A stretch of 64,000 nt of DNA from an uncultured Acetobacteraceae bacterium (lineage in GTDB: Bacteria; Pseudomonadota; Alphaproteobacteria; Acetobacterales; Acetobacteraceae). The position numbers were made by a program, and so were the translations under genes. The stretch spans positions 22,390 through 86,389 of the forward strand of contig CALMVO010000122.1 of the NCBI GenBank assembly GCA_937873205.1. The letters are read 5' to 3'. Every line of letters begins with the position of its first letter. The first letter of the stretch is position 1. Positions 1 to 64,000 of this stretch are shown here, one piece after another. The notes under the pieces were generated by a model. The model saw only the letters and a list, made by a program, of their open reading frames with translations, was not told where the DNA came from and did no database searches.

Positions 1-122
1 ACTGGCTGCTGAAGCCGCAGGCCTTCGCGCCCGGCACCAAGATGGGCTATCCGGGCCTGGCCAGCGACACGGACCGCACCGCCGTCATCGCCTATCTGCG
101 CTCGCTGTCCGATCCGCGCTGA
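1..122 (+). CDS. C-terminal fragment of c-type cytochrome (gene begins before the window)
   Basis: Open frame from base 3: WLLKPQAFAPGTKMGYPGLASDTDRTAVIAYLRSLSDPR*, with the distal Met-ligand region typical of class I cytochrome c. Confidence 0.7.
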   Translation, partial: WLLKPQAFAPGTKMGYPGLASDTDRTAVIAYLRSLSDPR

Positions 123-124
123 TC

Positions 125-907
125 GTGCGCGACGCCGACCGCCTGCTCGACGCCGCGATCGCCGCCGCGGACCTCGCCGGCCGCCTGATCCGGCCGCATT
201 TCCGCGCCGGCCTGGAGGCCGAGACCAAGGGCGACGACAGCCCGGTCACGCTGGCCGATCGCGCCGCCGAGGCGGGGATGCGCGCCCTGCTCGCCGAGCG
301 CACCCCGGAGGCCGGCATCCTCGGCGAGGAGGGCGGGCTCGACCGCGCGGACGCCCGGCTGCGCTGGGTGCTCGACCCGATCGACGGCACCCGCGCCTTC
401 CTCACCGGCCGTCCCAGCTTCGGCGTGCTGGTGGCCCTGCTCGACGACGGCATGCCGGTGCTGGGCATCATCGACCAGCCGATCACCGCCGAGCGCTGGA
501 TCGGCGTCGCCGGCCGGCCGACGCGCTACACCGGCTCGTTTGGCGGCACCGCCGGCACCCGGCGCTGCGCCGGCCTCGACCGCGCCGAGCTGTCCTGCAC
601 CACCCCGGCCATGCTGGACCACGCCACGCGGCCCGGCCACGAGCGCCTGCAGGCCGCCGTGCGCCGCACCTCCTGGGGCGGCGACTGCTACGCCTACGGC
701 CTGCTGGCGCTCGGCCAGATCGACGTCATCGCCGAGCGCGACATGAAGGTCTGGGACTGGGCGGCGCTGGTCCCGGTGGTCGAGGGCGCCGGCGGCCGCG
801 TCACCGATTGGGCCGGCCGGACCCTGCGCGAGGGTGGCGACGGCAGCGTGCTGGCGCTGGGCGATCCCGGCCTCGGCTCCGCCGCCACCACCCTGCTGGC
901 CTTCTGA
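125..907 (+). CDS. hisN: inositol monophosphatase family protein (histidinol-phosphatase-like)
   Basis: ORF with IMPase motifs LGEEGG, WVLDPIDGTRAF and VWDWAALVPVVEGAGG. Confidence 0.8.
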   Translation: MRDADRLLDAAIAAADLAGRLIRPHFRAGLEAETKGDDSPVTLADRAAEAGMRALLAERTPEAGILGEEGGLDRADARLRWVLDPIDGTRAFLTGRPSFGVLVALLDDGMPVLGIIDQPITAERWIGVAGRPTRYTGSFGGTAGTRRCAGLDRAELSCTTPAMLDHATRPGHERLQAAVRRTSWGGDCYAYGLLALGQIDVIAERDMKVWDWAALVPVVEGAGGRVTDWAGRTLREGGDGSVLALGDPGLGSAATTLLAF

Positions 908-986
908 TGGCAGCCATGACGTCTGGCTACCCGCCGACGCCGAACCCGGCTACGTCGTGCAGCCTGCACAACGAGCACTGCACCCG

Positions 987-2231
987 ATGACCAGCCAGCT
1001 TTCCCTGTCGAAGGACCGCATCCGCATCCTGCTGCTGGAAGGCGTGCATGACAGCGCCGTCGCTGCCTTCACCGCCGGCGGCTACGAGGCCATCACCCGC
1101 CATACCGGCGCCCTCGAAGGTGCGGCGCTGGCCCGGGCGCTGGAGGGCATCCACATCGTCGGCATCCGCTCGCGCACCCAGCTCACGGCGGAGATCGTCG
1201 CCGGCGCCGACAAGCTGATCGCCGTCGGCTGCTTCTGCATCGGCACCAACCAAGTCTCCCTCGACGCCGCGGCCATCCGTGGCATCCCCGTCTTCAACGC
1301 GCCCTACAGCAACACCCGCAGCGTCGCCGAGCTGGTGATGGGCGAGATCGTGATGCTGCTGCGCCGGATTTTCCCCAAATCGGTCGCGGCCCACGCCGGC
1401 GGCTGGGACAAGTCGGCCGCCAACAGCTGGGAGGTGCGCGGCAAGACGCTGGGCATCGTCGGCTACGGCAGCATCGGCAGCCAGCTCTCGGTGCTGGCCG
1501 AAGCGTTCGGCATGCGCGTGATCTATCACGACATCATCGACAAGCTCGGCCATGGCAACGCCTCCGCAGTGCCGAGCCTGCACGCGCTGCTGGCGCAGAG
1601 CGACGTGGTCAGCCTGCACGTGCCGCAGACGCACGAGACCGACCTGCTGATCGGCGAGACCGAGCTGCGCGCGATGCAGCCGGGCAGCGTCCTGCTCAAC
1701 AACGCGCGCGGCAACGTCGTCGACCTGGAGGCGCTCGCCCGCGCGCTGGACGACCGTCACCTGCTGGGGGCGGCGATCGACGTGTTCCCGGTCGAGCCCG
1801 GCGGCAACGGGCAGCCGTTCCGGAGCCCGCTGCAGGGCCGCGACAACGTCATCCTGACCCCGCATATCGGCGGCTCCACCGCGGAGGCCCAGGCGCGGAT
1901 CGGAGTCGAGGTGGCGCGTAAGCTGCTCGACTACAGCGATGTCGGCGCCACGCTGGGTGCGGTCAACTTCCCGCAGGTGCAGCTGCCGCCGCGTCCACGC
2001 GGCACCCGCTTCATGCACGTTCACCGCAACGCGCCCGGCATACTGCGCCGCATCAACGAGATCTTCTCGGAATCGAGCGCCAACATCGCCGCCCAGTTCC
2101 TGCAGACCGACGGCGAGGTCGGCTACGTCGTCGTCGAGGCCGAGACCGATCGCGACGCGGACGCCGCGATCCTGGCACGCCTGCGCGGCCTCGACGGCAC
2201 CATCAGGGCGCGCCTGCTCTACCAGAGGTAG
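987..2231 (+). CDS. serA: D-3-phosphoglycerate dehydrogenase with C-terminal ACT domain
   Basis: LGIVGYGSIGSQLSVLAEAFGM Rossmann motif, NNARGNVVDLEAL, HIGGSTAEAQ; ATG at 987 inside the longer ORF. Confidence 0.93.
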   Translation: MTSQLSLSKDRIRILLLEGVHDSAVAAFTAGGYEAITRHTGALEGAALARALEGIHIVGIRSRTQLTAEIVAGADKLIAVGCFCIGTNQVSLDAAAIRGIPVFNAPYSNTRSVAELVMGEIVMLLRRIFPKSVAAHAGGWDKSAANSWEVRGKTLGIVGYGSIGSQLSVLAEAFGMRVIYHDIIDKLGHGNASAVPSLHALLAQSDVVSLHVPQTHETDLLIGETELRAMQPGSVLLNNARGNVVDLEALARALDDRHLLGAAIDVFPVEPGGNGQPFRSPLQGRDNVILTPHIGGSTAEAQARIGVEVARKLLDYSDVGATLGAVNFPQVQLPPRPRGTRFMHVHRNAPGILRRINEIFSESSANIAAQFLQTDGEVGYVVVEAETDRDADAAILARLRGLDGTIRARLLYQR

Positions 2232-2242
2232 CGCGGTCGCGG

Positions 2243-2437
2243 CTACACCGGCTCCGCCGCGACGAGCACCACGGAAATGACGCACGGCTCCGTTCCGCGC
2301 ACGCTCCAGCTGTGTATGGTGCCGCGCTGGACGAAGGTGTCGCCGGCCGTCAGCAACACCTCTCCATCATCGACGATCGCGTATATCTCGCCGCCGATGA
2401 CGGTGATGTAGTCGATCGTCGGCGTCTTGTGCCGCAT
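2243..2437 (-). pseudogene. 5'-truncated cupin-domain protein (C-terminal part only)
   Basis: TPTIDYITVIGGEIYAIVDDGEVLLTAGDTFVQRGTIHSWSVRGTEPC is a cupin core; the N-terminal half is absent. Confidence 0.6.
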
Positions 2438-2439
2438 CG

Positions 2440-2733
2440 GGTCTGGCGCGCGAGGTCAGCGACCCGCGCTCGATCGGGCGCGGCATCGTGCGCGACATCC
2501 TCGACCCGATCGCGACCGCGGTCACCGAGCAGCTGGCCACGGTCATGCCGGATCGCTCGAAGGCGTCCATCCACTGGATCTACCATGCGATGATCGGCGC
2601 GATGGTCTATGCCATGGGCGATGCCGGCCGCATCTGCCGGCTGAGCGGCGGCGCCGCCGACGCGAACGACGTTGATTGGGCGACCTTGGAGCTGATCTCC
2701 ATCATCCTAGACGGCATCCGCCCGCGACCCTGA
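2440..2733 (+). pseudogene. 5'-truncated TetR-family regulator (C-terminal ligand-binding part only)
   Basis: Frame reads ..LAREVSDPRSIGRGIVRDILDPIATAVTEQLATVMPDRSKASIHWIYHAMIGAMVYAMGDAGR..; no HTH domain upstream. Confidence 0.5.
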
Positions 2734-2818
2734 CGCGGATGCCGCCGGCAGCGCGTCAACCATCCGTTAAGGCTGTGTCCTGCAAGCTCCGTTCGGGCAA
2801 AAAGCCCCGGAGCCCCGC

Positions 2819-4315
2819 ATGACCATCGCCCGCATCCAGAGCTTCGCCTTCTCCGGCATCGACGCCGTGCCGATCGAGATCCAGGTGCAGATCTCCGGAG
2901 GATTGCCGGCCTTTCTCATCGTCGGCCTGGCTGACAAGGCGGTGGGCGAGGCGCGGGAGCGGGTGCGGGCGGCGCTGACCGCCATGGGCTTGGCGCTGCC
3001 GCCCAAGCGCGTGCTGATCAACCTGGCCCCGGCCGACCTGCAGAAGGAGGGCAGCCATTTCGACCTCGGCATCGCACTCGCCGTGCTGGCGGCGATGGAC
3101 GTGCTGCCGCGCGACGAGCTCGCCGGCTACGCGGCCATCGGCGAGCTGTCGCTCGACGGCGGCGTCAACCCGGTGACCGGCGTGCTGCCGGCGGCGCTGG
3201 GCGCCTCGGCACGCGGGGTCGGCCTGATCTGCGCCCAGAGCCAGGGCGGCGAGGCGGCCTGGGCCGGCCGGATCGAGGTGCTGGCGACGCCGGACCTGCT
3301 GTCGCTCGTCAACCATTTCCGCGGCGTCCAGGTGCTGAGCCCGCCGTGCCCGCCCGGTGTGGCGGAGGCGGCCCGGGTTTCCGACCTCGCCGACGTCAAG
3401 GGCATGGAGACGGCCAAGCGGGCGCTGGAGATCGCCGCAGCCGGCGGTCACAGCATGATGCTGATCGGGCCGCCGGGTGCCGGCAAGTCGATGCTGGCCG
3501 CCCGCCTGCCGGGATTGCTGCCCGACCTGTCGGCGGCCGAGGCGCTGGAGGTCAGCACCATCCACAGCATCGCCGGGCTGCTGGCAGACGGGAAGATGGT
3601 GAAGCGGCCGCCGTTTCGCGAGCCGCACCATTCGGCCAGCCAGGCCGCCATCGTCGGCGGCGGTCCGCGTGCCAAGCCGGGCGAGGTCAGTCTGGCGCAT
3701 CGCGGCGTGCTGTTCCTGGACGAGATGCCCGAACTGCCGCGGCAATCCCTGGAGGCGCTGCGGGCGCCGATCGAGACCGGCCGCACCACCGTCGCCCGCG
3801 CCGCCGGCCATTACACCTATCCGGCCCGCTTCCAGCTGGTCGCCGCGATGAACCCGTGCCGCTGCGGCCACCTCGGCGACCCCGGCCGCGAGTGCCGCCG
3901 GGCACCCCGCTGCGGCGAGGAGTACATGGCCAAGATCAGCGGGCCGATGCTCGACCGCATCGACCTCACCGTCGAGGTGCGTCCGGTCGCCGCGACCGAG
4001 ATCGCCCGCGCCCCGGCCGGAGAGACGACGTGCGACGTCGCCGCCCGCGTCGCCTGCTCACGCGCCCGGCAGCACCGCCGCCAGGACGGGCTGTGCAATG
4101 CCGAGACCAGCCCCGAGCACTTCCCGATGAGCGAGGCGGCGCGCAGCCTGAGCGAGCAGGCGGCCGAGCGGCTGCAGCTCTCGGCCCGTGGCTTCACGCG
4201 GCTGCTCCGCGTCTCGCGCACGATCGCGGACCTCGAGGATGTCGAAGAGGTTCAGCGTCCGCACGTCGCCGAAGCACTGGGCTACCGCCGTCGGACTCCC
4301 GCCCAGGTTGGATGA
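2819..4315 (+). CDS. comM: YifB/ComM family Mg-chelatase-like AAA ATPase
   Basis: Full-length ORF with GPPGAGKSMLAARLPGLLP Walker A, FLDEMPEL Walker B, AAMNPCRCGH. Confidence 0.93.
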   Translation: MTIARIQSFAFSGIDAVPIEIQVQISGGLPAFLIVGLADKAVGEARERVRAALTAMGLALPPKRVLINLAPADLQKEGSHFDLGIALAVLAAMDVLPRDELAGYAAIGELSLDGGVNPVTGVLPAALGASARGVGLICAQSQGGEAAWAGRIEVLATPDLLSLVNHFRGVQVLSPPCPPGVAEAARVSDLADVKGMETAKRALEIAAAGGHSMMLIGPPGAGKSMLAARLPGLLPDLSAAEALEVSTIHSIAGLLADGKMVKRPPFREPHHSASQAAIVGGGPRAKPGEVSLAHRGVLFLDEMPELPRQSLEALRAPIETGRTTVARAAGHYTYPARFQLVAAMNPCRCGHLGDPGRECRRAPRCGEEYMAKISGPMLDRIDLTVEVRPVAATEIARAPAGETTCDVAARVACSRARQHRRQDGLCNAETSPEHFPMSEAARSLSEQAAERLQLSARGFTRLLRVSRTIADLEDVEEVQRPHVAEALGYRRRTPAQVG

Positions 4316-4374
4316 CAATACGTTGATCCGGCGCGCCATGCGGAACAAATCGGGCACATGATCGTTCCGGTCGC

Positions 4375-4623
4375 ATGAGCACAAACCCGAAGACCACCCC
4401 GAAGTCAGACCAGGCCGCCACGCAAGAGCCGCCGTCGAACACCGTCAAGGATCCCGCGAACTGGACCACCGGTGAGGAGACCATGACCGGCGCGCAGGCC
4501 TCCTACCTGAAGACCCTGTCGGAGGAGGCCGGTGAGCCGTTTGACGACACCCTTACCAAGGCGGAGGCGTCGAAGCGGATCGACGCCCTGCAGAGCGCCA
4601 CCGGCCGCGGCAAGAACCATTAG
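4375..4623 (+). CDS. DUF3072-like small protein
   Basis: PSNTVKDPANWTTGEETMTGAQASYLKTLSEEAGEPFDDTLTKAEASKRIDALQ matches the remembered DUF3072 pattern. Confidence 0.75.
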   Translation: MSTNPKTTPKSDQAATQEPPSNTVKDPANWTTGEETMTGAQASYLKTLSEEAGEPFDDTLTKAEASKRIDALQSATGRGKNH

Positions 4624-4654
4624 TCGCAGACGCTGGACCGCGTCGGCATCCCGT

Positions 4655-5869
4655 TCATGCCGACGCGGCCCGAAGCACCGCCAAACCACCGTCCAGATCC
4701 GCGATCAGATCCTCCGGGCTTTCGAGCCCGACGTGCAGCCGTAGCGCTGGCCCACCATCGCCGATATCGGGTTGCCGCCGCGAGGCGGCGCGACTGATGA
4801 TCCCCGTGGTTGGCAGGGCCAGGCTCTCGTAGCCTCCCCAGGAGGCGCCGAGGCTGAAGACGGCGAGGGCCGCCACCATATCCTCGACCGCCGATGCGCT
4901 GAATTTCGGCTTGAACTCGACGCCGAACAGGCTGCTCGCCCCGTTGAAGTCGCGGGCCCAGAAGGCGTGGCCCGGGCTTCCCGGCAGTGCGGGGTGCAGC
5001 ACCCGCGCCACCTCCGCGCGCTCCTGCAGCCAGCGCGCGACAACCAGGGCGGATCGTGACTGCCGTTCTAGCCTCACCCCCATGGTGCGCAGCCCGCGGA
5101 GCGTCAGCCAGCACTCATCCGGACTGGCATATTGGCCGATCTGCACCGCGGCGTCCCGCACCACCACCCAGTCCGCCTGATCGACGACGGTGATCGCGCC
5201 CACCACGGAGTCGGCGTGGCCAGAAGGGTACTTGGTCAGCGCCTGGATCGAGACGTCGACGCCGTGCTCGAACGGCTGAAACACGTGGATCCCCCACGTG
5301 TTGTCCAGCATCAGCTTGGCGCCGTGCTCGTGCGCCACCTGGGCCAGCATCCGGACGTCCTGCACCTCGAAGCTGTGGCTGCCGGGGCTTTCGGCGAACA
5401 GCACCTGCGTGGTCGGCCGCATCAGCGCCCGCAGATCGGACCTCTCGATCAGCGGATCGTAGTACGTGGTCTCCACGCCGAGCCGACGCAGCAGGGTGTC
5501 GCAGAACCGCCGCGTTGGACCGTAGACGCTGTCCGGCATCAGGCAGTGGCCGCCGGCACCCAGGAACGCCAGCAGGGGCGTCGTGCAGGCCGCGAGACCC
5601 GACGACACCACCTGGGTGTGCCGGCCGCCCTCGATCGCGGCGATCGCCTCCTCGAGCAGCGACTGCGTCGGGCCACCCATCGCGCCGTAGATGAGCGCGT
5701 GCTCGTAGCGCTGCGCCGAACGCGCTCGCATCGCATCCATGTTCTCGTACAATACGGTGGAGCCGCGGGCGACCGGTGGGTTCACGAAGCCAGGCTCGGC
5801 GTCGGCCGGCCGGCCGAGCCGGACCAGCTTGGCGCTGAGGCCCGACCACCCCCGATCCTCCGGCATCAT
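4655..5869 (-). CDS. metC: cystathionine beta-lyase (PLP-dependent)
   Basis: YGAMGGPTQSLLEEAIAAIEGG, MLDNTWGIHVFQPFEHGVDVSIQALTKYPSGH PLP site. Confidence 0.88.
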   Translation of the reverse strand: MMPEDRGWSGLSAKLVRLGRPADAEPGFVNPPVARGSTVLYENMDAMRARSAQRYEHALIYGAMGGPTQSLLEEAIAAIEGGRHTQVVSSGLAACTTPLLAFLGAGGHCLMPDSVYGPTRRFCDTLLRRLGVETTYYDPLIERSDLRALMRPTTQVLFAESPGSHSFEVQDVRMLAQVAHEHGAKLMLDNTWGIHVFQPFEHGVDVSIQALTKYPSGHADSVVGAITVVDQADWVVVRDAAVQIGQYASPDECWLTLRGLRTMGVRLERQSRSALVVARWLQERAEVARVLHPALPGSPGHAFWARDFNGASSLFGVEFKPKFSASAVEDMVAALAVFSLGASWGGYESLALPTTGIISRAASRRQPDIGDGGPALRLHVGLESPEDLIADLDGGLAVLRAASA

Positions 5870-6759
5870 GGGCTCGTCCTCCGGGCCGGTCCCTCGGCGC
5901 GCGGCTGTCCGGACTGCGCCCATTCGGTCCAGGACCCGTCATAGAGCAGGCCCGGACCGTCGCCGCAGATCGCCAGGCCCAGCGACAGCACCGAAGCGGT
6001 CAGGCCGGAGCCGCAGCTGGTCACCACCCGGTCGCCGGACGCCACCCCCGCCTCGGCGAAGCGCGCGCGCAGCTCGTCCGTCGGCCGGAAGCGGACGCCG
6101 TCCACCAGCAGCTCCCCGAACGGCAGGTTCACGGCCCCTGGGATATGACCGCCGGGCAGCCCGGCCCGCGGCTCCGGCACGATCGCCTCGAAGCGGCCGC
6201 GGCTGCGCGCGTCGAGCAGCCGAGCGCGGCCCGACCCATCGGCTCCCGCCACGGCGGCGGCGGACAGGGCGGCCACGTCACCGAGCCCGGCCAGCCGCGC
6301 AAGCCGCGGCATCGCCACGAAACGCGCCGCTGCGGGCGCCGCCGGCGGACCGGCTTCCAGCGCCCGACCCTCGGCGCGCCAGACCGGCAGGCCGCCATCG
6401 AGCACCCGCACCCGGTCGTGCCCGAACAGCCCGAGCAGCCACCAGCCGCGCGCGGCCGAGGCCACGCCGGTCTGGTCGTAGAACACCACGTCGCTGTCGT
6501 TGCCGACGCCCAACGCCCCGATCAGCCGCGCGAACCGTCCCTGACTTGGCACCATGTGCGGCAGCGAGCTGTCCGGATCAGAAAATACGTCGATGTCGAA
6601 CCTTTGGGCGCCCGGGACGTGGCCGTCGCGAAACACCAGGTCCGGATCGAACGTCTCGCCCGGCAGCGTCGTGGTCGCGTCCAGCACCACCAGGCTGGCC
6701 GGCGACCGATCAAGCAGTCGAGCCAGCTCGACGGTCGAGATGAGCGGGCTCATCAGCAC
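5866..6759 (-). CDS. sseA: thiosulfate/3-mercaptopyruvate sulfurtransferase (rhodanese)
   Basis: Two rhodanese domains, LLDARSRGRFEA and active-site region VTSCGSGLTASVLSLGL; 4-nt overlap with metC. Confidence 0.88.
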   Translation of the reverse strand: MLMSPLISTVELARLLDRSPASLVVLDATTTLPGETFDPDLVFRDGHVPGAQRFDIDVFSDPDSSLPHMVPSQGRFARLIGALGVGNDSDVVFYDQTGVASAARGWWLLGLFGHDRVRVLDGGLPVWRAEGRALEAGPPAAPAAARFVAMPRLARLAGLGDVAALSAAAVAGADGSGRARLLDARSRGRFEAIVPEPRAGLPGGHIPGAVNLPFGELLVDGVRFRPTDELRARFAEAGVASGDRVVTSCGSGLTASVLSLGLAICGDGPGLLYDGSWTEWAQSGQPRAEGPARRTSP

Positions 6760-6803
6760 TCCCCGGAGCCAGCATGCGGGCTGGCTCCAGGGGCAAGTCT
6801 AGA

Positions 6804-7685
6804 TCACTGGATGCGGTAGGCCGCAAGCAGCGACCGCACCCGGCGCGCAGCCTCGGCGCCCTTGATCGAGTCCCGCCACATGCCCTCCGCCACGCGCTGG
6901 TGCGTCGAGACCGCTTCCGGCGCGCCAGTGACGAGCGCCACGCCGGTCGACGGGCTGCAGCCGGCATCGCTGCGGAATGGGTTGATTGCCAGCGTCGCGC
7001 GCTCGCGCTGGCGCAGCAGCAGGCAGTTGGTCGTGGGCTCGTTGCCGGGCAGCAGGCTGAATTGCAGCCCCATCGGCTCCGTCTCGAACAGGGTGGCGAT
7101 CGCCTCGACCTCGATCGCCGCCACCTCGCGGGAGCGCCGGCGCAGGCTGTCGCTGATGGCAAGCCCGCCGCACATGCCCTCGCTCAGCAGGTGCTGCAGC
7201 GCCTGTTCGGACAGGATGGCGATGATGCCCGGCCGCCGTGACTGATAGACCCGCTTGCGCGTGGACAGGATGCCCAGCATCTGCTCGGCCATCGCACGCG
7301 CGGTGGCGGCGTCGTCGCCGGCCTCGTCGGCGACCTCGAACAGGGCCTGCGTCAGCACGGCGTCGTAGGCGTCCGACGTCGTGAGGTAGCAGAGTGCCGC
7401 CCCCAGCTGCAGGATCTGGTCGGCGCCCTCCTCGATCTGGCGCAGCCGCTCGAAGAAGCCGACGGTGCGGCTGTAGTACTCGACGCCGATGCCGAGCAGC
7501 GAGAGCGGCGAGATCTTGAGCAGCTCCGCCAGCCTCTGGACGGTGTCCAGCTTGATGACCTCGCCCTTCTCGTAACGGTAGAGTGCCGCTCGGGACACGC
7601 CGAGGCGGGCCGCGATCTCCTCGGCACGCATCCCGGACTCCAGACGGTAGGCACGCAGCTGCTGACCTATTTCACTGAGACGCAT
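6804..7685 (-). CDS. XRE-family HTH transcriptional regulator
   Basis: MRLSEIGQQLRAYRLESGMRAEEIAARLGVSRAALYRYEKGEVIKLDTVQRLAELL HTH. Confidence 0.8.
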   Translation of the reverse strand: MRLSEIGQQLRAYRLESGMRAEEIAARLGVSRAALYRYEKGEVIKLDTVQRLAELLKISPLSLLGIGVEYYSRTVGFFERLRQIEEGADQILQLGAALCYLTTSDAYDAVLTQALFEVADEAGDDAATARAMAEQMLGILSTRKRVYQSRRPGIIAILSEQALQHLLSEGMCGGLAISDSLRRRSREVAAIEVEAIATLFETEPMGLQFSLLPGNEPTTNCLLLRQRERATLAINPFRSDAGCSPSTGVALVTGAPEAVSTHQRVAEGMWRDSIKGAEAARRVRSLLAAYRIQ

Positions 7686-7713
7686 GACGATCCTGCCTGA
7701 CACGGCGTGTCTC

Positions 7714-7736
7714 GTTAATCACCCGACCGGATTAAC
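7714..7736. promoter_or_regulatory. Inverted repeat GTTAATC-N9-GATTAAC, candidate operator upstream of the XRE regulator
   Basis: Perfect 7-bp arms 29 bp upstream of the predicted start at 7685. Confidence 0.45.
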
Positions 7737-7987
7737 ATAAATCTAACGATATGCTGTCCCCATCGCCTTGGCCATGACGAAGTGATCATTCGGCGATACG
7801 ATTTCGATCTGACGTTGCAAGGGTCACACATCGAGAGCCGTGCCGGCAATCGAGTCGCCTGTCGGATCGTGCGGACACGATCTTGATAATGATTTATGCC
7901 GCCTTCATGGAATAAGGCATCGGATCGCACGGCTTTGCGCCCCGCCCCGGCCGTGACAGGCTGGTACGGACGAACGGGCGGGTATCG

Positions 7988-9109
7988 GTGACGGTGACTG
8001 AGCGCATCATGATGGGGCTGCTGATCGGCGGCGTCGCCGCCGGCTGCTTCGTGGTGCTCTACCCGTTCTTCTCGGCGATCCTGTGGGCGGCAATCCTCGT
8101 CTTCACGACCTGGCCGGTCTATGTCCGGCTGCGCGCTCGTATCGGGCGCTTCCCGGCCGCCTTCCTGATGATGCTGATGACGGCGCTGCTGGTGGTGCTG
8201 CCGATCGGCCTGGTCGGCTCGGCCGGGGTCGCCGACGCGCCCGGCATGTTGCGCGCGGCGATGAGCCTGGCCGCCCTCGGCCTGCCGCAGCCGCCGCACT
8301 GGGTCGCCCACGTGCCGCTCGTGGGTCATCAGCTCGCCGAGACCCTGCAGCGCTGGTCGGCCGACCTCAGCCAGGTCGGCGCCACCGTGCAGCCTTATAT
8401 CGGCACCATCGTCGCCCGCCTGCTCGGCCTGCTGGTGCAGATCGCGCAGGGGCTGCTGCAGCTGGTGCTGGCGCTGTTCATCGGCTTCTTCTTCTGGATC
8501 AGCGGCGACGCGCTCGGCAGCACGCTCACCGCAATCATCCGCCGCATCGCCGGCTCCTATGCCGACCGGCTGCTCGCCGTCGCCGGCAACACCGTGCGCG
8601 GCACCGTCTACGGCATCCTCGGCACGGCCATCGTCCAGGGCATCCTCACCGCCGTGGGTTTTACCGTGGCCGGGGTGCCGAGCCCGGTGCTGTTCGGCGG
8701 CATCGCCGCCTTCGTCGCCGTGCTGCCGATCGGGGCGCCGCTGGTCTGGGTGCCGGCGGCACTCTGGCTGGCGCTCACGCACCATCTCGGCCGCGGCATC
8801 TTCCTCGGCCTCTATGGCGTGCTGGCGATCTCCGGCGCCGACCATGTGATCCGGCCGATGTTCATCGCCCGCGGCGCGCAGCTGCCCTACCTGCTGACCG
8901 TGCTGGGCGTGCTGGGAGGCGTGCTCAGCTTCGGCGGGCTGGGCATCTTCCTAGGCCCGGTCCTGCTCGGCGTCGGCTATACGCTCGCCGTCGAGTTCGC
9001 CGCCGTGCCGCACCTGCCGCCGGCGGCCCTACCGGCCATGCGACGACCGCCGCCCGCGCGCCCAGCCGCGGCGACGCTGTCGGAACGATCTGGTCCGGCC
9101 GGCGATTGA
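7988..9109 (+). CDS. AI-2E family transporter (YdiK/PerM-like)
   Basis: Hydrophobic multi-TM ORF with GTVYGILGTAIVQGILTAVGFTVAGVPSPVLFGGIAAFVAVLPIGAPLVW. Confidence 0.85.
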   Translation: MTVTERIMMGLLIGGVAAGCFVVLYPFFSAILWAAILVFTTWPVYVRLRARIGRFPAAFLMMLMTALLVVLPIGLVGSAGVADAPGMLRAAMSLAALGLPQPPHWVAHVPLVGHQLAETLQRWSADLSQVGATVQPYIGTIVARLLGLLVQIAQGLLQLVLALFIGFFFWISGDALGSTLTAIIRRIAGSYADRLLAVAGNTVRGTVYGILGTAIVQGILTAVGFTVAGVPSPVLFGGIAAFVAVLPIGAPLVWVPAALWLALTHHLGRGIFLGLYGVLAISGADHVIRPMFIARGAQLPYLLTVLGVLGGVLSFGGLGIFLGPVLLGVGYTLAVEFAAVPHLPPAALPAMRRPPPARPAAATLSERSGPAGD

Positions 9110-9115
9110 GCTGCG

Positions 9116-9847
9116 ATGCACCAGAGCGCCGTCGCCCCAGCCCAGCCCGCCGCGCGCGACGGGACGGGGACGCACGACACGGTGCCCCGCGACACCGTGC
9201 CCCGCGACACCGTGCCCCGCGACACCGTGCCCCGCGACACCGTGCCCCGCGACACCGTGATCGTGAGCTGGAACCTGCTCCGCACCGTCGGCGCCTCGAT
9301 CGAGGACGTGATCCGGCTGATCGAGACGGAGCGGCCCGACCTGTTGCTGATGCAGGAGGCCACGCGCGAGATCGACCGGCTCGAGCCCCGTGTCGGCGGC
9401 CATTACGCCCGCTCGCCGCTGCCCGGCCGCATCCACGGCGTCGCCTGCTGGAGCCCGACGCCGTTCCGTACCCTGCCGTCGGTGCATCCGCTGCAGCCCG
9501 GCACCCTGATCCGGCGCGTCTGCCAGGTGATCGACCTTGACGGCTTCTCGGTGGCCAACGTCCATCTGTCGCACGGCCAGGTGCTGAACCGACGCCAGCT
9601 GCGCCTGATCGCCACCTTCCTGCCCGCCCGCGGTGCGGTGCTCGGCGACTTCAACCTGGTCGGGCCGGCGCTGCTGCCGGGCTTCCGCGACATCGGTCCG
9701 CGCGGCCCGACCCACCGCATGGCCGACATGCTGCCGATCCGCCTCGATCGCTGCCTGGCCCGGGGCCTCGACTGCATCGAATCCCGGATCCTGCCGCACC
9801 GCCCGTCCGACCACCATCCGATCCGGGTGGTGCTGCGACGGCCTTGA
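9116..9847 (+). CDS. endonuclease/exonuclease/phosphatase family protein with N-terminal DTVPR repeats
   Basis: VSWNLLRTVGASIEDVI, LMQEA, LGDFNLVG, PSDHHPI motifs. Confidence 0.8.
   Translation: MHQSAVAPAQPAARDGTGTHDTVPRDTVPRDTVPRDTVPRDTVPRDTVIVSWNLLRTVGASIEDVIRLIETERPDLLLMQEATREIDRLEPRVGGHYARSPLPGRIHGVACWSPTPFRTLPSVHPLQPGTLIRRVCQVIDLDGFSVANVHLSHGQVLNRRQLRLIATFLPARGAVLGDFNLVGPALLPGFRDIGPRGPTHRMADMLPIRLDRCLARGLDCIESRILPHRPSDHHPIRVVLRRP
9176..9259 (+). repeat. 15-bp in-frame tandem repeat (GACACCGTGCCCCGC), 5 full copies plus 9 bp
   Basis: Units at 9176, 9191, 9206, 9221 and 9236 plus a partial at 9251; only the first differs (one base); encodes DTVPR x5. Confidence 0.97.
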
Positions 9848-9949
9848 GGTGCCGCGCCGTGGCCCCGGAGCCCGGTTGACTATCTTGTCTGGCCGGCAAG
9901 GCCTCTACCCGTCGAGCGCACGCGCACGTCCGTGCCGCAGGACGGGCTG

Positions 9950-10909
9950 ATGGACTACTTCGCCGCCCTTCGCGCCTTCGTCCGCACCGCCGATCTCGGC
10001 ACGTTCTCCGGTGCCGCGGCGGAACTGGGCGTCAAGGTCTCGACCGTCTCGCGCTCGATCGGCGCGCTGGAGACCGATCTCGGCGCGGCCCTGTTCAACC
10101 GCTCCACCCGAGGGCTGCACCTGACCGAGATCGGCACGTCGCTCCACGAGCGCGCGGGCCGGCTTCTCGCTGATCTGGACGATGCCCGCGACGTGGCCCG
10201 CTCGCTGAACCGGCACCCCAACGGCCTGCTGCGCCTCAACGCGCCCACCGCGTTCGGCCGCCGCCATATCATGCCCCACCTCCCCGCGTTCCTGACCGCC
10301 TTTCCGGAGATCCGCATCGAGGTCGTCCTCGCCGATGCCCATGTCGACCTGATTGAGAGCGGCACGGACGTCGCGGTTCGGATCGGCGCCTTGCCGGACT
10401 CGGCCCTGATCGCGAGGTCGCTGGCGCCGCAACGCCGGGTGCTTGTGGCCGAGCCGGGCTGGCTGGCCCGCCACGGCGCGCCGGCCGGTCCAGACGGCCT
10501 CGATCGCCTCGACTGCCTGTCGCCGTCGGCGCATCCGGTGCGGACCTGGCACTGCAGGCGATCAGACGGCGCCGGCGAGCCGGCGTCGCTGCGGTTAAGC
10601 GGACGGGTCAGCGTCAACGACCTGGAGGCTCTGCGCGGGGCCGCGCTGGACGGGCTAGGCGTGGCGCTGCTGCCGACGTGGCTGGTGGCCGAGGAGCTGC
10701 GGGACGGCCGGCTGGCGACGGTCCTGCCCGACTGGAACTGGACCGTCGCCGCCGGTCCGGAGCCCGCGATCCGGGGCGTCTATCCGCCGAAGAAGATCGT
10801 GGCGCCCAAGGTGCGCGCCTTCCTCGACTTCCTCGCACGGCGGATCGGCTCGCCACCGTATTGGGACGCCGCCGATCTGGCGCATGCCGTGTCGCCTTCG
10901 GTCGGCTGA
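9950..10909 (+). CDS. LysR-family transcriptional regulator
   Basis: MDYFAALRAFVRTADLGTFSGAAAELGVKVSTVSRSIGALETDLGAALFNRSTRGLHLTE. Confidence 0.88.
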   Translation: MDYFAALRAFVRTADLGTFSGAAAELGVKVSTVSRSIGALETDLGAALFNRSTRGLHLTEIGTSLHERAGRLLADLDDARDVARSLNRHPNGLLRLNAPTAFGRRHIMPHLPAFLTAFPEIRIEVVLADAHVDLIESGTDVAVRIGALPDSALIARSLAPQRRVLVAEPGWLARHGAPAGPDGLDRLDCLSPSAHPVRTWHCRRSDGAGEPASLRLSGRVSVNDLEALRGAALDGLGVALLPTWLVAEELRDGRLATVLPDWNWTVAAGPEPAIRGVYPPKKIVAPKVRAFLDFLARRIGSPPYWDAADLAHAVSPSVG

Positions 10910-11022
10910 CATGCCGCCCGACGCAAAGATCCTTTGCCGGACCGGTGCTTATCGCGGGTCGTCTCGCAGGACCAAGTGACCGGACGCGGCGCACCGATGC
11001 GCCGCTTCAGGAGGATCTCGCG

Positions 11023-12083
11023 ATGGATAGCTTGGCCTTGAACCACGCCGCGGCCGATACCGTCGACGCGCCCGTCGATGACGGCACGGCGGCGGCGCAG
11101 TATTTCGAGTACAGCAAGGCCGCCAACCCGGTCCGGGCCAGCCTGACGCCGCACATCCCGTTCGATGTCTTCCCGGCCTCGCTCTACGCCGACGGGCCGA
11201 CCCGCGTGGTCCCGCTCGACATCAGCGCGCAGCTGAAGTGCGCGAGCCCGGCGACCGGGCCGGATCTGTGCGCCAACTTCATCCGCATCCTGGACGGCGA
11301 GCACGTCACGCTGGAGCCGAACGCAACGTCGATGGTGTTCTACGCCATCCGCGGCTCCGGCACCGCGCAGTCGTCGGGCGAGACCCTGCGGTGGAGCGCC
11401 GGCGACTTCTTCACGACGCCCGGCTCCGGTCCGACCCGTCTCGCCGCGTCCGCCGATGCGGCGCTCTATTACGTCAACGACGCGCCGCTGCTGACCTAGA
11501 GGATGATCCGATCGCTTAGGCTCACGGATCATCCTCTAGCTTGTTGTTTTGACGAGCATCTTTATCCGATCGAACGAGTCCGTTCGATCGGATGATGCTC
11601 TATTTCGGCGCCACGGTCGATCGGGCCCGCTTTCGGCCGACCCTGTATCCGGCGGAGCGGGCGAACCGCGAGCTGGCCCTGGTGGCGAACGACCCGTCGG
11701 CGGCGGAGCGCAGTCGAGTCAGCGTCCTGCTCGCCAACAGCGAGTTCCCGCTGACGCGCACGGTGACGCACGTGCTCTGGGCGATGTACGGCATGATCGG
11801 TGCCGGCACCGCGCAGAAGCCGCACCGGCACCAGTCGATCGCGCTCGACTTCATCGTCTCGTGCGAGCCGGGCTGCTACAGCCTGCTCGGCCAGCGACTG
11901 GACGACGAGGGCAGGATCGCCGCCCCGACGCGGGTGGACTGGCATTCCGGCTGCGTCTTCATCACGCCGCCCGGCTACTGGCATGCCCACGTCAACGAGT
12001 CCGGCCGGGAGGCGCGCCTGATCCCGATCCAGGATGCGGGCCTGCAGACCTATCTGCGGACCCTGGACATCCGCTTCTCGTAG
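11023..12083 (+). pseudogene. two-cupin-domain protein gene interrupted by a palindromic element at 11499..11600
   Basis: 11023..11496 and 11601..12083 are in frame when 11497..11600 is removed (..YYVNDAPLLT|YFGATVDRARFRPTLYPAERANRE..); both halves look like one cupin family. Confidence 0.85.
11499..11600 (+). mobile_element. 102-bp MITE-like palindromic element, copy 1, flanked by TA (11497-11498 and 11601-11602)
   Basis: Two stem-loops: CTAGAGGATGATCCG..CGGATCATCCTCTAG and GAGCATC-TTT-ATCCGATCGAACG..CGTTCGATCGGATGATGCTC; near-identical to copy 3. Confidence 0.9.
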
Positions 12084-12139
12084 GACACGGCTGGACCATC
12101 CGACGTCCCCGCCGCGACGAGCTGGTGCTGCCGGTTCCG

Positions 12140-13564
12140 CTACAGATAGGGCAGCATCAGCCGCGCGCCGGAGTCCCGCAGCCGGTGCAGGAAGTTGCGG
12201 CCGTCCAGGTCGGCCTGGGTCTGCCGGACATGCCGGTGCGCGCAGATGAAGCCCTCGATCCCCGCGGTCGCCGCCTGGTCGTAGATCTCGACGTTGAGCT
12301 CGAAGTTCAGCCGCAGGCTGCGCACGTCGAGATTCGAGCTGCCGATCAACGCCCAGGCGCCGTCGATCGTCATCAGCTTCGAATGGTTGAACGGCGGCCG
12401 CGCCAGCCAGAACCGGACGCCGGCCTCGAACAGCGGTCCGTTGTTGGCGTCGCGCGCCCAGTCCACCGACTTCTGGTTGCTGGCCATCGGCATCACGACG
12501 TCGATCTCGACGCCGCGCATCGCCGCCATCGCCAGCACCGTCAGCAGCCGTTCGTCGGGCAGGAAATACGGCGTCATGATCCGCAGCGAATGGCGCGCGG
12601 TCGTGATCGCCTGCATCATCGTGAACTCGATCTTCTCGATGTCGGTGTCCGGACCCGAGGTGACCACCCGCATCAGCGCGTCGCCATCCTCCTCGCCTTC
12701 CACCTGCTCGGGAAAGAAGCGGTGGTCCAGCTCGGTCCCGGTGCTGAACGACCAGTCCTTCGCGAACGCCTCCGACAGCTGATGCACGATCGGCCCGCGC
12801 AGCTGGAAATGCGTGTCCGAGACCGGATGGCGTGGATGCAGCGCCATCACGTTTGCGGCCGCGATGTTCATGCCGCCGGCGAAACCGATTCGCCCGTCCA
12901 CCACCAGAACCTTCTTGTGGGTGCGCAGGTTGATGAACGGCATTCGCCAGGGCAGCACCGAATGCATGAAGCGCGCGGTCGGCACGCCGCCGGCCCGCAG
13001 CCGCTCGGCCGCGCGGCAGCGGAGGTAGCCGCTGCCGACCCCGTCCACCATCACGCGGACCTCGACGCCGCGCCCGGCGGCGGCCACCAGCGCGTCCACG
13101 AAATGACTGCCCTCCGCGTCGTCGTGGAACAGGTAGGAGCTCAGCGCCACCGTACTGCTGGCGTTTTCGATCGCGTCCAGCATCACCGGATAGGCGCTGT
13201 CGCCGTCGTGGTAGCGCTCCACGCTGTTGCCGCCGAGCAGCTTGCGGCCGGTCAGCCGGCCCACCGCCTCCGACAGCAGCAGATACTCGCCCTGCGGCGC
13301 CCGCTCGGGCGTCCGGACATCGTGCCGGCTCGCCCATTGCCGCCCGCGGCTGAGCCGCCTGGCCAGCCGCCGCACCCGGTTGATGCCGAACATTGTGTAG
13401 AGGATCGCCCCCGTCAGCGGCGCTAGCCATGCCAGCCCGATCCAGCCGATCGCCGAGCCGATGTCGCGCTTGATGCGCAGCACGTGCAGCGTCACCAGCA
13501 TCGACAGCACCAGCCGCGAAGGCCACAACAGATCGTGCAAGGTGGTCCAGAACATGTGGATCAC
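12140..13564 (-). CDS. cls: cardiolipin synthase (PLD family)
   Basis: Two HKD-type motifs (HKKVLVVDGRIGFAGGMN, HSKLMTIDGAWALIGSSNLD) and N-terminal TM segments. Confidence 0.9.
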   Translation of the reverse strand: MIHMFWTTLHDLLWPSRLVLSMLVTLHVLRIKRDIGSAIGWIGLAWLAPLTGAILYTMFGINRVRRLARRLSRGRQWASRHDVRTPERAPQGEYLLLSEAVGRLTGRKLLGGNSVERYHDGDSAYPVMLDAIENASSTVALSSYLFHDDAEGSHFVDALVAAAGRGVEVRVMVDGVGSGYLRCRAAERLRAGGVPTARFMHSVLPWRMPFINLRTHKKVLVVDGRIGFAGGMNIAAANVMALHPRHPVSDTHFQLRGPIVHQLSEAFAKDWSFSTGTELDHRFFPEQVEGEEDGDALMRVVTSGPDTDIEKIEFTMMQAITTARHSLRIMTPYFLPDERLLTVLAMAAMRGVEIDVVMPMASNQKSVDWARDANNGPLFEAGVRFWLARPPFNHSKLMTIDGAWALIGSSNLDVRSLRLNFELNVEIYDQAATAGIEGFICAHRHVRQTQADLDGRNFLHRLRDSGARLMLPYL

Positions 13565-13573
13565 GAGTCATGG

Positions 13574-13617
13574 CCAGGGGCTTTGCCCCTGGACCCCACC
13601 AAAGGCGGAGCCTTTGG
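13574..13617. repeat. Modular palindromic repeat, site A (two hairpins: 13574..13592 and 13599..13617)
   Basis: CCAGGGGC-TTT-GCCCCTGG ACCCCA CCAAAGGC-GGA-GCCTTTGG. Confidence 0.92.
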
Positions 13618-13704
13618 AAACCATTTGGAAGGTTCGGGCGGCGTAAGATCCCTCGGGCGGCAGAGCGGTGGGTGCAAGGGATCGTCCTGAAGGCCGGAGG
13701 GTGC

Positions 13705-14106
13705 GTGGCGATACGATGCGGTCCCGAACCGGCTTTGACCAGGGGACGAGCCGCCTGGCGTCGCGGCATGGATGCCGAGGCCGCCGCCTGCAACGCCCTC
13801 GAGCGTGACGGCTGGACCATCCTGATGCGCCGCGCCCGCACCTCCTGCGGCGAGATTGACATCGTCGCCGAACGCTCGGATGCGCTGCTCGCCTTCGTCG
13901 AGGTGAAGGCGCGGCCGGCGCTGAGCGCCGCCGCCGCGGCCCTGTCGCCGCGCCAGCAGGGCCGCCTGCTCCGCGCCGCCGAGATCCTGCTGGCGACGCA
14001 TCCTGACTGGACCCATGACGGCATCCGCTTCGACCTGCTGCTGGTCGATCCCTCCGGCACCGTCCGCCGCATTGCCGACGCCTTCCGCCACGAACAGCCG
14101 GCCTGA
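13705..14106 (+). CDS. yraN: YraN family (UPF0102) endonuclease-like protein; start codon uncertain
   Basis: GEIDIVAERSDALLAFVEVKAR motif; GTG at 13705 is one candidate start because the longer ORF runs through the repeat. Confidence 0.78.
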   Translation: MAIRCGPEPALTRGRAAWRRGMDAEAAACNALERDGWTILMRRARTSCGEIDIVAERSDALLAFVEVKARPALSAAAAALSPRQQGRLLRAAEILLATHPDWTHDGIRFDLLLVDPSGTVRRIADAFRHEQPA

Positions 14107-14172
14107 TGTCCCGAGACGCTTCGTCACCCGGCGACATGCTCCGAGTCGGCCCCGCCGCGTAGTGTCACCGCC

Positions 14173-15492
14173 ATGCTGACCAGCGCCGTGCACGCGTCCA
14201 TCCGCTTCGGCCTCGGACCCCGGCCGTCCGAGGCGCTGCCGTCCGAGCCGCGGGACTGGCTCGCGGCGCAGCTGCGGGGGCCCGATCCGGCACGCTTTCC
14301 GGACAGCCTGCCCAGCACCGCCGATGGGCTGTTGATGCTGCGCGAGCAGCGCCACCTGAAGCCGCCACCGGGACAGTCGCTGGTCGAGCCGCTGTTTCGC
14401 GCCGATGCCCAGGCCCAGCTCGACGTGCTGCTGACCGCGGAGGCGCCGTTCCGCGAACGGCTGGTCTGGTTCTGGGCCAACCACTTCACCGTCAGCACCC
14501 GCCAGGGCGGCACCCGGCCGATCGCCGGCGCCTTCGTCCGCGAGGCGATCCGGCCGCACGTCACCGGCCGCTTCACCGACATGCTGCTGGCGGTGATGCG
14601 CCATCCGGCCATGCTGCTCTACCTGGACAATGAATCCTCGGTTGGCCCGGACAGCCCGGCCGGACAGACGGCCCACCGCGGCCTGAACGAGAACCTCGGC
14701 CGCGAGTGCCTGGAGCTGCACACCGTGAGCCCAGCCGCGGGCTATACCCAGGCGGACGTGACCGCGTTCGCCACCATCCTCACCGGCTGGTCGATCGACC
14801 GCGCCGCGGCCGAGCCGGGGTTCCTGTTCCGCCCGCGGGCGCACGAGCCCGGCGACAAGGTGCTGATGGGCCGCACGTTTCCCGAGGGCGAGGATGGCGG
14901 CATCCTGGCCCTCGACTTCCTCGGCACACATCCGGCCACCTATCGCCACCTGGCGCAGAAGCTGGCGGTCCACTTCGTCTCCGACGCGCCGTCGCCGCAG
15001 GACGTCGCCACCATCGCCCGGGCGCTGCAGCGCTCGCAGGGCGATCTCGGCATCGCCGCGGCCGCGGTGATCGAGCTGCCGTCGGCCTGGCACCCGGGTA
15101 CTAAGTTCCGCAGCCCGTTCGACCACGTGGTGGCGACGCTGCGTGCGCTCGATCTGCCGCCCGGCCCCGGCCCGGCGCCGGGCGATCCCAGGCCGGGCGG
15201 GCGCTTCATCCCCGGCATGCTGGCCGGGCTCGGCCAGCCAGTCTGGGGGGCACCGCTACCGAACGGCTGGCCGGATCGCGCCGTCGACTGGGCGGGCCCG
15301 GAGGCGATGCTGCAGCGGGTCGACTGGAGCTACCGGATCAGCGCGCATGCCGAGGCCGAGCCTGCCCGCATCGCCGAAGCAAGCCTGGGGCCGCTGCTGC
15401 GGCCGCAGACCGCCGCCGGGCTCGCCGCCGCCGGCGACCGGCGCGACGCGCTGACCCTGCTGTTCACCTCGCCGGAATTCCAGAGGCGCTGA
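14173..15492 (+). CDS. DUF1800 domain-containing protein
   Basis: FGLGPRPSE, RERLVWFWANHFTVS, NENLGRECLELHTVS; directly upstream of a DUF1501 gene. Confidence 0.88.
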   Translation: MLTSAVHASIRFGLGPRPSEALPSEPRDWLAAQLRGPDPARFPDSLPSTADGLLMLREQRHLKPPPGQSLVEPLFRADAQAQLDVLLTAEAPFRERLVWFWANHFTVSTRQGGTRPIAGAFVREAIRPHVTGRFTDMLLAVMRHPAMLLYLDNESSVGPDSPAGQTAHRGLNENLGRECLELHTVSPAAGYTQADVTAFATILTGWSIDRAAAEPGFLFRPRAHEPGDKVLMGRTFPEGEDGGILALDFLGTHPATYRHLAQKLAVHFVSDAPSPQDVATIARALQRSQGDLGIAAAAVIELPSAWHPGTKFRSPFDHVVATLRALDLPPGPGPAPGDPRPGGRFIPGMLAGLGQPVWGAPLPNGWPDRAVDWAGPEAMLQRVDWSYRISAHAEAEPARIAEASLGPLLRPQTAAGLAAAGDRRDALTLLFTSPEFQRR

Positions 15493-15497
15493 TCCCC

Positions 15498-16712
15498 ATG
15501 CCGCTCACCCGACGCACCGCACTGCTCGGCCTCACCGCCGCCTGGAGCCTCGGCTCCGTCTCGATGGCCCTCGCCGACCCAGTACCCGGCGCCCGGATCG
15601 CCCCCGGTGCCCGCGATCCGCGCTTCGTCGTCATCATCCTGCGCGGCGCCCTCGACGGGCTGTCGGCGGTGGTGCCGTACGGCGATCGTGATCTGGCGGG
15701 GTGGCGCCAGCCGCTGCTGCCGGCGGCACCCGGGCAGCCGGACGGGCTGCTCGACCTTGGCGGCTTCTACGGCCTGCATCCTGCGCTGGCCGGCTTCCAC
15801 GGGCTCTACCAGGCTGGCGAATTGCTGCCGATGCACGCGGTCTCTGCCGGCTATCGCAGCCGCAGCCACTTCGAGGCGCAGGACTACCTGGAGAGCGGCG
15901 CCGACCACCGGCTCACCAGCGGCTGGCTCAATCGCGTGGTCGGCGCCCTGCCGATCCGCCGCGACCAGCCGGAGGGCGACGCGCTCGCCGTCGGGCTGTC
16001 GATGCCGTTGCTTCTGCGCGGCCCCGCCCATGTCGGCGCCTATGCCCCGGAGGCGGCGCAGGGTCCCTCCCCCGACCTGTATGCGCGGGTCGCGGCGCTT
16101 AATGCCGCAGACCGCGTGACCGGGCCGGCGATCGCGCAGGGGCTAGCGGCCCGCGGCTTCTCGTCGCAGGCGCTGGGTGCCGCCGCGTCGGGACCGGCCG
16201 GCGGACCGGGCGCGTTTCCGTCGCTGGCCCGCGCCGCCGGCCGGCTGCTCGCCGCCCCCGACGGCCCGCGGATCGCCGCCCTGGAAATCGGCGGCTGGGA
16301 CACCCACGCCGGCCAGAAGCGTCGTCTCGACGGGCCGCTGTCGCAGCTCGATGCCGGCGTGCTGGCGTTGAGGAGCGGTCTCGGCGAGGCCTGGGGCGAC
16401 AGCGTCGTCCTGGTAATGACCGAGTTCGGCCGCACCGTGCGAATGAACGGCACCGGCGGCACCGACCATGGCACCGGCACTGTCGCCTTCCTCGCCGGCG
16501 GCGCGGTGCGCGGCGGCCGGGTTGGTGGGACCTGGCCTGGACTGGCTCAGGCGAGATTGCTGGAGGACCGCGACCTCGACCCGACCACCGACCTGCGCGG
16601 AGTGGCCAAGGGAGTGTTGCGCTCGCATCTCGGCATCAGACAGGCGACGCTGGACGGCATCTTCCCCGGAAGCGGCGCCGCCGGCGAGATCGGGGGCCTG
16701 CTTCGGGTCTAG
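15498..16712 (+). CDS. DUF1501 domain-containing protein with N-terminal signal
   Basis: MPLTRRTALLGLTAAWSLGSVSMALA signal; IILRGALDGLSAVVP, VVLVMTEFGRTVRMNGTGGTDHG. Confidence 0.88.
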   Translation: MPLTRRTALLGLTAAWSLGSVSMALADPVPGARIAPGARDPRFVVIILRGALDGLSAVVPYGDRDLAGWRQPLLPAAPGQPDGLLDLGGFYGLHPALAGFHGLYQAGELLPMHAVSAGYRSRSHFEAQDYLESGADHRLTSGWLNRVVGALPIRRDQPEGDALAVGLSMPLLLRGPAHVGAYAPEAAQGPSPDLYARVAALNAADRVTGPAIAQGLAARGFSSQALGAAASGPAGGPGAFPSLARAAGRLLAAPDGPRIAALEIGGWDTHAGQKRRLDGPLSQLDAGVLALRSGLGEAWGDSVVLVMTEFGRTVRMNGTGGTDHGTGTVAFLAGGAVRGGRVGGTWPGLAQARLLEDRDLDPTTDLRGVAKGVLRSHLGIRQATLDGIFPGSGAAGEIGGLLRV

Positions 16713-17038
16713 CTCCGGCGGCGGCGGTGACTGCTACCCAGGTGGCTCATCGTCGAGGCCCGCACGCTGTGGCGGAACGACGCCGTCTGCACCGCCCGGA
16801 CGGTCTGATACCGGCCCGCCTCGTAGCGCGACGTGTGGTAGACGATGTGGTGCACGACCGGGATCGGCGTCGCCGTCAGGGCGTCCAGAGTGAGCTTGCC
16901 GGCCTCGTAGTCCGTGACCACATGCTGGGCCAGGGCCGGCGTCGCCCCAACGCAGAGGCTGGCCATCAGGCCGGCGGCGAGCAGGGTCTTTACGATGGTT
17001 GCGCGAACGGCCACGGTCGTCTCCGGATCGATGATCAC
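16709..17038 (-). CDS. hypothetical exported protein; start uncertain
   Basis: ORF with hydrophobic signal ATIVKTLLAAGLMASLCVGATPALAQ. Confidence 0.5.
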   Translation of the reverse strand: MIIDPETTVAVRATIVKTLLAAGLMASLCVGATPALAQHVVTDYEAGKLTLDALTATPIPVVHHIVYHTSRYEAGRYQTVRAVQTASFRHSVRASTMSHLGSSHRRRRS

Positions 17039-17050
17039 GGAGACTGTGAC

Positions 17051-17073
17051 TACCGGATGATGACCATCCGGTA
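17051..17073. terminator. Hairpin TACCGGATG-ATGAC-CATCCGGTA, possible terminator downstream of grxD
   Basis: Perfect 9-bp arms with 5-nt loop, just beyond the grxD stop on the minus strand; no clear U-tract. Confidence 0.45.
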
Positions 17074-17081
17074 AAGCAGGA

Positions 17082-17420
17082 CTAGGCGGAAACCTGCACC
17101 CCCTTCTCCGCCAGCAGGGTCTCCAGCTCGCCGGAGAGGTACATCTCGGTGACGATGTCGCACCCGCCGACCAGCTCGCCCTTCACGTAGAGCTGTGGAA
17201 CCGTCGGCCAGTTGGCAAACGCCTTCACGCCCTCGCGCAGCTCGGGGTCCTCCAGCACGTTGGCAGACTGGAACGGCACCTTGATATGGGTCAGGATCTG
17301 CACGACCTTGGCCGAGAAACCGCACTGCGGGAACAGCGGGTTGCCCTTCATGTAGAGCATGACCGGGTTGGCATCGATCTCGCCCTGGATTCGCTCGAAT
17401 ACGGTCGCGGACATCGCCAC
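17082..17420 (-). CDS. grxD: monothiol glutaredoxin, Grx4 family
   Basis: VMLYMKGNPLFPQCGFSAKVVQIL, TVPQLYVKGELVGGCDIVTEM. Confidence 0.93.
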   Translation of the reverse strand: MAMSATVFERIQGEIDANPVMLYMKGNPLFPQCGFSAKVVQILTHIKVPFQSANVLEDPELREGVKAFANWPTVPQLYVKGELVGGCDIVTEMYLSGELETLLAEKGVQVSA

Positions 17421-17450
17421 AGGCTCCTTGGCTGTTTGAAGTCGGGAAGG

Positions 17451-17681
17451 CTACGGCGCGTTGGTCTGGATCGCGAGCGCATGCAGGGCCCCACCCATGT
17501 GGCCCTGCAGCGCCGCATAGACCAGCTGGTGCTGCTGCACCCGCGACCGGCCGCGGAACGCTTCGCTGATCACCGTGCAGGCATAGTGGTCGCCGTCGCC
17601 GGCGAGGTCCTCGATCGTCACCTGCGCATCCGGCAGGGACGCACGGATCAGGCTCTCGATCTCTGCGGCGGCCATCGGCAT
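17451..17681 (-). CDS. bolA: BolA family protein
   Basis: HYACTVISEAFRGRSRVQQHQLVYAALQGHMGGALHALAIQT. Confidence 0.93.
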   Translation of the reverse strand: MPMAAAEIESLIRASLPDAQVTIEDLAGDGDHYACTVISEAFRGRSRVQQHQLVYAALQGHMGGALHALAIQTNAP

Positions 17682-17701
17682 GACATTCTCCTGCGCCCGG
17701 A

Positions 17702-19902
<2,201 letters not shown>

Positions 19903-19906
<4 letters not shown>

Positions 19907-20571
19907 GCCGCGAACAGCTCCGCCAGCCCGTCGAACAGCGGCCGGCCGTCGATGCCCCCCATCAGCGGATCGACCAAGTCCTCCGGGTGCGGCATCAGAC
20001 CGCAGATGCGCAGGTTCGGGCTCAGCACCCCGGCGATCCCTCGCGCGCTGCCGTTCGGGCTGCCGTCGGCGTAGCGGAACGCCACCAGCCCCTCGCCTTC
20101 GAGACGATCGAGCGTCCCGGCATCGGCGATGTAGTTGCCGTCGCCATGCGCCAGCGGCGCCCGGAACAGGTCGCCCGGCCGCCAGTGGCGGGTGAAGGCG
20201 GTGTCGCCGCGCTCGACCCGGAGGGTGCAGTCATGGCTCAGGAACCGCATGCCGGCGTTGCGCAGCAGCGCGCCGGGCAGCAGCTGCGCCTCGGTCAGGA
20301 TCTGGAAGCCGTTGCAGACGCCCAGCACATGGCCGCCGGCGGCGGCGAAGCCGCGGATCGCCGCCATGATCGGCGCATGCGCGGCCATGGCGCCGGAGCG
20401 GAGGTAGTCGCCGTGACTGAAGCCGCCCGGCAGCACCACCAGGTCGAGCTCCGGAAGCTCGGTCTCGCGATGCCAGAGCAGCACGGGACGCCGGCCGGTG
20501 GAGCCTGCCAACGCGATCGCCATGTCGCGCTCCCGGTTGGTGCCCGGGAAGACGACGATGCCCGCCTTCAC
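19903..20571 (-). CDS. purQ: phosphoribosylformylglycinamidine synthase I (GTG start likely)
   Basis: [41 protein letters not shown]. Confidence 0.94.
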
Positions 20572-20960
20572 GGCTTTCCGGCACCCGCAGGGCAAGGATA
20601 AAGGGCTTGCAATGCGTCATGGATGGCAGGGCCGACCTGTCCGCGCAGCGCTTCGGTGTGGCCGGACAGCCAGCGCACCACCTGCTCGCGCAGCACATTG
20701 CCATTGCTGGGCGGTATGCAGATGGTCGGTGCCGCGCCAGACGCCCCGGCCGCGTCCTTCGTCGGCTCGGTCAGGGTGACGCCGTCGGCGACGCCGCTGA
20801 TATAGGCGTCGCAGACGGTCTGGCCGGCATGAGCCTGGCAGGTCTGGAAGAACCGCGAAGCCTGCATCGCGGTCAGCCGCTGCGCCTGGGCAGCCGAGCC
20901 CAGGCCGACATCGGCGCTCAGCACCACCGCCAGCAGCAATGCCTTTCGAGATTCGCTCAT
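20568..20960 (-). CDS. Rap1a/Tai-immunity-like exported protein
   Basis: Signal peptide, then [24 protein letters not shown] and [44 protein letters not shown]. Confidence 0.72.
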
Positions 20961-21199
20961 CCCACCACCTCGGTCGTGAAGGTTTCGATCACCATGTTGG
21001 CCAGCAGCCTGGCGCCCATCTCGTCGCCCTGGGCGCGGGCGCGGGCCGGGTCGGCCTCGTCCAGCTCCAGCTCTATCACTCGGCCGGCGCGGACTTCGCC
21101 GACATTGCCGAAGCCCAGCATGTGCAGCGCGTGCCCGATCGCCTTACCCGGCGGGTCGAGCACGCCGTCCTTCAGCATGACGGTGAGGCGCACCCTCAT
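20957..21199 (-). CDS. purS: phosphoribosylformylglycinamidine synthase subunit PurS
   Basis: [46 protein letters not shown]. Confidence 0.94.
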
Positions 21200-21960
21200 T
21201 GCATGACCTCGGGACCCTTCATGTCGTTGTTGCCGGCCTCGGGCAGGATGCCGAGCCGGCGCGCCACCTCCTGGTAGGCCTCTTCGACCCGGCCCATGTC
21301 ACGCCGGAACCGGTCCTTGTCCAGCTTCTCGCTGGTCTTGGCGTCCCACAGACGGCAATTGTCGGGGCTGATCTCGTCGGCCAGCACCAGCCGCATGTCC
21401 TCGTTCTCCCACAGCCGGCCGAACTCCAGCTTGAAGTCGACCAGCGTGATGCCGACGCCCAGGAACAGCCCGGTGAGGAAATCGTTGATGCGCAGCGCCA
21501 GGGCGACGATGTCGTCCATGTCGGCGGTCGACGCCCAGCCGAACGCCGTGATGTGCTCCTCGGCCACCATAGGATCGTTCAGGCTGTCGTTCTTGTAATA
21601 GTACTCGAGGATCGAGCGCGGCAACCGGGTACCCTCGGGGATGCCAAGCCGCTTCGAGAGGCTGCCGGCGGCGACGTTGCGGATCACGATCTCCAGCGGG
21701 ATGATCTCGACCTCGCGGATCAGCTGCTCGCGCATGTTGAGGCGACGCACGAAATGGGTCGGCACGCCGATATCGTGCAGCCGCAGCATCAGGTGCTCGC
21801 TGATGCGGTTGTTCAGCACGCCCTTGCCGGTGATGATGCCCTTCTTCGCGCCGTTGCCGGCGGTGGCGTCGTCCTTGAAGTACTGCACCAGCGTGCCGGG
21901 CTCCGGACCCTCGAACAGGATCTTGGCCTTCCCCTCGTAGAGCTGTCTGCGGCGGGCCAT
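21196..21960 (-). CDS. purC: phosphoribosylaminoimidazolesuccinocarboxamide synthase
   Basis: [35 protein letters not shown] at 21960. Confidence 0.95.
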
Positions 21961-22058
21961 ACGGATCCTCAAAGGCTGCGGGTGGGCCACGAGCCGGCGC
22001 GCGCGGTATATCAGCGCCGGGCACGCGAGGATACAGCGGGGGCGATCGCGGTCCCCGG

Positions 22059-22793
22059 TCAGGCGGCGGCAAAATCGACCAGGTCGAAGGGTACGCGATC
22101 GGGTGGCCCAGCCGCGAACACCCAGTTCGCCGGCAGCGCGCGGTCGGCCGGCAGGCCCACCAACGAGGCGTTGGTGGTACCGAAGCCCGAGCGCGGCGGA
22201 ATGTTGAGCTCGCTCCCCGCAGGCAGCGAGCGGTCCGACAGCAGCCCGGTCCAGCTGCCCCAGTCGGGCGGGCTCGGCGTCGCCGCGGTCTGGAACCGCG
22301 GCAGGTGCCGGGCGATGCGGGGGATCGTCATGTCGTCGGGGCCGGCGGTCGCCACCATGTGGATGCCGGACTCGAGCGAGGTGATCTCGGCATGACCGTA
22401 GCCGAGCCCGCACAGGTAGAAGGCGCGGTCCCGATCGGCGACGATCATGTTGTAGGAGCGGTAGCTCCCGGCGTCGGTGGCCGCGACGGCCCGCGCCGCC
22501 GCCTCGGCGGTCGGTTCCGCCAGCGCGATCAGCGGCAGCTCGCCGCGGGAGCGCTTGCCCGGCGCCGGACCCAGGCTGCCGACCCGGTTCAGCACCGCAG
22601 CCACCACGCCGCCGTCGCTCACCATGAGCCAGGAGCCGCCGCCCGGTACATCGCGAGGGCCCACCACGTGTTGGTGCGCCGGCCAGTGACGGGCCGGTGC
22701 CTCCCAGGCGCGATCGAGTCGCTCATCGCGGTTGGCCGCCAGCAGCAGCGGCCAGGGTTCGCCGGGAGTCGTGGAGACGATGACGGTGCACAC
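22059..22793 (-). CDS. NRDE/TANGO2-family protein
   Basis: [23 protein letters not shown] and [20 protein letters not shown]. Confidence 0.85.
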
Positions 22794-22892
22794 GATGGCT
22801 GGATTCCCGCAGCCGACGGGCTGCCACGGCTCTGGATTATGCCGCAGGCGGCCCGGGCGATATGCCGCAATGCGGCATGCGTCCGCGCGCTG

Positions 22893-24248
<1,356 letters not shown>

Positions 24249-24294
24249 CGGCGTTCTCCTGCGGCGGGTCGCTTTAGCAGGATGGCGGGAAAGG

Positions 24295-24403
24295 CCAAGG
24301 GCTCCGCCCCTGGACCCCGCTGGGGCCGGCGGCCCCAGACCCCTTTTATCTAGGTGGTTTCCAAAGGCGAGCCTTTGGCGGGGTCCAGGGGCAGAGCCCC
24401 TGG
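24295..24403. repeat. Modular palindromic repeat, site B (four hairpins: 24295..24313, 24320..24338, 24361..24378, 24385..24403)
   Basis: CCAAGGGC-TCC-GCCCCTGG; CTGGGGCC-GGC-GGCCCCAG; CCAAAGGC-GA-GCCTTTGG; CCAGGGGC-AGA-GCCCCTGG. Confidence 0.92.
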
Positions 24404-25621
24404 CCTTCCGATCCGACGACGAGCCGCGAACAGCGCGACCATCGAGACCAGGGCGGCGAAGGCGAGATAGAGCCCCGGGCTGCGCGGATCGCCGGTATAG
24501 GCAGTCAGCCAGGTGTTGATGGCGGGCGCGAAGCCGCCAAACAGGGTGATGCCGAGCGCGTAACCAACCGACAGCCCGATGCCGCGACGGTGCACCGGGA
24601 ACACCAGCCCCATGAAGCCGACCAGCGGCGCGTTGTAAGCGAGCCCGATCAGGGTGAGACCGAGTGGCAGCAGGAACAGCATGAGCTGGCCCGGCCAGTG
24701 TGTCAGCAGCATGAAGGCCGGATAGCCGACCAGCAGGGTCGCCAGGCAAGACAGCTGCATCGGCGCGATGCGGCGGGAGCGATCGAACGCCCGGGCAATC
24801 CGCAGCCGCAGCGGCGTGAAGGCGAGGATCACGGGATACAGCACCACCACCGAGGCCAGCGCCGAGCCGGTGCGCATGTGCAGCTGGGTGACGGCGTAGG
24901 TCGGCAGGTAGACGATCAGGTAGGTGAGAGCGGTGCCGATCGCCACCATGCCGGCGGCGATCGCGATGCCCGCAGGCGTCCCCGGGTCGCGCGAGGCCGG
25001 ATCCGGCTCCTGTCGCTCGAAGGCCGGCGCATCGCGCAGGCGGCGGCGCAGCAACAGGGCGAGCGGGCCGGCCAGCACGCCGAGCCCGAACGCGATCCGG
25101 AACGGCTGCACGTGCAGCAGCGCGCCCCCGGGCACGTCGCTCAGCAGCCACGCGACGCCGGCCGCGACCAGGCTGGCCACGTACTGGCTGGTGCCCTGCC
25201 AGCTCGCGGCGCGGGTCTCGTCGGCAGGCGAATGCTCGATCATCAGCGCCGTAGCGCTGCCGAATTCGCCGCCGAGCGCGAAGCCCTGCAAGAGCCGCGC
25301 GGCCAGGATGCCGCAGGGTGCGGCCAGCCCGATGACGGCGCGATCCGGCATCAGCGCCACCGCGGCGCCGGACAGCGTCATCAGCGAGACCGACAGCACC
25401 ATGCAGGCGGTGCGGCCGCGGCGGTCGGCGTAGGCGCCCAGCACCAGCGCGCCGACCGGCCGGGCCAGGAAGGAGACGCCGAACGTGCCGAAGGTCAGCA
25501 GCAACCTTGTGGTGGGATCGCGGCCGGGAAAGAAGGCGGCGGCGATCGCGGTGGCGAAGAAGCCGTAGACGACGAAATCGTAGAACTCGAGCGCGTTGCC
25601 GGCCGTGGCGCCGACGATCAT
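24350..25621 (-). CDS. MFS transporter (metabolite:H+ symporter-like); C-terminal tail encoded by the palindromic repeat
   Basis: NALEFYDFVVYGFFATAIAAAFFPG, GALVLGAYADRRGRT, EFGSATALMIEHSP; C-terminus GRPGALPLDPAKGSPLETT lies in repeat site B. Confidence 0.85.
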   Translation of the reverse strand: MIVGATAGNALEFYDFVVYGFFATAIAAAFFPGRDPTTRLLLTFGTFGVSFLARPVGALVLGAYADRRGRTACMVLSVSLMTLSGAAVALMPDRAVIGLAAPCGILAARLLQGFALGGEFGSATALMIEHSPADETRAASWQGTSQYVASLVAAGVAWLLSDVPGGALLHVQPFRIAFGLGVLAGPLALLLRRRLRDAPAFERQEPDPASRDPGTPAGIAIAAGMVAIGTALTYLIVYLPTYAVTQLHMRTGSALASVVVLYPVILAFTPLRLRIARAFDRSRRIAPMQLSCLATLLVGYPAFMLLTHWPGQLMLFLLPLGLTLIGLAYNAPLVGFMGLVFPVHRRGIGLSVGYALGITLFGGFAPAINTWLTAYTGDPRSPGLYLAFAALVSMVALFAARRRIGRPGALPLDPAKGSPLETT

Positions 25622-25661
25622 CAGCGCCCGGCTCGGTGGCGGGGGATTCGGCGCCGCCGTA

Positions 25662-27530
25662 CTACTCCCCAACCGCAGCGCCGCCGGGATGGCGCAGGTC
25701 GAGGCCGCCGAAATAGCCGGGCTCCCTGACCGCCAGCGACGGGCCACCTGCGAGGATGCCCTCGGCCGAGCCCCAGTTCGGGTAGGTCTTGAGCACGTAG
25801 CCCATCGCGGCGAGTTTCGCCGCCACGTCCGGCGAGAGCGCGCCGGCCTCGACCTGGACGGGTGCCGGCATCCACTGCTCGTGGACGCGGCGCATGTTGA
25901 CCGCCTGGGCGATGTCCTGGCCACCATCCAGCACGGCGAGGATGGCCTCCAGCGTAATGGTCGGGATGCGCGAGCCACCGGGGCTGCCGATCACCATCAC
26001 CACATGCCCGTCCCGCGACAGGATGGTGGGCGACATCGAGGACAGCGGCGTCTTGCCCGGCGCGATGGCATTGGCCTCGGCGCCAACCAGGCCGAACATG
26101 TTGGACGTGCCGGGCTTGGAGGAGAAGTCGTCCATCTCGTCGTTCAGCACGATGCCGGTGCCGGGCGCCATGACCTCTGCGCCGAAATAACCGTTCAGCG
26201 TGTAGGTCATCGAGACGGCGCGGCCATCTTTGTCCACGATCGAGAAGTGGGTGGTCTCGGTCCGCTCGTGACCGGTTGGCGCGGCGGCGGTGGCGGCATG
26301 CGGCATCGGGTCGAGTGGGGTGAGGTCGCCCGACGGCACCGCGCGGTCGGTGGGGGTGTCGGCGCGGATGGCGGCGGCATAGGCAGGCGAGAGCAGCCTG
26401 GCGACGGGATCCTTGACGAAGGCCGGGTCGCCGAGATCCTGACGGTCGGCATAGGTGTGCCGCATCGCCTCGATCTGGCGCTGCAGGCCGGCCGGGCTGC
26501 GCAGGCCCAGCGTCTGCAGGTGGTCGCCGTCCAGGATGTCCAGCATCTCGCAGATGGCGACGCCTCCACCACTCGGCGGCGGCGCGGTGTCGATGGTGAA
26601 GCCGTGATAGCGGCAGGTGAGCGGCGGCAACGTGCGGGTGTGGTAGCCGGTGAAGTCGGCTGGCGACAGGATGCCGCCACCCTTCTGGCTGGCGGCGACG
26701 ATGCCGGCGGCGATCGGGCCGCGATAGAAGGCGTCCGCGCCCTTGTCGGCGATCTGCTGCAGCGAGCGGGCGAGGTCGGCCTGCACCAGCCGGTCGCCGA
26801 CCTGGTACGGCGTGCCGTCCGGACGGAGGAAGATCTTGGCCGAGGCGGGGTCGGCGGCAAAGCCGGCGGTCGCCGTCCGCAGCAGCATGACGTCGTTGGG
26901 CGCCAGCACGAAGCCGTCACGGGCGAGGGCGATCGCCGGCTCCATCACCGTCCGGCGGTCGAGGTGGCCCCAGCGCCGCAGCGCCTCGTCCATCCCCGCG
27001 ACGGTGCCGGGGACGGCCACCGCCGTCCAGCCGTGACGCGACAGGCCGGGGACGACCCGGCCCTGCGCGTCCTGATACATCGTGGCGGTGGCGGCGAGTG
27101 GCGCCTTCTCGCGGAAGTCGAGGAAGATGCCTTGGCCGTCCGGCTGGTGCAGCACCAGGAAGCCGCCGCCGCCCAGGTTGCCGGCGGCCGGATAGACCAC
27201 CGCCAGCGCGTAGGCCACGGCGACAGTGGCATCGACCGCGTTGCCGCCCTGCGCCAGGATCCGGGCGCCAACCTCGGAAGCGAGCGACTGTGCCGTCACC
27301 ACCATGCCGTGCAGGCCGCGCACCGGCACCGGCACCGGGCCGGGCGCGGTATTGGGGCCGAAGCTCAGCGGGTCGGCGGCGGCGCCGCGGCCGGCGGCCG
27401 CACCCGGCGGCGTTCCGCCCTGGCCGGGGGGACTTGCAGGGGCTGCCGCGCCACCATCCGGAGCCAGTGCGAGCGATGCGGCGAGCGCCACGGCGGCGAG
27501 GCGCCGGCGGGCAAGCGGCGTGTGGCTCAC
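25662..27530 (-). CDS. ggt: gamma-glutamyltransferase
   Basis: VTAQSLASEVGARILAQGGNAVDATVAVAYALAVVYP; ETTHFSIVDKDGRAVSMTYTLN; GTG start at 27530. Confidence 0.93.
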   Translation of the reverse strand: MSHTPLARRRLAAVALAASLALAPDGGAAAPASPPGQGGTPPGAAAGRGAAADPLSFGPNTAPGPVPVPVRGLHGMVVTAQSLASEVGARILAQGGNAVDATVAVAYALAVVYPAAGNLGGGGFLVLHQPDGQGIFLDFREKAPLAATATMYQDAQGRVVPGLSRHGWTAVAVPGTVAGMDEALRRWGHLDRRTVMEPAIALARDGFVLAPNDVMLLRTATAGFAADPASAKIFLRPDGTPYQVGDRLVQADLARSLQQIADKGADAFYRGPIAAGIVAASQKGGGILSPADFTGYHTRTLPPLTCRYHGFTIDTAPPPSGGGVAICEMLDILDGDHLQTLGLRSPAGLQRQIEAMRHTYADRQDLGDPAFVKDPVARLLSPAYAAAIRADTPTDRAVPSGDLTPLDPMPHAATAAAPTGHERTETTHFSIVDKDGRAVSMTYTLNGYFGAEVMAPGTGIVLNDEMDDFSSKPGTSNMFGLVGAEANAIAPGKTPLSSMSPTILSRDGHVVMVIGSPGGSRIPTITLEAILAVLDGGQDIAQAVNMRRVHEQWMPAPVQVEAGALSPDVAAKLAAMGYVLKTYPNWGSAEGILAGGPSLAVREPGYFGGLDLRHPGGAAVGE

Positions 27531-28342
27531 GCGGCGTCCGCGTAGGGCGGCTTGTGCAGCCCGGCGGGAGAGAGGGTGAAGATCTCGCACCCCGTCTCGG
27601 TGACGCCGACCATATGCTCGAACTGCGCCGACAGGCTGCGGTCGCGGGTGACTGCGGTCCAACCGTCGTCGAGGATCTTCACGTCGGGCCGGCCTGCGTT
27701 CACCATCGGCTCGACGGTGAAGAACATGCCCGGGCGCAGCATGGTGCCCTCGCCCGGCCGGCCGAAATGCAGGATGTTCGGCGAACTGTGGAACTGCCGG
27801 CCGATGCCGTGGCCGCAGAAGTCGCGCACCACCGAAAAGCGTTTCGGCTCGACGAAGCTTTGGATGGCGTGGCCGATATCGCCGACCCGCGCGCCCGGCC
27901 TGATCGCCTGGAGGCCACGCATCAGCGAGTCGTAGGTGACGTCGATCAGCATGGCGGCACGGCGCGAGGGGGTGCCCGCCACATACATGCGGCTGGTGTC
28001 GCCATGCCAGCCATCGACGATGGAGGTGACGTCGATGTTCAGCACGTCGCCGTCCTGCAGCCGGCGGTCGCCGGGGATTCCGTGACACACCACGTGGTTG
28101 ATGGAGATGCAGCAGGATTTCGGATAGCCGCGATAGTTCAGCGTGGCGGGGATGGCGCCGCGGGCCAGCGTGTAGTCATGGATCAGGCGATCGAGCGCTT
28201 CGGTGGTGACGCCGACCTGCACGTGCGGCGTGATCATGTCGAGGGTCTCGGCGGCGAGCTGGCCGGCCGCCCGCATGCCGGCGAAGTCCGCCTCCGAATG
28301 GATGATGATCCGACGCCCATCCGCTTCGCCGTCCATCGCCAC
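27527..28342 (-). CDS. map: type I methionyl aminopeptidase
   Basis: CCISINHVVCHGIPGDRRLQDGDVLNIDVT, VVRDFCGHGIGRQFHSSPNILHF. Confidence 0.95.
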   Translation of the reverse strand: MAMDGEADGRRIIIHSEADFAGMRAAGQLAAETLDMITPHVQVGVTTEALDRLIHDYTLARGAIPATLNYRGYPKSCCISINHVVCHGIPGDRRLQDGDVLNIDVTSIVDGWHGDTSRMYVAGTPSRRAAMLIDVTYDSLMRGLQAIRPGARVGDIGHAIQSFVEPKRFSVVRDFCGHGIGRQFHSSPNILHFGRPGEGTMLRPGMFFTVEPMVNAGRPDVKILDDGWTAVTRDRSLSAQFEHMVGVTETGCEIFTLSPAGLHKPPYADAA

Positions 28343-28484
28343 GTCCCCCGCCTACAGGCCAGCCTCGGGCTCGGTCCGGCCGGTGACCCGCCGCCGCTAT
28401 ACGCCGCCCATCAAGATGCGCGGGCCGCCGATCCGGTGCAAGGAGTCGGCGGGCGTTGCGCGACCGGAGGATCGTGCCGGCGCG

Positions 28485-29702
28485 TCAGCCCTTCTGGACG
28501 CGGCCGCGCCAGCCGTGATGGCGCGTGCCGTAGGCCATGGCGGTGGCGGAATGGATGCGGGCGCCGATCAGGGACAGACGGCTGAAGTGGCCACGGCCGT
28601 GCGGCGCCACCGACGCCGCGGCGGGCATTACCGCCTGCGTGGTGACCAGCCGCAGCACCAGGCGGCCATGCGAGCGAACCATCACGTGCCGGCGCTGCAG
28701 CGGGACGGGATCGTCGCCGATCGTCTCGGATGCGAGCAGCATGGCCGGACGGCGGGCCCGCGCGTGCGGCATGACCGGGACTCCCTCCTGCTGGAAGGCC
28801 TGGTCGAGCAAGGCGGTCATCACCGCGCTGCGCTGCGGGTTGCTGCTGGCACCCAGCACCACGCCAATCAGGCGGACGTTGCCGCGCACCGCCGAGGTGA
28901 CCAGGTTGCGGCCGCCGGCGAGCGTGTAGCCGGTCTTGAGCCCGTCGGCGCCGGGATAGGTGATCAGCATCGAATCGTGGTTCATGACCTCGCGGCCATG
29001 GAACATGAAAGCCGGTACCGAAAAGTAGTGATACTGCTCGGGGAAGTCCTGGATCAGGTGCCGGGCCAGGGTTGCGAAGTCGCGGGCGGTGGACACCTGG
29101 TCCGGGTCCGGCAGACCGGAGGCGTTGCGGAAGGTGGTGCTGGTCATGCCGAGCAGGCGCGCCTTCTGCGTCATCAGCTGCGCGAACTGCTGCTCGTCGC
29201 CCTGGGCCAGCAGCTCACCCAGTGCGCAGGCGGCATCGTTCGCCGACTTGGTGACCAGGCCCAGGATCGCCTGCTCGACGGTGAGGTAGCTGCCCGGCAC
29301 CAGGTCGAGCTTGGACGGTTCCATCGATGCGGCGTGGGCGGAGACCGGCACCGCCTGATCGAGCGAGATGCGGTTCTGGCGCAACGCGTCGAAGGCCAGG
29401 TAGAGCGTCATCAGCTTGGTCAGGCTGGCGGGGTAGCGCTGCAGGTCCGGGTTCGCCTGCTGCAGCACGGCGCCGGAGGAGGCGTCCATCACGAAGGTGC
29501 TCAGCTGGCCGACATACTGCGCGCGGGCGGCGACGGGGGTGAGCAGGCCAGCCCCGCCGGCCAGGACCGGAAGGGCGCCGAGCACGGCCAGCATTGTGGT
29601 CCGCAGCATGCCGGTCCGGCGGGACGCCGCGGGACCATGTCCGCGGGCGGGACCGGAGTACGCCAGAGCGATGGCGTGAGGACCCTTGCAGTCCGGAGTC
29701 AT
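28485..29702 (-). CDS. D-alanyl-D-alanine carboxypeptidase family protein (serine, DacA/SpoVD type)
   Basis: QRYPASLTKLMTLYLAFDAL (SxxK), TKSANDAACALGE (SxN), DGLKTGYTLAGG (KTG). Confidence 0.9.
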   Translation of the reverse strand: MTPDCKGPHAIALAYSGPARGHGPAASRRTGMLRTTMLAVLGALPVLAGGAGLLTPVAARAQYVGQLSTFVMDASSGAVLQQANPDLQRYPASLTKLMTLYLAFDALRQNRISLDQAVPVSAHAASMEPSKLDLVPGSYLTVEQAILGLVTKSANDAACALGELLAQGDEQQFAQLMTQKARLLGMTSTTFRNASGLPDPDQVSTARDFATLARHLIQDFPEQYHYFSVPAFMFHGREVMNHDSMLITYPGADGLKTGYTLAGGRNLVTSAVRGNVRLIGVVLGASSNPQRSAVMTALLDQAFQQEGVPVMPHARARRPAMLLASETIGDDPVPLQRRHVMVRSHGRLVLRLVTTQAVMPAAASVAPHGRGHFSRLSLIGARIHSATAMAYGTRHHGWRGRVQKG

Positions 29703-29967
29703 CTGATCCCCCTCGTCGGTGCCAGCGATAGTATGGACGCCCAAACATTTCGTCCAGGTTAATTCGGGGAACGTCAATAGCTTGGCAATGAACCGGGGGC
29801 CGGGTCGGCAACGTAGCGCGAACACGAGGCGCGGCTGGGCGGCAGCGGGCGCGCCGCGCCATCTTCGCCGCGGGGGCTTTCATGGCGGGTTTGACATCCA
29901 ATATGCTGCCGCCATGCGCTTCGACCACACCTCCCAGGGCTTTCCTCCGGCCGGACGGCCCGCGGCG

Positions 29968-30297
29968 ATGAGCGACGGCGACAAGACCAACACCCCGGAC
30001 TCCCCCAATGTCGGCGTGGTGGTCAAGACGCGGCCGCGGACCCGTAAGCCGGCAATGTACAAGGTCTTGATGCTTAACGACGACTACACGCCGATGGAGT
30101 TCGTCGTGCACGTGCTGGAGCGGTTCTTCCAGAAGTCTCGCGACGAGGCGACCCGCATCATGCTGCACGTCCACAAGCGCGGCGTCGGCGTCTGCGGGGC
30201 CTATACCTACGAGGTGGCCGAGACCAAGGTGACTCAGGTGATGGACCTGGCCCGGCAGAACCAGCATCCGCTGCAATGCACGATCGAGAAGGATTGA
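29968..30297 (+). CDS. clpS: ATP-dependent Clp protease adaptor ClpS
   Basis: [52 protein letters not shown]. Confidence 0.95.
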
Positions 30298-30548
30298 GCG
30301 ACGTCCCAACGCCGCGCCATGGGCGGTCGAGACGTGCCGACCGGGCTCGCAAACCCGCCCCCGATCACCATCTTGATGCCGGCCGTGGCGGTTTGGGACG
30401 TAGCACGGACCACCCTGATGTATACCGGATTTTTACTGGCCTTCTGCTGAATTCCATCCAAGGATGACACGGACGCGACAAGACGGTTGCGACAGGTGGT
30501 CCGGGAGCGGCGGCCAGCTTTGGGTTTGAGCGGCGAAGGAGCGTCAAA

Positions 30549-32888
30549 ATGCTGTCACGCAACCTCGAACAGACGCTGCACCGTGCCCTGTCGCTCGCGG
30601 GCGATCGCCGGCACGAATATGCGACGCTCGAGCATCTGCTGCTGGGATTGGTCGATGACGGAGACGCGGCGACGGTGCTGCGTGCCTGCGGCGTCGACCT
30701 CGACAAGCTGCGCGCGGATCTCACCGAGTTCCTGGACAAGGACCTGGCCGGGCTGGCGTCCGACCGCTCCAGCGAGCCGAAGCCGACCGCGGCGTTCCAG
30801 CGCGTCGTGCAGCGCGCCGCGATCCATGTGCAGTCCTCCGGCCGCGACGAGGTCACGGGCGCCAATGTCCTGGTGGCGCTGTTCTCCGAGCGCGAGAGCC
30901 ACGCGGTCTATTTCCTGCAGCTGCAGGACATGACCCGGCTCGACGCGGTCAATTTCATCAGCCACGGCATCGCCAAGGCGCCCGGACGCACCGCGTCGCG
31001 GCCGGCTACCGGCCAGGCGAGCGGCAGCGACGGTCCCGAGAACGAGCGCGAGGAGCGCGGCCGCGGCAACGCCAAGCAGCAGGACGGGCTGTCCGCCTAT
31101 TGCGTGAACCTCAACAAGAAGGCGCTCGCCGGCAAGATCGACCCGCTGATCGGCCGTGACCAGGAGATCGAGCGCACCATCCAGATCCTGTGCCGGCGCA
31201 CCAAGAACAACCCGCTCTACGTGGGCGATCCGGGCGTCGGCAAGACCGCGATCGCCGAGGGGCTGGCCAAGCGGATCGTCGAGAACGACGTGCCGGAGGT
31301 GCTGGCCAAGTCGACCATCTACGCGCTCGACATGGGAGCGCTGCTGGCCGGCACCCGCTACCGCGGCGACTTCGAGGAGCGGCTGAAGGCGGTCGTGACC
31401 GAGCTCGAGGCCAACCCCGGTGGTATCCTGTTCATCGACGAGATCCATACCGTGATCGGTGCCGGAGCCACCTCGGGCGGCGCCATGGACGCCTCGAACC
31501 TGCTGAAGCCGGCGCTGGCCCAGGGCACGCTGCGCTGCATCGGGTCCACGACCTACAAGGAGTTCCGGCAGCACTTCGAGAAGGACCGGGCGCTGGTGCG
31601 GCGGTTCCAGAAGATCGACGTCAACGAGCCGTCGGTCGAGGATGCGGTCAAGATCCTGCGCGGGCTCAAGGTCAACTACGAGAAGCACCACAAGGTGTCC
31701 TACACCGACGATGCGATCCGCGCCGCGGTCGAACTGGCCGTGAAGTACATCCACGACCGCAAGCTTCCCGACAAGGCGATCGACGTGATCGACGAGGCCG
31801 GCGCGTCGCGGATGCTCCAGCCGGAGGAGAAGCGCCGCAAGGTGGTGACGCTGCGCGACGTCGAGGAGATCGTGGCAAAGATTGCCCGCATTCCGCCAAA
31901 GAGCGTATCGGCGGACGACAAGGAGACCCTGCGTTCGCTGGAGCGCGACCTGAAGTCGATGGTATTCGGCCAGGACCGCGCCATCGAGGCGTTGGCGGCG
32001 GCGATCAAGCTGTCCCGTGCCGGGTTGCGCGAGGCCGAGAAGCCGATCGGCAACTACTTGTTCTCAGGACCGACCGGCGTCGGCAAGACCGAGGTGGCCA
32101 AGCAGCTGGCCTCGACGCTCGGCATCGAGCTGATCCGCTTCGACATGTCTGAATACATGGAGCGGCACTCGATCTCGCGGCTGATCGGGGCACCCCCGGG
32201 CTATGTCGGCTTCGACCAGGGCGGGTTGCTCACGGACAGCATCGACCAGCACCCGCACGCGGTGCTGCTGCTGGACGAGATCGAGAAGGCGCATGTCGAC
32301 CTCTACAACATCCTGCTGCAGGTGATGGACCACGGGAAGCTTACCGACCATAACGGCAAGACGGTCGATTTCAGGAACGTCATCCTGATCATGACCACGA
32401 ATGCCGGTGCGGCCGACCTCACCCGCGAGGCGATCGGCTTCGGGCGCGACAACCGCGCCGGCGAGGACGAGGAGGCGATCAAGCGCATCTTCACGCCGGA
32501 GTTTCGCAACCGGCTGGACGCCATCATCCCGTTCGCCGGCCTGACCCCGGAGATCGTCGGCCGCGTGGTGGAAAAGTTCGTCCTCCAGCTCGAGGCGCAG
32601 CTCGCCGATCGCAACGTGACCATCGAGGTGTCGTCGTCGGCCAAGGAATGGCTGGCCGAACGTGGCTACGACAGACTCTATGGCGCCCGTCCGCTGGCCC
32701 GCGTGATCCAGGAGCACATCAAGAAGCCGCTGGCAGAGGAGCTGCTGTTCGGGTCCCTGGTGCATGGCGGCGCCGTGAAGGTGACGCTGAAGGACGGGAA
32801 GCTCGCCTTCGACTTCATCGAGAACCCCGCACCGATGCCCGAGCCGGAAGAGGACGGCTCCGAGCGCGAGGCGGAGATCGCCGACTAG
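30549..32888 (+). CDS. clpA: ATP-dependent Clp protease ATP-binding subunit ClpA
   Basis: Two AAA domains ([30 protein letters not shown]) and Clp_N; stop TAG at 32886 coincides with the palindromic element. Confidence 0.96.
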
Positions 32889-32947
32889 AGGATGATCCGA
32901 TCGCTTAGGCTCACGGATCATCCTCTAACTTGTTGTTCTGACGAGCC
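32886..32947 (+). mobile_element. MITE-like palindromic element, copy 2 (truncated: first stem-loop plus linker only)
   Basis: TAGAGGATGATCCGATCGCTTAGGCTCACGGATCATCCTCTAACTTGTTGTTCTGACGAGC; identity to copy 1 ends at GACGAGC. Confidence 0.9.
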
Positions 32948-32971
32948 CGGGGCGGGGGCCGGACCCCTGCC

Positions 32972-33847
32972 CTACTCGGCCTCGAGTTGCCGCCTCGCTT
33001 CCTCGAGGTCGCCCTCGGGCGGCGGCCGCGAGAGGGCCATCCGCTCCAGCGCGTGGATCATCGCCTCGACGACGACGAGGTGCGCGTACCATTTGTGGTC
33101 TGCCGGCACGACGAACCATGGCGCGTCGGACGTCGCGGTGGCAGCGATCGCGTCCTCGTAGGCCTCCTGGTAAGCGTCCCAGTGCTGCCGCTCCGCAAGG
33201 TCGGCGGCGCTGAACTTCCAGTTCTTCTCCGGGTCATCGAGACGGGCCAGGAACCGTTGACGCTGCTCCTCCTTCGAGACGTGCAGAAAGAATTTCAGGG
33301 TGACGGTGCCCTGCCGGCCCAGATAGGCCTCGAAGTTGCGGATGTCGCGATAGCGGTGGCGCCACAATTTGTGGCCGGGCTTCCGGCCCGGCAGATGCTG
33401 ATGATCGAGCAGCTCGGGATGGACGCGGGTGACCAGCACCTCCTCGTAATGGCTGCGGTTGAAGATGCCGATATGGCCGCGCCGCGGCAGCGCCGCGCTG
33501 ATGCGCCACAGGAAGCCGTGGCTGAGCTCGACCGGACCAGGCTGCTTGAACGAGACCACATCAACGCCCTGCGGGTTCACCCCGGACAGCACGTGCTTGA
33601 TGGTGCCATCCTTGCCGGCGGCATCCATCGCCTGGAAGATCGCGAGCAGGGCCCAGCGCCCATCGGCATACAGCTCGGCCTGCAGGGCCGCGAGTCGCTC
33701 GACCCCTTCCTGCAGCAGCGCCCGACCCTCGTCCCCGTCGACCGGCAGGCCGTCCTTGTCGGCCGGATCGCGATCGGACAGACGGAAATGCTTGCCCGAT
33801 GCGACCCGGTAGCGCTTCAGCAGCGTCTTGCGGAGACTCGGGTCCAT
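32972..33847 (-). CDS. polyphosphate kinase 2 family protein
   Basis: ALLAIFQAMDAAGKDGTIKHVLSGVNPQGVDVVSFKQP, GHIGIFNRSHYEEVLVTRVHPE. Confidence 0.93.
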   Translation of the reverse strand: MDPSLRKTLLKRYRVASGKHFRLSDRDPADKDGLPVDGDEGRALLQEGVERLAALQAELYADGRWALLAIFQAMDAAGKDGTIKHVLSGVNPQGVDVVSFKQPGPVELSHGFLWRISAALPRRGHIGIFNRSHYEEVLVTRVHPELLDHQHLPGRKPGHKLWRHRYRDIRNFEAYLGRQGTVTLKFFLHVSKEEQRQRFLARLDDPEKNWKFSAADLAERQHWDAYQEAYEDAIAATATSDAPWFVVPADHKWYAHLVVVEAMIHALERMALSRPPPEGDLEEARRQLEAE

Positions 33848-33848
33848 C

Positions 33849-34604
33849 TCAGCCGTCGCGGCGCTTGACGGTGAGCGCCGCCGGGCCCTGCGTCACCGGC
33901 ATCATCTCGATCCGGTTGACGTTGACCCGCGCCGGCAGGCCGATCACCCAGGCGATGGTCTCGGCGATGTCCTCCGGCAGCAGCGGATCGGCGTTGCGGT
34001 AGACCGCCTCGGCCTTGGCATCGTCGCCGAAACGGACGTTGCTGAACTCGCTGCCGCCGACCAGGCCGGGCTCGATGTTGGTGACGCGGACGCCGGTGCC
34101 GACCAGGTCGGCCTTCAGGTTGCCGACGAACTGCGCCACGAACGCCTTCGTGCCGCCATAGACGTGGCCGCCCGGGTAGGGGTAGGTGCCGGCGATGCTG
34201 CCGATGGTGACGACGTGGCCGCGATCGCGCGCGACCATGCCCGGCAGCAGGGCCCGCACCGGCCCCAGCACGCCGCCGATGTTGGTCTCGACCATGCGCG
34301 TCCAGTCCAGGGGATCGCATTCCCAGGCCGGCCCCAGCCCCAGCGCCAGCCCGGCATTGGCGATCAGAACGTCGATGGCGCGCCAGCCGTCCGGCAGCGA
34401 GCCCGGCAGAGCGGCCACGGCGTCGCGATCGGTGACGTCGAGCGGCACGCCCAGCAGGTTCGGGCCCAGCTCCGCGGCCAGCGTCTGCAGCCGTTCGGCG
34501 CGGCGCCCGGTGGCGACCACGCGGTTGCCGTCCGCCACCAGCCGCCGCGCGGTGGCGCGGCCGAAGCCGGCGGTGGCGCCGGTGATGAAGACTGTCAGAC
34601 CCAT
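33849..34604 (-). CDS. SDR family NAD(P)-dependent oxidoreductase (YdfG-like)
   Basis: FITGATAGFGRATARRLVADG, LIANAGLALG, YPYPGGHVYGGTKAFVAQF. Confidence 0.9.
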   Translation of the reverse strand: MGLTVFITGATAGFGRATARRLVADGNRVVATGRRAERLQTLAAELGPNLLGVPLDVTDRDAVAALPGSLPDGWRAIDVLIANAGLALGLGPAWECDPLDWTRMVETNIGGVLGPVRALLPGMVARDRGHVVTIGSIAGTYPYPGGHVYGGTKAFVAQFVGNLKADLVGTGVRVTNIEPGLVGGSEFSNVRFGDDAKAEAVYRNADPLLPEDIAETIAWVIGLPARVNVNRIEMMPVTQGPAALTVKRRDG

Positions 34605-34648
34605 GCGTGCCTCCGTGATCGCTGCCGAAACGGCCGCCGTCGCCGCGA

Positions 34649-34888
34649 TCATGGCGTCGTCGGGGACGTCACCATTTGCGCGAGCTCGGCCTGGCCGGCA
34701 AGCTTGGACCCGCCCGGGCCATAGAGGCGGAGGTCCAGCCAGGACGGGGCTGGCAGCAGCGCCGCGGCACGGCGCAGTGCCGCCCCCTCGGTTCCGAAAT
34801 ACTCCTGCCGCTCCCGCGACGCCGGCCGCCCGCCGGGCATCGGGATCGCCGGCACCGGGCTCTCGAGGTAGGCGAGAATGAACGGCAT
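34649..34888 (-). CDS. small hypothetical protein
   Basis: 79-aa ORF in the SDR-yqgE gap. Confidence 0.4.
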   Translation of the reverse strand: MPFILAYLESPVPAIPMPGGRPASRERQEYFGTEGAALRRAAALLPAPSWLDLRLYGPGGSKLAGQAELAQMVTSPTTP

Positions 34889-34986
34889 GGCGATCCTGGC
34901 TCACGCGATGAGACAGGGTTACCCGGGTGGCCCGCGAGCGCAACCGGACTTGCGCTGCCCCCTGACTGCGCCCCATCTGCGCGCCT

Positions 34987-35568
34987 ATGGGGACCTTCGA
35001 TGACGAACCGGCTGCCGGCCTGACCGGACAGCTGCTGATCGCGATGCCGTCGCTGCTGGACCGCGCGTTCCAGCAGACCGTGGTGTTCCTGTGCGCCCAT
35101 TCGGCCGAGGACGGCGCGATGGGCCTGGTGGTGAACCGTCGGCTGGCGGAGCCGGGCTTCGACGACCTGCTGGCGCAGCTGGAGATCGCGCCGGCGCCGC
35201 CGCGGCGCCGCATCGCGCTGTGCGCCGGCGGCCCGGTGGAGAATTCGCGCGGCTTCGTGCTGCACAGCAGCGACTGGAGCGGCTCCGGCAGCCTCGTGGT
35301 CGACGACGACGTCGTGCTCACCGCCAGCCTCGACGTGCTGCGCGAGATTGCCGACGGCCAGGGGCCGCGGCAGGCGCTGCTGGCGCTGGGCCACGCCGCC
35401 TGGGGACCGGGCCAGCTCGAGGCCGAGATCCGGCAGAACGCCTGGCTGACCGCGCCGCCGACCGATGCGATCGTGTTCGGCAGCGATCACGACCGGAAGT
35501 GGCATCGGGCCTTCGCGGCGCTGGGGGTCGACCCGATGCGGCTAGTGGGCGACGTCGGCAACGCCTGA
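34987..35568 (+). CDS. YqgE/AlgH family protein
   Basis: LTGQLLIAMPSLLDRAFQQTVVFLCAHSAEDGAMGLVVNR; GHAAWGPGQLEAEIRQNAWL. Confidence 0.93.
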   Translation: MGTFDDEPAAGLTGQLLIAMPSLLDRAFQQTVVFLCAHSAEDGAMGLVVNRRLAEPGFDDLLAQLEIAPAPPRRRIALCAGGPVENSRGFVLHSSDWSGSGSLVVDDDVVLTASLDVLREIADGQGPRQALLALGHAAWGPGQLEAEIRQNAWLTAPPTDAIVFGSDHDRKWHRAFAALGVDPMRLVGDVGNA

Positions 35569-35583
35569 GGCGGCGGGCCGCCG

Positions 35584-36438
35584 CTACCAGACGAAGCGCG
35601 GCACCGTCGCCGCCGGAGCGAGCCCGGCGGCGCGCGCCTCGGCCTCGGCGAGGGCGGTGTCGCCGCCCAGCAGCTCGCCGTGGATGCCGCCCAGCACCCA
35701 GCAGCCGTCCAGGCGGGCGGCGCGGGCGCCGGCGATGTCGGTGGCCAGGCTGTCGCCGATCGCCAGGATGCGGGCGTCCGGGACGCCCAGCATGCGGCGC
35801 ACGGGCTCGTAGATCTCGGGATAGGGCTTGCCGAGCTGGCGGACCTCGCCGCCCAGCTCGGCATAGTGGCGGGCGAGCAGCCCGGCGCAGATCAGACGCT
35901 GGCCGCCACGCACCACCTCCAGGTCCGGATTGGCACAGGCCATCGGCAGCCGGTGGGCGGCGCAGTCGCGCAAGCTCGGCAGGTAGGGGGCGATTTCGGT
36001 CTCGCCGGCCGCGTCGTCCGGCCCGGTATTCAGCACGAAGTCGGCCTCGGCCGGACTCGCCACCCGGGTCTGCGGCAGCCCCTCGAACAGGCCGGCATCC
36101 TTGGCCGGGCCCAGGTGCCAAACGCGGGGGCCGAGGGCGGCGAACCACGGGTCGGTGCGGTCGATCAGCGCCAGACGCGTCGCCTCGCCGCTGGTGAGCA
36201 GGCCGTCATAGGTGTGGTCCGGAATGCCGAGCCGGCGCAGGGTCTCCTGCACCGCGGCCCGCCGGCGCGGCGCGTTCGACAGCAGCACGATGCGGGCGCC
36301 GCCGGCGCGCAGCCGGGTCAGGCAGTCGACGGCGCCGGGGTAGGCGGCGACGCCGTCATGCACCACGCCCCACAGATCGACGATGAAGCCGTCATAGCGG
36401 GCGGCCAGCGCCGCCATGCCGCGCTCGTGCCGCATCAT
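35584..36438 (-). CDS. TIGR01459-like HAD-superfamily hydrolase
   Basis: DGFIVDLWGVVHDGVAAYPGAVDCL; LAIGDSLATDIAGARAA. Confidence 0.88.
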   Translation of the reverse strand: MMRHERGMAALAARYDGFIVDLWGVVHDGVAAYPGAVDCLTRLRAGGARIVLLSNAPRRRAAVQETLRRLGIPDHTYDGLLTSGEATRLALIDRTDPWFAALGPRVWHLGPAKDAGLFEGLPQTRVASPAEADFVLNTGPDDAAGETEIAPYLPSLRDCAAHRLPMACANPDLEVVRGGQRLICAGLLARHYAELGGEVRQLGKPYPEIYEPVRRMLGVPDARILAIGDSLATDIAGARAARLDGCWVLGGIHGELLGGDTALAEAEARAAGLAPAATVPRFVW

Positions 36439-37499
36439 CGCAGCGACTGCCGCGCGGCCTCGACGGAGTCGAGGCCGGCATCGGCGAGCGCCTGGCGCAG
36501 CTCCCGCTTCAGCCGGCGCAGCAGGCCCGGCCCCTCATAGGCGAAGCTGGTATAGACCTGCACCAGGTCGGCGCCGGCGCGCAGCCGCTGCAGGATGTCG
36601 GCGCCGCTCTCGATGCCGCCGCAGCCGATCAGCGTGAGGCGACCGGCGGACAGCCGCGACACCTCGGCCAGCATGGCGGTGGCGCGGGCGCGCAGCGGCC
36701 GGCCGGACAAGCCGCCGGCCTCGCCGGCATGGCGGCCTGTCAGGCCCGGCGGCCGCGCCAGCAGGGTGTTGGAGACGATCAGCCCGTCGATGCCTGCGGC
36801 GACCGCGGTCTCGACGATGCCGCTGAGCGCCGCGTCCTCGAGGTCGGGCGCCAGCTTGACCAGCAGCGGCGTGCGCAGCGCCCCCCGCGCGGCGACGATC
36901 GCGTGCAGCAGCCCGCCCAGCCGTTCGACCCGCTGCAGGTCGCGCAGGCCGGGCGTGTTCGGCGAGGACAGGTTGATCACCAGGTAGTCGACCAGCGGCG
37001 CCAGGCGCCGCACCGCGTGGGCGTAGTCGGCCTCGGGGTCGGCGCCCTCCTTGTTGATGCCGAGGTTGGCGCCGAGCGGCGCGCCCAGCGATGGGCCGCC
37101 ACGGAGGCCGCTCAGCCGGGCCTCGAACACGTCGAGCCCCTGGTTGTTGAAGCCCATGCGGTTGATCACGGCGCCGGCCGCGGGCAGCCGGAACAGCCGC
37201 GGCCGCGGGTTGCCGGGCTGCGGCCGCGGCGTGACGGTGCCGGCCTCGACGAGACCGAAGCCAAGCCGGGCCAGCGGGCGCATCACCCGCGCATCCTTGT
37301 CGAAGCCGGCGGCGAGGCCGATCGGGTTGGCGAAGGCGAGCCCCATCGCCCGGACGCCGAGCCCGGCATCGTCGGCGGTCGCACCGCGTCCGGCGAGGCC
37401 GAGCGACAGCGCGGCCAGGGCCAGATCGTGGGCGCGTTCCGGCGGCAGCCGGCGCAGCACCGGCTGGGACAGGCGCATGGCGGCGGTCTGCAGCATCAT
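36435..37499 (-). CDS. pyrD: dihydroorotate dehydrogenase (quinone)
   Basis: LAAGFDKDARVMRPLARLGFGLVEAGTVTPRPQPGNPRPRLFRL, NLSSPNTPGLRDLQ; start uncertain by about 10 codons. Confidence 0.94.
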   Translation of the reverse strand: MMLQTAAMRLSQPVLRRLPPERAHDLALAALSLGLAGRGATADDAGLGVRAMGLAFANPIGLAAGFDKDARVMRPLARLGFGLVEAGTVTPRPQPGNPRPRLFRLPAAGAVINRMGFNNQGLDVFEARLSGLRGGPSLGAPLGANLGINKEGADPEADYAHAVRRLAPLVDYLVINLSSPNTPGLRDLQRVERLGGLLHAIVAARGALRTPLLVKLAPDLEDAALSGIVETAVAAGIDGLIVSNTLLARPPGLTGRHAGEAGGLSGRPLRARATAMLAEVSRLSAGRLTLIGCGGIESGADILQRLRAGADLVQVYTSFAYEGPGLLRRLKRELRQALADAGLDSVEAARQSLR

Positions 37500-37588
37500 G
37501 CGCCCGTCCTGCCGCATGACGGCTGCCATGGAAAGGGCGGGACGGCGCCGCGCTTGTCAGCAGACGGCCTGGGGGCGATCCTGCGGCC

Positions 37589-37813
37589 ATGTGGAACGAG
37601 CCCTACCTCGAGACCTGCTGCCGGTCGGCGCTGCACCGCCTCCGGCTGTGCGGCGGGTCCGGACGCCCGGACGCGCATCGCGAGGAGCTGAAGGACGCGC
37701 GCTGCCTGGACCGGCTGCGCGAGCTGGGCTTGGCCGAGCACCAGGGTGACCGCTACCGCATCACGCCGGCCGGGCAGGCGCGGCATCAGCTCGAGATCAT
37801 GAAGAGCGCGTGA
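37589..37813 (+). CDS. small hypothetical protein
   Basis: 74-aa ORF immediately upstream of the HTH/S24 gene. Confidence 0.4.
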   Translation: MWNEPYLETCCRSALHRLRLCGGSGRPDAHREELKDARCLDRLRELGLAEHQGDRYRITPAGQARHQLEIMKSA

Positions 37814-37826
37814 GAGGCGGCGCGCG

Positions 37827-38438
37827 ATGAGGCACGAGGATGTCTGGCGGGCGCTGGATACGCTCGCGGCCGAGAAGGGCCTGTCGCCGTCCGGGCTGGC
37901 GCGGGCGGCCGGGCTCGACCCCACGGCGTTCAACCGATCGAAGCGGACCAGCCGGGCCGGGCTGCGCTGGCCCAGCACCGAGAGCCTGTCGCGGGTGCTG
38001 TCGGCGACCGGGGCCAGCCTTGAGAGCTTCACCGCCCTGGTCGGCGGCGCGCGGGCACTCGCCGGCGCCGGCCGCCAGCGCGCGCGGCACCTGCCGTTGC
38101 TGCCGCTGTCGCGGCTGCTGGAGGCCGAGCTGTTCGATGCGGCGGGCTATCCCGCCGCCCACGGCTGGGAGCGGACCGAGGTGCCGCAGCCGGGCGACCC
38201 GCACAGCTACGCGGTGCACCTGGACGATCCGCGCTTCGAGCCGGTGTTCCGCGAGGGCGGCATTCTCATCATGTCGCCGGACGCGCCGATCCGCCCCGGC
38301 GACCGGGTACTGGTGCGCGACGACGGCGGCATCAACGCCTTCGTGGCCGGCACACCATACCGGCCGCTGGACCGCCGCGGCGGCGAGATCGCCGAGCGTC
38401 CGGAATGGGCGCACCGGATCGTCTGGGCGAGCCTGTAG
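37827..38438 (+). CDS. HTH transcriptional regulator with S24/LexA-like peptidase domain
   Basis: Phage-repressor-like architecture; C-terminal ILIMSPDAPIRPGDRVLVRDDGG. Confidence 0.72.
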   Translation: MRHEDVWRALDTLAAEKGLSPSGLARAAGLDPTAFNRSKRTSRAGLRWPSTESLSRVLSATGASLESFTALVGGARALAGAGRQRARHLPLLPLSRLLEAELFDAAGYPAAHGWERTEVPQPGDPHSYAVHLDDPRFEPVFREGGILIMSPDAPIRPGDRVLVRDDGGINAFVAGTPYRPLDRRGGEIAERPEWAHRIVWASL

Positions 38439-38549
38439 GCAGGGAGAGCCTGGCAGGCTGCGAAGCTGCGGACGCTCGGCCATCATCTGTCTTGGTCTTG
38501 TCGTTTCATGGATCAGGCGGGACCAGCGGCGGCCGGCGATTCCGCCCTT

Positions 38550-38786
38550 GCAGGACCTCCTTGAGGGGCAACAGCGCTTCGGTCCGTCTCCCCCGCCGCC
38601 GTGCCCGACGCGGCACACATGCGCCTGGACCAGCCGATCGACGTGCGCGTCGAAGGTGGCCGGATCGTCATCGAGCCGCTCCAGCCGACAGGGTATGACA
38701 TCGCGACGCTGATCGCCGAGATGACCGACGAGAACCGCCACGATCCGATCGACATGGGGAGGCCGGCTGGCCGCGAGGCCTGGTAG
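38550..38786 (+). pseudogene. frameshifted MazE/AbrB-type antitoxin; C-terminal 61-aa ORF (38601..38786) intact
   Basis: GNSASVRLP in one frame, then PDAAHMRLDQPIDVRVEGGRIVIEPLQPTGYDIATLIAEMTDENRHDPIDMGRPAGREAW in another; extra C in CTCCCCCGCC. Confidence 0.7.
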
Positions 38787-39106
38787 TGGCGACCGACTAC
38801 GTGCCCGATGCCGGCGACATCGTCTGGCTGCAGTTCGATCCGCAGGCCGGACATGAGCAGGCGGGGCATCGGCCCGCGGTCGTGCTCCATCCGGCCAGCT
38901 ATAACGGCCGGGCGGGAATGATCCTCCGCTGCCCGACGACGACGCGGATCAAGGGCTCTCCGTTCGAGGTGATCCTCGCCGGCACGCCGTCGAGCGCGGC
39001 GCTCGCCGACCAGGTGAAGAGCCAGGGCCGGCGGGCCCGCAAGGGTCGGATCGGCGCGACCGAGCTGGCCGAGGTGCGGGCGAAGCTGGTGGCGCTGATC
39101 GGCTAG
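38786..39106 (+). CDS. MazF/PemK-like toxin (GTG start overlapping the antitoxin stop, TAGTG)
   Basis: YVPDAGDIVWLQFDPQAGHEQAGHRPAVVLHPASYNGRAGMILRCPTT; stop TAG formed at the element edge. Confidence 0.82.
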   Translation: MATDYVPDAGDIVWLQFDPQAGHEQAGHRPAVVLHPASYNGRAGMILRCPTTTRIKGSPFEVILAGTPSSAALADQVKSQGRRARKGRIGATELAEVRAKLVALIG

Positions 39107-39206
39107 AGCATCATCCGATCGAACGGACTCGTCGATCGGATAAAGATGCTCGTCAAAACAACAAGCTAGAGGATGATCCGCGAGCCTAAGCGATCGGATC
39201 ATCCTC
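39106..39206 (-). mobile_element. MITE-like palindromic element, copy 3 (full length, opposite orientation), flanked by TA at 39104-39105 and 39207-39208
   Basis: Reverse complement matches copy 1 along the full length apart from a few differences including a 1-nt indel. Confidence 0.92.
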
Positions 39207-40510
39207 TAGGAGGCTGTCGGCGCCGAGACCGGTCTGGCGGGATCAAGCCGATCCCGCCCCATGCGGACGATCCGGGTCTCGCGGCCGAGGGCCGCCAGCC
39301 CGGCGATCAGCAGGGCGACCACCGCGATCACGCCGGCCAGCGCCCAGCGGATGTCGCTGCCGGCGAGGTGGGACAGCCAGACCTGCAGGTTGGCGTTGGG
39401 CGAGGCCAGCAGGTTGCCGAGCTGATAGACCACGCCCGGAAAGGTGCCGCGGATGGCGGCGGGCGAGATCTCGTTCAGGTAGGCCGGCACCACGCCCCAG
39501 GCGCCCTGGACGCAGAACTGGATCAGGAAGCCGCCGATCGCCAGCGGCAGCAGGTGGCTCGAGAAAGCCCAGAGCGGGATCACCGGCAGCGCCAGCAGGG
39601 CGGCCAGAGCCAGCGCCCAGCGGCGGCCGATCCGCTGGCTCGCGGCCCCGAAACACAGCCCGCCCAGGATGGCGCCGACGTTGTAGATGATGGTCATGGT
39701 GACGACGGTGGCATGGGGTAGGCGGTGGTAGCCGGCCAGGAACAGCCTCGGATAGAGGTCCTGGGAGCCGTGCGAGAAGAACAGCATCGCCGTCATCAGC
39801 ACGATCGCATAGAAGCCGAGTCCGGCATGGCGGCGGAGCACCGTGAGCGGGCCCGGCGTCGGCATGGCGGCGCGCAGCGTCCAGTCCGGGCTTTCCGGCA
39901 CGCTGCGGCGGATATACAGCACCAGCAGCGCCGGGGCGGCGCCGACGATGAACATGCCGCGCCAGCCAATCCAGGGCTCGGCGATGAACAGCAGCGAGGC
40001 GACCAGGAAGCCGGTCGGGTAGCCCGTTTGCAGGATGCCGGACACCGCGCCGCGCCAGCGCGCCGGCACGCTCTCCATCGCCAGCGAGGCGCCGACGCCC
40101 CATTCGCCGCCCATGGCGACGCCAAAGAGGGCGCGCAGGATGAGAAAGGCGGTGAAGCTCGGCGCGAAGCCGGTCAGCAGTTCGAAGGCTGCGTAGCAGA
40201 GCACGTTGGCCATCATGGTCGGGCGGCGGCCGTAGCGGTCGGCGAGCCGGCCGAAGCCCCAGGCGCCCACGACGCGGCAAGCCAGCGTCACGGTGATCGC
40301 CCAGGCGGTGGCCGCGACGGTGAGGCCGAAGGAGCGCGCCACGGTGTCGAGCACGAACACCATGATGAAGAAGTCGAATGAATCCAGCATCCAGCCGAGA
40401 TAGCAGGCCACCACCACGTGGATCGCGGCGCGCCGCTCGAACGCCGAGACCGGGCGATCCGGCATCGCCGCCGCGTGCGAGAAGCCGGACACCGTATCGC
40501 CTGCTTCCAT
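39206..40510 (-). CDS. MFS transporter
   Basis: SFDFFIMVFVLDTVARSFGL, WGFGRLADRYGRRPTMM, GGEWGVGASLAMES; stop codon formed at the element edge. Confidence 0.9.
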   Translation of the reverse strand: MEAGDTVSGFSHAAAMPDRPVSAFERRAAIHVVVACYLGWMLDSFDFFIMVFVLDTVARSFGLTVAATAWAITVTLACRVVGAWGFGRLADRYGRRPTMMANVLCYAAFELLTGFAPSFTAFLILRALFGVAMGGEWGVGASLAMESVPARWRGAVSGILQTGYPTGFLVASLLFIAEPWIGWRGMFIVGAAPALLVLYIRRSVPESPDWTLRAAMPTPGPLTVLRRHAGLGFYAIVLMTAMLFFSHGSQDLYPRLFLAGYHRLPHATVVTMTIIYNVGAILGGLCFGAASQRIGRRWALALAALLALPVIPLWAFSSHLLPLAIGGFLIQFCVQGAWGVVPAYLNEISPAAIRGTFPGVVYQLGNLLASPNANLQVWLSHLAGSDIRWALAGVIAVVALLIAGLAALGRETRIVRMGRDRLDPARPVSAPTAS

Positions 40511-40592
40511 CAGACCCTCTCCCTAGTCGTTCCGGCAGCATAGAGACGGGGCGGGTTTCGACAATCGGACCCCCGCACCGGCGAGGACGGCG

Positions 40593-41249
40593 ATGAATCG
40601 GACCGATCGATGCATGATCCTGCTCGCCCTCGGCCTGGCCGGGCTTGCCGGCATGGTGGACGCGCTCGGCTATCTGGCGCTGCACGGCTTCTTCGTCTCC
40701 TTCATGAGCGGCAACTCGACGCGGCTCAGCGTCGGGGTCGCGCAGGGGACGCACCGCGTCGTCGGCATCGCCGGCGCGCTGATCGGGCTGTTCGTCGTCG
40801 GCGTGATCGGGGGCGAGCTGCTCAACCGGGCGCTGGGACAGCGACGCAGCCGGCTGCTGGGGGCGGTGGCGCTGATGCTGACGCTGGCGGCGGCGGCGGC
40901 CTCGCTGGGCCGGAGCGCCACGGCGATCGCTTTGGCGACGCTGGCACTGGGAGCGGAGAACGCGGTGCTGAAGCGGGTCGGCGCGATCACCATCGGCGCC
41001 ACCTACATGACCGGGACACTGGTCAAGCTGGGTTCCGCCGTCGCCGCGGCGCTGGGCGGCGGTCCACGCTGGGACTGGCTGCCCTACCTGCTGATGTGGC
41101 TGTCGCTGGCCACGGGCTCGGTGGTCGGCGCGCTGCTGTTTCCGTGGCTCGGGCTGCAGGGACTGTGGCTGGCGGCGGCCTGGTGCACGCTGCTGGCGGC
41201 GCTGGTGGCGATCGCGGCTCGGAAGTCGCCGCAGGTCGACCGGGAGTGA
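40593..41249 (+). CDS. YoaK/DUF1275 family membrane protein
   Basis: GMVDALGYLALHGFFVSFMSGNSTRLSVGVAQG; TIGATYMTGTLVKLG. Confidence 0.9.
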   Translation: MNRTDRCMILLALGLAGLAGMVDALGYLALHGFFVSFMSGNSTRLSVGVAQGTHRVVGIAGALIGLFVVGVIGGELLNRALGQRRSRLLGAVALMLTLAAAAASLGRSATAIALATLALGAENAVLKRVGAITIGATYMTGTLVKLGSAVAAALGGGPRWDWLPYLLMWLSLATGSVVGALLFPWLGLQGLWLAAAWCTLLAALVAIAARKSPQVDRE

Positions 41250-41690
41250 CGATTCGCTGGCGTCCGCCGGAGCGGCGCCAGCAGCGCCGCCGGCAGGGCA
41301 ACATCGGTCTGCGCGCGCGGATCGTCGACGCCGATCCTGACCGCGCGCGGCGGCGGGGTCGCGCGGAAGCTGCCGTGCAGCCGATCCCACGGGCTGATGC
41401 CGCTCGACCAGTTGCTGTCGCGCTCGGCGGGCACCACGGAATGGTGGATGCCGTGCATCCGGGGCGTGGTCAGCAGCCAGGACAGCCGCCGATCCCAGCC
41501 GGGCGGCAGCGCCCAGTTCGAGTGGTGGAACAGGATCGACAGCGTGAAGAAGCGCTGCCAGGCGTCGAGCGTGCCGGGCGAGATGCCGCTGGCCCGCACC
41601 TGCACCAGGCGCCATGGCAGCGATACCAGCATGTCCGCCAGGTGGAAGCGGATCGCGGTCGACATGTGCCGATCCTGCAGGCGTCGCACC
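41249..41690 (-). pseudogene. 5'-truncated fatty-acid hydroxylase/sterol desaturase-like fragment
   Basis: MSTAIRFHLADMLVSLPWRLVQVRASGISPGTLDAWQRFFTLSILFHHSNWALP..TPRMHGIHHSVVPAERDSNWSSGISPWDRLHGSF. Confidence 0.65.
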
Positions 41691-41699
41691 GGAGCCGGA

Positions 41700-42004
41700 G
41701 CGGAATCGGCCAGTGGGCGGGCGAGTTCGTCGCGACCTTCGGCCTCATCGTCACCATCGTCGGCACCGCGCGGCATCGGCCAGACGCGATCGCCTGCTCG
41801 GTGGCGCTCTACATCACCGCCGCCTACTGGTTCACCTCGTCCACCAGCTTCGCCAACCCGGCGATCACCGTCGCCCGCGCGCTGTCCGACAGCTTTGCCG
41901 GCATCGCGCCGGCCGACGTGCCGGGCTTCGTCGCGGCCCAGCTCGTCGGCGCCCTGGCCGGTGCGGCGGCGGCCACCACCCTCTTCCCCAGGGTTCCGCT
42001 GTGA
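41700..42004 (+). pseudogene. 5'-truncated aquaporin (MIP) family fragment
   Basis: GIGQWAGEFVATFGLIVTIVGTARHRPDAIACSVALYITAAYWFTSSTSFANPAITVARALSDSFAGIAPADVPGFVAAQLVGALAGAA. Confidence 0.75.
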
Positions 42005-42017
42005 GAGGCACGCTCCG

Positions 42018-43069
42018 ATGAACATCCAGAACAGCCGCCGCTACTACGGCGAGGTGCTGTCCGGCTCCGCCGACCTCCGCACCGATGCCTGCTGCACGCT
42101 GGCCCCGCCACCGGCCGCCGTCGGCGCGGTGCTGGCGCGCGTGCACCAGGAGGTGCGGGACCGCTATTACGGGTGCGGGCTGGTGGTAACGGACGCCATC
42201 CTGGGGGCTCGCATCCTCTATCTCGGCTCGGGCTCCGGCCAGGATGCCTACGTGCTGGCCCAGCTCGTGGGCGAGCACGGCAGCGTCACCGGCGTCGATG
42301 CCACGCCCGAGCAAATCGCGGTGGCGGACCGCCATCTCGACTGGCATCGCCAAAATTCGGCTACGCCGCCTCCAACGTCCGCTTCCTCGAGGGCGACATC
42401 GAGCGGCTGGGCGATCTCCCCCTCCCGGAGGCCGACTTCGACGTCATCGTCTCGAACTGCGTGATCAACCTCGTTGCCGACAAGGCGGCGGTGTTCGCCT
42501 CGGCGCACCGGCTGCTGCAGCCGGGAGGCGAGCTCTATTTCTCCGACGTCTATGCCGACCGCCGGATCCCCCCTGCCCTGCTGGCCGACCCGGTGCTCCA
42601 CAGCGAATGCCTGTCGGGGGCACTGTGTTGGGGCGATTTTGACCGGCTGGCGCGGTCCACCGGCTTCACCGATCCAAGGCTGGTCACCGACCGCCCGTTC
42701 GGCATCGACGACCCAGAGATTGCCCGCACGCTTGAGGGCATCCGCTTCCACTCCGCGACCTACCGCCTGTTCAAGCTCGACGGCCTGGAGCCGCGTTGCG
42801 AGGATTACGGGCAGGCAGTGCGCTACCGCGGGACCATCGCCGACGCCGAACGCGCGTTCGTGCTGGATGGCCACCACCGGATCGAGACCGGGCGGCTGTT
42901 CCCGGTGTGCGGCAACACCTGGCGGATGCTGCACGACACCCGCTTCGCCGGGCATTTCGACTTCTTCGGTGACTTCTCGACGCATTACGGCGTCTTCGCC
43001 GGCTGCGGCGTGGCCAGCCCCTTCAGCGAGGCCGGCACCTCGGCGGCGACCGCCTCGGCCTGCTGCTGA
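42018..43069 (+). pseudogene. arsM: arsenite methyltransferase with a single-base frameshift near 42351..42358
   Basis: ARILYLGSGSGQDAYVLAQLVGEHGSVTGVDATPEQIAVADRHLDWHRQ / FGYAASNVRFLEGDIERLGDLPLPEADFDVIVSNCVINL in two frames. Confidence 0.8.
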
Positions 43070-43161
43070 GGGTGGTCGGGTAACCGAGGCGAGACTCGAC
43101 CCGCTTGCTATGTACCCATAATGAACGCGTGCTGGGCGGCTGGGCGCAGGTAGATCTGAGG

Positions 43162-43180
43162 ATCGCCTAAAGTAGGCGAT
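43162..43180 (+). promoter_or_regulatory. Perfect hairpin ATCGCCTA-AAG-TAGGCGAT immediately upstream of a GTG start
   Basis: 8-bp perfect arms, 3-nt loop, ends at the base before GTG 43181. Confidence 0.5.
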
Positions 43181-43324
43181 GTGACTGCAGACAACTGCCT
43201 TACCGACGTCGTCTTGGACCGCATGATGGCCGAGAGCAACGAGCGGGTTGCAAAGTCAAACCAAGATAGTGACCGATGCGGCGACCAGTTAACTCCTGTC
43301 GCCCGTGCTCCGATATATGCATGA
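43181..43324 (+). CDS. candidate small ORF (47 aa), stop overlapping the next gene by ATGA
   Basis: VTADNCLTDVVLDRMMAESNERVAKSNQDSDRCGDQLTPVARAPIYA*; TGA 43322-43324 overlaps ATG 43321. Confidence 0.35.
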   Translation: MTADNCLTDVVLDRMMAESNERVAKSNQDSDRCGDQLTPVARAPIYA

Positions 43325-44193
43325 TGCGGGGGAGAACGATGATGAGACGAGACATGATCTCAAGCGGGCTCAGACGGACCTTATCTCTGGCAGTGATGTC
43401 AGCATCTTTGACCGTGTTGTCAGAGGTAATAAACTTATCCGCCGCTCGATCACAGCGAGCTTATGATCAAGTCACACGGTTAGAAAATTTTCTAGAGCAG
43501 CTGGACTCTAGCCAAAACATCGTGGCTGGGAATCAATGGGGGAGAAACTTATCATCCTATCCAAACCTTGTAGGCATCTACCGGATACGGGATAGGCTGC
43601 TCCTTCTTGTCGCACAAAATACGCAGAAGCAATTGATCGTGGACCCATACTCGGGCAAGTCGCTACCGCTTGATCAGAGTCATTCAGATGAATTGGTTAG
43701 TCTGATCCAATCGGGACGTCAGGAGATGGAGGTCTCTTCCCTGCAGACCAAGGAAGGAATCCTGGTTAGGATGGAAGGATCTTCGTGGCAGACTTGGTCC
43801 TGTCAGTCAAATTTTCCAAGTTATATGATCGCCTCAAATACGCAAAGCGGATTGATAAGGTCTTTCTTTGTTGTAGTGCGATTTCCACTGCGCCGCGAAA
43901 GGGTTGGTCGATGCACGGGCGTTTTGCCACCTCATCAAAAGATCGATACGACACTTGATGAAGCTGCCATTGCGATGTTAGGCCTGTCGGACCGTACGCT
44001 TCTTTTGTTTGATCGCTCACACGGTTATCTGCTCCGTCTAGATGCGAAGTTCAGGCAACATACAACACTCAACAATAAAGTCTTCACCGTAGACGCAGCT
44101 CTTATCATAGACAAATTTAGTGGCGAGCCCGCAGAACGTTATCGAGTTGTTAAGGAGGCTGTCGACGACGTTGATAGCGAGACCTCAAGGTAA
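43321..44193 (+). CDS. unrecognised AT-rich gene, possibly exported or membrane-anchored; start may be 43321, 43339 or 43342
   Basis: Long ORF in DNA of clearly lower GC than the window; no family recognised. Confidence 0.65.
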   Translation: MMRGRTMMRRDMISSGLRRTLSLAVMSASLTVLSEVINLSAARSQRAYDQVTRLENFLEQLDSSQNIVAGNQWGRNLSSYPNLVGIYRIRDRLLLLVAQNTQKQLIVDPYSGKSLPLDQSHSDELVSLIQSGRQEMEVSSLQTKEGILVRMEGSSWQTWSCQSNFPSYMIASNTQSGLIRSFFVVVRFPLRRERVGRCTGVLPPHQKIDTTLDEAAIAMLGLSDRTLLLFDRSHGYLLRLDAKFRQHTTLNNKVFTVDAALIIDKFSGEPAERYRVVKEAVDDVDSETSR

Positions 44194-44293
44194 GAGGTGG
44201 TCGTGGACAGGGGAGCGCGGAGTGGCGTCGACGTTCTCCTTGATGAAGATGTTGTTCCGGCAGTTCAAGCCGTCACGGAATTGATCCAGCGAC

Positions 44294-45115
44294 CTAATCC
44301 GGTGCGATGACGAAGACGCCGCCCGGGTTCGATCCGGCATCGCGCCAGAAGGCGGTGCCAGCGAGGCGGGAGACGATGCCGGGCGGCAGCACCGTGCGGC
44401 GGTGGAGGGCCTCGACCCGCGGCCGCACAGCGTGCAGGCCGGGCGTGTTCAGGGCGGCGTCGAACGCGGCGGCGCCATCGTAAGCGACGGCGTCCGGATC
44501 GTGCGCGAAGGGCGGCAGGCCGAGCAGGTCGTAGAGCAGCGCCAGCACGCGCCGCGGATCGGCCACCAGCTCGTCGTAGTCGAGCAGGATCAGCCGGTGC
44601 GCGTGCTCGCCGTAATAGGCGTCCTGCAGCGCCTGCCAGGCGGCACCGAACGCGCCGGTCACCGCCATCAGCTGCTCGACGCGGTCGAATACGGTGGCCG
44701 AGGCCGGCAGGCCATGCAGCTTGGAGATAAGGTAGGCGTTGCGGCGGAACAGTCGCTCGAAGCTGTCGATGATCCAGACCGGGTCGCGCACGCAGGCGAC
44801 GACGTACGCATTCGGCTGCAGGTCGGCGAGCAGGCCCATGTGCGCGCACCAGGCGCGGTTGGTGTCGAACAGCACGGCATCGTCGGGGGCGTCGCCGGCG
44901 GCGGCGGCGAACAGGGCCCGCAGCACGCGGCGGCGGCCGGCATCGTCGAAGGTGGCGGCGTATTCCCCCTGCCCCAGCACCGGCAGCACGCGCTCGCACA
45001 GCACCGCCAGCGGGCTGCTCATCCCGGCGCGCAAGGCCGGGTTCTGGCGCAGCAGGGCGGCCAGCAGCGTCGAGCCGGAGCGCGGCAACCCGGAGATGAA
45101 GTGGATCGTTCGCAT
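44294..45115 (-). CDS. sulfotransferase family protein
   Basis: IHFISGLPRSGSTLLAALLRQNPALRAGMSSPL PAPS loop; VVACVRDPVWIIDSFERLFR. Confidence 0.88.
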   Translation of the reverse strand: MRTIHFISGLPRSGSTLLAALLRQNPALRAGMSSPLAVLCERVLPVLGQGEYAATFDDAGRRRVLRALFAAAAGDAPDDAVLFDTNRAWCAHMGLLADLQPNAYVVACVRDPVWIIDSFERLFRRNAYLISKLHGLPASATVFDRVEQLMAVTGAFGAAWQALQDAYYGEHAHRLILLDYDELVADPRRVLALLYDLLGLPPFAHDPDAVAYDGAAAFDAALNTPGLHAVRPRVEALHRRTVLPPGIVSRLAGTAFWRDAGSNPGGVFVIAPD

Positions 45116-45136
45116 GGTCACACCCGGGGTCATGCC

Positions 45137-45346
45137 ATGAAAATCAGCGCGCGCAACATCCTCGCGGGCCGGATCGTCGCCCTCACCAAGGGCGCCACCA
45201 CAGCCCATGTCCGGCTGGAGCTGCCGGGCGGGTCGATCGTGACGGCGTCGATCACCAACGAGGCGGTGGACGAGCTCGGGCTCGCGGTCGGTACCGAGGC
45301 CAGCGCGGTGATCAAGGCGTCCGACGTCATGATCGCGGTGGCGTAG
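45137..45346 (+). CDS. TOBE/Mop-domain molybdopterin-binding protein
   Basis: MKISARNILAGRIVALTKGATTAHVRLELPGGSIVTASITNEAVDELGLAVGTEASAVIKASDVMIAV. Confidence 0.9.
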   Translation: MKISARNILAGRIVALTKGATTAHVRLELPGGSIVTASITNEAVDELGLAVGTEASAVIKASDVMIAVA

Positions 45347-45351
45347 CGGCG

Positions 45352-46314
45352 ATGGGGCTGCTCGTCGACGGAGTCTGGCAGGACCGCTGGTATGAGACCC
45401 AGAAGGGGCGCTTCGAGCGCCAGGACAGCCGGTTCCGCAGCTGGGTGACGCCGGACGGACGTCCCGGGCCCACCGGCGAGGGCGGCTTCGCGGCAACGCC
45501 CGGCCGCTACCACCTCTTCGTGTCGCTGGCCTGCCCGTGGGCGCACCGGGCGCTGATCCTGCGCAGCCTCCAGGGCTTGCAGCCGGCGATCGGGCTGTCG
45601 GTGACGCACTGGTTCATGGGCGAGGAGGGCTGGAGCTTCGAGCCCGGCCCGGGCGTGGTGCCGGACCCGATCCTGGGGGCGCGCCACCTGCACGAGCTCT
45701 ACGTGGCGGCGGACCCACACTATTCCGGGCGGGTGACGGTGCCGGTGCTGTGGGACCGCGAACGCGCCACGATCGTCTCGAACGAGAGCGCCGACATCGT
45801 GCGCATGCTGAACGGCGCCTTCGACCAGGCAGGCGCGCGCCCGGTGGCGGACCGGTTCGCCGACTTTTGGCCGGAGGGGCTGCGGGCGGAGATCGAGGCG
45901 GTCAACAGCCGGGTCTACGACACCGTCAACAACGGCGTGTATCGCGCCGGCTTCGCCACCACGCAGGAGGCGTACGAGGAGGCGGTGACCGCCCTGTTCG
46001 AGACGCTGGACTGGCTGGAGCGGCGGCTGTCGGATCGGCCCTATCTCATGGGCGATGCGCCGACGGAGGCGGATGTCCGGCTGTTCACCACCCTGGTGCG
46101 CTTCGACGCGGTGTATCACGGGCACTTCAAGTGCAACCTGCGCCAGGTCATGGACTACCCGGCGCTGTGGCGGTTCACGCGCGAGATCTACGCGTGGCCG
46201 GGCGTCGCCGAGACGGTCGATTTCACCCACATCAAGCGGCATTACTACCAGAGCCACCCAACCATCAATCCGAACCGGATCGTGCCGCTCTTCGTGCCCG
46301 ATTTCTCGCACTAG
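45352..46314 (+). CDS. glutathione S-transferase, Xi class / glutathionyl-hydroquinone reductase
   Basis: LACPWAHRALILRSLQGL; NESADIVRMLN; TEADVRLFTTLVRFDAVYHGHFKCNLRQVMDYP. Confidence 0.92.
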   Translation: MGLLVDGVWQDRWYETQKGRFERQDSRFRSWVTPDGRPGPTGEGGFAATPGRYHLFVSLACPWAHRALILRSLQGLQPAIGLSVTHWFMGEEGWSFEPGPGVVPDPILGARHLHELYVAADPHYSGRVTVPVLWDRERATIVSNESADIVRMLNGAFDQAGARPVADRFADFWPEGLRAEIEAVNSRVYDTVNNGVYRAGFATTQEAYEEAVTALFETLDWLERRLSDRPYLMGDAPTEADVRLFTTLVRFDAVYHGHFKCNLRQVMDYPALWRFTREIYAWPGVAETVDFTHIKRHYYQSHPTINPNRIVPLFVPDFSH

Positions 46315-46368
46315 GGACTCGCCCCCCACGGCTTTGTTCTTCCTTTGTTCGTGGAGGTGCGATAGGAG

Positions 46369-46653
46369 GTGATCAACCGGAACGGGGATCGCGATATGAG
46401 ACGGTCGAGGTGGATCTGCAGCTTGACGCTGGCCCTTGTGGCGGGCGCGACCCAACCCGCACTCGCGGCCGGCCTGCAGGGCGGCGTGGTTCTCTGCGCA
46501 GCGATGCAGACCGCGTCCACGGCGTCGGGCGCCCGGAAGTCGATGCGGCCGATCGGCGATGGCCGTCTGCTGGCCCCGACGAGGCCGGCGATCTTCCTCT
46601 CCCGGGAGGGCGGCCGCTGCGCCTGGCCTGCCAGGACCCGCCTCGCGGGTTGA
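46369..46653 (+). CDS. hypothetical exported protein
   Basis: 94-aa ORF with signal-like ICSLTLALVAGATQPALAA. Confidence 0.35.
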   Translation: MINRNGDRDMRRSRWICSLTLALVAGATQPALAAGLQGGVVLCAAMQTASTASGARKSMRPIGDGRLLAPTRPAIFLSREGGRCAWPARTRLAG

Positions 46654-46730
46654 GCGGGGGCGGGGTCGGCTTGCAGCCGCCCGTCCAAGGGAGGAAAACC
46701 GGCGAGACAGCGGGTTGGACGGAGCGCCGG

Positions 46731-47033
46731 ATGTTCGGGAAGAAGACCAGGTCGGCAACGGAGGCGCCCTCCGCCGGCAGGACGGCCGCCGCGGCGCCGG
46801 CGGCACCCCGATCGGTACCGAAAACGCTGCAGACCGCCTCAAAGGGCAAACAGGCCTACGAGGCGCGGCGGGCGGAGAAGGCCGGCATCGGGCTCGAGAA
46901 ATGGATGGCGGACAAGGGCCGTCGCGCCCAGGCCGAACGCGACCTGGAGCAGCGGCAGCGGCGCGCGGCGGCGCCGGCGAAGAAGCCCGGCCTGCTGCGC
47001 CGATTGCTCGACCGGGCGCACAAGCCGCTCTGA
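46731..47033 (+). CDS. hypothetical basic protein
   Basis: MFGKKTRSATEAPS..GIGLEKWMADKGRRAQAERDLEQRQRRAAAPAKKPGLLRRLLDRAHKPL. Confidence 0.4.
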   Translation: MFGKKTRSATEAPSAGRTAAAAPAAPRSVPKTLQTASKGKQAYEARRAEKAGIGLEKWMADKGRRAQAERDLEQRQRRAAAPAKKPGLLRRLLDRAHKPL

Positions 47034-47087
47034 GCTTCCTCGACCGCACTGCCGCAGCCCTGCCGCTCCCAAGCCGGAGACCATCCG

Positions 47088-48554
47088 ATGCTCGATCGTC
47101 CCGCGGCCAGCGTCGCCCCGCTGCAGGCCGGCCGCAGCGGCGCCATCGTGCCGGTCATCCTGTCGGGCGGGTCCGGCAGCCGGCTGTGGCCGGTCTCGCG
47201 GGCGAGCTTCCCGAAGCAGCTCTGGCCGCTGATCTCGGACCGCACGATGCTGCAGGAGACGGCGTTGCGGGGCGTCGGCCCGGACTTCGCGCCGCCGGTG
47301 ATCGTCTGCAACCAGGAGCACCGGTTCCTGATCGCCGAGCAGCTGCGCGAGGCCGGGATCGAGGGCGCGCGCATCGTGCTGGAGCCGGTCGGCCGCAACT
47401 CCGGGCCTGCCGTGGCGGCAGCGGCGCTGCTGGTGGCGGAGACAACGCCCGACGCCGTGCTGTGGATGATGGCGGCCGACTCCGCGATCCGGCGGCCCGA
47501 GGCGCTGGCGGACTCGGTGGCAATGGCGGTCGAGGCGGCGCGCGGCGGCCGGCTGGTCACGTTCGGCATGAAGCCGGTTCGGGCCGAGACCGGCTACGGC
47601 TACATCGAGGCGGGCGAGCCGCTGGAGGGCCTGCCCGGCGTGCGCGCCCTCGCGGCGTTCATCGAAAAGCCGGATGCGGCCACCGCGGCGACGCTGGCCG
47701 GCTCCGGGCGGCACCTGTGGAACTCGGGCATGTATGTGTTCACGGCGCAGACGCTGCTGGATGAGATGCAGGCGCATGCGCCGGACGTGCTGGCGGCGGT
47801 GCGACGCGCGGTCGAGGGACGGCAGACCGATCTCGACTTCATCCGTCTGGAACCGGACGCGTTCGCGGCCGCACCCGACATCAGCATCGACTACGCGGTC
47901 GCCGAACGGACCGCGCGGGCGGCGGTGGTGCCGGCCGACCTCGGCTGGTCGGACGTCGGCAGCTGGGACGCGCTGTGGGACATCAGCCCGAAGGACGCCA
48001 CCGGCAACGTGTCGATCGGCGACGTGTTCCTGGAGCACACCACCAACTGCTATGTCCGCTCGGACGGCATCGTCACGGCGGTGACCGGGCTCGCCGACGC
48101 GGTGGTGGTGGTGACCGAGGATGCGGTGCTGGTGACGCACCGCGACCGGGCGCAGGACGTGAAGAGGGTGGTGGACCGGCTGCGGAAGGCCGGCCGGCAC
48201 GAGGCGGTGGCGCACAACCGCTGCTACCGGCCCTGGGGGTTCTACGAGAGCCTGATCCAGGGCGACCGGTTCCAGGTGAAGCGGATCGTGGTGATGCCGG
48301 GCCAGAGGCTGTCGCTGCAGCGGCACTACCACCGCGCCGAGCACTGGGTGGTGGTGGCCGGCGTGGCGATGGTGACGCGGGACGGCGAACAGGTGATGGT
48401 GCGCGAGAACGAAAGCATCTACCTGCCGCTCGGCTGCGTGCACCGGATGGAGAACCCAGGCCGCATCCCGCTCACCCTGATCGAGGTGCAGTCCGGCGCC
48501 TATCTCGGCGAGGACGACATCGTCCGGCTCGAGGACACCTACAACCGGGCCTGA
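47088..48554 (+). CDS. manC: mannose-1-phosphate guanylyltransferase / mannose-6-phosphate isomerase
   Basis: VPVILSGGSGSRLWPVSRASFPKQL; EKPDAATAATL; cupin C-terminus RPWGFYESLIQGDRFQVKRIVVMPGQRLSLQRHYHRAEHWVVV. Confidence 0.95.
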   Translation: MLDRPAASVAPLQAGRSGAIVPVILSGGSGSRLWPVSRASFPKQLWPLISDRTMLQETALRGVGPDFAPPVIVCNQEHRFLIAEQLREAGIEGARIVLEPVGRNSGPAVAAAALLVAETTPDAVLWMMAADSAIRRPEALADSVAMAVEAARGGRLVTFGMKPVRAETGYGYIEAGEPLEGLPGVRALAAFIEKPDAATAATLAGSGRHLWNSGMYVFTAQTLLDEMQAHAPDVLAAVRRAVEGRQTDLDFIRLEPDAFAAAPDISIDYAVAERTARAAVVPADLGWSDVGSWDALWDISPKDATGNVSIGDVFLEHTTNCYVRSDGIVTAVTGLADAVVVVTEDAVLVTHRDRAQDVKRVVDRLRKAGRHEAVAHNRCYRPWGFYESLIQGDRFQVKRIVVMPGQRLSLQRHYHRAEHWVVVAGVAMVTRDGEQVMVRENESIYLPLGCVHRMENPGRIPLTLIEVQSGAYLGEDDIVRLEDTYNRA

Positions 48555-48556
48555 CC

Positions 48557-49150
48557 CTACCGCAGCCCGAGCTCGCGGCGGCGCAGCGACAGGCCGAAGG
48601 CGAGCGCCGCGATGCCGCCGACGATCAGTTCCACCGCGACCACGGTGCCGAGCAGCCACAGGCCCGACCAGGGCAGCGAGACATAGATCAGGATGCCGAC
48701 GGCCAGCGCCACCAGGCCGCTCAGCAGCAGGCTCCACCATCCCGAGAGTTGGCGGTGGCCGCCGGCCCAGACCGCGCGGGCGAGGCCGGCGAAGATCAGG
48801 CAGCCGGCGAGGAAGGCGGTAAGGAGCAACGAGCCGGTCACCGGCTCGCGGATGATCGAGAGGCCGCCCAGCACGTAGAGCACCCCGATCAGGGCGGGCA
48901 GCCAGACGCCGGTGCGGCGGTGGACGGGGCCGCGGTCGCCGTGATGGGCGAGGGCGTGCACGAACTGCACGATGCCGGCCGCGATCAGCAGCAGCCCGAT
49001 CAGGATGGTGCTGGCCAGCGTCGTGACGATGACGTCGGCCCAGGCCAGCACGCCGAGCAGGACGGAGACGATGCCAAGCGCGATGAACCAGCCGGCGCGC
49101 GGCGCGGGCCGCCCGGCGATGGATGGAAAGTCGATGCGACGGCCGGACAT
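48557..49150 (-). CDS. HdeD family membrane protein
   Basis: GWFIALGIVSVLLGVLAWADVIVTTLASTILIGLLLIAAGIVQF; multi-TM. Confidence 0.85.
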   Translation of the reverse strand: MSGRRIDFPSIAGRPAPRAGWFIALGIVSVLLGVLAWADVIVTTLASTILIGLLLIAAGIVQFVHALAHHGDRGPVHRRTGVWLPALIGVLYVLGGLSIIREPVTGSLLLTAFLAGCLIFAGLARAVWAGGHRQLSGWWSLLLSGLVALAVGILIYVSLPWSGLWLLGTVVAVELIVGGIAALAFGLSLRRRELGLR

Positions 49151-49225
49151 GATACCCCCTCGACGAGGCGGCAGGCGCCTCCGTCCCGCGTCAAGACGCC
49201 GCGCGACGCCGACCGTTCCGACGCC

Positions 49226-49660
49226 GTGACGCCGGGTGCGTGGGTCCGCCGCCTGGCCCTGGCCGTGGCGGTGCTGTCGGGGCTGGCGGCGCTGTCGATC
49301 GAGATGCTGCCGCTGCTGCTGGTGCTTCTGCTGCTGCTGTTCGACCGGGTGACGCATGGCGTGCTGGTGCTGCTGGGCGCGCTGCTGGAATGGCTGCGGT
49401 CGCTGCTGCCAGCCGGCGGGGGCGGGCTGTCGCAGTATGGGGCGCTCGCCGCCGATCCGCTGGCGGTGGCGGCGCGAGCGCTGCTGCTCGGCCTGCCCTG
49501 CCTCGCCGGACTGCTGCTGCTGGGCGTCCGCCGCTGGTGGCCGGCGCTGCTGTGCTGGGGCTTGGACCTGGCGCTTGCGGTCGTCTCTATGAACCTGCCC
49601 GCCGCGATCGCCCTATTCCCCGGCCTGCTGGCCATCCTCACGCTCATTCAGCGGAGCTAG
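49226..49660 (+). CDS. hypothetical membrane protein (GTG start)
   Basis: Leu-rich multi-TM ORF. Confidence 0.5.
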   Translation: MTPGAWVRRLALAVAVLSGLAALSIEMLPLLLVLLLLLFDRVTHGVLVLLGALLEWLRSLLPAGGGGLSQYGALAADPLAVAARALLLGLPCLAGLLLLGVRRWWPALLCWGLDLALAVVSMNLPAAIALFPGLLAILTLIQRS

Positions 49661-49672
49661 AATGTCGCGGGT

Positions 49673-49716
49673 CTGGGGCCGCCGGCCCCAGCGGGGTCCA
49701 GGGGCGGCGCCCCTGG
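49673..49716. repeat. Modular palindromic repeat, site C (49673..49691 and 49698..49716) between convergent genes
   Basis: CTGGGGCC-GCC-GGCCCCAG CGGGGT CCAGGGGC-GGC-GCCCCTGG. Confidence 0.92.
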
Positions 49717-49719
49717 CCT

Positions 49720-51204
49720 TCACGGCAACCGGACGATCCCGTCCGGTACGTCCGGCCGCAGCGTCACGCGATAGAGCCGGTAGCGTTCCGCCGCCCGGTC
49801 GTCGCGACCGCGGACCAGTTCGCCCGCCGGCACAAGCGACGCCCAATCGCGCGGATCAGGCGCGTCGTGACGTCGCTCGCTGCGGACCAGCACGCCGCCG
49901 GTGATGCCCGGACGGGGCGGCGGCAGCCGGAACAGGCGCCAGCGCGGCTCCGCTCCCACGACCTCACGGTCCGGCAGCGCGTACGCCAGTTCGCTGGCGA
50001 GGCCGTACTCATCGGCCGCCACGAAGCCGGGCGTCGAGGCCGCCGCCGCGCGGGCCAGTTCGGGCCAGCCGGCGAGGCGCTGCAGGGTGGGGTCGAGCGC
50101 GCGCGGCAGTGGCCAGGGCGCCAGCGTCGCCTGCAGGTAGACCGGCAGCGCCAGCGCCAGACCGAGGGAAGCGGCCGGCATCCAGCGGCGATGCACCGAC
50201 GCCGACGCAGCCAGCGCCGCGGCCGGGTAGAGCAGGCTGGGCCAGTTCGCCTGCACGCGGGCACCGAGCGCGTGCTGCACGAACACCGCCAACGGCAGCA
50301 GCGTGATCCAGGCCAGCAGCGAGGCGGGGGCATCGCCGTGGCGTCCGGCGCGGACGGCGCCGAGCAGGCCGAGCACGAGCAGCCCGAACACCCAGGGCGT
50401 GGCCAATCCGACCTGGCCCAGCACCAGCTCGGCGCAGTAGCGCGCCGCCCGGGCCGGATGCCAGTCGCCGGTGCGGCCGCCCTGCTTCAGGAGGCTTGCC
50501 CAGCCATGCGTCGCGTTCCAGGCCAGCACGGGCAGCACCGCCGCCAGCGCCAGCAAGGCGCCCAGCCAGGGGCCGGGGGTGCGCAGCCAGCCGCGGCCCG
50601 CCCGCGTCGCCAGCAGCCATCCCGCCAGCCCGGCCGCCGTCAGCAGGGCGGTATACTTGCTGTCGAGCGCCAGCCCGACGGCGAGGCCGGCCGCCAGCCA
50701 CCAGGCGCCGCGGCCGCTGGCGACCGCGCGCAGCACGGCGGCCAGCGCCAGGGTCCAGAAGAACAGCAGCGGCGTGTCCGGCGTCATGGTGACGCTGCCG
50801 ACGCCGAGCATCAGGGTGGCGTTCAGCAGCGCGCCGGCGGCGATCGCGCGGGTGCGGCGCCGCTCCGGGTCGGCGTCATCGAGATCGGCCGCGGCGCGGC
50901 CCAGCAGCAGGGTGCCCAGCGCTGCCGAGAGCGGCGACAGCAGCCGGACGCCGAGCGGGCCGTCGCCGGCGAGCCAGGTTCCGGCGTGGATCCACAGCGC
51001 CACCATCGGCGGATGGTCCAGGTAGCCGGGGGCGAGCGCCTTCGACCAGACCCAGTAGTAGCACTCGTCCGGCGACAACGGCGCCAGCGTGCAGACCAGC
51101 AGCCGCAGCAGGGTGAGACCGGCCAGCGCCAAGAGCCAGGGTGCCAAGGGATGTCGGGTCAGCGCAGGCGCCAGATCAGGGTCGAGGACACCGCGTAGTT
51201 CCAC
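49720..51204 (-). CDS. glycosyltransferase family 39 (ArnT-like)
   Basis: LSPDECYYWVWSKALAPGYLDHPPMVALWIHAGTWLAGDGPLGVRLLS. Confidence 0.88.
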   Translation of the reverse strand: MELRGVLDPDLAPALTRHPLAPWLLALAGLTLLRLLVCTLAPLSPDECYYWVWSKALAPGYLDHPPMVALWIHAGTWLAGDGPLGVRLLSPLSAALGTLLLGRAAADLDDADPERRRTRAIAAGALLNATLMLGVGSVTMTPDTPLLFFWTLALAAVLRAVASGRGAWWLAAGLAVGLALDSKYTALLTAAGLAGWLLATRAGRGWLRTPGPWLGALLALAAVLPVLAWNATHGWASLLKQGGRTGDWHPARAARYCAELVLGQVGLATPWVFGLLVLGLLGAVRAGRHGDAPASLLAWITLLPLAVFVQHALGARVQANWPSLLYPAAALAASASVHRRWMPAASLGLALALPVYLQATLAPWPLPRALDPTLQRLAGWPELARAAAASTPGFVAADEYGLASELAYALPDREVVGAEPRWRLFRLPPPRPGITGGVLVRSERRHDAPDPRDWASLVPAGELVRGRDDRAAERYRLYRVTLRPDVPDGIVRLP

Positions 51205-52265
51205 ACCACGCCGACCGCGGCGCCGGCGGCGCTGGCCGGCTGCCAGCTATGATGCTGCTGGTGCAGCGCCCGGGCGATGCCGACGTTGGCGACGGCGCCG
51301 ACGCCGCAGACCAGCATGAAGAGGGCCAGCCCGGCGCCGAGCCGACGGCCGCGCAGCCGGCGGTCGCGATAGGTCAGGCTGTTGTTCAGCCAGAAGTTGA
51401 CCCCCATGGCGACCAGGGTGCCCAGGATCTGCGCGGTCTCGAAGCCGGCGCCGAAGCGGCGCGCCACGTCCAGCACCGCGAGGTTCACCAGCACGCCGGC
51501 GAGGCCGACGCCGGCGAAGCCGATGAAGCGCACCGGCAGCAGGCCGCGGCAGGCCTTGTCGAGCAGCATGGTGCCGAACTGCGCCAGCACCAGCAGGTCG
51601 AGCTTGCTCTCGCCCGCCAGCCGCGGCCTGAACCGGGCCGGGACCTCGATCACGCGCGGCGCGCGCGGTGCGGAAAGCATCAGGTCGAGCAGGATCTTGA
51701 AGCCCTCGCCACTGAGGCGCGGTGCCGCCTGCTCGAAGAAGCGCTGCCGGCAGGCGAAGAACCCGCTCATCGGGTCGCCCAGCGGCGGCAGCCCGGATCG
51801 GCCCGGCAGCAGCAGCTGCGCGAGGCGGATGCCGCCCGCCGACAGCCGGTGCCGCCAGGCCGAGGACAACCCGGCCGCGTCGCCGCCGGCCACGTGGCGC
51901 GAGCCGACCGCGATGTCGCAGTCATCCGCCGCCACCGCGTCCAGCATGATCGGCAGCCTGGTCTCGTCGTGCTGCAGGTCGCCGTCCATCACCGCCACCA
52001 GGGGTGCGGAGGAGGACAGCACCCCCTCGATCACCGCCGACGACAGCCCGCGCCGGCCGATGCGGCGCAGGCCGCGCACGCGCGGATCGATCGCCGCCAG
52101 AGCGCGGATCTCGTCCGAGGTGCCGTCCGGGCTGTCGTCGTCGACGAACACCACCTCCCAGGCGCGGCCGGCCAGCGCCGCGTCGAGGGCGGCCACCAGA
52201 GGACGCACGTTGGGGCGCTCCCGGTAGCAGGGCACGATGATGCTGATGGTGGCGGGGGCAGGCAT
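51159..52265 (-). CDS. GT2 glycosyltransferase fused to a GtrA domain
   Basis: ISIIVPCYRERPNVRPLVAAL, DDDSPDGTSDEI, MDGDLQHDETRLP, then GtrA-like TM region. Confidence 0.92.
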   Translation of the reverse strand: MPAPATISIIVPCYRERPNVRPLVAALDAALAGRAWEVVFVDDDSPDGTSDEIRALAAIDPRVRGLRRIGRRGLSSAVIEGVLSSSAPLVAVMDGDLQHDETRLPIMLDAVAADDCDIAVGSRHVAGGDAAGLSSAWRHRLSAGGIRLAQLLLPGRSGLPPLGDPMSGFFACRQRFFEQAAPRLSGEGFKILLDLMLSAPRAPRVIEVPARFRPRLAGESKLDLLVLAQFGTMLLDKACRGLLPVRFIGFAGVGLAGVLVNLAVLDVARRFGAGFETAQILGTLVAMGVNFWLNNSLTYRDRRLRGRRLGAGLALFMLVCGVGAVANVGIARALHQQHHSWQPASAAGAAVGVVWNYAVSSTLIWRLR

Positions 52266-52280
52266 GCGGGCGCCAAGGCT

Positions 52281-52766
52281 CTAGATCGGCACGCCGACGA
52301 GGTCGCGGCTGGTGCGGATCGTCTGCAGCGTCTGCAGCCGGCTGACGTGCGCCATCTCGGTCAGGCGGCGGGTGAGCTGGTTCTCCTGCGCGGTGTCGCG
52401 CGCCACCAGGCGCAGCAGGAAGTCGCCGCCGCCGCGGATCATGTGGCACTCGCGCACCTCCGGCCAGTCCGCCACCTCCGCCTCGAAGCGGGCCAGCACC
52501 GCCTCCTTCTGGCTGTCGAGCCCGACCAGGGCGAAGAACGTGACCGGCCAACCCAGCGCCTGCGGATCGGTGTCGCCATGGTAGCCGCGGATGATGCCGA
52601 GCTCCTCGAGCCGGCGCACGCGGCGCAGGCAGGGCGGCGCCGAGATGCCGGCACGGCGGGCCAGCTCGACGTTGGTCATGCGGCCGTCCTGCTGGAGCTC
52701 GCCGATAATCCGGCGATCGATGGCGTCGAGTTCCGCCGCCGGGGCGGTCTTGTCTGCGCTCTGCAT
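52281..52766 (-). CDS. Lrp/AsnC family transcriptional regulator
   Basis: LDAIDRRIIGELQQDGRMTNVELARRAGISAPPCLRRVRRLEELGIIRGYHG. Confidence 0.93.
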   Translation of the reverse strand: MQSADKTAPAAELDAIDRRIIGELQQDGRMTNVELARRAGISAPPCLRRVRRLEELGIIRGYHGDTDPQALGWPVTFFALVGLDSQKEAVLARFEAEVADWPEVRECHMIRGGGDFLLRLVARDTAQENQLTRRLTEMAHVSRLQTLQTIRTSRDLVGVPI

Positions 52767-52903
52767 CGTGGGGGCAGGTGTATTGCACAAGGCAGCGGCC
52801 GGGAAGACGGGGCGCGGCACCCCGGCTGGCCGCCATCTTGCTTGCGCCGCAGCAAAACGCGCTCATATCCTGGCCCACCCTCCCGGGACCCGAATCCATC
52901 ATC

Positions 52904-53911
52904 ATGACCCAGACCATCGCCACCGACCTGCTCGTCATCGGCGCCGGCCCCGCCGGCTATACCGCCGCGATCTATGCGGCGCGCGCCAACATGAAGCCGG
53001 TGCTGGTGTCGGGGCTGCAGCCGGGCGGGCAGCTGATGATCACCACCGACGTCGAGAACTATCCGGGCTTCGCGCAGGGCGTGCAGGGCCCCTGGCTGAT
53101 GGAGCAGATGGCGGCACAGGCCGAGCATGTCGGCACCCGGGTGATCTCGGACCTCGTCATGGAATGCGACCTGTCGCCGCGCCCGGCAGGCGAGCCGTTC
53201 CGCCTGGTCGGCGACGGCGGCGACACCTACCTCGCCCGCACCGTGGTGATCGCGACCGGCGCGCAGGCGCGCTGGCTGGGGCTGCCGTCCGAGAGCCGGC
53301 TGCACGGCTCGGGCGTGTCGGCCTGCGCCACCTGCGACGGCTTCTTCTACCGCGGCAAGCGAGTCGCCGTGATCGGCGGCGGCAACACCGCGGTCGAGGA
53401 GGCGCTGTTCCTCACCCACCACGCCGAGCACGTGACGCTGATCCACCGCCGCGACCGGCTGCGCGCCGAGAAGATCCTGCAGGCGCGGCTGTTCGAGCAC
53501 CCGAAGGTCTCGGTGATCTGGAACAAGGTGGTGGACGACATCACCGACGCCGGCACGCCGCCGGTGGTGGACGGCGTGCTGCTGCGCGACACGCTCACCG
53601 GCGCCGCGAGCCGGCTCGACGTCGACGGCGTGTTCGTGGCGATCGGCCACACTCCCAACACCGCGGTGTTCCAGGACCAGGTGGCGCTCGACGAGGAGGG
53701 CTACGTCATCACCGAGCCCGGCAGCACCCGCACCTCGGTGCCGGGCGTGTTCGCCGCCGGCGACGTGCAGGACAAGATCTTCCGGCAGGCAGTGACCGCG
53801 GCCGGCACCGGTTGCATGGCCGCGCTGGAAGCGGAACGATACTTGACCGAAAAGGTCTCGGTCGTCATGCACGGCACCGTGCCCGTCTACGAGCCGGTCG
53901 CCGCCGAGTAG
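52904..53911 (+). CDS. trxB: thioredoxin-disulfide reductase
   Basis: LLVIGAGPAGYTAAIYAARANMKPVLV, CATCDGFFYRGKRVAVIGGGNTAVEEALFL, GVFAAGDVQD. Confidence 0.96.
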   Translation: MTQTIATDLLVIGAGPAGYTAAIYAARANMKPVLVSGLQPGGQLMITTDVENYPGFAQGVQGPWLMEQMAAQAEHVGTRVISDLVMECDLSPRPAGEPFRLVGDGGDTYLARTVVIATGAQARWLGLPSESRLHGSGVSACATCDGFFYRGKRVAVIGGGNTAVEEALFLTHHAEHVTLIHRRDRLRAEKILQARLFEHPKVSVIWNKVVDDITDAGTPPVVDGVLLRDTLTGAASRLDVDGVFVAIGHTPNTAVFQDQVALDEEGYVITEPGSTRTSVPGVFAAGDVQDKIFRQAVTAAGTGCMAALEAERYLTEKVSVVMHGTVPVYEPVAAE

Positions 53912-53981
53912 CCCCTGCCTACCTCGAAGGGGGACCGGAGCGGCCGCGATCCATGAAATTCTAGGCAAGAAGGCGACGCGC

Positions 53982-54866
53982 ATGGATTGGGACAAGCTCA
54001 GGATCTTCCATGCGGTCGCCGAAGCCGGCAGCTTCACCCATGCCGGCGACGTGCTCAGCCTCAGCCAGTCCGCGGTCAGCCGGCAGATCTCGGCGCTGGA
54101 GGAGGCGCTGCAGGTGCCGCTGTTCCACCGTCACGCCCGCGGCCTGATCCTGACCGAGCAGGGCGAGCAGATGAACCGCACCGTGCGCGAGGTGTTCGCC
54201 AAGCTGGCGATGACCGAGGCACTGCTCACCGAGAGCAAGGAGAAGGCGGCGGGCCGGCTCAAGATCACCACCACCACCGATTTCGGCACCGCCTGGCTGG
54301 CGCCGCGCCTGCCGCGCTTCCTCACCACCCATCCCGACATCTCGATCACGCTGATCCTGGAGGATGGAGACCTCGATCTCGGCATGCGCGAGGCCGACGT
54401 CGCCATCCGCATGCACCCGCCGCGCCAGCCCGACCTGGTGCAGCGCCACCTGATCGATATCCCGATGCCGATCTGCGCCTCGCCGGACTACCTGGCCCGG
54501 CACGGTGCGCCGACCAGCCCCGACGACCTCGACCGGCATCGCATCGTGCTGTTCGGCAGCTACCACCCGCCCTCGCCCGACATCAACTGGCTGGCCGGTC
54601 TCGGCCGCCCGAACGGCGCCAAGCGGCAGTCGGTGTTCGAGGTGAACAGCCTGACCTCGATGGCCGAGGCCATCGAGGCCGGGCTCGGCATCGGCTCGCT
54701 GCCGCACTACATGCTGACCGACCGTCCCGGCCTGCAGAAGATCCTGACCGAGATCAAGTCGCCGACCGTGGAAGCCTACTTCGTCTATCCGGAGGAGTTG
54801 CGCACCTCGAAGCGGGTGGCGGTGTTCCGGGACTTCCTGCTCTCCGAGATGCCCGCACGCGGCTGA
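53982..54866 (+). CDS. LysR-family transcriptional regulator
   Basis: MDWDKLRIFHAVAEAGSFTHAGDVLSLSQSAVSRQISALEEALQVPLFHRHARGL. Confidence 0.93.
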   Translation: MDWDKLRIFHAVAEAGSFTHAGDVLSLSQSAVSRQISALEEALQVPLFHRHARGLILTEQGEQMNRTVREVFAKLAMTEALLTESKEKAAGRLKITTTTDFGTAWLAPRLPRFLTTHPDISITLILEDGDLDLGMREADVAIRMHPPRQPDLVQRHLIDIPMPICASPDYLARHGAPTSPDDLDRHRIVLFGSYHPPSPDINWLAGLGRPNGAKRQSVFEVNSLTSMAEAIEAGLGIGSLPHYMLTDRPGLQKILTEIKSPTVEAYFVYPEELRTSKRVAVFRDFLLSEMPARG

Positions 54867-54890
54867 CGCCGGCGCCCGTCCCGGCGATCC

Positions 54891-55955
54891 ATGGCCGCCT
54901 TCCCCACCTGCGTCCTGCATGTCGGCTTCGAGAAGACCGGCTCGACCTCGATCCAGGCGTTCCTGACCGAGCATGTCGAGCGGCTGCAGCGCCTGGGCCA
55001 TTTCGTGCCGCGCTCGCTGGCGCGCGGCGACGGCTTCTGCAACCACGTCCGCCTGCCGGCCCATGCCCTCGCCGACGACAAGCTCGACGACGACGTCCGC
55101 GTGCATTTCGGCCTGGCCTCGCACGACCAGCTGGCCGCCTTCCGCGGGGCCACGCGCCGGCTGCTGGCGAGCGAGATCCGTACGCGCGGCGGCGGCGGCA
55201 CGATGCTGCTCAGCAACGAGCACCTGTCGAGCCGCCTCGACCAGGACGACGAGCTCGAGCGCCTGCGCGACCTGCTGGGCGGTTTCTGCGACGAATTCCG
55301 GATCATCGCCTACCTGCGCAACCAGGTCGACGTGCTGGAGAGCCTCTACGGCGAGGCGATCAAGGGCGGCCATTGCGACATCTCGCTGATCCCGGACTTT
55401 TCCGCGGATGCAGGCGACCCGTGGATCGGACAGGACTATTTCGAGTATGGCCGCACGCTGCGGCGCTGGGTGCGGGTGTTCGGACGGGACAGCGTCGAGG
55501 TCAGGCTGTTCGACCGCACGACGCTGCGGTCCGGCGACGTGGTCGCCGACTTCCTGGGCTGCCTGGGCATCGATCCGTCGCGCTTCGCGGCGCTGCCGCG
55601 GGCGAACGAGCGGCTCGACGCCCGCGCCCAGGCGTTCCTGCTGCGGATCAACCGGGCGCTGCGCCCGCTGCCGCCCGACGAGGCGAACCGGATCCGGGAC
55701 GTGGTGACGGGCCTGCTCGCGGCGATGCCGCAGGGTCCGTCGCTCCAGCTCAGCGAGCCGGAGGCGCAGGACTTCATGGCGCTGTTCCGGGACGAGAACG
55801 AGTGGGTGCGCGAACGCTGGTTCCCGTCCAGCGCCACGCTGTTCCCGCCGGGACGGGCGCGGGAGCGATCCCGTCCAGCCGACGCGGAGGCCTCGCTCGC
55901 CGACACCGTCGAGCTCACGACGCTGCTGCTGCGCAAGCTGATCCCCGGCGCGTGA
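54891..55955 (+). CDS. sulfotransferase-like protein
   Basis: CVLHVGFEKTGSTSIQAFLTEHVERL; FRIIAYLRNQVDVLESLYGEAIKGG. Confidence 0.7.
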   Translation: MAAFPTCVLHVGFEKTGSTSIQAFLTEHVERLQRLGHFVPRSLARGDGFCNHVRLPAHALADDKLDDDVRVHFGLASHDQLAAFRGATRRLLASEIRTRGGGGTMLLSNEHLSSRLDQDDELERLRDLLGGFCDEFRIIAYLRNQVDVLESLYGEAIKGGHCDISLIPDFSADAGDPWIGQDYFEYGRTLRRWVRVFGRDSVEVRLFDRTTLRSGDVVADFLGCLGIDPSRFAALPRANERLDARAQAFLLRINRALRPLPPDEANRIRDVVTGLLAAMPQGPSLQLSEPEAQDFMALFRDENEWVRERWFPSSATLFPPGRARERSRPADAEASLADTVELTTLLLRKLIPGA

Positions 55956-55994
55956 CGGGCCTCCGGGCCGGGGAGCTGCGGCTTCGCCAGCCCT

Positions 55995-56588
55995 TCAGAG
56001 CAGCGCCGGGTCGCCGCCGTGCTCGGCGCCGGCCAGCCTCGACAGGCGGGCCAGGGCCGACGGCACGTCGGGCAGGTGCTCGAACAGCGCACGGGCCGAG
56101 GCGTCGGCGAAGCCGCCCTCGATCGCGTCGTCGATGGTCTCAATCAGGCTGCGTGCCCAGCCCGATACGTCGACGATCAGGATCGGCTTGTCGTGCAGGC
56201 GCAGCTGCCGCCAGGTGATGATCTCGAAGGTCTCGTCGAAGGTGCCGAGCCCGCCGGGCATGATCAGGAAGGCGTCGGCCTCGGCAAACATGCGCTGCTT
56301 GCGGTCGTGCATCGAGTCCGTGACGGTGAGGTCGGTGACGCCGGCATGCATGACCTCGCGGCTCTGCAGGAAGTGCGGGATGACGCCCGACACGGTGCCG
56401 CCGGCGGCCAGCGCCGCATCGGCCAGCACGCCCATCAGCCCGACCTTGCCGCCGCCATAGATCAGCCGGAGGCCGGCCCGGCCCAGGCCTTCGCCCAGCA
56501 TCCAAGCCGCCGCACGATGCGCCGGATCGTTGCCGAAGCGCGACCCGCAGAACACGGCGACGGACGAGAGGGCGTTCGGCATCGGCAT
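55995..56588 (-). CDS. LOG family (TIGR00730) protein
   Basis: GSRFGNDPAHRAAAWMLGEGLGRAGLRLIYGGGKVGLMG; MPGGLGTFDETFEIITW. Confidence 0.94.
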   Translation of the reverse strand: MPMPNALSSVAVFCGSRFGNDPAHRAAAWMLGEGLGRAGLRLIYGGGKVGLMGVLADAALAAGGTVSGVIPHFLQSREVMHAGVTDLTVTDSMHDRKQRMFAEADAFLIMPGGLGTFDETFEIITWRQLRLHDKPILIVDVSGWARSLIETIDDAIEGGFADASARALFEHLPDVPSALARLSRLAGAEHGGDPALL

Positions 56589-56713
56589 CGCAACTCCGCT
56601 GGATCGACGCCTGAGCGTATCCGACCGCCGGTGCGGACGCCAACGGCGGTGGCCCACACCGGCCGCCGGCCCTATCGTGATGCCGAGACACGCGTAGCCC
56701 AGGGGGATGGCCA

Positions 56714-57304
56714 ATGCAGGATGACGGGAGCGCCGCCCCCCGGCCGGATGCCGGCGGCTACACCACGCTGTCGAGCCGCATCGCCTACGAGAACCGCTGG
56801 CTGCGGGTGCGCGAGGATATCATCCGCCGGCCGGACGGCGCCGACGGGCTGTATGGGGTCATCGTGCGCGACGACTTCGTGGTGGTAGCCGCCCTCGGCG
56901 ACGGGGCCGGACCCGACCGGACACTGACGCTGGTGCAGCAATATCGCTATCCGGTCGGGCAGCGGCTGTGGGAGCTGCCGATGGGCATGTGGGAGGAGCG
57001 GCCGGACGCGACCCCGGAGGAGATCGCCGCCGGCGAGCTGGCCGAGGAGACCGGTCTGGTCGCCGCCCGCATGGCCCGCGTGGCGACGCTGTTCCAGGGA
57101 GCGGGCTACTCGAACCAGAAGGGCCACGTGTTCGTGGCGACCGGGCTCGGCGCCACGGCGTCCGAGCGCGAGCCGACCGAGCAGGACATGGTGGCGCACG
57201 CCTTTCCGCTGGCCGAGGTGGAGGCGATGATCGACGACGGGCGCATCACGTGCATGGTGACGGTGGCGGCGATCGGGCTGCTGCGGATCAAGGGGATGCT
57301 GTGA
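56714..57304 (+). CDS. NUDIX hydrolase
   Basis: Nudix box region around GELAEETGLVAARMARVATLFQGAGYSN. Confidence 0.9.
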   Translation: MQDDGSAAPRPDAGGYTTLSSRIAYENRWLRVREDIIRRPDGADGLYGVIVRDDFVVVAALGDGAGPDRTLTLVQQYRYPVGQRLWELPMGMWEERPDATPEEIAAGELAEETGLVAARMARVATLFQGAGYSNQKGHVFVATGLGATASEREPTEQDMVAHAFPLAEVEAMIDDGRITCMVTVAAIGLLRIKGML

Positions 57305-57306
57305 CG

Positions 57307-58236
57307 ATGGAGCGCATTCCGACCCTCGACCTGCGCCGGTTCGACACCGACCGGGCGGCGTTCGTGGCCGAGCTTGGGACCGCCTACCGGACCTTCGGGT
57401 TCTGCTGCTTCGACCACCACGGCATCGACGCGGCCCTGATCGCGTCGGCCTATGCCGACTTCGCCGCCTTCTTCGCGCTGCCGGCGGAAGCCAAGGCGCG
57501 CTACGCCGGGCGGACACCCGGCGGCGGCCGCGGCTATGTCGGGTTCCGGGTCGAGACAGCCCGGACGAGCACGATCCCCGACCTCAAGGAGTTCTTCCAT
57601 ATCGGCCGCGACGACGCGCCGGCGGACGACCCGGTGCTGCGCCCGAACGTCTGGCCGGACGAGGTGCCGGCGTTCCGGACCCATGGCGGCGCGCTGTTCC
57701 GGGCGATGGAGGCGGCGGGGTCGCGGGTACTGGCGGCGATGGCGCTCGATCTGGGCTTGAGCGACGGGTTCTTCCGCGGCGTGGTGGATCACGGCGACAG
57801 CATTCTGCGGGCGCTGCACTACCCGCCGATCGAGCCCGAGCACCTGCCGGCGGTGCGGGCCGAGGCGCACGAGGACATCAGCCTGATCACCCTGCTGGTC
57901 GGCGCCACCGCGTCCGGCCTCGAGGTGCTCACCCGAGCCGGCACCTGGCTGCCGGTCGAGGCGGAGCCTGGGACGCTGGTGGTCAATGTCGGCGACATGC
58001 TGCAGCGCCTGACCAACGACGCCTACCCGTCCACGACGCACCGGGTCGTCAACCCGGTCGGCGAGGCGGCGCGCGGCAGTCGCTACTCGATGCCGTTCTT
58101 CCTGGCGCCGAACATGGAGTACCGCATCGAGACCCTACCCGGCTGCATCGGCGTCGGCGGCGACCACTACCCGGAACCGATCACCGCGCACGACTACCTG
58201 CTGCAGCGGCTGCGCGAGATCCGCCTGGCGGCGTAG
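57307..58236 (+). CDS. isopenicillin N synthase family 2OG-Fe(II) dioxygenase
   Basis: FCCFDHHGIDAALI; EAHEDISLITLLVGATASGLEVLTRAGTWLPVEAEPGTLVVNVGDMLQRLTNDAYPSTTHRVVNP. Confidence 0.92.
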   Translation: MERIPTLDLRRFDTDRAAFVAELGTAYRTFGFCCFDHHGIDAALIASAYADFAAFFALPAEAKARYAGRTPGGGRGYVGFRVETARTSTIPDLKEFFHIGRDDAPADDPVLRPNVWPDEVPAFRTHGGALFRAMEAAGSRVLAAMALDLGLSDGFFRGVVDHGDSILRALHYPPIEPEHLPAVRAEAHEDISLITLLVGATASGLEVLTRAGTWLPVEAEPGTLVVNVGDMLQRLTNDAYPSTTHRVVNPVGEAARGSRYSMPFFLAPNMEYRIETLPGCIGVGGDHYPEPITAHDYLLQRLREIRLAA

Positions 58237-58312
58237 CGTCAGCATCAGTGATGGCATGACGTTGAACTGCACACGACCCTCGTGTCGTCTCGCGCCATTA
58301 CAGGAGGCAGTC

Positions 58313-58548
58313 ATGGGCGTGCCGGTCTCGATCCGGCCGGACGGCGACGTGCGGGACGAGCTGGAGGCGCAGGCTCGCCGGAACGGCGTCGGGCTCGCGA
58401 CCCCGCTGCGCGAGGGGGCGACCGACGCCGCCCGCGACGCGCCCGCATCCGCGCGGCGAGCGAGCACGTGGCGGCTCATGTCGCCGGCTCCGCGGAAGGC
58501 CGGGCCTTCTACGAGGATCGGGGCACGCCGCGGCCCGATGCCGGCTGA
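58313..58548 (+). pseudogene. frameshifted antitoxin of a PemIK/MazEF-type pair
   Basis: MGVPVSIRPDGDVRDELEAQARRNGVGLATPLREGATDAARD, then after a frame change RRARIRAASEHVAAHVAGSAEGRAFYEDRGTPRPDAG*. Confidence 0.6.
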
Positions 58549-58911
58549 TGAGCCGCCGGCCTGGTTCCGGGCCGGGTCGATCGTGCTGGCGGACTGGCGC
58601 GGCGATGCGCTGCCGAAGCAGCCAAATAAACGGCGGCCGGCCGTCGTGGTCGAGGATGATGGCCTGTTCGCGCCCGGCTGCCCCAACGTGATCCTGGTGC
58701 CGACGACGGAGGACGCGGCGCGGGCGATCCCGGATCTGGCGGTGCCGATCGCGCCGACGCCGGAGAATGGCTGCGCGAAGCGCTGCTGGGCGGTCTCGCA
58801 CCTGGTCGCCACCGCGTCGAAGCGCGGCTTCGGCCGACGCCGTCCCGGATCACGACCGCCCAGCTCGTGGCGATCCGGCGGCAGATCGCGGTTGCGATCG
58901 GGCTGGGCTGA
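58538..58911 (+). pseudogene. PemK/MazF-like toxin with a frameshift near 58815..58828
   Basis: MPADEPPAWFRAGSIVLADWRGDALPKQPNKRRPAVVVEDDGLFAPGCPNVILVPTTEDAARAIPDLAVPIAPTPENGCAKRCWAVSHLVATASKR, then RLRPTPSRITTAQLVAIRRQIAVAIGLG* in another frame. Confidence 0.65.
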
Positions 58912-58916
58912 GAGGG

Positions 58917-59006
58917 CGGAGGCGGATGGGAATCGAACCCACCGCCCGTTCTTGACGGGCCGCTGGTTTTGAAGACCAGGAGGGCCACCAGACCCCAATC
59001 GCCTCC
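58917..59006 (-). tRNA. selC: tRNA-Sec (anticodon TCA)
   Basis: Reverse complement GGAGGCGATTGGGGTCTGGTGGCCCTCCTGGTCTTCAAAACCAGCGGCCCGTCAAGAACGGGCGGTGGGTTCGATTCCCATCCGCCTCCG: CTGGT-CTTCAAA-ACCAG anticodon arm, long variable arm, 90 nt; sel genes nearby. Confidence 0.93.
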
Positions 59007-59204
59007 CTATTCGTATATGGCGATGGTCGTGGACAAGTTATAGCCCCAACTTTCAGCATTCAGCATTTTCTATCCTAGCCCATCTCGGTGATCGAGCTGT
59101 TGTCGGAAAGGAGAGAAATGCAGGCTTGGATAGCAAGGTCATGCTCGTTCTCCATTGAAGAGCTTGATATCGGGTCAAGCTGCTCAGGCTGATCTGGCGG
59201 CGCG

Positions 59205-60162
59205 GTGCCCATCCCGACCTATGACGTGCTGATGTGCCTGTCCTGCGACTCTGCGCCGAGAGACTGTGGCTCATGCGGGATCTCGTTGGCCGCATCGCCA
59301 ACGAACTGACCCTCAGTCGGCAAGAACGGGAACAAATGATTTCCAGTGGTACCATGACGGTGATTACCAGCCGGGTTCACTGGCCAAAACGTATCTGAAA
59401 CAAGCTGGATTGGTAGAGCAGCCAAAACGAGCGCATGTCCAGATCAGCGCGCGCGGCAGGGAAGTTTTAAGCCGCAACCCTGTGAAGATCGACAACATAC
59501 TGCTCCGAGATTTCAAGGAGTTTCGCGACTTCCTAGGCCGGACGAAATCAGAAGATGCGCCAGCCAGATCACTGGCATCTACCCAGATTGGCTCATCATC
59601 GACAGCGGTAGCTGTCGAGACCGTCGACACGCCAGAAGAACAGATCGCGTCGGCTTCCCGAACATTAAATGAATCGTTGCAAGATGCATTACTAAAGCGT
59701 GTCCTAGAAAGTAACCCAACCTTTTTTGAAGGGTTGATTGTTGATCTACTTCTCGCGACGGGGTATGGCGGGTCCAGATCAGATGCTGGCGAGCAACTCG
59801 GTGGCCCCGGCGATGGCGGTGTCGACGGTGTCATCCGAGAGGATCAACTCGGCTTGGATCGCATCTACCTACAAGCCAAACGCTACCAGCCAGGCAATAC
59901 GGTTGGCAGTGAGACGGTGCAGGCTTTTATCGGTGCTCTGGTCGGCAAAGGAGCACAGAAAGGCGTTTTGATCACAACTTCGAACTTTTCGAAAGCCGCC
60001 CTCAATGTCGCAAGCCAATCGGGAAGCCTCCGTTTGGTTTTGATCGATGGCAGCGAGCTGACAAGGCTGATGATCCGCTTTGGAGTCGGCGTACGAACTG
60101 CACGAACAGTCGAGATCAAGCGCGTTGACCTAGACTATTTTGAAGACCTTGAGCCTGAATGA
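59205..60162 (+). pseudogene. Mrr-type (type IV) restriction endonuclease with two N-terminal frameshifts; catalytic-domain region open
   Basis: VPIPTYDVLM / VPVLRLCAERLWLMRDLVGRIANELTLSRQEREQMISSGTMTVITSRVHW / AKTYLKQAGLVEQPKRAHVQISARGREVLSRNP in three frames; GGPGDGGVDGVIREDQLGLDRIYLQAKRY catalytic region. Confidence 0.8.
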
Positions 60163-60315
60163 ACAATATAGGCAGGCTATCGGCCTACGCATGGCGGGCA
60201 TTGATTCCTCAGTCAGCATATGGATCGAATCAGTCATGCTCGTATGAAGAGCTATTGGATACCGGGATCAGACACGCGTCACGAAATGACGGTGATCTCC
60301 ATTGGATCGTAGGGT

Positions 60316-62187
60316 TTAGAGATCGGGAAGCACCAGCAAGCGGCGGTCGCCGACCCGGCGGGTGTAGCGGACCCCGTCCAGATACTCCAGCAGCGGCACG
60401 CTGAACTTGCGGGAGATGCCCAGCGCCAGCCCGGCCTCCCTTACCAGAAGCCCGTCGCCGGTGCGCAGCAGCGGCGCCAGGGTGCGGCGGGCCAGGTCGA
60501 TCGCATCGCGATGGAACAGCACGTCGCGCTTCAGCACGCGGTCGTGCGTGCGCACCAGCACGCCGGCGCGCACCAGCCGGTCCAGCATGCGCCTCGACGG
60601 CGCGTCGTCGGGCGCGTCCGGCGGGGCCAGTCCGCCCCGGCGGATGGCATCGGCCAGGCGGTCGGCAAGCTGGGTCTCGCGCTGCGCCTGGGCGCGCTCC
60701 TGGTCCGGGCGCGGCACCCGCACCAGCCCGCCCTCCTGGCGCAGCGTACCGGCGGCGACCAGGCGCCGCACCGCCTCGTCCAGCAGCGCCGGCGCCGCAG
60801 CCGGCACCAGCGTCGCCAGCCGCTCGTGGGACAGGCCCGCCGGATGCTCGGCGGCGCGGGCGGCCAGCAGGCGCGGCAGCGCGCCCATCAGCGTCTCGAA
60901 CACCGCCCGGCCGGCGAGCACATCGCCGCGGGCGCGCACGATGTCGAGCCGGGGCAGCGCCGCCTCCGTCCGCGCCGGGGACAGGCCGGCGAGCCGGGCC
61001 AACTGCGGCAGCGACAGCCCAGCGCCGCCGGCGGTCTCGATCGCCTCCCGCAGCACCCCGTCGCCCGTGGCGGCCGCCAGGGCGCGCAGCCGGTCGTTGG
61101 TGCGCGGCGCATGCCGGCGCAGTCGGCGGGCGGCAGGGTCCAGCACCCGGCCGCCGGCGACGGTGGCGGCGGGCGAGGCGAGGCGCAGGATGAAGCGCTC
61201 GCGCGCCGGCAGCGTCACCCCGCGCACGGCATGCAGCTGCGCCAGCGCGGTCTGGCCCGGCTCCAGCACGTCGCGGTCGAGCAGGCGCAGCCGGACCGGG
61301 ACCTCGTCGGTGCCGAACAGCAGCTGTAGCATCATCGTGGTGCGCAGCGGCGCCGCGCCCGAGACCGCGGCCAGCTCGACCGTCAGCCAGTCGGATGGAG
61401 CCAGCAGGCCGGGCTCGGCCAGCGCCACGCCGCGCGGCAGCTCGGCAGCCTCGACGCCGCGCAGATTGATGGCGACGCGCTGCCCAGGCTCGGCGGACGC
61501 CACCGTCCGGCCGTGCACCTGCAGAGCCCGAATGCGGACGCGGCGGCCGTGCGGCACGATCTCGATCTCGGCGTCGGCCTGGAGCACGCCACGGCGCAGC
61601 GTGCCGGTGACGACGGTACCGTGGCCAGCAATGCTGAAGGCGCGATCGACGGGCAGATACGCAAAGCCTGCGTCGAGGCGGTCGCCTGGTCCGCCGACGG
61701 TATGGGCCATGGCGGCGCGCACGGCATCGAGGCCGGTGCCGTCTTGGATCGAGGTGGCGATCGGCGCGGCCACCGGATGCAGCCCGGCCTTTTCCGCGAA
61801 GTCCAACATCGCCCGTGCCGCCGCCGCCGCCTCGTCCGCGGCGACCAGGTCGGCCTTGGTCAGCACCAGGATCGCACGGGTGATGCCGAGCAGCACCGCG
61901 ATGTCGACATGCTCGACGGTCTGCGGCTTCACGCCCTCGTTCGCCGCCACCACCAGCAGTACGGCGTCGATGCCGGTGGCGCCGGAGACCATGGTGCGGA
62001 CGAACCGCTCGTGGCCCGGCATATCGATGATGTCGATCTCGTCGTCGCCCAGGCGCAGGTGCGCGAAGCCGAGCGCGATCGAGATGCCGCGGCGCCGCTC
62101 CTCCGGCAAGCGGTCGGTGTCGATGCCGGTCAGCGCCCGCACCAAGGCGGTCTTGCCGTGGTCGACGTGGCCGATCACGCCGATCAT
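60316..62187 (-). CDS. selB: selenocysteine-specific translation elongation factor
   Basis: MIGVIGHVDHGKTALVRALTGIDTDRLPEERRRGISIALGFAHL; IDMPGHERFVRTMVSGATGIDAVLLVVAANEGVKPQT. Confidence 0.96.
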   Translation of the reverse strand: MIGVIGHVDHGKTALVRALTGIDTDRLPEERRRGISIALGFAHLRLGDDEIDIIDMPGHERFVRTMVSGATGIDAVLLVVAANEGVKPQTVEHVDIAVLLGITRAILVLTKADLVAADEAAAAARAMLDFAEKAGLHPVAAPIATSIQDGTGLDAVRAAMAHTVGGPGDRLDAGFAYLPVDRAFSIAGHGTVVTGTLRRGVLQADAEIEIVPHGRRVRIRALQVHGRTVASAEPGQRVAINLRGVEAAELPRGVALAEPGLLAPSDWLTVELAAVSGAAPLRTTMMLQLLFGTDEVPVRLRLLDRDVLEPGQTALAQLHAVRGVTLPARERFILRLASPAATVAGGRVLDPAARRLRRHAPRTNDRLRALAAATGDGVLREAIETAGGAGLSLPQLARLAGLSPARTEAALPRLDIVRARGDVLAGRAVFETLMGALPRLLAARAAEHPAGLSHERLATLVPAAAPALLDEAVRRLVAAGTLRQEGGLVRVPRPDQERAQAQRETQLADRLADAIRRGGLAPPDAPDDAPSRRMLDRLVRAGVLVRTHDRVLKRDVLFHRDAIDLARRTLAPLLRTGDGLLVREAGLALGISRKFSVPLLEYLDGVRYTRRVGDRRLLVLPDL

Positions 62188-62197
62188 GGCAGGAAGG

Positions 62198-62307
62198 CCA
62201 GGGCGCTGCCCTGGACCCGCCAAGGGCCGGCGGCCCTTGGATCCCATTCCTTAAGAATAGTTTCCAAAGGCTCCGCCTTTGGTGGGGTCAAGGGGCAAAG
62301 CCCCTTG
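62198..62307. repeat. Modular palindromic repeat, site D (62198..62214, 62220..62240, 62264..62282, 62289..62307) in the selA-selB gap
   Basis: CCAGGGC-GCT-GCCCTGG; CCAAGGGCC-GGC-GGCCCTTGG; CCAAAGGC-TCC-GCCTTTGG; CAAGGGGC-AAA-GCCCCTTG. Confidence 0.92.
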
Positions 62308-63706
62308 CCTTGATAGCCTCAGCCAGAACCGGAACCTCGTCGTCAGCGACGGTCAGCATATCGAGCAGCAGTCTTCCACCGGAAATCCGCCCAACCACCG
62401 ACGGCCGATACCGGCGCAGCCGCGCCGCCAGCATCTCGGCCTCGCCGTGCAGCGCGACGGCACGGCTCGAGATCACGCTCCCCGGCAGCGTTCCGCCGCC
62501 GGCATAGCCTTCCGAGGGCTCGATCACCGTCTCGATGCAACCGTCGAGCAGGCTCACCAGGCGCTCGGCCCGGGCGGCCAGGGTCGCCTCGTCCTGGTCC
62601 AGCATGCGCAGCAGCGGGATCGCCGCCACCGCGCCGTCGGGGTCGCGATACAGGCGCAGCGTGGCTTCCAGAGCGGCCAGCGACATCTTGTCGAGTCGGA
62701 GGGCGCGTAGCAGCGGGTGGCGCCGCAGCGGGGCCACCGCGGCTGTGCTGCCGACGAGGATGCCGGCCTGCGGACCGCCCAGCAGCTTGTCGCCGCTGAA
62801 GGCGACCAGGTTGGCGCCGGCGGCGAGCGCGTCGCGCACGGTGGGCTCGTGCGGGCGGCCGAAGCGGCGCAGGTCGAGCAGCGCGCCGCTGCCCAGGTCA
62901 TGCATCAGCACCAGACCGCGTGCGCGGGCGAGCGCCGCCAGCGCGGGCACGGCCGCCTCGGCGGTGAAGCCGACGATGCGGTAGTTGCTCTGATGCACCT
63001 TGAGCAGCATGCGGGTCTGCGGCCCGATGGCGTCGGCGTAATCGGCGAGACGGGTCTTGTTTGTGGTGCCGACCTCGACCAGCCGAGCGCCGCCCTGACG
63101 GATCACGTCGGGGATGCGGAAGCCGCCGCCGATCTCGACCAGCTCGCCGCGCGACACGATCACCTCGCCGCCGCCGGCGAGCGCGCTCAGCGCCAGCAAC
63201 ACCGCGGCGGCGGCGTTGTTGACGGCAAGACCCGCCTCGGCGCCCGTGAGCTCGGCCAGCAGCGGTTCGATCCCCTGGGTGCGGGCGCCGCGACGGCCGG
63301 CGCCGAGGTCGAACTCGAGGTTGGAGTAGCCGGCGCCGACCTCCAGCACCGCCTCGAGGGCCGCCTGCGGCAGCGGCGCCCGGCCGAGGTTGGTGTGCAG
63401 CAGGACGCCGGTTGCGTTGATGGTGCGGCGCAGGCCGGACCACGCGCGCGCCTCGGCATCGGCTCGCAGCCGGTCGCCGGCGCGGCCGAGCAGCGCCTCG
63501 GCAGACGGCGCCGCCAGCCCGGGATCGGCGACCAGCGCCACGCGTGCCTCTTCCAGCTCGCGGCGCAGCGCCGCCAGCAGGACCGGGCGCGCATGGATCT
63601 GCAGCAGCGAAGCCGCCGCCGGCGCCTCCAGCAGGCGCTGCAGCTGCGGCAGGCCGCGGAGGTTGGACCGGGCCCCTGCTCCACCCCCTGGCCCGCCGTC
63701 GCTCAA
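62288..63706 (-). CDS. selA: L-seryl-tRNA(Sec) selenium transferase; start uncertain (TTG at 63706 is one candidate)
   Basis: TINATGVLLHTNLGRAPLP; VNNAAAAVLLALSALAGGGEVIVSRGELVEIGGGFRIPDVI; FSGDKLLGGPQAGI. Confidence 0.94.
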   Translation of the reverse strand: MSDGGPGGGAGARSNLRGLPQLQRLLEAPAAASLLQIHARPVLLAALRRELEEARVALVADPGLAAPSAEALLGRAGDRLRADAEARAWSGLRRTINATGVLLHTNLGRAPLPQAALEAVLEVGAGYSNLEFDLGAGRRGARTQGIEPLLAELTGAEAGLAVNNAAAAVLLALSALAGGGEVIVSRGELVEIGGGFRIPDVIRQGGARLVEVGTTNKTRLADYADAIGPQTRMLLKVHQSNYRIVGFTAEAAVPALAALARARGLVLMHDLGSGALLDLRRFGRPHEPTVRDALAAGANLVAFSGDKLLGGPQAGILVGSTAAVAPLRRHPLLRALRLDKMSLAALEATLRLYRDPDGAVAAIPLLRMLDQDEATLAARAERLVSLLDGCIETVIEPSEGYAGGGTLPGSVISSRAVALHGEAEMLAARLRRYRPSVVGRISGGRLLLDMLTVADDEVPVLAEAIKARGFAP

Positions 63707-63790
63707 GGTGTTCAGCCTGCATCCTCCTGGCGGGTAGCGACCCCACTTCCTAGATGAGGGCGCGGGGCCGTCAACGCGAGGGATGCCACT

Positions 63791-64000
63791 ATGGACGACC
63801 AGGCCGTGCGGCTGACCACGCTTGCGCATGGCGGCGGCTGCGGCTGCAAGCTATCGCCGGCGGTGCTGGGCGATATCCTGGCCGGCATGCCGATGGCGGG
63901 CCCATTCGCGAACCTGCTGGTCGGCACGGAGACGGGCGACGACGCCGCCGTCTACCGGCTGAACGACGACCAGGCGCTGGTGGCGACCACCGATTTCTTC
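63791..64000 (+). CDS. selD: selenide, water dikinase, 5' portion (continues beyond the window); Cys form
   Basis: [58 protein letters not shown]. Confidence 0.93.

Follow-up and report, generated by a model that had tools for sequence, protein, structure and literature searches.

Repeats of the CIR and Bru-RS type have been known in alphaproteobacteria for decades. CIR elements are about 100–110 bp long, have a linker between two inverted-repeat arms, end in 5′-TA-3′, carry GANTC in the terminal loop of one arm and were reported to be strictly intergenic (PMC2229807). The Brucella repeats Bru-RS1 and Bru-RS2 are palindromic and measure 103–105 bp (PMC2267715, PMC3163539), and IS711 duplicates TA at YTAR targets (PMC3163539). 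In Pseudomonas syringae, the IS5-like MITEPsy1 is 100 nt long and inserts at CTAG or YTAA (PMC3189936). Here we analyse a short repeat within a 64,000-nucleotide stretch of DNA from an uncultured Acetobacteraceae bacterium (GenBank assembly GCA_937873205.1, contig CALMVO010000122.1; hereafter the window), which we place among the alphaproteobacterial CIR/Bru-RS repeats as a new lineage from Acetobacteraceae. The element has several features of this type, namely a length of about 100–110 bp, two arms and a linker, terminal TA and GANTC in one loop of most copies, and it shares an alphaproteobacterial host with CIR; it differs from CIR in its approximately 100 near-identical copies, its TA duplication at CTAG and its demonstrated location at stop codons and convergent gene ends. 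Bru-RS repeats are alike in size and palindromic arms and diverged in sequence; the comparison was made through their published description and Rfam family RF02600. MITEPsy1 has the same 100-nt non-coding format and CTAG target but has 18-nt terminal inverted repeats, a reported 4-bp duplication, few copies and another sequence. The IS427 group of IS5-family insertion sequences, to which we take IS711 to belong, likewise duplicates TA inside CTAG/YTAR; unlike this group, the element is non-coding and its ends do not resemble those found for resident insertion sequences.

In the window, one complete copy separates a PemK/MazF-type toxin–antitoxin gene from an MFS transporter gene on the opposite strand (Table 1). 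The junction reads ..CTGATCGGC-TA-[GAGCATC...CATCCTC]-TA-GGAGGCTG.., with C preceding the left TA and G following the right TA. Removing the element and one TA in silico leaves a CTAG that is the TAG stop of both the PemK/MazF-type gene (+ strand) and the MFS gene (− strand), and both proteins are unchanged between the occupied and the reconstructed empty site. A preliminary description of this locus had proposed an insertion into a CTAG common to two convergent TAG stops, both of them kept, that is neutral for both proteins, and the sequence and the gene ends confirm this reading. The PemK/MazF-type gene matches PF02452 over its full length (profile 2–107 of 109, E 2e-18); MFS homologues in congeners end at most about 13 residues from the same point, and the homologue in congener G002 ends in an empty C/TAG. 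The same description correctly held that all three window copies create or preserve TAG: the copy at 39104 keeps two, that at 32886 keeps one and that at 11497 creates one. The 957-bp open reading frame at window positions 11023–12083 appears to have been halved by the copy at 11497–11602; its C-terminal half is cupin-like, and no homologue of its first half was found in four congeners.

Table 1 Features of the element, its window copies and the flanking genes (window coordinates).
Feature	Position	Strand	Description
Complete element	39106..39206	+	101 bp, made up of two arms (left, right) and the linker between them; GAG start, CTC end
Left TA duplicate	39104..39105	.	CTAG when read with C39103 and G39106
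Right TA duplicate	39207..39208	.	CTAG when read with C39206 and G39209
Left hairpin arm	39106..39151	+	GAGCATC...GATGCTC; GACTC (GANTC) lies in the terminal loop; basis: fold, GANTC count, covariation
Linker	39152..39165	+	A-rich, single-stranded, GTCAAAACAACAAGC region
Right hairpin arm	39166..39209	+	CTAGAGGATGATCCG...CGGATCATCCTCTAG; CTAG at start and end
PemK/MazF-type toxin–antitoxin gene	38786..39106	+	106 aa; TAG stop at 39104-39106
MFS transporter gene	39206..40510	-	434 aa; ends in TAG, read on the complement of 39206-39208
Second full copy	11497..11602	-	Target CTAT; TAG created, 957-bp ORF apparently split
Third copy	32886..32946	-	Truncated, about the right 60 bp left; TAG of ClpA-type gene 30549-32888 preserved

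Both strands of the element fold into two hairpin arms separated by an A-rich linker, with energies of −58.9 and −58.0 kcal/mol. In a comparison of four genomes, both sides have changed in 19 of 36 pairs, a number reached by 0 of 500 shuffles and far above that of slid controls. Compensatory changes affect 8 of 14 pairs in the right arm, and the right-end sequence varies by species (CATCCTC, CGTGCTC, CATGCTC and CAAGCTC) with its pairing partner changing along. GANTC occupies position 21, in the left-arm loop, in 85 of 95 host-genome copies and is also found in G002 and G022; it has been lost from nearly all copies in the relative G004, a departure from CIR. The alignment to Rfam RF02600 (Brucella sRNA CI27) covers the two arms as well as the linker, with E=5e-4 to 4.5e-3, below the gathering score. 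A covariance model detects relatives in 16 of 142 alphaproteobacterial genomes (host genome counted), and about five of 11 covariance-model loci that we read exactly border a long open reading frame, a raw count from a small sample. One Acidiphilium plasmid carries a 71% relative of the element, and a phage search found no phage carrying it.

The host genome (3.73 Mb in 155 contigs) contains 104 core copies, against 0 for a reversed-pattern control. Most copies are full length and 94–98% identical to the window copy, and a few older ones are 88–91% identical. Like a miniature inverted-repeat transposable element (MITE), the element is short, non-coding, present in high copy number and flanked by a target-site duplication. 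Many contigs end within it, indicating that the element has fragmented the assembly. Sites were analysed in 78 stretches plus the window, together 1.37 Mb of the host genome picked around copies. Some copies form tandem arrays at a spacing of about 104 bp, as expected if new copies enter the border CTAG of an old copy; arrays of two or three copies sharing one TA lie in sampled stretches at L065:14720-15029, L091:5330-5536 and L099:4602-4807. An internally deleted copy at L082:13850-13924 keeps both TAs but lacks most of its right arm, and its left arm and linker run straight into the terminal repeat. Several insertions (flanks in L034, L044, L068, L100 and L108) have another recurrent palindromic repeat, of the GGCCAGGGCTCTGCCC type, a few bases away.

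The preliminary description took any TA to be the target, whereas the copies point specifically to CTAG. Read in element orientation, the left flank has T in 89 of 92 copies and A in 90 of 92, with C before this TA in 86 of 92; the right flank has TA in 90 of 92 copies, followed by G in 88 of 92. The arrangement CTA/element/TAG is found in 71 of 82 clean units. Exceptions include TTA/TAG, CTA/TAA, ATA/TAG and CTA/TAT and occur at both element ends, and those that keep both TAs differ at one outer base only, which fits a 2-bp TA duplication inside CTAG. The element thereby shows the TA duplication at YTAR/CTAG that marks the IS5/IS427 group. Duplication of all 4 bp of CTAG was rejected, as the outer bases are unlike between the two ends of exceptional copies. 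CTAG is scarce in this DNA: base composition predicts 3752 occurrences in the sampled 1.37 Mb, where 740 were seen, a deficit of about five-fold; 410 sites outside elements were scored. Approximately 45% of all CTAGs counted in the sample lie in or at element copies or at most 200 bases from the end of a stretch. The sole further preference around CTAG is a slight surplus of a preceding T and a following A (TCTAGA), which provides no explanation for the location at stop codons.

We built a gene finder for this analysis, a 3-periodic fifth-order model trained on the host genome, ran it on reconstructed empty sites and counted each tandem array as one insertion unit. Of the 77 units, 48 (62%) lie exactly on a stop codon, 22 are intergenic and 7 fall inside predicted genes, mostly weak calls; among the 410 empty CTAG sites, 70 are on stops, 215 are intergenic and 125 are in genes. 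Occupied sites are therefore strongly enriched at stops (48/77 versus 70/410; Fisher p=3e-15, and p=1e-11 without in-gene sites), and stops account for only about 2% of all TA sites. A count independent of the gene finder gives the same picture: 62% of occupied CTAGs, against 20% of empty ones, coincide with the end of an open reading frame that spans 150 codons or more and has coding-like GC3 (p=3e-12). The enrichment persists in GC-matched and strong-neighbour strata (p=1e-5 and 8e-5). The stop-codon excess over random expectation that the preliminary description predicted thus holds against both empty CTAGs and TA sites at large, and we encountered neither a lack of enrichment nor empty alleles in which genes fail to end at the site. 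As the stretches were picked for containing copies, absolute occupancies given here and below are overestimates, with true odds lower by as much as about 2.7-fold; comparisons of site classes by odds ratio should not be affected. No report of MITE or CTAG-specific insertion sequence enrichment at stop codons was found in the open literature that we searched, outside which the original descriptions of CIR, Bru-RS and RIME lie.

The stops that carry copies are natural gene ends. When twenty-odd of the stop genes were scanned against Pfam, many domains proved complete to near the C terminus, and most congener homologues end at most about 12 residues from the same place. These genes include SRP54/Ffh, an Era-type GTPase, RecO, a HemN-type protein, G6PD, lumazine synthase (ribH), an ammonium transporter and an asparaginase, and the intact state of Ffh, Era, RecO, G6PD and ribH argues that they have not been truncated. 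An element that carried the flanking C and G with it could instead manufacture stops by truncating genes in frame, as copy 11497 in the window does create one and as a TA at codon positions 1–2 would yield TAG in any codon. Complete domains, the positions of homologue ends, including the empty C/TAG stop of the G002 MFS gene, and opposite-strand neighbours that start beyond the stop make this origin barely credible, and we reject it for most copies.

The preliminary description tied the accumulation of copies to stop codons, but gene orientation predicts occupancy better. Among host-genome CTAGs with strong neighbours and gaps below 400 bp, convergent sites are occupied at 14 of 18 stops and 4 of 6 non-stops, compared with 12 of 37 stops and 2 of 27 non-stops between codirectional genes, 1 of 15 divergent sites and 2 of 59 sites within genes (convergent versus codirectional stops, p=0.003). 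CTAGs at convergent 3′ ends are what fills, and most such CTAGs happen to be stops, so that a stop codon mainly flags a CTAG that lies at a 3′ end and can be occupied without harm. The proposed role of the 5′-G end stands in part: it preserves stops by regenerating the G of CTAG, but it does not itself draw copies to them.

A congener, G002, replicates this distribution. Here all 12 clean insertions lie on stops, five of them where two convergent genes share a CTAG. The 11 insertions at CTAG without exception occupy convergent stops, and the 7 codirectional stops are empty. Every double-stop CTAG of this genome is filled (5 of 5), and its empty CTAGs comprise 26 intergenic sites, 7 internal sites and 11 on stops. 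The genes at double stops are ordinary and complete, exemplified by a cobalamin adenosyltransferase facing a tetrapyrrole methylase. Insertions on stops are less dominant in G004 (4 of 7) and G022 (2 of 6), and pooling the relatives gives occupied-to-empty ratios of 17:20 at convergent sites versus 5:93 elsewhere (p=1e-7).

We consider it reasonably probable that this distribution results from the strict CTAG target of a CIR/Bru-RS-type mobile repeat combined with purifying selection, which would leave survivors at 3′–3′ gene junctions. In the proposed sequence of events, a non-autonomous repeat would enter the TA of the palindrome CTAG and duplicate that TA. The element starts with G and ends with C, so CTAG is rebuilt at both junctions and a TAG stop read from either side survives. 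CTAG is avoided, rare in genes and able to serve as TAG on both strands, and many harmless targets are consequently stops. Purifying selection would mostly remove insertions from genes, promoters and operons, and the remainder would occupy, at high frequency, CTAGs between convergent genes, mostly on their stops. Several observations weigh against this explanation. Purging predicts that older copies should sit on stops more often than younger ones, a trend that is absent, with only 7 old copies available. In-gene CTAGs are occupied no less often (6 of 131) than intergenic CTAGs far from 3′ ends, although these in-gene cases are mostly weak calls; the empty allele compared is that of a congener; and searches of the host genome turned up no transposase whose ends match.

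The missing age trend would also fit a transposition machinery that itself prefers gene 3′ ends in addition to CTAG, for example through converging transcription. Occupancy between convergent genes falls from about one-third at no more than 100 bp from the 3′ end to 6.5% beyond 100 bp, although large gaps should be harmless. Large gaps are low in GC, however, and probably contain missed genes or recent islands, and in the range GC>0.68 the difference narrows to 0.45 versus 0.15 on small numbers. No factor for such guidance is known in this system, and we regard it as quite improbable.

Copies might alternatively be kept for a benefit, with the back-to-back hairpins acting as a bidirectional terminator or as a protector of mRNA 3′ ends for both genes. 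Occupancy is far higher at convergent sites than at any others, with 5/5 double-stop CTAGs filled in G002; stable hairpins on both strands begin in or beside the stop codon; and compensatory change conserves both arms (19 pairs, 0/500 shuffles). The hairpins are not followed by a U-tract, harm alone explains the avoidance of codirectional and divergent sites, and compensatory change in a palindrome can also arise by template switching between arms. On balance we judge a selected benefit unlikely, and purifying selection acting on CTAG insertions remains our preferred account.

The element would be mobilized in trans by a DDE-type transposase of the IS5/IS427-like kind. Its terminal inverted repeats are imperfect (GAGCATCATCCGATCG / GAGGATGATCCGATCG). 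Among transposases of the host genome that match PF13358, PF01609 or PF13340, none was found whose ends agree with those of the element, and a search of this genome for an IS630 or IS5 partner with such ends came up empty. No resident insertion sequence was found to share its inverted repeats as an autonomous partner of a MITE would. A resident IS5/IS427-type insertion sequence (DUF4096/DDE_Tnp_1) does sit at C-TA-G with TA duplication, and an 835-bp insertion sequence of this type, with ends GGCTCAGGAC, occupies C-TA-G at L153:1438-2272. In the flanks of L098 and L073 (right flank GGCTCAGGACTCATTT), two element copies are directly abutted at their border CTAG by IS-like ends. The pairing of palindromes, each arm with a tetranucleotide beside it, also recalls REP/RAYT-type elements, in which a single-strand (HUH) transposase inserts beside CTAG without duplication, and the flank pattern alone would be compatible with such an origin. 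Y1_Tnp (PF01797) is nevertheless absent from the host genome, which scored 100% complete, although the same search was positive in 5 of 14 control genomes, and CTAG exceptions occur at both ends. HUH/RAYT mobilization is therefore highly improbable and was rejected for want of a Y1 transposase in the host genome.

A broader proposal, which we hold to be unlikely, is that the CIR/Bru-RS superfamily systematically colonizes shared convergent stops as a selected bidirectional terminator or 3′-end module, with CTAG providing a safe-site rule that would explain how about 100 copies accumulate without killing genes. The distribution is sharp enough (62% on stops, and 12 of 12 in a congener) for experiments to tell selection, targeting and terminator function apart. 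For annotation, it serves as a warning that such elements border genes exactly and can be mistaken for truncations. The findings supply a concrete, testable rule for the habitat of a large family of bacterial repeats: a palindrome that seldom occurs within genes and doubles as a stop codon on either strand.
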